A stretch of 32,564 bases of DNA from a bacterium (GCA_018830885.1 JAHJRI010000210.1:1-32564); one strand, 5' to 3'. Counted from the first letter of the stretch, positions 1-32,564 are shown. The notes: generated by a model from the letters alone, not told the origin. Translations and numbers: made by a program.

Positions 1-165
1 ACCCAATATGTGTGGGTACCTGTAAGCGGAAAGAGGTTGTTTGTTCAGAAAACCTTGGAAGCCAGGGATGGATTCCAGGAGCGCCAAGGATGGATGCATG
101 CGTTTTTCTGAATAAATAACCTCTTGAAGCGGTTATGATCATAACCCCACATGTTTTTGGTGCAC
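1..165 (+). mobile_element. MITE-like hairpin element, copy 1 (left end cut by window)
   Basis: This is a long imperfect palindrome. The left arm AAGAGGTTGTTTGTTCAGAA (31-50) pairs with the right arm TTCTGAATAAATAACCTCTT (about 106-125). The core at 52-104 begins AACCTTGGAAGCCAGGGATG and contains its own small hairpin (GGAAGCC / GGATTCC). The right tip reads GGTGCAC (159-165), and the missing left tip should be about 4 nt outside the window. It is about 95% identical, in inverted orientation, to copy 2 at 1150-1318, with positions 1-74 identical and all differences further right. It has no ORF of its own, so it would be non-autonomous. The 16-nt palindrome GGTTATGATCATAACC lies in its right arm at 131-146. 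Confidence 0.8.
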
Positions 166-182
166 CCTTGGGTGTTGCTGAA

Positions 183-211
183 TTGACAGTTTTTCAGCCA
201 GGATATATGTG
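183..211 (+). promoter_or_regulatory. Possible sigma70 promoter for the DUF6125-like gene
   Basis: A perfect -35 hexamer TTGACA (183-188) is followed by the AT-rich run TATATGTG (204-211), which could supply a weak -10. It lies 18 bp downstream of MITE-like copy 1 and 125 bp upstream of the start codon at 336. A 7-bp inverted repeat GACCGAT / ATCGGTC (217-223 and 250-256) follows and could be an operator or leader hairpin. The -10 match is poor, so this is tentative. Confidence 0.3.
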
Positions 212-335
212 ATATAGACCGATCCGGTTTTTTTGCATGGCAACTGGGAATCGGTCCGGGTGAACAACCGAACAACCTCCGGGCCGTTTCTCAAGTCTCT
301 TTCTCACTTAACCCAAACACGGAAACAGGAAAACG

Positions 336-1130
336 ATGTCAAACAGTATAAAAAAACCTGAAGATTTGGATGGCAGGACATTGGTAAAACTGATCCTGGA
401 TATGGCGCATCGACTGGTTGTGCACCACACCCTCTGGTATACCGAAGTATCTCATCAGATGGGGGTGGAAAAAGCTCATACTGCGCTGGAACAGGTTTTT
501 GAGAAGAGCCTGGCGGTGCAGCTGAACCGCTTGTCAAAGGTCCTCGGTTTTGAAATGAAGGATGGAGTGCCGGCCGTTTTGCTGGATATGCCGCGGACTT
601 CCCAGATTGAACTGCTCGACAGTCTGGCCACCAACTGGCTGGCGAATGACGGGATCTGGTTTCAGACTGTTGAATTCGCTGACGGGATGAATGATGCCAA
701 ACGCTGCAACGATTCATGCTGGGCCCAGTTCTCTCCGTTTGAAGCCAGATCAATTAAGAAAATCCTGGCGCTGGGGGAATATCCCGGGCTGGAAGGGCTG
801 AAAGCAGCGCTGAATTTTCGGCTCTACGGCCGGATCAATTCTCAGTCATTTTCCGAGGAGACCCCGGACAGTTTTGTATTCCAGATGAATGAATGCAGGG
901 TCCAGGTGGCTCGAAAACGAAAAGGGCTCGATGACTATCCCTGCAAATCGGTCGGACTGGTTGAATATCCCTATTTTGCAAGGGCGGTGGATGCCCGTAT
1001 TGTGACCACCTGTATCGGCTGTCCCCCGGATGATCATCCCGCGACCTGGTATTGTGCCTGGCGGTTCAGTCTGAAAGCGGACGAAACGGATGCCATCGCT
1101 GCTGATGAACCGCTGCAAAAGTCCAATTGA
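336..1130 (+). CDS. DUF6125-like protein (function unknown)
   Basis: A 264-aa soluble protein with no signal peptide or membrane segment. The N-terminal half is helical (DLDGRTLVKLILDMAHRLVV) and the C-terminal half is cysteine-rich: C in NECR near 187, C near 202, a CIGC pair at 226-229 followed by PPDDHP, and C240 in WYCAW. The overall plan (helical 'VHHTLWYTEVSHQMG' start, late cysteines) resembles the DUF6125 / ATC-hydrolase-like proteins common in anaerobic Desulfobacterota, whose role is not established. The cysteines could bind metal, which is inference only. The ATG at 336 follows a purine-rich CAGGAAAACG. The gene stands alone between two inverted MITE-like elements, so its own promoter must lie in 166-335. 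Family assignment is from memory of the fold pattern and is moderate; that it is a real gene is likely. Confidence 0.7.
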   Translation: MSNSIKKPEDLDGRTLVKLILDMAHRLVVHHTLWYTEVSHQMGVEKAHTALEQVFEKSLAVQLNRLSKVLGFEMKDGVPAVLLDMPRTSQIELLDSLATNWLANDGIWFQTVEFADGMNDAKRCNDSCWAQFSPFEARSIKKILALGEYPGLEGLKAALNFRLYGRINSQSFSEETPDSFVFQMNECRVQVARKRKGLDDYPCKSVGLVEYPYFARAVDARIVTTCIGCPPDDHPATWYCAWRFSLKADETDAIAADEPLQKSN

Positions 1131-1149
1131 TAACCTGCTGCGCCTATGC

Positions 1150-1318
1150 GTGCACCAGAAACATGTGGGGTTGTGGTCATAACGGCTTCAAGAGGTTATC
1201 TATTCAGAAAAACGCATGAATCCATCCTTGGCGATCCTGAAATCCATCCCTGGCTTCCAAGGTTTTCTGAACAAACAACCTCTTTCCGCTTACAGGTACC
1301 CACACATATTGGGTGCAC
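1150..1318 (-). mobile_element. MITE-like hairpin element, copy 2 (complete, inverted relative to copy 1)
   Basis: This is the complete element. The tips read GTGCACC (1150-1156) and GGTGCAC (1312-1318), and the outer arms continue as ATGTGGGG on one side and CCCACACAT on the other. The core (reverse strand) lies at about 1209-1263. It is flanked by a 9-bp direct repeat CTGCGCCTA at 1138-1146 and 1319-1327; counted as 11 bp, the flanks match at 9 of 11 positions. This looks like a target-site duplication. Because this copy carries its own flanking duplication, it probably inserted independently rather than as one end of a composite with copy 1. The left duplication begins 7 bp after the stop codon of the preceding gene. 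Confidence 0.85.
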
Positions 1319-1406
1319 CTGCGCCTAATCTTGACTGGACAGGACACCTGTTTTTGTGATTCTGTTGCAGATATAGCAACGATCGAGACACAAAAACGGA
1401 ATCCGC

Positions 1407-3134
1407 ATGATGCGTTTCAAACCAACTTGTCTATCCACCTGGGCCCTGTTTTTCTCAGTCCTGTTCCTTCTGTTTCCAATGGCCTGTCCGGATGAAATTC
1501 GGTCCGCCCAGAGAAATAAGTCTTTTCTGAAGGAATACACATTCGGGAAAAAACAGAAATTTAGAGCCGGGTTTGACGGCAGAACGATTATTGCCCAGTT
1601 TCAGCCCCGGTCGGGTGACGGCATTTATCGGTTTGCCAGCTGGACACTGGACAACTGGAAAAATCGATTTAACGATATTAAGAAATACAATCGGAATCGA
1701 CCCCTGTTGGTCCACCATTATGTCCAATTTCCGTTCAAGGCGCTGAATGGGGACATGCAGAGTATGGTGCTGCAGGCGGTTTTCGAAAACGATTCCAGCG
1801 AGGAGGATGGATGGGCGCATCGGGTAGTTTATTCAGGGGAGACGATCAGCCTGATTGCCGGCGTTTTCGCCCGCGACGATATTCCCCCGGAAACCCTTAT
1901 AAAATATAATGAACTGAAATATAAGGGGAGACGTCTCAAAAAAGGGGATACCATCATGATCCCCTGGAAATGGGTCAAGGAATCGCTCCATCTCAGGCCT
2001 ATCCTGGTGCGTGAACCCCTGACCATGGGGGAAGTGGAATATGATAAACGGTATGCCTATTATCGACTGCAAAAGGGCGAAAGCCTGTATTCGTCCGTTG
2101 TTGTCCGTTTCACCGGCCGTACCCTGGCGGAAGACGTCAACGAGATGGCCGATCAGCTCCTGAAATTGAACCGTATCCCGAACGCACATTTTATCCCGGT
2201 CGGTAAGAATCTCAAAATCCCCATTGAATGGATCAGTGAGGAGTATCTGATCCAGAAGCAGACCCTGGAAAAGGTCCCGGAGCCGGATGAAGCACCTGAA
2301 CCAAAAACCATGGCCAAAAAGGACCAGCCGATTCACATCATTCTGGACCCCGGTCACGGCGGTATCGATCCGGGGGCTGTCTTTGGATCGAAGCGAAAAG
2401 GGTTCCAGATTTTCGAGGATGAGACCGTCTATGACATCAGCCTCAGGGTGGCTGAGCTGCTGAAGAAGCAGCACTATATCGTCCATACCACCCTGGTCGA
2501 TCCCGACCAGCAGGATCCGGTCAAACTTCTGGGGACGGTAAAGGACGAGGATGAGTACATACCGGTATCACCCGAATATCAGGTTCGGAATGCCGGGATC
2601 GGCATCAATATGCGGATATACCTGGTTTGCGATATCTATAAACGCCTCATTGCCCAGAATGTGCCCCGGGAGAACATCCTGTTTCTGAGTCTGCACGGTG
2701 ATGCGTTGCACCCTTCGCTGAGGGGGGTCACGGTATACTTTCCGGATCACCGTCTGCGGACGGCCAGCTTTAAACTCAGCCAGCGTGTTTACAAGCGAAG
2801 GAAAGAATACCAGCGGGAACTCAAATTCAGGGACCGGGAAAATATCCGCTCCACCAAGGTCAGTTCGGAATTTGGGAAACAGGTCATTGCAAGCTTTCAG
2901 AAAGCGGGTATGGAAACGCACAGCTCCTTTGCCGTCAGGGGCTACTACTACCGCAAGGGAAAACGAACGCTGCCGGGGATTCTGCGTTACAGCACGATCC
3001 CCACTTCGGTGCTGGTTGAGGTGGGCAACCTGAATAACCTTCAGGATCGAACCGCTCTGCTCAAACCGGAATTTCGCCAGCAAATCGCCTCGACCCTGGT
3101 GGCATCCATTAATCAGTACTATGAGCGGATCTGA
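1407..3134 (+). CDS. N-acetylmuramoyl-L-alanine amidase with LysM domains
   Basis: A 575-aa exported cell-wall hydrolase. It starts with a hydrophobic signal segment (about 9-26). C27 follows PMA, so this might be an atypical lipobox, but it does not match the consensus well. Two LysM-like modules, about 139-187 (GETISLIAGVF...KKGDTIMIP) and 217-273 (KGESLYSSVVVRF...GKNLKIP), would bind peptidoglycan glycan chains. The C-terminal Amidase_3 domain (309-575) shows the zinc and catalytic residues expected of the AmiC family: H317 in DPGHGG, a Glu at 337 or 339 in FEDET, H430 in SLHGD, and E538 in VEVGN. It cleaves the amide between MurNAc and L-Ala of the stem peptide. An insertion of about 60 aa (362-400 and onward) precedes SLHGD. 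The ATG start gives a sensible signal peptide. Its 3' end overlaps the convergent gene by 26 bp. Confidence 0.92.
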   Translation: MMRFKPTCLSTWALFFSVLFLLFPMACPDEIRSAQRNKSFLKEYTFGKKQKFRAGFDGRTIIAQFQPRSGDGIYRFASWTLDNWKNRFNDIKKYNRNRPLLVHHYVQFPFKALNGDMQSMVLQAVFENDSSEEDGWAHRVVYSGETISLIAGVFARDDIPPETLIKYNELKYKGRRLKKGDTIMIPWKWVKESLHLRPILVREPLTMGEVEYDKRYAYYRLQKGESLYSSVVVRFTGRTLAEDVNEMADQLLKLNRIPNAHFIPVGKNLKIPIEWISEEYLIQKQTLEKVPEPDEAPEPKTMAKKDQPIHIILDPGHGGIDPGAVFGSKRKGFQIFEDETVYDISLRVAELLKKQHYIVHTTLVDPDQQDPVKLLGTVKDEDEYIPVSPEYQVRNAGIGINMRIYLVCDIYKRLIAQNVPRENILFLSLHGDALHPSLRGVTVYFPDHRLRTASFKLSQRVYKRRKEYQRELKFRDRENIRSTKVSSEFGKQVIASFQKAGMETHSSFAVRGYYYRKGKRTLPGILRYSTIPTSVLVEVGNLNNLQDRTALLKPEFRQQIASTLVASINQYYERI

Positions 3135-5484
3135 TTCGGTCCGGGTTGCGGTGCATGATGATAAAATACTCCGTTCCGAAACCGGACTGGGAGCGGACGG
3201 TGATCATCCCCCGGTTTCTGTTGATGGCGTTCTTGACGGTATCCAGACCGGGACTGTGTCCTGAAAGGTTGCTGATTGACAAGGCCGTGGAGAAGCCCGG
3301 TTTGAAGATCAGGTTGAGGGCCTGTTTGCGTTCCACTTTGGTCCCGGGTTTGATGAGGCCCAGTTCTATGGCTCTGTTGACCAGGCTGTCGGGATGAAAT
3401 CCCTGGCCGTCGTCCTGGATGGTGATCTGGATATTCTGCGCTTTGTTCTCAACCTGGATCCGGATTGTTCCCCAGGGCCATTTACCGACTGCCTCCCGGA
3501 TCATCGGGTCTTCAATCGCCTGCCCCACCGTCATGCGGAGAATTCCGGTCAGTGCGAGAAGGATAACTTCTGCTGTCCGGCTGGAGATTCGTCCCTCCTC
3601 ACCCGTTACTGTCACCTTAACCTCCTTGCCCAGTTCCCTGGCGGCTGCCCGGACGATAATCCGGGCCTTGCGACGGATGAACTCAAGCTGCAACGGCGCT
3701 TTCCAGGAGACTATTTCAGGCTGCAGATCAGGATGACGGGCCAGCAGCTGATCCACCTCATCCTGGGTAATGGGAATCAGCTCTCCTGCCTTTTCTTCTC
3801 CGAAGTATTTCAAGTAAAGGGCGTGGGTTTTTTCCAGCGCTTTACTCAGTGATACGAGCATGGGATCGATCACCTTCCGGCCAATGGCCCGGGACCGGTT
3901 CTTCATCTTGAAAAGCCGGCTCTCATAGGTGTGGGCAAGGGTAACCAGATGGTCAAGCGGGAATATGGCTGCCTCCTCCTTGAGCGTGTGCAGAAGATGA
4001 TATATCTCGATCAGTTCTGTATCCGTCAGGAGTCCGTCATCCCGTTGCATGGACTGCTGTCCCGACGCTATCAGGAGACTGTTATTCTTGTAGAATTCTA
4101 AATAGTCGAGTGGATGGCGGACGATTTCCAGGATCATCTCGAACTGTTTCTGTTCCGCTGCCCGGGCTTTTTCAGACTGTCGCAGGGTGGAAAGATCCTC
4201 TCCGATGACCAGGATCTGCACCAGCTCTTGCGGGATTCCCCGGTAGATGGGGTGATAGGTGAGTCTGATCGCTCTGCCGCTGATCTCGAGCTCTCCGGGA
4301 GCGAGTGCTGTCAGTTCTTCAAAGGAGATGGCACCGTTTTCTGCAAAAACCATCTCGAGGACGGAAGAAAGGTCCTTTCCACAGGGCTGAAAGACGGTTT
4401 CGTTGACGTTTTTTCCTGTGATATCACCAAAAAGAACCGACACCAGCCTGGAGTAAATCGAGGTGGCACGGCCGGCTTTATCGACGATTAAAAACAGGGC
4501 GGGAACGTTATTCAGGATAGTGTAGATAATATCATGTGCCTGTCTGCGACTGCTATCCATGACTGCGGCTAATCTGGCCGTTTCCCGGGTTCCCTGCGGA
4601 TGGATGCCGGTTTGATAGTCGCCGTCGGCAAAACGACGGACCTGATGATATAAACCGTTCAGGGAAGTCGTGAGGTAACGGGAAATCAACAGCAGGATCA
4701 GTAGAACGACGAGAATCATCATGGCACTGAATAGAACCATCCGGTTACCCAGCAGGGTCATGCCCGACATGCTGCTTTTCAGGTCCGCCCGCACGGTCAG
4801 GGCTGCCATGGGTTGCCCCCGGATTGCCGAGAGATGGCACCGCATGCATGCCGCTCCGGCCAGGACCGGTGAGGTGATCTGTAAATAGGGCTGTTGCTTT
4901 TCCATCCCTTTTCCCCGGTACTGCTTACCCGTTGCGATCACCAGGGTTTCAATCTCATCAGGCAGGGGGTATCTTTCAGGATGATCGTCAAGTACCGCCT
5001 GCAACATCTCCTCCCTGACAACGGGTGCCGGGATGATCGTTGTGCGGATATCGAGCCGGGCCGGCAGCGGGGCAATATCCTGCATTTGTCGGTGATATTT
5101 CGCCCGCAGCTGGTTGACCGTATCGTTTCCGGCGACCTGGTATCCTGCTGCCCCCGAGATCAGGTGCAGGGCCTTTTCCAACTGCGCGATCTGTTCCCGT
5201 CGGGCCCGGTTTTGAATATCGATGGTAGTCCGGTCTCCCCGCAGGCTGTCCAGCATCTGGTGGAACTCCTTGATTTCCCGTGGATTGTTAATCATCAGGA
5301 CGCGCAGGGTGGTTTCGACATGCCGGGTGACTTCGAGCAGGGAACGATTCATCTCCCGTTCCATCACCCGGGTGGTATTGGAGGCTACGAAGCGGATCTG
5401 GATCATCAGGAGCAGGAGCAATGTAACGGTAATCGGCAGCGCGAAAAACCAGAAAGTGGAGATACGGTTGAGAAGTCTCTTCAT
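3109..5484 (-). CDS. Membrane c-type-heme sensor / PAS / HPt / CheA-like ATPase protein (possibly a pseudokinase)
   Basis: A 791-aa inner-membrane sensor. The start at 5484 is chosen because GAGG lies 8 nt upstream; an open frame continues 60 nt further upstream but has no such site. Domain order: TM1 about 10-33; periplasmic region with a c-type heme motif CMRCH (213-217), like DUF3365/Tll0287 heme sensors; TM2 about 249-268; HAMP about 269-310; PAS about 318-440; an HPt-like helix with phosphoacceptor-type H499 (HTLKEEA); and a CheA-like HATPase with DDGQGF (691-696) and a G2-like SGHSPGLDTVK. The N-box that in CheA reads LLRNAxDHG is here ILRMTVGQA, so the Mg/ATP-binding Asn is Met. There is no CheW-like P5 domain. 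It probably senses redox, ligand or gas through heme. Whether it phosphorylates anything is doubtful. No response regulator is adjacent. It lies 112 bp downstream of the export operon and may be co-transcribed with it. Confidence 0.85.
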   Translation of the reverse strand: MKRLLNRISTFWFFALPITVTLLLLLMIQIRFVASNTTRVMEREMNRSLLEVTRHVETTLRVLMINNPREIKEFHQMLDSLRGDRTTIDIQNRARREQIAQLEKALHLISGAAGYQVAGNDTVNQLRAKYHRQMQDIAPLPARLDIRTTIIPAPVVREEMLQAVLDDHPERYPLPDEIETLVIATGKQYRGKGMEKQQPYLQITSPVLAGAACMRCHLSAIRGQPMAALTVRADLKSSMSGMTLLGNRMVLFSAMMILVVLLILLLISRYLTTSLNGLYHQVRRFADGDYQTGIHPQGTRETARLAAVMDSSRRQAHDIIYTILNNVPALFLIVDKAGRATSIYSRLVSVLFGDITGKNVNETVFQPCGKDLSSVLEMVFAENGAISFEELTALAPGELEISGRAIRLTYHPIYRGIPQELVQILVIGEDLSTLRQSEKARAAEQKQFEMILEIVRHPLDYLEFYKNNSLLIASGQQSMQRDDGLLTDTELIEIYHLLHTLKEEAAIFPLDHLVTLAHTYESRLFKMKNRSRAIGRKVIDPMLVSLSKALEKTHALYLKYFGEEKAGELIPITQDEVDQLLARHPDLQPEIVSWKAPLQLEFIRRKARIIVRAAARELGKEVKVTVTGEEGRISSRTAEVILLALTGILRMTVGQAIEDPMIREAVGKWPWGTIRIQVENKAQNIQITIQDDGQGFHPDSLVNRAIELGLIKPGTKVERKQALNLIFKPGFSTALSISNLSGHSPGLDTVKNAINRNRGMITVRSQSGFGTEYFIIMHRNPDRIRSAHSTD

Positions 5485-5595
5485 GGGGAAATCCTCGGTC
5501 TCGGGGCTTTGCTGAATCGAATCGGCTTCAGGGAAGACCCGCACCCGGGCCTATCCCGCATTCAGCACTGAACCTACATCAATACCAGTGGCAGG

Positions 5596-6828
5596 TCAAT
5601 CGAAACTGAGCGCCTGAATGGGGTCCATGCGGGAAGCCTTGCGGGCGGGATAGAATCCGAAAAAGATCCCTACCGAAGCTGAAAACAGGGTGGCAATCAG
5701 GATGGAATTCAGGGTGATGATGGTCGGCCACTGGGCCAGGAAGGAAATCAGGTTGGCAATCCCGATCCCCAGCAGCGTGCCGATGACACCGCCGAAAAAA
5801 CTGATGGTGATGGCTTCAACCAGAAACTGAACCAGAATATCCCGTTCCCTTGCCCCAATGGCAATTCGGATACCGATCTCCCGGGTACGTTCCGTCACGG
5901 AGACCAGCATGATATTCATGATGCCGATCCCGCCCACCATCAGGCTGATGGTGGCCACCGCGATGAAAAAGAAAGACATGGTTTTGTTGGCTTCTTCCGC
6001 CCGGGTTGCGAATTCCTCCAGGGTGCGCGCTGAAAAATCGTCTGCCTGCCCGGGGAGAATCTGGTGACGTCGTCGCAGAATTGATTCAATCTCCAGTTTG
6101 GCCTGCTGAATCTGCTCCCTGGAGCGGGCGGATACCATGATGACATGAACCAGTCCCGGGATCCGGTTGTGAATCAGACGCCGGTTCAGACTGGAAAAGG
6201 GAATGATGACCGTATCGTCCTGATCCCGTCCGCCGGGGGAGGTCCCCTTTTTTTCCAGGATCCCCACAACCCGGAACGGAACGTTGCCGATACGGATGGT
6301 TTGGTCAATGACCGGTTCGCCCGGCGCAAAGAGACTCTCGACTACCGTATTGCCCAGTACCACCACGCTGGCGGCGGATCTGATATCCTGGTCGCTAATG
6401 AAACGTCCTTCGCTCAGGGAGAGTTTGCGGATGTGCTGGTAAACAGGGGTGGTTCCGGAAACACGGGTTCGCCAGTTTTTGTTCCCGAGCACCAGTTGGG
6501 CCTGGGTACTGAGAATATAGCTGACGGATTCGATGGCCGTGGCTTCACCAGCGATTGCGGTGGCATCATTGATCCTCAGTGTGAACTGGGATCCGAATCC
6601 GCCCCGGACGCCGCCTCTGGTTGTGGAACCGGAGAAGACGAAAATGATATTGGAGCCCATATTGTCAAACTGCTCCTGCACCCGCTGGTTTGCCCCTTTG
6701 CCGATGCTCATCATCACAATAACCGAGGCGATGCCGATGATCATGCCCAGCATGGTTAGAAACGTTCTGATTTTATATGCCAGCAGGGCCTGGATGGCCA
6801 GCCTCAATGCCGTAATCAGGATGTTCAT
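5596..6828 (-). CDS. MacB/LolC-type ABC transporter permease (second of two)
   Basis: A 410-aa FtsX/MacB-type permease. An N-terminal TM helix follows RTFLTMLGMIIGIASVIVMM, then comes a long periplasmic MacB_PCD domain (about 45-270). Three TM segments follow, with the conserved VGGIGIMNIMLVSVTERTRE loop (about 290-310) and the family's terminal YPARKASRMDPIQAL motif. It has no ATPase domain, unlike fused E. coli MacB, so it relies on the separate ATPase encoded upstream. The start is 15 nt after the stop of its paralogue, with GGGA upstream. It is a clear tandem duplicate of the preceding permease, suggesting a heterodimeric transporter as in LolCDE. The substrate cannot be told from sequence. 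Confidence 0.93.
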   Translation of the reverse strand: MNILITALRLAIQALLAYKIRTFLTMLGMIIGIASVIVMMSIGKGANQRVQEQFDNMGSNIIFVFSGSTTRGGVRGGFGSQFTLRINDATAIAGEATAIESVSYILSTQAQLVLGNKNWRTRVSGTTPVYQHIRKLSLSEGRFISDQDIRSAASVVVLGNTVVESLFAPGEPVIDQTIRIGNVPFRVVGILEKKGTSPGGRDQDDTVIIPFSSLNRRLIHNRIPGLVHVIMVSARSREQIQQAKLEIESILRRRHQILPGQADDFSARTLEEFATRAEEANKTMSFFFIAVATISLMVGGIGIMNIMLVSVTERTREIGIRIAIGARERDILVQFLVEAITISFFGGVIGTLLGIGIANLISFLAQWPTIITLNSILIATLFSASVGIFFGFYPARKASRMDPIQALSFD

Positions 6829-6843
6829 GTCAGCATAATCCCG

Positions 6844-8076
6844 CTATTCATGGCGCAACGCTTCGATGGGATCCAGCCGGGATGCCTTGCGGGCTGGATA
6901 GTAACCAAAAAATATCCCGATCAGGGCCGAAAAAAAAGTGGCAACCACAATCGATTCCGGGGATATAATGGTCGGCCAGCCGGCGATGGCCGATATAAAC
7001 CGCGAGGCGGCAATCCCCAGGGCTGTCCCCGCGATACCGCCGGCAATACTCATGGTGATGGACTCCACCAGAAACTGGGTCAGGATATCCCGCTGCTTGG
7101 CGCCAATGGCCATCCGTACCCCGATCTCCCGGGTTCGCTCGGTGACGGTCACCAGCATGATATTCATGATTCCGATGCCTCCCACCACCAGGCTGATGGA
7201 TGCGACGGCGATCAACAGCAACCGCATGATCGCTGTGGATTCAGCCGCTGCCTCCGCAAATTCGTCCAGGGTGCCGACAATAAAGTCATCGTCGTCCCCT
7301 GCGGGTATACGATGGCTCTGACGCAGGGCCGTCTCCATCTCCCACTTGGCACGGGGGACCAGTTCCTTGGAACGAGCGGAAGCCATGATGAAATGGACCA
7401 TGCCCGGGAGTTCCCGTCCCATCAGTTTGCTGACGGCCGTGGTGTAGGGGATGATGATCACATCGTCGGCGTCCCGTCCGTCGGGAGTTCGTCCCTTGCT
7501 GGTCAGGACCCCGATGACGGTGAAAGGAACCTTTCTCAGTCGGATCCTGCGCCCGATGACATCTGTCCCCGGGTCAAACAGGTTTTCCGCCACCACTGAA
7601 CCCAGCACCGCTACATTGGCTGCTCTTCGCAGATGCTGTTCGCTGAGAAACTCCCCCTCCTGGAGTGTCCAGTTCGTGATGGCGGCATAGGTGGGCACCG
7701 CTCCCTGGAGGGTGGTACCCCAATTTTTGTTTTCGGCGATGGCCTGTACAACCCCATTGATCTGATAGGAGATCTCCTTGACGGACGGGCACAACCGGCT
7801 GATTGCCTGGACATCCTTCAGACGCAGGGTGGGCTGTGATCCCTGCCCGCCCCGGACACCCCCTTTTTTGCTGGAACCGGAGATGGCGTAGAGCAGGTTG
7901 GTCCCCATGCGATTAATCTGGTCCTGTATTGCCTGATTGGCACCCTGGCCGATACTGACCATCACGATGATCGTGCCGATGCCGATGACAATTCCCAGCA
8001 TCGTGAGCAGTGTCCTTCCCTTATAGGCCCAGAGTGCGCTGATGGCCTGCTGGAATGCGGTCAGGTAAAAATTCAT
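6844..8076 (-). CDS. MacB/LolC-type ABC transporter permease (first of two)
   Basis: A 410-aa FtsX/MacB permease with the same plan as its downstream paralogue: an N-terminal TM with RTLLTMLGIVIGIGTIIVMV, a periplasmic domain, then VGGIGIMNIMLVTVTERTRE and a terminal YPARKASRLDPIEAL. The frame stays open upstream to 8157, inside the ATPase gene, but the ATG at 8076 lies one base after the ATPase stop (TGAcATG) with GAGAG upstream. It also gives an N-terminus matching the paralogue, so I place the start there. Tight coupling with the ATPase gene supports one complex. It has the same length as the second permease and near-identical C-terminal motifs, so duplication was probably local. Confidence 0.93.
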   Translation of the reverse strand: MNFYLTAFQQAISALWAYKGRTLLTMLGIVIGIGTIIVMVSIGQGANQAIQDQINRMGTNLLYAISGSSKKGGVRGGQGSQPTLRLKDVQAISRLCPSVKEISYQINGVVQAIAENKNWGTTLQGAVPTYAAITNWTLQEGEFLSEQHLRRAANVAVLGSVVAENLFDPGTDVIGRRIRLRKVPFTVIGVLTSKGRTPDGRDADDVIIIPYTTAVSKLMGRELPGMVHFIMASARSKELVPRAKWEMETALRQSHRIPAGDDDDFIVGTLDEFAEAAAESTAIMRLLLIAVASISLVVGGIGIMNIMLVTVTERTREIGVRMAIGAKQRDILTQFLVESITMSIAGGIAGTALGIAASRFISAIAGWPTIISPESIVVATFFSALIGIFFGYYPARKASRLDPIEALRHE

Positions 8077-8077
8077 G

Positions 8078-8770
8078 TCAGTGGCTCTCGTCGCTTTCGA
8101 TGATGCCGTCCCTGAGAATAATGCGTCTTCTGGCGTTCTGCCCGATTTCGGGATCATGGGTGACCAGGATGACCGTAATTCCCTGTTGATTAAGCCTGAC
8201 CAGCAGGTTCATGATATCCTGGCCTGTCCGGCTGTCAAGGTTTCCGGTCGGCTCGTCCGCCAGGATGATGGGGGGATTGTTCACCAGGGCCCGGGCAATG
8301 GCTACCCGCTGCTGCTGTCCTCCGGATAGTTGACGGGGTTCGTGATCGGCTCGGTCCTCCAGACCGACCATTTTCAAGGCTTTGAGGGCAATCTCCCGCC
8401 GATCGGGAATCGCCGGTCGGCGGTAAAGCATCGGCAGTTCCACATTCTCCAGGGCGGATGAACGATGCAGGAGGTTGAAACTCTGGAAGATAAACCCGAT
8501 CTTGCGGTTTCGAATTTCTGCCCGTTTGTCCCGTGAGATGGAAGAGACATCCTCCTGTTCCAGACGATAACGGCCCTTGCTCAGGCTGTCCAGAAGACCC
8601 AGAATGTGCATCAGGGTGGACTTGCCGGATCCGGAAGTTCCCATAATGGCGACAAATTCACCGTCATGGATGATCAGGTCGATCCCCTTGAGGGCTTCCA
8701 CCGTTTCGCCGCCCATGGGAAATATTTTGCGGATGCCCTCCAGCTGGATGATGGGTGACGGTTTGCTCAT
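8078..8770 (-). CDS. MacB/LolD-type ABC transporter ATP-binding protein
   Basis: A 230-aa ATPase. Walker [10 protein letters not shown] is at 44-52, the Q-loop is in FIFQSFNLL, the signature is [15 protein letters not shown], Walker B is [13 protein letters not shown], and the switch His is in VTHDPE. Length and motifs are those of the LolD/MacB ATPase family, which powers periplasm-to-outside extrusion or lipoprotein release without the permease moving substrate across the inner membrane. Its ATG overlaps the stop of the adaptor gene by 4 nt (8767-8770), and its stop abuts the first permease start, so adaptor, ATPase and permeases are translationally coupled. Confidence 0.95.
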
Positions 8771-10377
8771 CGTCGTCCCCGACCGGGCATGAAGGGATTG
8801 GATGAGGTGGCTGATCGCTCGGCGCGGTTCTCAAAGTCGATTCCGACAATCACATCATCCCCCGCTTTGAGACGGCGGGTCAGAATCTGGGTTTCGATTT
8901 CGTTGCTGATTCCGGATAAAACCTTAACCATCAGGGGCTCGCCCTGGTCATCCACGATATAGACAGTGGCCGGTTTGTTCTCACCGCTTTTATCGGCTGC
9001 AGCTTTACGCCACTGGGCAATCAGGGTGTTCATTTTGGGTGTCTGTTCCGGCGTCAGCAGAGGATAAAGCTGGGTGATCACCGCCTTCATGAAGTCATGG
9101 TAGGCCTTTTTTTTACTGTCGTCATTTTCAGCCGTTTTTGCCGTCGCCTGGAGTTTCTTGCCTTCGTTGCGGATGATCTCTTTCAGACCGGCTGTCTGGG
9201 TTTCCGTCAGCGTCAGCGCTTCGGTGAGGCGCTTGGCCAGCTGGTTTTTCCCGCCACCATCGTCCCCGGTCTGTTTCTTCACCGTCTCCTCCGGGGGCTT
9301 GAAGCGCAGTGCCGCATTGGGCACCTTCAATACGTTTTCCACCCGGGCCACCTCGATGGAGACATTGGCGGTCATGCCCGGTCTGAGAAGCAGTGCTTCA
9401 TTCTTGACGGAAGCGATGATCTTGTAGGTCACGACATTCTGGACACTGGTCGGGGTATTGCGGATCTGCAGAACCACGGCCTTGAATTTTTTTTCCGGAA
9501 AGGCATCCACCGTAAAAGAGACCTGCTGATCCTGTTGAATCAACCCCACATCCGACTCACTCACATCCACCTCCAGCTGCATCCGGGAGAGATCCTCCGC
9601 GATCGTGAACAGGGTCGGTGACTGCAGGGTGGCGGCCACGGTCTGCCCCACATCCACGTCCCGGTGGATGACAATGCCGTTAATGGGGGAGATGATTGTG
9701 CAGTAGTTCAACTTGATTTTTTCCAGTTCCAGGGCCGCTTTGCGGTCGACGATATTGGCTGCGGCCCCGTTGACCTGGCTGATGGCCCGCTGGTATTGGG
9801 CCTTGCTGGACTGGATAGCGGCGGTTGCTACGTTCAGGTCGCCCCGTGCTTTGTTCAGGTAGGCTTCAGCCGCATCCAGGTCGGCCTGGGTGGTCACCTT
9901 GAGGGCCAGCAGGTTTTTCTGACGTCTATGCTGGGATTTGGCCAGTTTCAGGGCGGCCCTGGCTGAAAACAGGTTGGCTTCGGCGCTGTGCATCCCGGCA
10001 TCGGCTACAATGACAGCTTTTTCCTGCTCCCTGAGCTGGGATTCGGCGATCAGGACTTTTGCCCGGGCCTGTTCCACCTGGGCGGCATAGACAGAATCAT
10101 CGATGAGGGCAATGACCTGGTTTTTTTTGACCGGCGAGTTGAAGTCCACAAAGATCTCCTTGATGATACCGGAGATCTGGCTGCCGACATTGACCGTGTT
10201 GAGCGGGTTAATGGTCCCGGTCGAAGAGACAAGCCGCTTGATCTCTCCCTGGCTGACCTTGGCGAAGCGATAGCGCTGGGGTGCTGCAGCATCATTCAGA
10301 AAATACTGGCGGGCACCAAAGCCGACGCCGATCAAAATCAGTAACAGGACGATAATAAGTCTGGTCTTTTTTCCCAT
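8767..10377 (-). CDS. MacA-like periplasmic adaptor with an inserted LTXXQ-type helical region
   Basis: A 536-aa HlyD/MacA membrane-fusion protein with one N-terminal anchor (about 6-22). The lipoyl half (47-95, STGTINPLNTVNVGSQISG) is followed by a long coiled-coil hairpin (about 96-220) and the returning lipoyl half (about 222-245, PINGIVIHRDVDVGQTV). Beta-barrel and membrane-proximal domains follow. MacA proteins are usually about 370-400 aa; the excess is mostly a charged helical block, about 360-465. It contains LTETQ (390-394) and LTPEQ (441-445), reminiscent of the LTXXQ motif of the CpxP/Spy periplasmic chaperone family. The protein ends PFMPGRGRR. It would link the permeases to an outer-membrane channel not encoded here. 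No good Shine-Dalgarno is visible before the ATG, which is 26 bp after the MBL gene, so it may be read by coupling. Confidence 0.9.
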   Translation of the reverse strand: MGKKTRLIIVLLLILIGVGFGARQYFLNDAAAPQRYRFAKVSQGEIKRLVSSTGTINPLNTVNVGSQISGIIKEIFVDFNSPVKKNQVIALIDDSVYAAQVEQARAKVLIAESQLREQEKAVIVADAGMHSAEANLFSARAALKLAKSQHRRQKNLLALKVTTQADLDAAEAYLNKARGDLNVATAAIQSSKAQYQRAISQVNGAAANIVDRKAALELEKIKLNYCTIISPINGIVIHRDVDVGQTVAATLQSPTLFTIAEDLSRMQLEVDVSESDVGLIQQDQQVSFTVDAFPEKKFKAVVLQIRNTPTSVQNVVTYKIIASVKNEALLLRPGMTANVSIEVARVENVLKVPNAALRFKPPEETVKKQTGDDGGGKNQLAKRLTEALTLTETQTAGLKEIIRNEGKKLQATAKTAENDDSKKKAYHDFMKAVITQLYPLLTPEQTPKMNTLIAQWRKAAADKSGENKPATVYIVDDQGEPLMVKVLSGISNEIETQILTRRLKAGDDVIVGIDFENRAERSATSSNPFMPGRGRR

Positions 10378-10403
10378 ACAGAGTCGGTGTGGTGCCGTTC
10401 CAT

Positions 10404-11324
10404 TTATTGTTGATTAACGACTGCCTGGTGGTCAACGTATTCCCGGATACCCCGGATGCTGTTACCCACGAAATAATCCTCCCGGATACGGATATCGGGC
10501 TCCAGCCAGGCCAGGTTGGCAAAGGCAGGGTCCCTGATTTTCAGCGCAGAGATGACACGGGTCTCAAGGTTGTCATCGCCTTTGGCCATCTCTTCGCGGA
10601 CTGTTTCCGTCCAGAGAATAAGCTGGTCTCTGGCACTGTGCATGGCAGCCATGGCATCCTTTCGGTATCCGAAATGACCAAAGCAGATGATACCGGGTTC
10701 CAGCATGATAACTTTGTCCAGCGAGGCCAGTGAAATCTCCAGATTAAACCGGGGCGGGGTGGCCGGTCTGGCGTAGGTTTTTTCTCCACTGCTATAGCTG
10801 ACCCCGGCCACTTCGCCTGCGAACAGGAACTCCCCGAATGTGTAACTGAGGTGATGAACCGCATGACCGGGTGTTTCCGTGACCCGGATCGGTTGAGCGC
10901 CGGTCTCAATCTCGGTCTGGAACCGGATGCGATCCCTGGGAATCGGCAGGATCTCTCCATAACCGTCGGCGATCTCACCCAGCACCTTGCGGCTGCCCTG
11001 CCACAGCTTTTCCGGGTCGATCATATGCTCAATGCCTTTGGGATGGCAGATGACGGTGGCGTCGGGATATACTTCCAGCAGCCGGCCTGTTCCGCCGGCA
11101 TGATCAATATGGATATGGGTGAGCAGGATATAGTCGATTCGGGTCACATCCAGTTTTTTGAGTGTTGCCAGCAGTGCTTCCACAGAGTGTTTCGGCCCTG
11201 GATCGACCAGGAAGGTCAGCTGATCGTCGCTGTAGAGCCAGGTACTGATAAACCGGCGAAATCCGGTCATTCCCTGCTCCAGATCGAACAGGGTGAGGTT
11301 GGGGAAGGGCTGGGTGTGGATCAT
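10404..11324 (-). CDS. MBL-fold metallo-hydrolase
   Basis: A 306-aa metallo-beta-lactamase-fold protein. Zinc-site motif HIHIDH (H70, H72, D74, H75) follows the usual YILLTH strand. Further ligand candidates are the His of TPGHAVHH and the His of CFGHFGY near the C-terminal third. The open frame extends 60 codons upstream, but the ATG at 11324 has an AGGAG 7 nt before it and begins just ahead of the fold, so I use it. Members of this branch include glyoxalase-II-like thioesterases, lactonases and other hydrolases; the substrate is not predictable. It ends 26 bp before the export adaptor and is probably the first or second gene of the same transcript. Confidence 0.9.
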   Translation of the reverse strand: MIHTQPFPNLTLFDLEQGMTGFRRFISTWLYSDDQLTFLVDPGPKHSVEALLATLKKLDVTRIDYILLTHIHIDHAGGTGRLLEVYPDATVICHPKGIEHMIDPEKLWQGSRKVLGEIADGYGEILPIPRDRIRFQTEIETGAQPIRVTETPGHAVHHLSYTFGEFLFAGEVAGVSYSSGEKTYARPATPPRFNLEISLASLDKVIMLEPGIICFGHFGYRKDAMAAMHSARDQLILWTETVREEMAKGDDNLETRVISALKIRDPAFANLAWLEPDIRIREDYFVGNSIRGIREYVDHQAVVNQQ

Positions 11325-11469
11325 GGTTGACTCCTGATTTTTCGGACCATTCAATGGATGCGTCTGACCTGTCCACAGCATATCGCCATCAATCGAATTG
11401 TCAAGTGTGCCTTCTCTTCTGACGTGCCCCGATATCCGCCACCGCTGCTGAAGCTGGCGAACGGTCCAT

Positions 11470-12126
11470 TTAATACCTGAAACCGAGAATGCCGAGGCAG
11501 ACAATATTGGTGACGACGGGAACGGTATAGATAATCGAGATGGTGATGATTTTATTTCGATTGGTTTTCATGCCGATCACCAGCAGGGCTGCGACGAAGA
11601 AGTGGAAGTACCCAAAAAAGAAGATCAGCCAGATGCCGGCAAAGGAGCGATACCACCAGGGGTATTCCCAAACCAGGTGACCACCGGCATTCAACAGGCA
11701 TTCGATGAAGACGCAGAACGCAGCATAGCCGATGGCAATGGCCCAGCGGTTGGGGATGCCCAGGATCCGGTCCTCTTTGTTGTCCAGCAGCGAGTGATAA
11801 TAGATGATCCCCAGGATGATAAACATGAACATGATCTCAATATTCCAGCCGACCATGGTGCGCAGCGCGGTTTCCCCGGGTGTTGTCCAGACAGCCGAGT
11901 GCCGGGTGAAATGGAACACCAGTCCGTTCCAGGTCTCATTGAAAAAGTCCATCCCGAAAATGGTCAGACCGGCGAAAACAGCGTTCCAGTCCCCGGTTTG
12001 CCGGGCACCTTTGATCTCTCTGGCGTAGATCAAAAAAGTATAGGCCAGCATCGGGATCACGTACCATTTGATTGTCGACAGGTCACGCAGACCATCGAGC
12101 GCTGCCAGGGAAGCGGATGTTGCCAT
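11470..12126 (-). CDS. Unrecognised integral membrane protein (about six TM helices)
   Basis: A 218-aa protein I do not recognise. Hydrophobic segments lie at roughly 20-35, 48-62, 92-112, 128-147, 162-186 and 193-215. Polar and aromatic residues sit in or next to them in conserved-looking patches (FFNETWNGLVFHF near 61, GHLVWEYPWWY near 149, FFGYFHFF near 170), which suggests a binding site in the membrane rather than a simple anchor. The ATG at 12126 has GGAGA 8 nt upstream; the frame is open further upstream but without a ribosome site. The gene is 145 bp upstream of the MBL hydrolase on the same strand and may share its transcript. No enzyme or transporter family is assigned. Confidence 0.75.
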   Translation of the reverse strand: MATSASLAALDGLRDLSTIKWYVIPMLAYTFLIYAREIKGARQTGDWNAVFAGLTIFGMDFFNETWNGLVFHFTRHSAVWTTPGETALRTMVGWNIEIMFMFIILGIIYYHSLLDNKEDRILGIPNRWAIAIGYAAFCVFIECLLNAGGHLVWEYPWWYRSFAGIWLIFFFGYFHFFVAALLVIGMKTNRNKIITISIIYTVPVVTNIVCLGILGFRY

Positions 12127-12229
12127 GGGGTATCTCCATGTGGGTTGACTGATGCAATGCCAGACCATCAAGGACGGGAAGTTTCTGAAAAATCTAGCAA
12201 ATAGAGATCCCCATTTCAAGTGCTATCTC

Positions 12230-12394
12230 AATGCCGTTAACCTAAACAACCTATTCTTGCGAAGCGCCAACAGTTCCGGTTTTCAAGAACCTTGGAAGCC
12301 AGGGATGGCTTCCCGGAGCTCCAGGAAGGATGAATGCGTTTCTTGAAAATCGGAACGGTTGGTGCGGAACCATTCGCATAAGTTAATGACATTG
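12230..12394 (+). mobile_element. MITE-like hairpin element, copy 3
   Basis: Same core as copies 1 and 2 (AACCTTGGAAGCCAGGGATG at 12290-12309, then CTTCCCGGAGCTCC), but entirely different arms. The left arm AGTTCCGGTTTTCAAGAA pairs with the right arm TTCTTGAAAATCGGAAC, and GCGCCAAC pairs with GTTGGTGC. The tips are AATGCCGTTAAC and GTTAATGACATTG. The inner hairpin GGAAGCC / GGCTTCC is perfect. The 11 bp to its left (12219-12229) and to its right (12395-12405) match at 9 of 11, sharing GCTATCTC, consistent with a decayed target-site duplication. It lies between the divergent genes at 12126 and 12586. Confidence 0.82.
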
Positions 12395-12405
12395 CGGGCT
12401 ATCTC

Positions 12406-12585
12406 ACTGCTCCAGATGATAGCGCCGTTTGGGGATACCTCCCATTTGCTAAAAACGGAAATATTACCTATGATGGGCGACAGAAATCAGGCAGACAGGA
12501 TTGAAAAACATGACCGGATTGTGATCCGGGGGAGATGGTTTGGCGTTGCCAGAGCGCATAACAGTTCAATTTCACAGGCGATCGT
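12406..12585. other. Intergenic leader region before the CoA-ligase-like gene
   Basis: No gene is seen between MITE-like copy 3 and the start at 12586. It holds a 6-bp perfect hairpin CCGGAT-TGTG-ATCCGG (12514-12529) that could be an operator or leader structure. No convincing -35/-10 pair is seen. The divergent gene on the minus strand starts at 12126, so any minus-strand promoter should lie in 12127-12229 or in the element itself. Confidence 0.4.
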
Positions 12586-14016
12586 ATGGAGAGTCAAAAA
12601 ATTTCATTGGATGACGTGTTCGCCCCCCGGGGGGTTGCTGTCGTGGGTGTTTCCGCCAACAGAATGGCCTTTGCGGAAATGGTGCTCCACTCCCTGCAAC
12701 AGGCTGAATTTCCGGCGATTTACCCGGTAAATCCCAAATACACGGAAATCATGGGCCTGCGGTGCTACGCGAGACTGACCGATATACCTGGTCCCGTGGA
12801 TCATGTCGTGGTCAATATCCGTGCTGAACTGGCCCTGCAGTTGCTGGATGACTGCGCCACCAAAGGGGTGCGGTCGGTTCACTTCTTTACCGCCGGTTTT
12901 GGGGAGAGTGGAATCAAGGAAAATGCCGAGCTGGAGCAGGCGATGCTGAAAAAGGCCCGTACCGGGGGCTTTCGGATTATCGGTCCCAACTGTATCGGTC
13001 TGTTCGTCCCCCGCGCCCGGCTGGTCAATGATTTCGGAAACCCCATGGAGCCGGGACCGGTAGGCTTCCTCTCCCAGAGCGGCGGGCACGCCCAGAACCT
13101 GCCGGGTTTCAGTGCCAATCGCGGTCTGCGTTTCAGCAAGGTGGTCAGCTATGGAAATGCCCTGGATATGGATGAAATCGAATTACTGGAATATTTTACC
13201 CGGGATGAAGAGACAAACGTCATTGCTGCCTACATTGAGGGGGTCCGAGACGGGCATCGGTTTGCCGCTGCCCTGAAAAAGGCCTCAGCAGCGAAACCGG
13301 TGATCATATACAAGGGTGGGCGAACGGAAGCCGGCATGCGGGCAGCACACGGACATACCGCCAGTATGACCAGCTCGGTGGATGTCTTTGACGCGGTCTG
13401 TAAACAGCGCAACGTGATTCTGGTCCGGGGCATGGAGGAGTTAATCGATGTGATCGTGGCCCTGCGGTTTATCAAGACAATCCCGACCGGGAAACAGGTT
13501 GCCCTGGTGGGTGCCGGTGGTGGACCCAGCGTGCTGGCAGGAGACGAGATGGAGCAGGAGGGGTTGAAAATGCCACCCTTTTCCGCAGCGCTGCAGGACC
13601 GGTTGAAACAGGTGTTGCCTGTGGCGGGCAGTATTCTGAGCAACCCCCTGGACACCCCGAACATGGCCTCTCCGGAGGCTATCCAGGCCGGGCTCGGTGT
13701 CTTGGCGAATGCCGCTGATATCGATATGATTGTCTATCACCTGGGCTTTCACCCCATCAGCAAATGGGGTATGGGTTTCTTTGCCGCGAGGGAACGAATT
13801 CAGCAGATTGTTGATGCCATGCGGACGGGTCTTGGCAGCAGCGGGAAGACATTATTGATCGCAATGCGCCCCCCCCAGACATTGGCAGGGATGCAGGAAT
13901 TTCTGACGGCCCAGGAGGTGTTTGTCGAAAACGAGCTGCCAGTCTTCCACGCCATGGGGGATCTGGCCCGGGCCATGTGCCGGGTGATTGACTGGCATAA
14001 TACCCGTCGCATGTGA
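12586..14016 (+). CDS. CoA-binding / NDP-forming acyl-CoA synthetase, alpha-type protein
   Basis: A 476-aa protein made of a CoA_binding Rossmann domain (about 8-135, FAPRGVAVVGVSANR), a succinyl-CoA-synthetase-like flavodoxin domain (about 150-290), and a second ligase-CoA domain (about 300-470). H257 in GHTAS corresponds to the phosphohistidine of NDP-forming acyl-CoA synthetases. The ATP-grasp (beta) module present in fused ~700-aa enzymes is absent and no ATP-grasp partner is adjacent, so a separate beta subunit would be needed for ATP- or ADP-coupled thioester chemistry. Expected reaction: acyl-CoA + ADP + Pi to acid + CoA + ATP, or the reverse; the acyl group is unknown. It is a distant paralogue of the gene at 23626-25062. 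The ATG follows CACAGGCGATCGT, a weak ribosome site. Confidence 0.85.
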   Translation: MESQKISLDDVFAPRGVAVVGVSANRMAFAEMVLHSLQQAEFPAIYPVNPKYTEIMGLRCYARLTDIPGPVDHVVVNIRAELALQLLDDCATKGVRSVHFFTAGFGESGIKENAELEQAMLKKARTGGFRIIGPNCIGLFVPRARLVNDFGNPMEPGPVGFLSQSGGHAQNLPGFSANRGLRFSKVVSYGNALDMDEIELLEYFTRDEETNVIAAYIEGVRDGHRFAAALKKASAAKPVIIYKGGRTEAGMRAAHGHTASMTSSVDVFDAVCKQRNVILVRGMEELIDVIVALRFIKTIPTGKQVALVGAGGGPSVLAGDEMEQEGLKMPPFSAALQDRLKQVLPVAGSILSNPLDTPNMASPEAIQAGLGVLANAADIDMIVYHLGFHPISKWGMGFFAARERIQQIVDAMRTGLGSSGKTLLIAMRPPQTLAGMQEFLTAQEVFVENELPVFHAMGDLARAMCRVIDWHNTRRM

Positions 14017-14062
14017 GTCTGCCGGGGACGATGAACGATGGGGAGTCGGTCTGGGTGTGGGA

Positions 14063-14464
14063 TTAAGCGGTAGACCGCGAGGTGATATGCTGCCGGATGA
14101 CTTTCATGAGTGACACCTCAGCCGGATCGATTATCCCGTCCGCTTCCATGACATCGGTCATCAGTTGCAGTAGTATCGTCTCCTCTTCAACAGTCAGATC
14201 GCTGATGATGCTGATGACACCCTCCTGGTTGAGTTGGAATTTTCCCCGTGCCGGTATAAAGAAATCCAGAATCTCACTGTCGATCTCCTTGTAGAAATCA
14301 TCCAGGTCCCCAAAGGATTCAAGCCAGTTTTTATCTGTAAACGCAGCAATAACTTCAAATTCTCGCTCGTCCATATACCCGTCAATGCCGGACATGATAT
14401 AGGAACAGAGAACGATTTTCTTCAGTGCGGCTTTGCTGAGTAGAAGTCTGTTCGCCGATACCAT
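14063..14464 (-). CDS. TerB-like small protein
   Basis: A 133-aa acidic helical protein. Two repeat-like acidic motifs, SGIDGYMDEREFEVI (near 25-39) and MEADGIIDPAEVSLMKVI (near 105-122), have the spacing of the TerB/TerB-like fold, in which such acidic loops can bind metal ions. Known TerB proteins occur in tellurite/stress-response or membrane-associated complexes; the role here is unknown and no other ter genes are nearby. The ATG at 14464 has GGAG 9 nt upstream and is preferred over an upstream TTG. It converges with the CoA-ligase-like gene (46 bp between stops). Confidence 0.7.
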   Translation of the reverse strand: MVSANRLLLSKAALKKIVLCSYIMSGIDGYMDEREFEVIAAFTDKNWLESFGDLDDFYKEIDSEILDFFIPARGKFQLNQEGVISIISDLTVEEETILLQLMTDVMEADGIIDPAEVSLMKVIRQHITSRSTA

Positions 14465-14719
14465 GTTTAAAAACTCCAATTAATTTAGGTATGGGAGCGG
14501 ATGACGCTTGACCTTTACAGTGTGGCAGAGACAAAGCGTCCATTGAATCGGAGTGACCGGGATGACCCAGCACCCCTCCTATTGCCCTATCTTAACCAAG
14601 TTTTTTGGAAAAAGAAATCTGAAATTTAATTTCGAAGCCTATCCTATGGAAAATTTCTCCTTGACGGTACTTTGGTATCTTATTTAAGCTTCCGGAATCA
14701 TATCGAGAGCGACAACGGC

Positions 14720-14763
14720 AGTTTTCACCATGCCCCGGGGTGGGGCACAACGAAGCGGATTCA
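14720..14763 (+). repeat. Small hairpin repeat, S-type copy 1
   Basis: Inner stem TGCCCC (14731-14736) pairs with GGGGCA (14742-14747) and is followed by CACAACGAAG, the tail shared by all copies. The outer arms are weak in this copy. Confidence 0.55.
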
Positions 14764-14784
14764 TACCAGACGCTTTAGGGTGCT

Positions 14785-14834
14785 TTCTCATACAAACCAT
14801 CATGCCCCCGGGGGGCACAACGAAACATGAGAAT
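14785..14834 (+). repeat. Small hairpin repeat, S-type copy 2
   Basis: Outer arms TTCTCAT (14785-14791) and ATGAGAA (14827-14833) are complementary. The inner stem TGCCCCC / GGGGGCA (14803-14809 and 14811-14817) is followed by CACAACGAA. The ACAAA after the left arm is shared with copies 3 and 4. Confidence 0.65.
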
Positions 14835-14867
14835 GATATCGCGGTGTTGACCCGCGACTGATATGAA

Positions 14868-15097
14868 CCCCTTTCAGTTGGGAGACTTATTTTAAGATGA
14901 TCTAAGGCTCATGTAGCTCTTCGAAGCTGCAAGTTTCGCTTCTCACCCCAACTTGCTTGGCTCAGACAGGCGGGGTTTCTATCGCTCCATGTCGCCAGGA
15001 TCATCTAAGAAACTGCTCCAGGCAATTGAAACAGCTCTCTGACAGTCAATCAGCCCAGCTTGCTTTCCTTTGTGATCTCCGTGTCTCTGTGGTGAGT
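14868..15097 (+). repeat. Large structured repeat, L-type copy 1
   Basis: Outer arms: TTTCAGTTG...AAGATGATCTA (about 14872-14904) pairs with GGATCATCTAAGAAACT...CAATTGAAAC (about 14998-15032). The loop carries a second hairpin, ACCCC (14945-14949) with GGGGT (14972-14976), around ACTTGCTTGGCTCAGACAGG. It ends with a 26-nt block (15072-15097, starting GTGATCTCCGTGTCTC, ending TGTGGTGAGT) that is identical in copy 2 at 25465-25490. Confidence 0.7.
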
Positions 15098-15098
15098 C

Positions 15099-15150
15099 AT
15101 TTTCATACAAAAACACCCATGACCAGCAGGTCACAACCAGGGATGAGAAT
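15099..15150 (+). repeat. Small hairpin repeat, S-type copy 3
   Basis: Outer arms ATTTTCAT (15099-15106) and ATGAGAAT (15143-15150); inner stem TGACC (15120-15124) with GGTCA (15129-15133). The inner stem sequence differs from copies 1 and 2 but stays paired. It sits directly after the L-type copy. Confidence 0.65.
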
Positions 15151-15216
15151 GAGTCGGCGATTCTGGTCGGAAAACAGGGGACACGAATAATCATGTCCCC
15201 CCATTTTGATTGTTTT

Positions 15217-15244
15217 TTGCATCATCTGAAGATTAGGGTATAAA
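15217..15244 (+). promoter_or_regulatory. Candidate promoter of the SDR gene
   Basis: -10-like TATAAA (15239-15244) with a weak -35-like TTGCAT (15217-15222) at 16-bp spacing, in an AT-rich stretch 44 bp before the start codon. The -10 is good and the -35 is poor. Confidence 0.35.
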
Positions 15245-15287
15245 AACAAAAAGTGAACACTGTTTCTCATATAAAACAGGAGAGAAG

Positions 15288-16061
15288 ATGAATGAACGGT
15301 TTTCCATTGACGGAAAAACGGTATTGATTACCGGAGGATCAAGGGGTATCGGGTTGATGATGGCCAGGGGATACGTCCAGGCAGGTGCCAGGGTCTATAT
15401 CTCATCCAGAAATGCGGAGGTCTGTGGCCGGGAGGCAGACACCCTGTCTGCAGAGGGAACCTGTATTGCTCTGCCAGCGGATATCACCACGGAAGAAGGG
15501 GTGACCCATCTGGCACAGCAGCTGGCAGAGAAAGAAGCGAAACTGGACGTCCTGATCAATAACGCCGGCAAAGGCTGGGAGGCCCCCCTGGAGACCTTTC
15601 CGGATATCGGCTGGGATGCCGTCATGAATATCAATGTCAAGGCGGTGTTTAAACTGACCCGTGAGTTGCTGCCGCAGTTAGAAGCGGCCGGGAGCCATGA
15701 GAATCCATCCCGGGTGATCAACATCGGATCGATCGCAGCCGAGGGGTATAACAGTATGGAACTCTATTCCTATGGTGCCAGCAAGTCCGCCGTTCACTGG
15801 CTGACAAAAACACTTGCCAGGGAATTTGGACCCCGTCACATCACGGTCAATGCCATTGCACCCGGACGGTTCCCTTCCAAGATGACGGCACCTGTCATGT
15901 CCGACAGGGATCGGTATAATGCCGAAGTGGCAGCGATACCATTGCGCCGCTGGGGACAGGAAGCCGATATCGCCGGGCTTTCCATATTTCTGGCATCACC
16001 TGCCGCTGCCTTCATCACCGGAGCGATTATCCCTCTGGATGGGGGTACACGGCTGGGCTGA
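15288..16061 (+). CDS. SDR-family NAD(P)-dependent oxidoreductase
   Basis: A 257-aa classical short-chain dehydrogenase. Cofactor loop TGGSRGIG (15-22), NNAG (91-94), catalytic S148 in NIGS, and Y162/K166 in YGASK are all present, and the C-terminus (ITGAIIPLDGGTRLG) is typical. A 3-oxoacyl or alcohol/ketone substrate is likely. FabG-like or rhamnolipid-type RhlG relatives share the 'FSIDGKTVLITGGSRGIG' start, so a beta-ketoacyl thioester is plausible but unproved. AGGAGAGAAG precedes the ATG at ideal distance. It is monocistronic: repeats lie upstream and a 400-bp gap downstream. Confidence 0.93.
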   Translation: MNERFSIDGKTVLITGGSRGIGLMMARGYVQAGARVYISSRNAEVCGREADTLSAEGTCIALPADITTEEGVTHLAQQLAEKEAKLDVLINNAGKGWEAPLETFPDIGWDAVMNINVKAVFKLTRELLPQLEAAGSHENPSRVINIGSIAAEGYNSMELYSYGASKSAVHWLTKTLAREFGPRHITVNAIAPGRFPSKMTAPVMSDRDRYNAEVAAIPLRRWGQEADIAGLSIFLASPAAAFITGAIIPLDGGTRLG

Positions 16062-16461
16062 TGATGACCGCGGGTATTCCCCTGCCTGTCTATTTTCCGG
16101 GGTCTTGAAATCGGTTTGTGAACGGGTGTGATTTGCGGTAAAGTGGAACAGACCGGGTGCGATGAGGACGACGCTTTTCGGTAACCCGGATGCATGGGGT
16201 TTCCTGACCGGTCGGGCAAGCGGTTGATGGGGGCGACTTACAGCTTGACTAAAAACTATGAATTAGTCAAAATATTGTAAAAATATTAATAAATATGCAA
16301 AAATAGGTACAAAAATTGATAAATTCATATTTAAGGCGGCTTTCCAGGTAGTTTTATTCTTTTATACATGAGTCAGGCGGAACCATTCAAGTGCAACGCG
16401 GCGGTTGAAGAGACCAATCCAGGGGATGGTGACAACCCCCGAAGCTTACAAGGGGATTTCG
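16062..16461. other. Intergenic region before the D-amino-acid cluster
   Basis: About 400 bp. 16070-16235 is GC-rich without clear structure. 16240-16345 is strikingly AT-rich and carries the inverted repeat listed at 16245-16270, so the cluster's promoter probably lies here. An open frame extends upstream of the chosen transaminase start to a TTG at 16405, but only the ATG at 16462 has a ribosome site. Confidence 0.5.
16245..16270 (+). promoter_or_regulatory. Inverted repeat, possible operator/promoter of the D-amino-acid cluster
   Basis: TTGACTAA (16245-16252) and TTAGTCAA (16263-16270) form a perfect 8-bp inverted repeat with a 10-bp spacer. The left arm includes a -35-like TTGACT, with CAAAAT (16268-16273) at 17-bp spacing as a weak -10. 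A regulator bound here would block the promoter. It is about 190 bp upstream of the first gene of the cluster. Confidence 0.4.
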
Positions 16462-17307
16462 ATGGATATCTATTATATTGACGGAGCGTTTGTCGAGGAA
16501 GACAAGGCCGTGATTTCCGTCAAGGACATTGTGGTTTTAAGGGGATACGGCGTGTTCGATTTCCTGATTACCTACAACAAAAGACCGTTTCGGTTAAAAC
16601 AGCACGTTGAGCGTCTGCAGAATTCAGCCCGGCATATCGGGCTGGAGATCAGGCTCTCAACCGATGAGATCTGCGCGATCGCAGAAGAGACGGTCAAACG
16701 CAACAGCCACCATGACGAATCCAATATCCGCCTCGTTTATACCGGTGGTATCAGTTCCGATGGGGTCACCCCGGAAGGGAACGGCACCCTGATGGTCATG
16801 GTCACCCCCAGGCACCACCTGCCGGCTTGGTGGTATACGGACGGGGTCAAGATTATCACGGTGGATATCGAGCGTTTCATTCCCGGGGCGAAAAGTACCA
16901 ACTATCTGTCAGCCGTTTACGCACTGGGTCTCGCCAGGAAACAGAATGCGGTGGAATCGATCTATATCGATCGGGACAACCGGTTGCTGGAAGGCACCAC
17001 GACCAATATCTTCATGCTCCAGGGAAACAGGCTGATCACATCCGGGAGCAATATCCTGCCGGGGGTGACACGCAGCGTGATACTCGAACTGGCGGCGGAT
17101 CAATTTGATGTCGACGTCAGGGATATTGACAAGAGCGAGTTGTCCGCCGCAGAGGAGATATTTATCACGGCTTCCAACAAGGAGGTGGTGCCTGTTATCG
17201 CCGTTGACGACCGGTCTGTTGGCGATGGAAAACCGGGACCGAAAACACGCCGGCTGATGAAACTGTTCGGGGACCATACAACGGCCTACGGCCAGGGAAA
17301 CGTGTAA
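16462..17307 (+). CDS. Class IV PLP aminotransferase (D-amino-acid or branched-chain type)
   Basis: A 281-aa fold-type IV aminotransferase. The PLP lysine is K144 in PGAKSTNYLSAV, and the conserved E177 in LLEGTTTNIF contacts the pyridine nitrogen. NILPGVTRS (198-205) is the phosphate-loop region. Family members include D-amino-acid transaminase (Dat), branched-chain aminotransferase (IlvE) and aminodeoxychorismate lyase. Immediate coupling to an alanine racemase (1-nt gap), and the D-amino-acid genes that follow, favour a Dat-like role of making D-Glu or other D-amino acids from keto acids with D-Ala as donor. That is context inference, since the residues do not separate Dat from IlvE by eye. 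The ATG at 16462 has AAGGGG 6 nt upstream and starts at the family's usual N-terminus (MDIYYIDGAFV). Confidence 0.88.
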   Translation: MDIYYIDGAFVEEDKAVISVKDIVVLRGYGVFDFLITYNKRPFRLKQHVERLQNSARHIGLEIRLSTDEICAIAEETVKRNSHHDESNIRLVYTGGISSDGVTPEGNGTLMVMVTPRHHLPAWWYTDGVKIITVDIERFIPGAKSTNYLSAVYALGLARKQNAVESIYIDRDNRLLEGTTTNIFMLQGNRLITSGSNILPGVTRSVILELAADQFDVDVRDIDKSELSAAEEIFITASNKEVVPVIAVDDRSVGDGKPGPKTRRLMKLFGDHTTAYGQGNV

Positions 17308-17308
17308 A

Positions 17309-18484
17309 ATGAAGGAACCCCGGGGTTTCCCACCACTGATGAGAGCCGACATTGATCTGGTTGCGCTGGCCCATAACTACCGGGAGCTGCGTCGGATCAC
17401 GGCGCCGTCTGCTGCAATAATGGCTGTGGTCAAGGCGGATGGATACGGGCATGGTGCGGTCAGGGTTTCGGAAATCGCTCTTGAAAACGGGGCGGACCGG
17501 TTGGCGGTGGCCCGTATCAATGAAGCTGTGCTGCTGAGACAGGGGGGGATCAGCGCCCCACTGCTGCTGTTCGGGCTCTGCTGTCCTGAATATGTGGCCT
17601 GGATGGTCGACAATGATACCCGGGCATCCGTCAATTCCGGGGCTTCAGCCCGGTCCCTGTCAGAGGAAGCCGGCCGGCGGGGTGTGCGGTTGAAGGTTCA
17701 TCTCAAGGTGGATACCGGTATGGGGCGGCTGGGGGTCGTCACGGATCCGCTGCTGGTCCAGGATACCCCCAAAACGGGAATGAGCCGTGCTGTCAGGTCC
17801 ATTCTGGATATTTCGAAACTGCCACACCTGGAAATGGAGGGGATATATACCCATTTCGCCAGTGCCGACAGTGCCGATAAACGCTCAGCCCGCAGACAAC
17901 TGGAGCTGTTCCTGCAGCTGCTGGCGGAACTGAAAAAACACGGGCTCGAAGTTCCGCTGCGCCATGCGGCCAACAGCGCTGCGATCATCGAACTCCCGGA
18001 GTCCCATCTTGACCTTGTCCGACCCGGCATTGCCCAGTATGGTCTCTGGCCTTCTGGCGAAACCGATCGCGGGCGGATTCACCTCCAACCGGTCATGTCG
18101 CTGAAGGCCCGGATTATCCAGCTGAAGGAAGTTCCAGCAGGGTTTAAGGTCAGTTATGGCAGTACCTTCGAAACAGTGCAGCCGACACGGATCGCCACCA
18201 TACCGGTTGGCTACGCCGACGGCTATGACCGGGGGTTGTCTTCCCGCGGCACCATGCTGGTCCGCGGTGTCAGGGCCCCCATTGTGGGGCGGGTCTGTAT
18301 GGACCTCACCATGATCGATGTGGGTCGGGTGAAAGGGGTTGAGACCGGTGATGAGGTGGTTATGCTTGGAAAACAGGGTGATGACGAGATTCCGGCCGAT
18401 GAGATCGCCGGTCTGTTGCAAACGATCAATTACGAGGTTGTTTCGGCCATTACCGCCCGTGTGGAAAGACGGTACCAGACCTGA
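17309..18484 (+). CDS. alr: Alanine racemase
   Basis: A 391-aa PLP enzyme interconverting L- and D-alanine. The PLP lysine is K42 in AVVKADGYGHG. The opposite catalytic base is Y283 in KVSYGST. IVGRVCMDLTMIDVG (325-339) and the closing barrel/beta domain are typical. SYGST replaces the commoner SYGRT. The start codon is one base after the transaminase stop, so the two are coupled. The proteins resemble core peptidoglycan Alr. Since it sits among four other D-amino-acid genes, it may be either the cell's only Alr or a dedicated copy. Confidence 0.94.
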   Translation: MKEPRGFPPLMRADIDLVALAHNYRELRRITAPSAAIMAVVKADGYGHGAVRVSEIALENGADRLAVARINEAVLLRQGGISAPLLLFGLCCPEYVAWMVDNDTRASVNSGASARSLSEEAGRRGVRLKVHLKVDTGMGRLGVVTDPLLVQDTPKTGMSRAVRSILDISKLPHLEMEGIYTHFASADSADKRSARRQLELFLQLLAELKKHGLEVPLRHAANSAAIIELPESHLDLVRPGIAQYGLWPSGETDRGRIHLQPVMSLKARIIQLKEVPAGFKVSYGSTFETVQPTRIATIPVGYADGYDRGLSSRGTMLVRGVRAPIVGRVCMDLTMIDVGRVKGVETGDEVVMLGKQGDDEIPADEIAGLLQTINYEVVSAITARVERRYQT

Positions 18485-18857
18485 AAATGATCATATGCCG
18501 AGGAGCACAGGCAGAGATGAAACAGTCCGGAAAACCCCCGTCCTGTTCCGTTTCAGGGACGAGAAGCCCTGTATGTCATTGAACTCATTCTCGCCGTTCT
18601 TCGTTGCGAGTCTCGTGAATTTAATCACACACAGGTCTCAGCTGCTGCTCAGAATCAGCAGTGAATCGTCAATGTCGTTAACTTAAAGGGCTTTTCTCAA
18701 TTGTCAGAGCACCATAGGGGTGTTGTTGCAAGAACCTTGGAAGCCATGGATGGCTTCCCGGAGCTCCAGGATGGATTTATGCGTTTCTTGAAATAAGATC
18801 CCTATGGTGCGGAACAGTCTTAAGGTAACGACATTGAGTGAATAGTCACAAAACAAT
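18485..18857. other. Gap interrupting the D-amino-acid cluster
   Basis: 373 bp between alr and the capA-like gene. 18519-18554 can form a bulged hairpin (GAAAC/GTTTC and GGAA/TTCC) without a T-tract. A 21-codon open frame (18517-18582) is preceded by GAGGAG 12 nt upstream but has no recognisable sequence. MITE-like copy 4 occupies most of the rest. Without the element and one copy of its flanking repeat the gap would be about 196 bp. Confidence 0.5.
18671..18836 (+). mobile_element. MITE-like hairpin element, copy 4
   Basis: The core AACCTTGGAAGCCATGGATG starts at 18733. The inner hairpin is GGAAGCC / GGCTTCC. The arms GCACCATAGGG (left) and CCCTATGGTGC (right, 18800-18810) pair perfectly and differ in sequence from the corresponding arms of copy 3. 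The tips AATGTCGTTAACTTAA and TTAAGGTAACGACATT are inverted repeats with one mismatch and match those of copy 3. The flanks AGTGAATCGTC (18660-18670) and AGTGAATAGTC (18837-18847) match at 10 of 11, a convincing target-site duplication. It separates alr from the capA-like gene and ends 21 bp before that gene's ATG. Confidence 0.88.
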
Positions 18858-20093
18858 ATGACAACCAGCCAGATATTGAACGCATTCGATTGGGCCAGTG
18901 GCCGGTGGGACTCTGCCGGGGGTGGGAAGACGGCCGCAGAAATCATGATTACGGCGGACTGGGCCCCCATCCGTGCCTTTGAACCCATTATTGCCCGGCA
19001 TCCGGAATCGATCTACGGGGACCTGCTACCGGAGCTGCGGCAGAGTGATCTGCGGATCGTCAATCTGGAGTGTCCCTTGACCGCCGGAGAAACCCAGGTC
19101 TGGAAAAGCGGTTCCATGTTCAAGGGTCTCCCCTCCCATATTCACGGGTTGACGACAGTTCCCTTCGACGTGGTGACAACGGCCAACAACCATGTTTTTG
19201 ACTACGGCCAGGCGGGTTTTCTGGAAACCCACCGTCTGCTGGCGGAAAACGGAATCCGTGCGGTGGGCTCAGGCCGGTCACTGCAGGAAGCGAGAGAGCC
19301 CCTGCGGGTGGAACGGAAGGGGATTCGGATCGGAATCGTCAACTTCAGCGAAGGTGAAGACCAGACGGCTGCCACGGCCGGCGAACCCGGTGTGTTTGGC
19401 TGGGAACTCGAGAGTGCCCGGGAATCGGTCCGGAAGCTGCGGTCCAGCGTGGATGTGGTGATCGTGATCAGCCACTGCGGTGTCGAGTATATTCCGTTTC
19501 CACCCCCATATGTGGTGCAGGCGTTTCAGGCACTGGCCGATGCCGGTGCGGATCTGGTGATCGGGCATCACCCCCATGTTCCCCAGGGTGTCCAGATCTA
19601 CCAGGGCGTCCCCATCTGCTACAGTCTCGGCAATTTCGTCTTTTACCAGGAGACAGACCTTGTCTATCGAAAAACCGGTTACATGGTGCGGGCAGGCGTG
19701 TCGAAAAAAGGGGTCACGGAAATTGAGCTGATTCCCTATGACATCCAGGCAGACCGCCTCGCCCTGTTGCAGAAAGAAAAAAGAGACTGGTTTTTTGAAT
19801 CTTTGCAGCAGGTCTCCCGTCCTCTGGCAGAACCGGCTGGAGTAGTGGACGCATGGCATGGTTTCCTCTGCCGGTACGGAAAGAGGGGGTTTCAGGATGA
19901 AATCAGCATGCTGATGGCACGACTGGATGCCGAACCGGAAAAAGGGGCGGCCATGTTCAGAAACCGGATTACAACCCGGCAGCATCAGCAGCACTGGGTT
20001 GATACCCTGAACCGGATTATCACCGGGACCATCGACCAGGCCCCTGACTGGGCCCTCTCACTGCTCGAGCAGTGGATGACCCAAAAACGGTAA
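18858..20093 (+). CDS. CapA-family protein (PGA_cap, metallophosphatase-like fold)
   Basis: A 411-aa protein of the CapA/PGA_cap family. Its motifs in order are a strand start MITADWAPI (30-38), VNLECPLT (68-75), the metal-site-like TANNHVFDYG (108-117), an ISHCGVEY block, and ADLVIGHHPHVPQG followed by YSLGNFVF. No signal peptide or TM is seen, unlike many CapA proteins. In Bacillus, CapA is needed for poly-gamma-D-glutamate export or synthesis, but its catalytic role is unsettled; homologues occur in many amino-acid polymer or peptide loci. The ATG at 18858 lacks a ribosome site and lies just past an inserted element; an internal ATG at 18945 is a possible alternative start. No CapB ligase or CapC is nearby. 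Confidence 0.88.
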   Translation: MTTSQILNAFDWASGRWDSAGGGKTAAEIMITADWAPIRAFEPIIARHPESIYGDLLPELRQSDLRIVNLECPLTAGETQVWKSGSMFKGLPSHIHGLTTVPFDVVTTANNHVFDYGQAGFLETHRLLAENGIRAVGSGRSLQEAREPLRVERKGIRIGIVNFSEGEDQTAATAGEPGVFGWELESARESVRKLRSSVDVVIVISHCGVEYIPFPPPYVVQAFQALADAGADLVIGHHPHVPQGVQIYQGVPICYSLGNFVFYQETDLVYRKTGYMVRAGVSKKGVTEIELIPYDIQADRLALLQKEKRDWFFESLQQVSRPLAEPAGVVDAWHGFLCRYGKRGFQDEISMLMARLDAEPEKGAAMFRNRITTRQHQQHWVDTLNRIITGTIDQAPDWALSLLEQWMTQKR

Positions 20094-20115
20094 ACACTCT
20101 TTTTACAGGCAAATA

Positions 20116-21027
20116 TTGAAAACACAACCGGGACAACCAGAGACCCTTGCCATCGTGATCGTCGATTCAGGTATGGGTGGATTGTCGATCTGTGCGGAGA
20201 TTGCCAGCGGGTTGTCTGAAAAACGCAGTTTCCGGCAGGTTGTCCTGACCTATTTCAATGCCTGGCCTGAGCAGAACCGGGGATACAATGCCCTGCCCGG
20301 GATGGCGGATCGCATCCGCGTGTTTAATTCGGCCCTGCTGGCCATCGAGGGCTTGGCCCCGGACATTATTCTGATTGCCTGTAACACCCTGTCTATCCTA
20401 TACCCGCAGACCCCTTTTGCCGCTGCAGCCCGTGTGCCGGTCATGGGGATTATCGATTTCGGGGTTGAGATGGTTTACGAGCAGCTGCAGCGCTATCCGG
20501 AAAGCCAGGCCATTATCCTGGGGACCCTGACCACGGTCGAAACCCGGACCCATGCAATCGCCTTGATCAACAAGGGAATTGCCTCGGAACGCATTATCGG
20601 CCAGCCCTGCGATCAACTGGCGACAAAGATCGAAAGCGGTCCGGAGAGTGCGGTCGTCAGCCAGATGATCGACCGTTTTATCAGGGAAGCGGCTGGAAAG
20701 GTGCGTCCACAGGCTACCCCCGTGTTCGCCGTTTTCGGCTGCACCCATTATGGCTACAGCCGGGGACTTTTTGAAGCATCGCTCAAGCGCCACATCGGTG
20801 AGCAGATCCGTATCATCAATCCCAATACGGCCATGAGCCATCACCTGCTTGACCAATACAGGTCGGGCGTGGTGGCGGAAACGGATGTGCAGGTCAGGGT
20901 GGTGTCCAGGATTATCTGGCGGGATGAGATGGTCAATGCCATTGCTGCCAGCCTGCTGGCCATGTCGCCTCCTACGGCGGAGGCGTTGAGAAACTACCGA
21001 CCGGATCCCGACCTGTTTGCGGTTTGA
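20116..21027 (+). CDS. Aspartate/glutamate racemase-family protein (MurI-like)
   Basis: A 303-aa cofactor-independent racemase fold. The two catalytic cysteines are in the expected places: C89 in ACNTLS and C209 in FGCTHYG. D17 in VDSGMGGLS matches the conserved Asp of glutamate racemase. It departs from MurI in CTHYG (MurI usually has CTHYP) and in length (MurI about 260-285), so it is a divergent member and the substrate (D-Glu, D-Asp or other) is open. The only start that keeps the N-terminal strand is a TTG at 20116 with CAGG about 9 nt upstream, 22 bp after the previous stop. Position in the cluster points to D-amino-acid supply. Confidence 0.87.
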   Translation: MKTQPGQPETLAIVIVDSGMGGLSICAEIASGLSEKRSFRQVVLTYFNAWPEQNRGYNALPGMADRIRVFNSALLAIEGLAPDIILIACNTLSILYPQTPFAAAARVPVMGIIDFGVEMVYEQLQRYPESQAIILGTLTTVETRTHAIALINKGIASERIIGQPCDQLATKIESGPESAVVSQMIDRFIREAAGKVRPQATPVFAVFGCTHYGYSRGLFEASLKRHIGEQIRIINPNTAMSHHLLDQYRSGVVAETDVQVRVVSRIIWRDEMVNAIAASLLAMSPPTAEALRNYRPDPDLFAV

Positions 21028-21158
21028 CGTTGAACGAACCATGGCACGATGCCGGTTGCACCGATAAAAGAGAGTGGCGGATCAGAGATCTGTCCCTTAA
21101 GGCCTGTTGCATGAGAATCTGAAGATGTTTAACCCCGGAACTGAAACCTGAGCTGGAT

Positions 21159-22154
21159 ATGGAAATGAAAAAAGTATTGATTATCACAGGCCCCGCTGGA
21201 GATGCCCAGGGATGGGGGGATTTGAAAGTGACCGAAACGATGTGCGAGGCAATCAATGCCAAGGGCAAGCTCGCAGAGATCGCTTATGTCGAAACCATGG
21301 ATGACTTCAAGAAAGCGATGACTGAAAAATCCTATGACATTATCTGGAGTGCTCTCTATTATATCTCATCCAGGTCTGAATTCATCGGTGTCAGCAAAGA
21401 CGGGGATTCATGGCTGGCGGACTATTTTGATGCCCGGCAGATTCCCTATATCGGTCCCAATGCACTGACCATGAAACAGCTGATCCAGAAATTCTGGACC
21501 CATCAGATCCTCAGGGAACACAACGTGGCTGTTCCCTATCACTATCTGGTCGATGTGAACGATCCCCTTCCGGATGTTACCTTTCCCGCATTTATCAAAC
21601 CCAGCACCGAATCGAGATCGATCGGCATCTCCGATGAAAGCGTGGCCAATACGCCGGCCGAACTGGAAAAAAGAGTCCGATATGTTCAGACCGAGCTGGA
21701 GCAGCCGGCACTGGTGGAGGAGTACCTCCCCGGGGAGGAGTACACGGTCCTGATGCTGGGGAATGGGGATCGCCAGGAGTTCCTGACCTGCACGGTGCAT
21801 GTGGACGCACACCACTATAAGAAGTATCCCATCCTGCGCAGTGATCTGAGAGGGGTCGGGATCACAAAAATGCGTCTACCGACCACCCGGATTGAAGAAG
21901 CCGTCGCCCTTTGTCGGCAGGCCACGGATGTCCTCAAGTGCTGGGATCATGTCAGGGTCGATATGCGGGTGGATGGCCAGGGCCGACTCAAGGTCATCGA
22001 AGTCAACGGGATTCCGGGACTTAAACCCGTCAAGAGTTGGAGTCCCCAGATCTATACCCTGTACCACCCGTCCCCTGATGGCGAAATGGCAGACTATCGC
22101 AACCTGCTGGATCACATCGTGGATTCAGCCCTGGCCCGGTATAACCTGATCTAG
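21159..22154 (+). CDS. D-Ala-D-Ala ligase-like ATP-grasp ligase
   Basis: A 331-aa ATP-grasp enzyme of the Ddl type. The ATP-binding strand reads FPAFIKPSTESRSIGIS (about 145-160), followed by VEEYLPGEEYTV (about 188-199) and the Mg/ATP loop VDMRVDGQGRLKVIEVNGIPGL (about 268-289), where E and N would bind metal. The N-terminal substrate domain (LIITGPAGDAQGWGDLKV) lacks the GGxSxEhxVS signature of housekeeping Ddl, so the amino-acid substrates may differ. Expected chemistry: ATP-dependent peptide or amide bond formation via an acyl phosphate, with D-amino acids as the likely substrates given the neighbours. The ATG at 21159 is followed by another at 21165; either is possible. It is the last gene of the cluster, followed by a strong hairpin. 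Confidence 0.85.
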   Translation: MEMKKVLIITGPAGDAQGWGDLKVTETMCEAINAKGKLAEIAYVETMDDFKKAMTEKSYDIIWSALYYISSRSEFIGVSKDGDSWLADYFDARQIPYIGPNALTMKQLIQKFWTHQILREHNVAVPYHYLVDVNDPLPDVTFPAFIKPSTESRSIGISDESVANTPAELEKRVRYVQTELEQPALVEEYLPGEEYTVLMLGNGDRQEFLTCTVHVDAHHYKKYPILRSDLRGVGITKMRLPTTRIEEAVALCRQATDVLKCWDHVRVDMRVDGQGRLKVIEVNGIPGLKPVKSWSPQIYTLYHPSPDGEMADYRNLLDHIVDSALARYNLI

Positions 22155-22175
22155 CGGGCTGCTGCAAATACCCCG

Positions 22176-22195
22176 CCCCGCAGCTTGCTGCGGGG
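22176..22195 (+). terminator. Hairpin after the D-amino-acid cluster
   Basis: CCCCGCAG-CTTG-CTGCGGGG, a perfect 8-bp GC stem with a tetraloop, lies 22 bp after the ligase stop. No T-tract follows, so it may stall or protect the transcript rather than be a classical intrinsic terminator. Confidence 0.5.
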
Positions 22196-22250
22196 TAACC
22201 CGCAATAACCCTTCCGATCCGTCCCGATTGTTCAGGTGGTGGGTGTCTAA

Positions 22251-22265
22251 AATAGTATACCAAAT
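22251..22265 (-). promoter_or_regulatory. Candidate GntR operator upstream of the regulator gene
   Basis: Read on the minus strand this is ATTTGGTATACTATT. It matches ATTTGGTATACAATC at 23525-23539 in 13 of 15 positions. GGTATACC-like near-palindromes are typical of GntR/FCD-family binding sites. It lies about 155 bp before the regulator's chosen start and overlaps a -10-like TAAAAT (22248-22253), a layout suited to autoregulation. Confidence 0.5.
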
Positions 22266-22418
22266 CAGAAAAAATCGTGAAAAATGGAATGTGGGTTTTA
22301 CAAACCGTTTTGATTGCGATATAGTTACCCTTCGGGTTTTCTGGTATTTAATATACTCATATTATTTGAGAATCATTTTGTAGACCCCCTTGCTTTGAAC
22401 CGCGACAATCTACGGATC

Positions 22419-23105
22419 ATGGTTGAAAAAACTGACGGGATGGACTCCTTTCAAACCGAAGTGGCGAGAATTACCAGTATTCTGCGCAAGGAAATCTACT
22501 CCGGAAAAAGACAGCCCACCGCCCATCTGACTGAATCTTCCCTGGCAGCAACATTTTCTGTCAGCCGCATGACCATTCGCCAGGTGCTTAGTCATCTGGC
22601 GATGGAGGGCCTGATCAATATCGAACCGTTCAAGGGAGCGACCGTCAAGGCGGTCACCATCGACCGGATTGTCAGTACCTACGATGTTGTGGCCGCCCTG
22701 GAGGGCTTCGCAGTCAAACTGGCGGCGGCCCATATCCAGGAAAAGGATATCCGCAAGCTCAGGAAGATCCTGGAAAAACAGAAACAGGTCAAAGAAGGGG
22801 ATACAAAATCCTGGCAATCCCTGAATCATGACTTTCATAAAGTCATCAACCTCAATTCCCGTAATGAGGAGATCATTAAACTGATCGACCGTTACACCCG
22901 CTTTACCAGTTACTGGTTTCTCACACTGGCGGATACCGATTTTGACAGCGGTATCCGGGCCCATGAGAAGGTGATCGAGGCATTGTCCGAACAGAACGGT
23001 GAGAAAGCGAGAATCGCCATGGAGCAGCATATACTGAATGTGGTGGACCGCCTGGTGCGCCACATTCAGAAAAACGTTCCCATCGGTATGTTTCAGACTG
23101 TTTGA
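22419..23105 (+). CDS. GntR-family transcriptional regulator (FadR/FCD subfamily)
   Basis: A 228-aa regulator. The N-terminal winged helix (about 12-78) has the recognition region SLAATFSVSRMTIRQVLSHL and wing GLINIEPFKGATV. The C-terminal FCD domain has metal-ligand-like residues N136, H140 (NHDFH), H172 (AHEK) and H194. FCD regulators bind small carboxylates or acyl-CoAs. The frame is open further upstream to a TTG at 22314, but the GntR fold begins only after the ATG at 22419, so that start (or the ATG at 22440) is preferred; neither has a strong ribosome site. A shared near-palindrome upstream of this gene and of the next one suggests it controls itself and the CoA-ligase-like gene. Confidence 0.9.
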   Translation: MVEKTDGMDSFQTEVARITSILRKEIYSGKRQPTAHLTESSLAATFSVSRMTIRQVLSHLAMEGLINIEPFKGATVKAVTIDRIVSTYDVVAALEGFAVKLAAAHIQEKDIRKLRKILEKQKQVKEGDTKSWQSLNHDFHKVINLNSRNEEIIKLIDRYTRFTSYWFLTLADTDFDSGIRAHEKVIEALSEQNGEKARIAMEQHILNVVDRLVRHIQKNVPIGMFQTV

Positions 23106-23625
23106 GGGGCCCCCTCCGCACATCCCTTCCCGCTTCCAGGTCAGGGCGCTCAACCCCCTGACTGATGTTCAGCCTGCGGTGCCGGGTTTTATTGATTCGG
23201 GACCACCTCATCCATCACGATCCGGCAAGCTCTGGTGGGGGTATCCAGGTCGATATTTCCATGATTGGATACAATCCTAGCCAAAACAGGGAAAAAGAGG
23301 TCTGTTTGGGGTCATTTTCCTGAATTAACGGTAGACGTTTTCAGCGTTGTTTATATATAAAGGAGGGAGCCAGACAGAACGGTCGACAAACCGGAAATCC
23401 CTCTGACAAACTTGAGAGGATCAGGATCGCGGTGTTCCGGACGATGCCGGAGGATCCGGTGGTCGGGTATCCAGTTGAAAACGGAGTCGGCAGCAAGATT
23501 CGTTTTTTTTGGGTGAACCTGGCCATTTGGTATACAATCTTAACCTGCTGACCGGTCCCTTCACACCTCATCAGTTCCATGGGGATGATGGTAATCCCCG
23601 GTTTAACCATCCATACAGGTATCTT
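23106..23625. other. Intergenic region between regulator and CoA-ligase-like gene
   Basis: About 520 bp. It contains an operator-like ATTGGATACAAT (23264-23275), a strong AAAGGAGG (23359-23366) with no start codon within reach, and the operator-like site at 23525-23539. No small gene is supported. Confidence 0.5.
23525..23539 (+). promoter_or_regulatory. Candidate GntR operator upstream of the CoA-ligase-like gene
   Basis: ATTTGGTATACAATC, nearly identical to the site upstream of the regulator (opposite strand). TACAAT (23533-23538) inside it is a 5-of-6 match to a -10 hexamer, so regulator binding would occlude the promoter. It is about 87 bp before the chosen GTG start. Confidence 0.5.
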
Positions 23626-25062
23626 GTGTCAACGGAATTAGTAGCCCAACTCGACGGGATCTTTAAACCGGCTTCCGTGGCTGTTGTCGGTGCCGGCACC
23701 AGTCTGGCGAAGTGGGGCGGGCGCCTGTTCACCCGGCTGCTGGAATCGGATTACCGGGGGCGGATCTATCCCGTCAATCCAAAACATGCGGATATCTTCG
23801 GTATCAAGTCGTTTGCCCGGCTGGGGGATATTGAGGGCAGTATCGACCTGGCGATTCTCTGCCTGCCGGCGGTCAAGATTCCGGGACTGTTGAAAGAGTG
23901 TATCCAAAAAGGGGTCAAGGGAGCGGTGATTATCACGGCGGATTTCGCTGAAACCGGGGAGGCGGGGAAGGCCCTGGAAATGGAGGCGGTCGCCATTGCC
24001 CGGCAGGGAGGGCTCAGGTTTATCGGTCCCAACTGCATGGGTATCTGGTCTTCAGCGGTGGGGTTGAACCTGGCGTTACCCAGAAAGCCGATTTCCGGGC
24101 ATCTGGCGTTCATTTCCCAGAGCGGCACCTACGGTATCACCCTGGCGCGTATTGCGGATGACAAGGGGTTCGGCCTGAGCAAATTCATCAGTTTCGGGAA
24201 CCAGGCCGATCTGCTGGTCTCTGAATACCTGGAATACCTGGCCCAGGATCCTGACACCAAAGTGATTGCCCTGTACCTGGAAGGGCTCAAGGATGGCCGC
24301 AAGTTCTTCGAGACTGCCCGGAGGGTGGTCCAGATAAAGCCGATCCTGGTTTTCAAGGGCGGGAGCAGTCCCCAGGGAGCCCGGGCAACTGTTTCTCATG
24401 CGGCGTCCATCGCTGGCGAGGATCGCATTTTTGATGCCATGTGCCGACAGGTGGGCATTATCCGCGTTACGGAAATAGAGCACCTGTTTATCATGGCCGA
24501 AGCATTGATCTGCCAGCCATTGCCACGGGGAAACCGCATTGCGGTGGTGGGCAGCGGTGGACAGGGGGTTGTGACGACGGACGCCCTGGCGACGCATGGG
24601 CTGGAAGTCCCTGATTTTGATGATCTGTCAAAGGCGGCATTGAAGGCGGTTCTGCCCGCCCATGCACCGGTTCCCACCAATCCGGTTGATTTTGCAGGCG
24701 GCACCCGTACAGCCATGAAGGAGGCCGAGGTGGCCCATATTCTGGCCTCGCTGGACTATATTGACGGCTTGATTACCAATGTCCCCATGCATTTGACCGG
24801 TGGAAAATCCGTTGGTGATTATATGCGGGGGTCCATCGAGGGTGCCGAACACTTTGCCCGGATTCCGGCCGAAACCGGGAAACCGGTGGTGACGCTGCAA
24901 TCCAAGGGAATCACCAATCTCAACATCCGGGAGGTCTTGAAAGCTGCCAGAATCCCGATCTATGACAGTCCGGAGGATTGCAGTCGTGCCATGGCAGCTC
25001 TGGTAAAATATGCCCGTATCCGGCATTCCGCCGGTAACATCCCCGGGGGATCAGCCAATTGA
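23626..25062 (+). CDS. CoA-binding / NDP-forming acyl-CoA synthetase, alpha-type protein
   Basis: A 478-aa protein with the same architecture as the one at 12586. CoA_binding domain (about 7-140, IFKPASVAVVGAGTSLAKWGG), succinyl-CoA-synthetase-like domain (LAFISQSGTYG near 160), then a C-terminal ligase-CoA domain. H258 in VSHAASIAG matches the phosphohistidine site. The ATP-grasp part is missing. A GTG at 23626 with CAGGT 8 nt upstream puts the start at the usual family N-terminus; the frame is open to a TTG at 23509, but that would put the operator-like site and a non-family stretch inside the protein. It is probably part of the GntR regulon. The acyl substrate is unknown. Confidence 0.85.
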   Translation: MSTELVAQLDGIFKPASVAVVGAGTSLAKWGGRLFTRLLESDYRGRIYPVNPKHADIFGIKSFARLGDIEGSIDLAILCLPAVKIPGLLKECIQKGVKGAVIITADFAETGEAGKALEMEAVAIARQGGLRFIGPNCMGIWSSAVGLNLALPRKPISGHLAFISQSGTYGITLARIADDKGFGLSKFISFGNQADLLVSEYLEYLAQDPDTKVIALYLEGLKDGRKFFETARRVVQIKPILVFKGGSSPQGARATVSHAASIAGEDRIFDAMCRQVGIIRVTEIEHLFIMAEALICQPLPRGNRIAVVGSGGQGVVTTDALATHGLEVPDFDDLSKAALKAVLPAHAPVPTNPVDFAGGTRTAMKEAEVAHILASLDYIDGLITNVPMHLTGGKSVGDYMRGSIEGAEHFARIPAETGKPVVTLQSKGITNLNIREVLKAARIPIYDSPEDCSRAMAALVKYARIRHSAGNIPGGSAN

Positions 25063-25206
25063 ATCGGTGACAGGACGGTCATGGACCGGATGGTGGGGTT
25101 ACAGCCAGGATAACACCAGGTCTGTAACTGGCACAATGAAACATGAGAATAGTTCTCTGTAACCATCCGTGTCTGGTACAAATCTCTGTCAGGATTGTGA
25201 AGTGAT

Positions 25207-25257
25207 ATTCTCATACAAACACCCATGACCAGCAGGTCACAACGAAGGATGAAAAAT
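25207..25257 (+). repeat. Small hairpin repeat, S-type copy 4
   Basis: Outer arm ATTCTCAT (25207-25214) with a degenerate partner ATGAAAAAT (25249-25257); inner stem TGACC (25226-25230) with GGTCA (25235-25239), followed by CACAACGAAG. It is closest to copy 3. Confidence 0.65.
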
Positions 25258-25286
25258 AGCGATGCTTTCCCGTGCCTGTCATAAAG

Positions 25287-25490
25287 CCCTTTCAATTGCG
25301 GATTCGTTTCAAGATGATCTATGACTCAATTCGCTGAAACCCCAACTCGCTTCGCTCAGACAGGCGGGGTTTCTGTCGCTTATTTTCGTCAAGATCAACT
25401 AAGAAACTCTCCAAGCAATTGAAACAGCTTTAAGACAGTCACTCAGCTGAGCTTATTTTACTCCGTGATCTCCGTGTCTCTGTGGTGAGT
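25287..25490 (+). repeat. Large structured repeat, L-type copy 2
   Basis: Outer arms TTTCAATTG...AAGATGATCTA (25290-25321) and AAGATCAACTAAGAAACT...CAATTGAAAC (25391-25425). Inner perfect 8-bp stem GAAACCCC (25336-25343) with GGGGTTTC (25366-25373) around the conserved CTCAGACAGG. It ends with a 26-nt block (25465-25490) identical to the one in copy 1. The CMD gene's ribosome site AAAAGGAGACG follows within 30 bp, so this repeat is probably in the gene's leader. Confidence 0.7.
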
Positions 25491-25521
25491 TTTTTTCATA
25501 CAAACTAAAAGGAGACGAACG

Positions 25522-26076
25522 ATGAGATTGTCCAAGCCAAGAATCAAGCCGTTGGAGCAGGGCGAATGGAATCCGGAGCAGCAGGAGATTCTGCAGCGGT
25601 TTGCCGGAGATGAGGAACCCAAGAATATTTTTAAAACCCTGGTTCGTTACCCCAAGCTGTTGAAGCGGTGGCTGGTGTTTGCCAATCACATCCTGGGCAA
25701 ATCCTCCCTGCCGCCCAGGGAGAGGGAACTGATTATCCTGAGAATCGGATGGCTGTGCCGTTCCGGCTATGAATGGAACCAGCACGTGGAAATCGCCGGG
25801 CATTGCGGGTTGTCAAAGGCGGATACCGAGCGGATCAAGGAGGGGGCCGATAACGACCAGTGGTCGAGCCTGGACAAGCTTCTGCTGCGGGCCACCGACG
25901 AGCTGTTCAACGACGCGTTTGTCTCGGATGAAACCTGGTCAGAGCTGGCAAAAAACTATACCGAAGCGCAATTGATGGATATTGTCTTCACCATAGGCAA
26001 TTACAACCTGGTCTCCATGGCGCTGAACACATTGGGGGTTCAGATGGAACCGACCATGGAGGACAGCTTTCATTAG
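25522..26076 (+). CDS. Carboxymuconolactone decarboxylase (CMD/AhpD-like) family protein
   Basis: A 184-aa all-helical protein of the CMD family. The core motif PPRERELIILRIGWLCRSGYEWNQHVEIAG (positions about 64-93) has Cys and His in the variant C-x-x-x-YEW-xx-H form rather than the AhpD CxxC pair, so it is unlikely to be a disulfide peroxidase-reductase. Proteins of this branch often accompany aromatic or acyl-CoA catabolism genes; the reaction is unknown. The start is secure: AGGAG lies 9 nt before the ATG. It is 89 bp upstream of the thiolase and probably co-transcribed with it. Confidence 0.88.
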   Translation: MRLSKPRIKPLEQGEWNPEQQEILQRFAGDEEPKNIFKTLVRYPKLLKRWLVFANHILGKSSLPPRERELIILRIGWLCRSGYEWNQHVEIAGHCGLSKADTERIKEGADNDQWSSLDKLLLRATDELFNDAFVSDETWSELAKNYTEAQLMDIVFTIGNYNLVSMALNTLGVQMEPTMEDSFH

Positions 26077-26165
26077 CAGCGAAACGTTGACTGCGAACAG
26101 GGACCCAATCAGATTTATTCATTCAGTAACAAAGCAGAAACCAACATTCTAGAGAAGGAAAAAAG

Positions 26166-27470
26166 ATGAAACTGAGAAATGCAGTGATTGTTGATGGCCT
26201 CCGCTCTCCATTTTCATGGGCCGGACGGGGCATGTTCGAAGCCACCCGGATGGACGAAGTAGCCGCTACGGTGGTTCGGACGCTGCTGGAAAGAAATGCG
26301 AAGGTGAAGCCGACAATGATCGAGGAGGTTGGAACCGGACATGTCGCCGGACAACCCGATCTGGGGATGCTCAGTGCGATTCCCCGTCTGGCAGGTCTCC
26401 CGGCGGAAACCACCAATTTTGTCACCAACCGTCAGTGCGGTTCTTCCATGGAGACCATGCAGCGCATTGCCATGGCCATTATGGTGGGTGCAACCGAGTG
26501 TGGGATCGCTCTGGGTGTGGAACGGATGCAACGTTCCATTACGGGGGGCAGACCGATGATTGAAACCAGCCGGGTTTCCGAACCGAACAAGCGCGTGATG
26601 GAAAAAACCAAACTACAGCGGGATCTGGCGTGGGACCATGACACCTGTTTCTCCGTTCCCATCCCGGATGCGATTCTGGATTCCCCTCCCCTGCAACCGA
26701 TGCCCCAGACCGCCCAGAACGTGGTGGATATGTACGGCCTGACCCGCGAGGAGATGGACGAATTTACCGTCAAGAGCCACAAAAAGCTGTTTGCTGCCTA
26801 TGAAGCCGGCCTATACAAGGACGAGGTCCTGCCCCTGGAAGTGGAAAAACCGGTGTTCGATGAGAACAAACAGTGGGTGCCTGAGGAAAAGGGCGAAATG
26901 GTCCTGTTTGATCGGGATGAGTGCATCCGGCCCAACAGTTCCATGGAAGTCATGGCAAAACTGGGACCCATCAAGGGATTGGTCAGTTTCTGCAATAATG
27001 ATGTCCGGGTCACTGCGGGTAATTCCTGTCCAACCAACAGCGGGGCATCAGCCCTGCTGCTCATGAGCGAGGAGCTGGCGATCAAGCTGGGTCTGGAACC
27101 CCTGGCTCGCATTATCGGGATCGGGGTTGGTGGTGTCAAGGGCCAGATCATGGGACTGGGCCCCATCCCTGCCACCCTCAGAGCCCTCAAACATGCAGAG
27201 ATCACGGCGGATCAACTGGATCGGGTGGAGTTTAACGAAGCCTTCGCCGCTCAGGTGATCCCCTCCATTAAGGAGCTGGGTATTTCGGCCGATATTGTCA
27301 ACGTCAATGGCGGAACGCTGGGTATTGGCCATCCCCTGGGTGCAACCGGCGCCCGGCTGGTCATGACCGTCGCCAAGGAGCTGCGGCGCAGCGGGAAGCG
27401 CTACGGTCTTGCGACCCAGTGTATCGGAGCCGGCCAGGGAATCAGCACCATCATCGAAGCGATGCATTAA
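26166..27470 (+). CDS. Thiolase (acetyl-CoA acetyltransferase family)
   Basis: A 434-aa thiolase, longer than the usual ~395 because of an extended region around 130-175. The nucleophile is C91 in NRQCGSSM. The NEAF His/Asn loop lies near 356, H389 is in GHPLGATGAR, and the second catalytic Cys is C419 in TQCIGAGQG. It cleaves 3-oxoacyl-CoA with CoA to acetyl-CoA plus a shortened acyl-CoA, or condenses in reverse. The N-terminal KLRNAVIVDGLRSPF is typical of FadA/FadI-type enzymes. AGAGAAGGAAAAAAG precedes the ATG. A terminator-like hairpin follows, so the MFS gene downstream may be separately expressed. Confidence 0.95.
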   Translation: MKLRNAVIVDGLRSPFSWAGRGMFEATRMDEVAATVVRTLLERNAKVKPTMIEEVGTGHVAGQPDLGMLSAIPRLAGLPAETTNFVTNRQCGSSMETMQRIAMAIMVGATECGIALGVERMQRSITGGRPMIETSRVSEPNKRVMEKTKLQRDLAWDHDTCFSVPIPDAILDSPPLQPMPQTAQNVVDMYGLTREEMDEFTVKSHKKLFAAYEAGLYKDEVLPLEVEKPVFDENKQWVPEEKGEMVLFDRDECIRPNSSMEVMAKLGPIKGLVSFCNNDVRVTAGNSCPTNSGASALLLMSEELAIKLGLEPLARIIGIGVGGVKGQIMGLGPIPATLRALKHAEITADQLDRVEFNEAFAAQVIPSIKELGISADIVNVNGGTLGIGHPLGATGARLVMTVAKELRRSGKRYGLATQCIGAGQGISTIIEAMH

Positions 27471-27477
27471 GTCGTCC

Positions 27478-27508
27478 CCGGAAGCCGGAGGCCCGGGTTC
27501 CGGTTTTT
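27478..27508 (+). terminator. Intrinsic terminator after the thiolase gene
   Basis: CCGGAA (27478-27483) pairs with TTCCGG (27498-27503), extended by an inner CCGG/CCGG pairing, and is followed by TTTTT (27504-27508). A second hairpin, GTTGCGC-TGCAAC-GCGCAAC (27510-27529), follows at once. Confidence 0.7.
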
Positions 27509-27578
27509 GGTTGCGCTGCAACGCGCAACACGCGCGGGGTGCTGGGTAAAGGCAGCAGTATCAGGGAAGGGAAAACCG

Positions 27579-28871
27579 ATGAAAAAAGCCAGAATCTTCT
27601 ATGGATGGTGGATTGTTTTTGCTACCAATATCATCTGCATGCTGGGATTCGGTACCTGGCTCTATGCCTTCGGGGCCTTCTTCGAGCCGATGACCCTGGA
27701 GTTCGGCTGGTCACGGGCACAAACCTCCGGCGCAGCTTCATTCAGGAGTGTGGAAGGTGGTATCGCCGGCCCGGTGGTGGGCTGGCTGGTGGATAAATTC
27801 GGCGCCCGCAATGTGATCCGGGGCGGTGCGGTGATCTCCGGGCTGGGTTTCATGGCCATGGCCACGGTCAATTCGCTGCTGGCGTTTTACCTGATCTACG
27901 GGATCCTGATCTCCATCGGCATGAGTGCCATGCTCTATATTCCTGCCTTTGTTGTGATCGCCCGCTGGTTTTCCAGAAAACTCTCCTTTGCGGTGTCGAT
28001 TCTGGCCATCGGCGCAGGTATCGGCGGTTTTATCTGCACCCCTGTGGCCGCGCTGCTGATATCCAATTTCGGTTGGCGGTCCGCCTTTCTGTTTATCGGG
28101 ATGGCCATCTGGGTCGTGGTGATTCCGCTCTCCTTTGTAATCAAGAACAACCCGGAAGATATCGGGCTGCGCCGGGATAACGACCCACCGGAAGAGCCGG
28201 ATGAAGAGACTGCCACCCTGGAAGCCGACGGTATAACGCCGGTAAGAAAGAAAAAAGCGGTGCATCCGGATTGCACCCTCAAGCAGGCCTTTCGAACCCA
28301 CACCTTCTGGATCCTGTCCGTCACCTTCTTTTTTCAATCGATGGCCCACAACGTGGTTTTTGTGCACGGGGTGATATCCCTGACGGACAAGGGGATCAAC
28401 TATGAAAAGGCGGCGCTGGTGATCGGCCTGCTGACCCTGGTCAGCCTGATTGGCCGGATTGTCCTGGGATCTCTCGGGGATTATATTGACAAGCGGTACC
28501 TGCTGGCGACAGCCCATGTGATGCTGGGATCAGGGGTGCTGGTCCTGGCATTTGCGGAGACGATGCCGGGGGTCTATCTCTTTATTGCCCTGTTCGGGAT
28601 CGGTTTTGGAGCGACCATTCCCCTGATGGCAGCGATCCGGGCTGAGTATTTCGGCAGAGCCTATCTGGGGCGCATTCAGGGTTTTATGTCTCCGGTTGTG
28701 ATGCTGGCCGGTGCCATCGGTCCGGTAACGGCAGGGTATCTGTTTGATACCACCGGGTCCTACCAGCTGGCCTTTACCATTGTGGGGATGATGCCATTTA
28801 TCGGCGGGATGATCATTCTCTTTTCACGACCCGCCGCTCTACCCGGGGACCCCCTGCCAGTCGCCTGCTGA
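27579..28871 (+). CDS. MFS transporter (OFA / monocarboxylate-like)
   Basis: A 430-aa, 12-helix major facilitator. It starts MKKARIFYGWWIVFATNIICM, the usual opening of oxalate/formate-antiporter-like (OFA/MCT) carriers. FGWSRAQTSGAASF (helix 1-2 region) and VDKFGARNVIRGGAV (cytoplasmic loop 2-3) are also characteristic. A charged loop of about 55 aa (near 185-240) separates the two six-helix halves. Likely substrates are organic anions such as a carboxylic acid feeding the neighbouring CoA pathway. The ATG at 27579 has GGGAAGGG upstream; the open frame before it lacks a ribosome site. Confidence 0.92.
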   Translation: MKKARIFYGWWIVFATNIICMLGFGTWLYAFGAFFEPMTLEFGWSRAQTSGAASFRSVEGGIAGPVVGWLVDKFGARNVIRGGAVISGLGFMAMATVNSLLAFYLIYGILISIGMSAMLYIPAFVVIARWFSRKLSFAVSILAIGAGIGGFICTPVAALLISNFGWRSAFLFIGMAIWVVVIPLSFVIKNNPEDIGLRRDNDPPEEPDEETATLEADGITPVRKKKAVHPDCTLKQAFRTHTFWILSVTFFFQSMAHNVVFVHGVISLTDKGINYEKAALVIGLLTLVSLIGRIVLGSLGDYIDKRYLLATAHVMLGSGVLVLAFAETMPGVYLFIALFGIGFGATIPLMAAIRAEYFGRAYLGRIQGFMSPVVMLAGAIGPVTAGYLFDTTGSYQLAFTIVGMMPFIGGMIILFSRPAALPGDPLPVAC

Positions 28872-28980
28872 AATGCAAGGGGGTGACGGGCAGCATGCCG
28901 GTAGCGACATCTTGCAGGGGTTACAGACCCGGTTGGCCAGGGTACCCGATTTGACCGAATATTCCTTAGAGGAGATATAT

Positions 28981-29292
28981 ATGTCTGTATTACTTGAGTT
29001 TTCCATGGTTCCGATGGACAAGGGGGACAGCTTCAGCCAGTATGTGGCCCAGACCCTGGATGTCATTGACCGATCCGGTGTTTCCTATCGGCTCAATCCG
29101 ATGGGAACCATCCTGGAAGGTGAATGGGATGAAGTACTGCAGGTCGTGACCGACTGCTATCGAAAATTGAGCGAAGTTTCCGACCGTGTCAGTTGCAGCA
29201 TCAAGATTGATGCCCGCAAAGGCAGGGAAGACAGGTTGCAGGGAAAAATCAAAAGCGTTGAGAAAGTCCTGAACCGGGAATTGAAAAAATAA
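28981..29292 (+). CDS. MTH1187-family (thiamine-binding-like, DUF77) protein
   Basis: A 103-aa ferredoxin-fold protein. It starts MSVLLEFSMVPMDKGDSFSQYV and continues SYRLNPMGTILEGEWDEVLQVV, the pattern of the MTH1187/YqgV family, members of which bind thiamine pyrimidine-type ligands or form tetramers. The start at 28981 is secure: GAGGAGA lies 8 nt upstream; the same frame is open upstream without a ribosome site. It follows the MFS gene by 109 bp on the same strand. No TPP riboswitch was seen upstream. Its role next to acyl-CoA genes is unexplained. Confidence 0.88.
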   Translation: MSVLLEFSMVPMDKGDSFSQYVAQTLDVIDRSGVSYRLNPMGTILEGEWDEVLQVVTDCYRKLSEVSDRVSCSIKIDARKGREDRLQGKIKSVEKVLNRELKK

Positions 29293-29372
29293 ACCGGGGC
29301 AGATTTCCCTCCAGTGTTTCATCACTGCGGGCGTTTCTTCCCCGGGGCCAAGGACATGCGCTATCCCAGACG

Positions 29373-29413
29373 CGATCCGGGCTCCGGCAGAACCAATTCC
29401 GGAGCCCGGATCG
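29373..29413. terminator. Strong 15-bp hairpin between convergent genes
   Basis: CGATCCGGGCTCCGG (29373-29387) pairs perfectly with CCGGAGCCCGGATCG (29399-29413), with an 11-nt loop. It lies between the stops of two convergent genes, where a bidirectional terminator is expected. There is no clear T-tract on either side. Confidence 0.6.
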
Positions 29414-29456
29414 AGCACTAATTAATGAAACCGGGGCAACGCCTTCTGCATCTCTT

Positions 29457-30626
29457 TTATTGCAGATCGGCGGATGTGTATCCCAGAATCTGACGGGCGA
29501 TGATCAGTTTCTGTATCTCGCCGGTTCCCTCATAGATGTCTGTAATCCGGGCATCACGGAACCATTTTTCCACCAGCTGATCCTCCGTCATTCCCATGGC
29601 GCCGAGGACTTCCAGGGCCAGTTTGACACTGAGCCGACAGGCATCACCCCCCTTGGATTTGGAGATGGAGGATTCCAGGTTGTTGGGCTTGCCCTGATCT
29701 CCCAGCCAGGCTGAGCGCAGGGTGGTCAGGATGGCCACCTCCAGTTCCGCTTCCAGATCGATCAGTTTCTGCTGGACCGCACTGCGCTTGTGCAGCCCGG
29801 CTTCCCAATCCACTGCGATGCCCTCTTTTTCCAGTGCCTCGGTAACGAAATCCCTGGCCGCCATCACATTTCCCAGGCCAATGGCCGCGGTGGCCGGTCG
29901 GCTGAGGTTGAAGGTCTTCATCAGTCCCTTGAACCCGCCACCCCCTTTTTTCTTGACCTCTTCGTTCAGTCCGAGGAGATTTTCCCGGGGAATACGGCAG
30001 TTTTTCAGGACAAAGGCTGCGGTATCGCTGACACGGATCCCCATTTTCTTCTCCTTCTTGGAGAGTTCGAAACCGGGGGTGCCCTTCATGACGACGAAGG
30101 CCTTGATGCCCCCACGACCGGCTGATTTATCGATGGTCGCCCAGACAACGACCCCTTCAGCCCGGATACCGGTGGTGACAAAGATCTTCTCCCCGTTGAG
30201 CACCCACTCCTCCCCATCGAGCACGGCTGTGGTCTCAATGGCTTTGGAATCGGATCCGCAGCCCGGCTCGGTATTGGCCATGGCCAGGACGGTTTTTCCC
30301 CATTTCTCTTTCTGCGCTTCGGTGCCGGCTGCTGTCAGGGAGGCGTTTCCCAGTCCCCGGGGGGGGCGTCGCAGGGAGAGGTGATCGCCCCAGTTGCGGT
30401 ACATGGTTGCCAGCAGTCCAAAGACGGTGGGTCCACTGCCGTCTTCGCCCCGGTCGAGGAACATGGCCGGGATGTGGTCAAAATCCTTGGCTTCGGGCAG
30501 TTCATCCGGCAGGACTTCGGTTTCGTGTTTGTCGTAGTAGCGGGCGTATTTCCGGCAGACGAGACCCTCCCTGAGGATCTCATCGATGATGGTCTGTTCT
30601 TTTTCATTGAGTGTAAAATCAACCAT
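29457..30626 (-). CDS. Acyl-CoA dehydrogenase-family protein
   Basis: A 389-aa flavoprotein dehydrogenase. The FAD/substrate loop is ANTEPGCGSDSKAIETTA (near 115-132, usually 'TEPxAGSD'). The catalytic-base region is IYEGTGEIQKLIIARQIL at the C-terminus, with Glu in YEG. It oxidises an acyl-CoA to the 2-enoyl-CoA, passing electrons to ETF. AGGAGAATAAA lies just before the ATG. It is the last gene of a minus-strand run, CoA ligase - dehydrogenase - dehydrogenase. The two dehydrogenases are different enough that they may form a heteromer or act on different steps. Confidence 0.92.
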   Translation of the reverse strand: MVDFTLNEKEQTIIDEILREGLVCRKYARYYDKHETEVLPDELPEAKDFDHIPAMFLDRGEDGSGPTVFGLLATMYRNWGDHLSLRRPPRGLGNASLTAAGTEAQKEKWGKTVLAMANTEPGCGSDSKAIETTAVLDGEEWVLNGEKIFVTTGIRAEGVVVWATIDKSAGRGGIKAFVVMKGTPGFELSKKEKKMGIRVSDTAAFVLKNCRIPRENLLGLNEEVKKKGGGGFKGLMKTFNLSRPATAAIGLGNVMAARDFVTEALEKEGIAVDWEAGLHKRSAVQQKLIDLEAELEVAILTTLRSAWLGDQGKPNNLESSISKSKGGDACRLSVKLALEVLGAMGMTEDQLVEKWFRDARITDIYEGTGEIQKLIIARQILGYTSADLQ

Positions 30627-30696
30627 TTTATTCTCCTGTTGGTAGTTGCTGCGGTTGTTTCGGGTATTTGAATCCGGTTGTTGTGCCGGTGTTGCC

Positions 30697-31809
30697 TCAG
30701 GCAGAGACGACGCCCTCCATGAGCGTCAATGAGGCGGCGTGACGCAGCCACATCTCCAGGGGGAAATCCCGGATGTAACCGTGTCCGCCAAATACCTGAA
30801 CACCGTTGTCTGCAATTTTAAGGGTCTGTTTTCTGACATAGTTCTGGGCCAGGATGGTGGCCTTGCAGGCATTGGTGCCCTGGTCCATCTGGCTGGCTGC
30901 TTTCCAGACCAGCCAGCGCATGGATTCCACTTCTGTCCGCATATCGGCCAGCATGAAGGCGATGGCCTGTTTTTTGGCGATGGGTTGTCCGAAAGCGATC
31001 CGGTCCTTTGCATAGGGGATGGACATGTCCATGACTGCCCGGCTCAACCCCACGCAGATAGCGCTGTTAGCGATCCGAATCGAATTAATCAGTCGCTGCC
31101 CGCTGATCCCGTTTTCACCCCCCAGCCTTTCGTCGGCGGATACCTGAACATTCTCCAGTTTCAGCTGTGACATGGGCAGGGCCCGCAGACCCATGGTCTG
31201 TTCGTTTTCGGCGCTGACCGTCAGTCCATCCCGGTCACTGGGCACAATAAAGGCTTCGATGCTGGACAGTCCCGGTCCGGAACCGTTGTTTGCCAGAACC
31301 AGAAAATAGTGGGCGGTGCTGCCGAAGGGCACCAGTCGTTTCAGCCCGTTGATAACCCAGCCGTCGCCTTTTTTCGCTGCCACGGTTTTCATGTCGGTGG
31401 GATCGAAGGTAAAATGGGGTTCGTGCAGCGCCAGCCCGGCAGGTTCGAACTTCTCACCGCCATACAGGGGCAGGTACTTCGTTTTCTGGGCCTCCGTCCC
31501 GAAATCGATCAGCGGCTGGATAAAAGCAGTCGGGGCCATGATGGCGGACGTCAATGAGGCGCAGCCATATCCCAGTTCCTCGTAAACCAGGGCACTGGTG
31601 ACAGCGGAGCGCTCCATACCGATACCGTCATAGGCCTCGGGAACGGCCGCATTGGCCAGACCCATCTCCCAGGCCTTGTCCAGGAGTTTTCTGGGGACAC
31701 TGGCCTCTTCATCACAGTCCCGGGCGATATCCTTCAACTCACCACCAGCGAACTCCCTGGCGGTTTTCAGAATCAATTCCTGCTCTTTTGTCAAATCAAA
31801 TGTTATCAT
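30697..31809 (-). CDS. Acyl-CoA dehydrogenase-family protein with shortened C-terminus
   Basis: A 370-aa dehydrogenase. N-terminal, middle (ALHEPHFTFDPTDMKTVAAKKGDGW) and C-terminal domains (KKQAIAFMLADMRTEVESMRWL; VFGGHGYIRDFPLEMWLRHAASL) are present. It stops right after LMEGVVSA, where other members continue IYEGTxEIQxxxIAR, so the last helix is missing while a Glu (in LMEG) remains. The ATG at 31809 with GGAG 6 nt upstream is preferred over a TTG 12 nt earlier. The stop is 70 bp before the next gene. The short end could be native, as in non-catalytic partners of heteromeric dehydrogenases, or a recent truncation. Confidence 0.9.
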   Translation of the reverse strand: MITFDLTKEQELILKTAREFAGGELKDIARDCDEEASVPRKLLDKAWEMGLANAAVPEAYDGIGMERSAVTSALVYEELGYGCASLTSAIMAPTAFIQPLIDFGTEAQKTKYLPLYGGEKFEPAGLALHEPHFTFDPTDMKTVAAKKGDGWVINGLKRLVPFGSTAHYFLVLANNGSGPGLSSIEAFIVPSDRDGLTVSAENEQTMGLRALPMSQLKLENVQVSADERLGGENGISGQRLINSIRIANSAICVGLSRAVMDMSIPYAKDRIAFGQPIAKKQAIAFMLADMRTEVESMRWLVWKAASQMDQGTNACKATILAQNYVRKQTLKIADNGVQVFGGHGYIRDFPLEMWLRHAASLTLMEGVVSA

Positions 31810-31860
31810 AGGTGACTCCAAAGTCTGATGCGTTATTGGTATGAAAAATATTGTCTCAGG

Positions 31861-31892
31861 TGTTGTTGGTCGCCAACAGCAGCGAGCTGCTG
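31861..31892. other. Overlapping hairpins between CoA ligase and dehydrogenase genes
   Basis: TGTTGG-TCG-CCAACA (31864-31878) and CAGCAG-CGAG-CTGCTG (31877-31892) overlap by two bases, so only one can form fully. They lie in the 127-bp gap before the dehydrogenase ATG and could be an intercistronic processing or attenuation structure. Confidence 0.35.
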
Positions 31893-31936
31893 ATTATCCG
31901 CCGAACCGCCGGGTCTTCTGCGGGCAGCGACTGCGC

Positions 31937-32563
31937 TCAGTCCCGCCGGGACCTGTCCGTCATATCCGTTGCCCGGCGGACATATGCATCCAGGTTCTCA
32001 CGGATCTCCAGCTTGTTGTACTTTCCCACGCTGGTCTTGGGAATGGTGTCGGTGATGGCGATCAGTTTGGGGAGCATCCAGCTGGTAATGCGCCCCTTGT
32101 CGACCCCGTGTTTCTTGAGAAAATCGATAATGTCCCATTCGGTCTGACTGGCCAGTGGTACCAGCTTGACAATGGCCATGGGGATCTCACCCCAGACAGT
32201 GTCGGGAACCCCGACGACCGTCGCTTCCATCACAAAATCGGACAAAGAGATCAGATTCTCCAGCAGGACGGTGGGAACCATCTCCGATCCACTCCGTATC
32301 ACGTCGGACATGCGGTCGGCAATGATGATATACCCGTTTTCATCCACCGTTGCCACATCCCCGGTGTGAAACCAGCCATCCCGCCACACCTCGGCGGTTT
32401 TTCCCGGGTTTTTATAGTACCGCTCCATGACCCACGGGCCACGGACCATGATTTCACCAATGGATGTGCTGTCCGGGGGTACCGGTTGACCCTCCCTGTC
32501 CGCGACCCGGATTTCGATCCCCGGAACCGGCAGCCCGGTTTTGACCTGGACCTCGTCGATCTT
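31937..32563 (-). CDS. AMP-forming acyl-CoA synthetase (3' part; 5' end beyond the window)
   Basis: The C-terminal ~209 aa of an ANL-superfamily CoA ligase. GEIMVRGPWVMERYYKNP and DGWFHTGDVATVDENGYI are the A7/A8 motifs, with the hinge region in DRMSDVIRSGSEMVP (the common form is SGGExIxP, so one Gly is Ser). The A10 lysine is in PKTSVGKYNKLEIR. The enzyme makes acyl-AMP then acyl-CoA from a carboxylic acid, ATP and CoA; adenylation motifs A1-A6 are outside the window. The frame runs on to the window edge, upstream of the ATG-like codon at 32449. It is the first visible gene of the minus-strand acyl-CoA run. Confidence 0.93.
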   Translation of the reverse strand, partial: KIDEVQVKTGLPVPGIEIRVADREGQPVPPDSTSIGEIMVRGPWVMERYYKNPGKTAEVWRDGWFHTGDVATVDENGYIIIADRMSDVIRSGSEMVPTVLLENLISLSDFVMEATVVGVPDTVWGEIPMAIVKLVPLASQTEWDIIDFLKKHGVDKGRITSWMLPKLIAITDTIPKTSVGKYNKLEIRENLDAYVRRATDMTDRSRRD

Positions 32564-32564
32564 C

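Follow-up and report, generated by a model that had tools for sequence, protein, structure and literature searches.

The genes CAPA, RAC and LIG form a core that is conserved across several bacterial phyla, and in a SAR324 MAG they are joined by two further genes, AT4 and ALR, into a five-gene cluster. We tentatively interpret this cluster, with somewhat less than even confidence, as a dedicated and horizontally mobile D-glutamate-centred pathway, in which RAC (together with the ALR-AT4 pair) would provide the supply, LIG would carry out the ligation and CAPA would act in processing. We rate the system as a conserved combination of enzymes of known kinds; the open literature searched, a search limited in extent, gave no published account of the five genes together.

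The window, i.e., the whole stretch of 32,564 nucleotides that was analysed, is a contig of a SAR324 MAG of 7.4 Mb (496 contigs, 93% complete, 6.4% contaminated). ORF reading of positions 16462-22154 gives five open reading frames, all on the plus strand. The earlier note on this DNA had named them as a class-IV transaminase, an alanine racemase, a CapA-like protein, an Asp/Glu racemase and a Ddl-like ligase, and Pfam and NCBIfam concur. The features are as follows.

16462-17307, plus strand: AT4, PLP transaminase of fold type IV, predicted to be a D-amino-acid transaminase of group II
17309-18484, plus strand: ALR, alanine racemase; the other copy of the genome is part of a MurF-Alr fusion
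18669-18837, no strand assigned: repeat element between ALR and CAPA with inverted-repeat ends, outside the conserved cluster
18858-20093, plus strand: CAPA, CapA-like (PGA_cap) calcineurin-fold protein, apparently cytosolic, core gene
20116-21027, plus strand: RAC, core gene, MurI-like (glutamate) racemase in which both catalytic cysteines (C89, C209) are present
21159-22154, plus strand: LIG, Ddl-fold ATP-grasp ligase with altered substrate pockets, core gene

The gap between ALR and CAPA measures about 370 bp and contains the repeat element (inverted repeats at 18669-18686 and 18820-18837), whereas the two genes almost abut in several other clusters. An SDR gene upstream and a GntR gene downstream were excluded from the cluster, as neither recurs beside other clusters. 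A role as an anti-phage defence system was also considered, but a search with the PADLOC models gave no matching family at E 0.01.

The grouping of the five genes is confirmed not to be a matter of chance. A contig collection (genome_contigs, 84,980 species) was scanned with a RAC alignment and then searched by tblastn with all cluster proteins; a scan with the single LIG protein returned no match, while the RAC alignment did recover clusters. The complete set AT4-ALR-CAPA-RAC-LIG, in the same order, is present in Desulfobacteraceae OB14 (L116), CSMAG_1918 (L119, LIG truncated by the contig end) and a Desulfotignum MAG (L120), and the LIG proteins of the Desulfobacteraceae clusters are 57-65% identical to that of the window. 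Two more Desulfotignum MAGs carry ALR-CAPA-RAC-LIG (L121 and L125, the LIG of the latter truncated by the contig end), and a second copy in OB14 (L212) contains AT4 and lacks ALR. Shorter forms were found in a Lentisphaerae MAG (L118, CAPA-RAC-LIG with an apparently interrupted LIG), an Aminicenantes MAG (L169, RAC-LIG with CAPA facing) and a gammaproteobacterium (L174, a CAPA-RAC pair at the contig end).

To remove the bias of a scan started from RAC, a search with LIG only was also carried out. LIG was found in 4 of the 395 genomes from the phylum of OB14 and in 11 of the 396 genomes from the phylum of the Aminicenantes MAG. CAPA and RAC lie near LIG at each of the 13 newly found loci whose LIG identity is 50% or more, although in one of them (L228) two genes separate LIG from CAPA; the sole 40% relative (L235) has neither CAPA nor RAC nearby. 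The co-occurrence of the gene families, for which the earlier note had suggested a neighbourhood search, is thus borne out. The genes occur together in Desulfobacteraceae and Acidobacteriota, but the relatives of the host within SAR324 lack the cluster. The Acidobacteriota clusters, which have neither AT4 nor ALR, consist of RAC-LIG and a CAPA gene encoded on the other strand. The LIG, CAPA and RAC trees recover the same two main groups, with the Acidobacteriota copies apart from those of Desulfobacterota and SAR324. Gene content, order and conservation are direct observations, as are, from alignments and models, the folds and the catalytic residues; every catalytic residue that was checked in AT4, RAC and LIG is kept. 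On the basis of these recurring architectures CAPA-RAC-LIG is the core, to which the Desulfobacterota/SAR324 form adds ALR and AT4 as a module for supply.

The genes surrounding the cluster vary. An N-formylglutamate-amidohydrolase-like gene lies downstream in four loci (L120, L209, L210 and L211), a glutamine-amidotransferase-like gene is close by in L227 and L228, and an alanine dehydrogenase gene is immediately upstream in L209. A TRAP transporter precedes the second OB14 copy, and in L174 the cluster genes follow 5-oxoprolinase-type genes with a carboxyltransferase domain, each in that one locus only. Apart from the alanine dehydrogenase gene, these neighbours hint, loosely, at glutamate-type compounds.

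LIG combines the fold of the D-Ala-D-Ala and D-Ala-D-Lac ligases (Ddl/VanA) with a modified acceptor site. Pfam assigns Dala_Dala_lig_C at 61 bits, and the 50 best fold matches of the AlphaFold model (pLDDT 91.7) are Ddl/Van ligases without exception (TM ~0.7 to Ddl/VanA). The ATP-grasp/Mg core, consisting of K147, E187, R266, D268, E281 and N283, is invariant in 19 orthologues. The earlier note's remark that the ligase lacks the housekeeping Ddl signature proved accurate: LIG passes neither the Ddl model TIGR01205 (64 bits, cut-off 246) nor the best Ddl subfamily (PRK) model (82 bits, cut-off 243), even though the Ddl fold is retained. Sequence identity to Ddl/VanA is about 20%, the omega loop is different, and LIG, unlike these enzymes, is always next to CAPA and RAC. 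As in Ddl/VanA, the acceptor-site Ser is kept (S293). However, a Lys (K292) is inserted beside it, a Trp (W294) follows it, and K289 and R231 are nearly invariant. Given the retained Ser, the added basic residues K292, K289 and R231, and the Trp after Ser, the pocket would be suited to an acidic substrate such as D-Glu.

RAC, which the earlier note had described as a divergent Asp/Glu racemase, is indeed MurI-like and scores below the cut-off of the MurI model TIGR00067 (48 versus 147 bits); its Pfam match to Asp_Glu_race (32 bits) barely exceeds the cut-off of 31. All of its PDB matches are glutamate racemases. The DS, CNT and CTH motifs and the catalytic C89 and C209 are invariant in 21 orthologues, so that RAC has in common with MurI/RacE the DSG, CNT and CTH motifs and both cysteines. 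It differs from MurI/RacE in its score and in its occurrence alongside a canonical MurI in OB14.

The racemase and the ligase raise the question of whether the cluster is a set for peptidoglycan precursors, with RAC (or ALR and AT4) as the D-Glu source of the host and LIG as a spare D-Ala-D-Ala ligase. We consider this unlikely. The earlier note had advised looking for separate housekeeping genes and had named the absence of other alr/murI/ddl as a refutation; its idea withstands this check in part, as two of the three were located: the host genome carries a MurF-Alr fusion on contig C84 and a canonical Ddl (228 bits) on contig C252. A canonical murI was not found, as neither the host nor any other of the SAR324 genomes searched (52) encodes a protein above the TIGR00067 cut-off; RAC could therefore still feed peptidoglycan in the host. 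In one SAR324 family (f4), a RAC-like protein adjoins genes resembling priA or smc and may be the MurI of that family, which likewise speaks for a role in peptidoglycan. Moreover, Alr combined with a D-transaminase is an established D-Glu route for cell walls (PMC8788868). On the other hand, OB14 possesses a canonical MurI (220 bits, contig C194) in addition to two cluster copies. In the families f1 to f3, which include that of the host, RAC and the cluster are absent from the other genomes searched, and these presumably rely on another source of D-Glu. LIG falls below the Ddl models, and CAPA plays no part in peptidoglycan synthesis. Because of the host's own MurF-Alr and canonical Ddl and the canonical MurI of OB14, a role of the cluster as peptidoglycan set is improbable in general, though less clearly so in the host.

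The two remaining genes of the five-gene form fit the D-glutamate-centred pathway as a second supply. ALR scores 378 bits with TIGR00492 (cut-off 168), which identifies it as an ordinary alanine racemase, and both the N and the C domain of Ala_racemase are present. AT4 (Aminotran_4, 156 bits in Pfam) aligns with the D-amino-acid transaminase of H. hydrossis through the LRGxGxFD and IRxVxTGGxSxDGxTP motifs, and its R27 and R90, which together with the PLP lysine K144 are invariant in 7 orthologues, fall at the positions of R28 and R90 in the latter (PMC8401098). A first-shell Arg with a second-shell Arg/Lys, a dyad described as the mark of group II D-transaminases (PMC12429042), is thus present in AT4 as R27/R90. 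The GGxSxDGxTP loop is also common to AT4 and the group II enzymes of the H. hydrossis, Aminobacterium and Blastococcus types, whereas their third Arg (R179) is missing and replaced by T179. The top-scoring matches of AT4 are branched-chain transaminases, archaeal ones by sequence and likewise the top structures. AT4 is likely a group II D-amino-acid transaminase, but in view of those top-scoring structures its D-specificity is a prediction.

For the pathway itself, we infer the substrates and their pairing, the order of the steps, the role of CAPA and the identity of the product. RAC would racemise L-Glu to D-Glu. A second supply would come from ALR and AT4 where all five genes are present: ALR would convert L-Ala to D-Ala, and AT4 would use D-Ala and 2-oxoglutarate to give D-Glu and pyruvate, or would aminate a different keto acid to the corresponding D-amino acid. 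LIG would then activate one small amino-acid substrate with ATP as the acyl phosphate and join it to a second D-amino acid, most likely an acidic one, to yield a D-Glu-containing dipeptide or conjugate. As two independent routes of the cluster (RAC, and ALR with AT4) can both lead to D-Glu, this amino acid is a better fit than D-Asp. Thus, the earlier proposal that D-Ala and D-Glu or D-Asp are made and joined is kept as far as a dedicated D-amino-acid cluster and D-Glu are concerned, while D-Asp fits less well. Routes combining alanine dehydrogenase, alanine racemase and a D-transaminase are in use in biotechnology; the alanine dehydrogenase of L209 would feed ALR and AT4 and complete a similar one.

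The pathway draws on the conserved gene order, the neighbours of LIG at 13 of 13 loci, the two main groups common to the three gene trees, the RAC cysteines, the AT4 dyad and loop, the alanine dehydrogenase of L209, and the Ddl fold, intact ATP/Mg core, acceptor Ser and conserved basic residues of LIG. It also draws on OB14, where the ligase and racemase of the cluster exist in addition to a canonical Ddl and MurI. Against it stand the archaeal branched-chain matches of AT4, the scores of RAC and LIG under their family cut-offs, and the host's lack of a canonical MurI. The TRAP transporter, carboxyltransferase-domain and N-formylglutamate-amidohydrolase-like neighbours would also suit scavenging or catabolism of compounds containing D-Glu or D-Ala, in which the racemases and the transaminase would return D-amino acids to central metabolism. 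The reversibility of the racemase and transaminase reactions is compatible with this direction. However, an ATP-dependent ligase, present in all complete clusters, is ill-suited to a breakdown pathway, and the transporter and the carboxyltransferase genes are each confined to one locus. Scavenging is accordingly regarded as improbable.

In the D-glutamate-centred pathway, CAPA would process the product or a precursor in the cytosol, in a metal-dependent manner, by hydrolysis or Cα epimerisation. Pfam assigns PGA_cap at 216 bits, and the best fold match of the AlphaFold model (pLDDT 92.9) is the lasso-peptide epimerase MslH (E 1e-21), which leads by eleven orders of magnitude. The active site of MslH comprises eight residues, namely the metal ligands E44, N87, H259 and H261 and the dyads H88/D91 and H295/D11 (PMC10406935). 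Seven of the eight have invariant counterparts in 22 CAPA orthologues. The metal ligands are kept as E71, N111 and H206, but the position of H261 is taken by an invariant glycine (G208), so that the MslH metal site is incomplete in CAPA. The dyads correspond to H112/D115 and H240/D34, where the match of D34 rests on the family motif, with the HMMER alignment beginning downstream of this residue. CAPA further differs from MslH in an additional C-terminal helical region and in having no lasso-peptide genes near it. Apart from MslH, we know of almost no activity assigned to cytosolic CapA-like proteins. Hydropathy revealed no signal peptide-like or transmembrane segment in CAPA across the 22 orthologues, and the protein looks cytosolic.

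For this reason, the link to a secreted amino-acid polymer that the earlier note had drawn from CapA homologues is weak. A capsule-type function, in which the cluster would make or tailor a polymer resembling poly-gamma-glutamate with CAPA as its CapA, finds a parallel in the pairing of a PGA_cap protein with a glutamate racemase, as known from the CapBCA/PgsBCA systems. In addition, RAC relatives in two loci (L143 and L147) adjoin CapB-like, CapC and gamma-glutamyltranspeptidase genes. Nevertheless, ORF reading of the neighbourhoods revealed neither CapB nor CapC beside any five-gene or three-gene cluster, in agreement with their absence as first noted for this DNA. CAPA is not membrane-bound, having neither anchor nor signal peptide, and the ligase is of the Ddl type, which forms single bonds, rather than of the Mur-ligase type. 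A capsule-type role is thus quite doubtful.

Extended to several phyla, the D-glutamate-centred reading takes a more specific form, which we put forward as a possibility with less confidence. CAPA-RAC-LIG may represent an undescribed multi-phylum core that produces, in the cytosol, a dipeptide or conjugate containing D-glutamate, with CAPA as a new metal-dependent epimerase or hydrolase of peptides or amino acids. ALR, the D-transaminase and sometimes alanine dehydrogenase would then be add-on supply.

The cluster is absent from the other SAR324 genomes (52 searched), and with LIG, AT4 and CAPA as queries, SAR324 relatives yielded just proteins of 25-36% identity in different contexts. Since no close orthologue was found in any other SAR324 genome searched, the cluster was probably acquired horizontally by the host. 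LIG was not found in plasmid and phage collections, where the CAPA relatives are merely ~34% identical and reside in haloarchaeal replicons. We take the contig to be a genuine part of the SAR324 genome. The best matches (56-58%) of its LysM-amidase gene (1407-3134) come from the same SAR324 family, followed by other SAR324, and the repeat element has relatives at other places in the window as well as on at least 10 further contigs of this genome, among them C84 with the housekeeping MurF-Alr. It is thus very improbable that the contig is a Desulfobacterota contaminant, and the cluster no SAR324 feature, despite the 6.4% contamination of the MAG, the GC content of 0.54 (~0.50 for sampled contigs of the MAG) and the nearest cluster relatives in Desulfobacterota.

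The roles of D-amino acids beyond peptidoglycan are poorly charted. A three-gene core kept across several phyla, with a MurI-like racemase and a non-Ddl ligase, represents a small and testable system in this field. It offers a route to a new D-Glu metabolite and to a function for cytosolic CapA proteins, and it may teach how Ddl-type ligases shifted their substrate.

None of the 52 SAR324 genomes surveyed (G000 to G051) encodes a protein that passes the cut-off of the MurI model TIGR00067, and proteins similar to the MurI-like racemase of the cluster (RAC) are also missing from families f1 to f3 of this set, with the exception of G000, the genome of the window, itself.

Several Ddl-like genes were found at other SAR324 loci, and alanine racemase occurs in G000 as part of a fusion protein:

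L067:3634-6312 (G000, contig C84), single 893-aa protein, MurF fused to alanine racemase
L069:4366-9395 (G000, contig C14), methyltransferase/Ddl-like fusion adjoining an N-formylglutamate-amidohydrolase-like gene
L054:1140-5722 (G029, contig C603), set similar to that of C14, with a gamma-glutamyltranspeptidase-like gene
L050:4146-7631 (family f3), tandem Ddl-like ATP-grasp genes adjoining a lysine-2,3-aminomutase-like gene
L053:1-4034 (family f3), tandem Ddl-like ATP-grasp genes adjoining a histone-deacetylase-family gene

The fusion gene on C14 also adjoins a relative (36%) of the amidohydrolase gene seen downstream of the cluster's Ddl-fold ligase in other loci. The two tandem loci are read as putative small-molecule clusters.

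Within the window, the cluster contains a repeat and has a gene of one type on either side:

18669-18837, MITE-like repeat whose ends are inverted repeats
12586-14016 and 23509-25062, acetate-CoA-ligase alpha-type genes, one on each side of the cluster

Sequences related to the repeat also occur at other places in the window, and ten or more further G000 contigs carry them as well. Thiolase and acyl-CoA dehydrogenase genes lie near the acetate-CoA-ligase genes.

Relatives of RAC in Bacteroidota, Ignavibacteria, Neomarinimicrobiota, KSB1 and other groups carry export-like leaders at the N-terminus. Loci with RAC relatives include L117, L127, L130, L145 and the following:

L143:5459-13186, RAC-relative locus
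L147:4573-11516, RAC-relative locus

Frequent neighbours of the leader-bearing proteins are gamma-glutamyltranspeptidase, CapB-like, CapC and AstE/AspA-like genes, and many of the genomes concerned also encode a canonical MurI. These leader-bearing relatives are possibly exported glutamate racemases linked to poly-gamma-glutamate.
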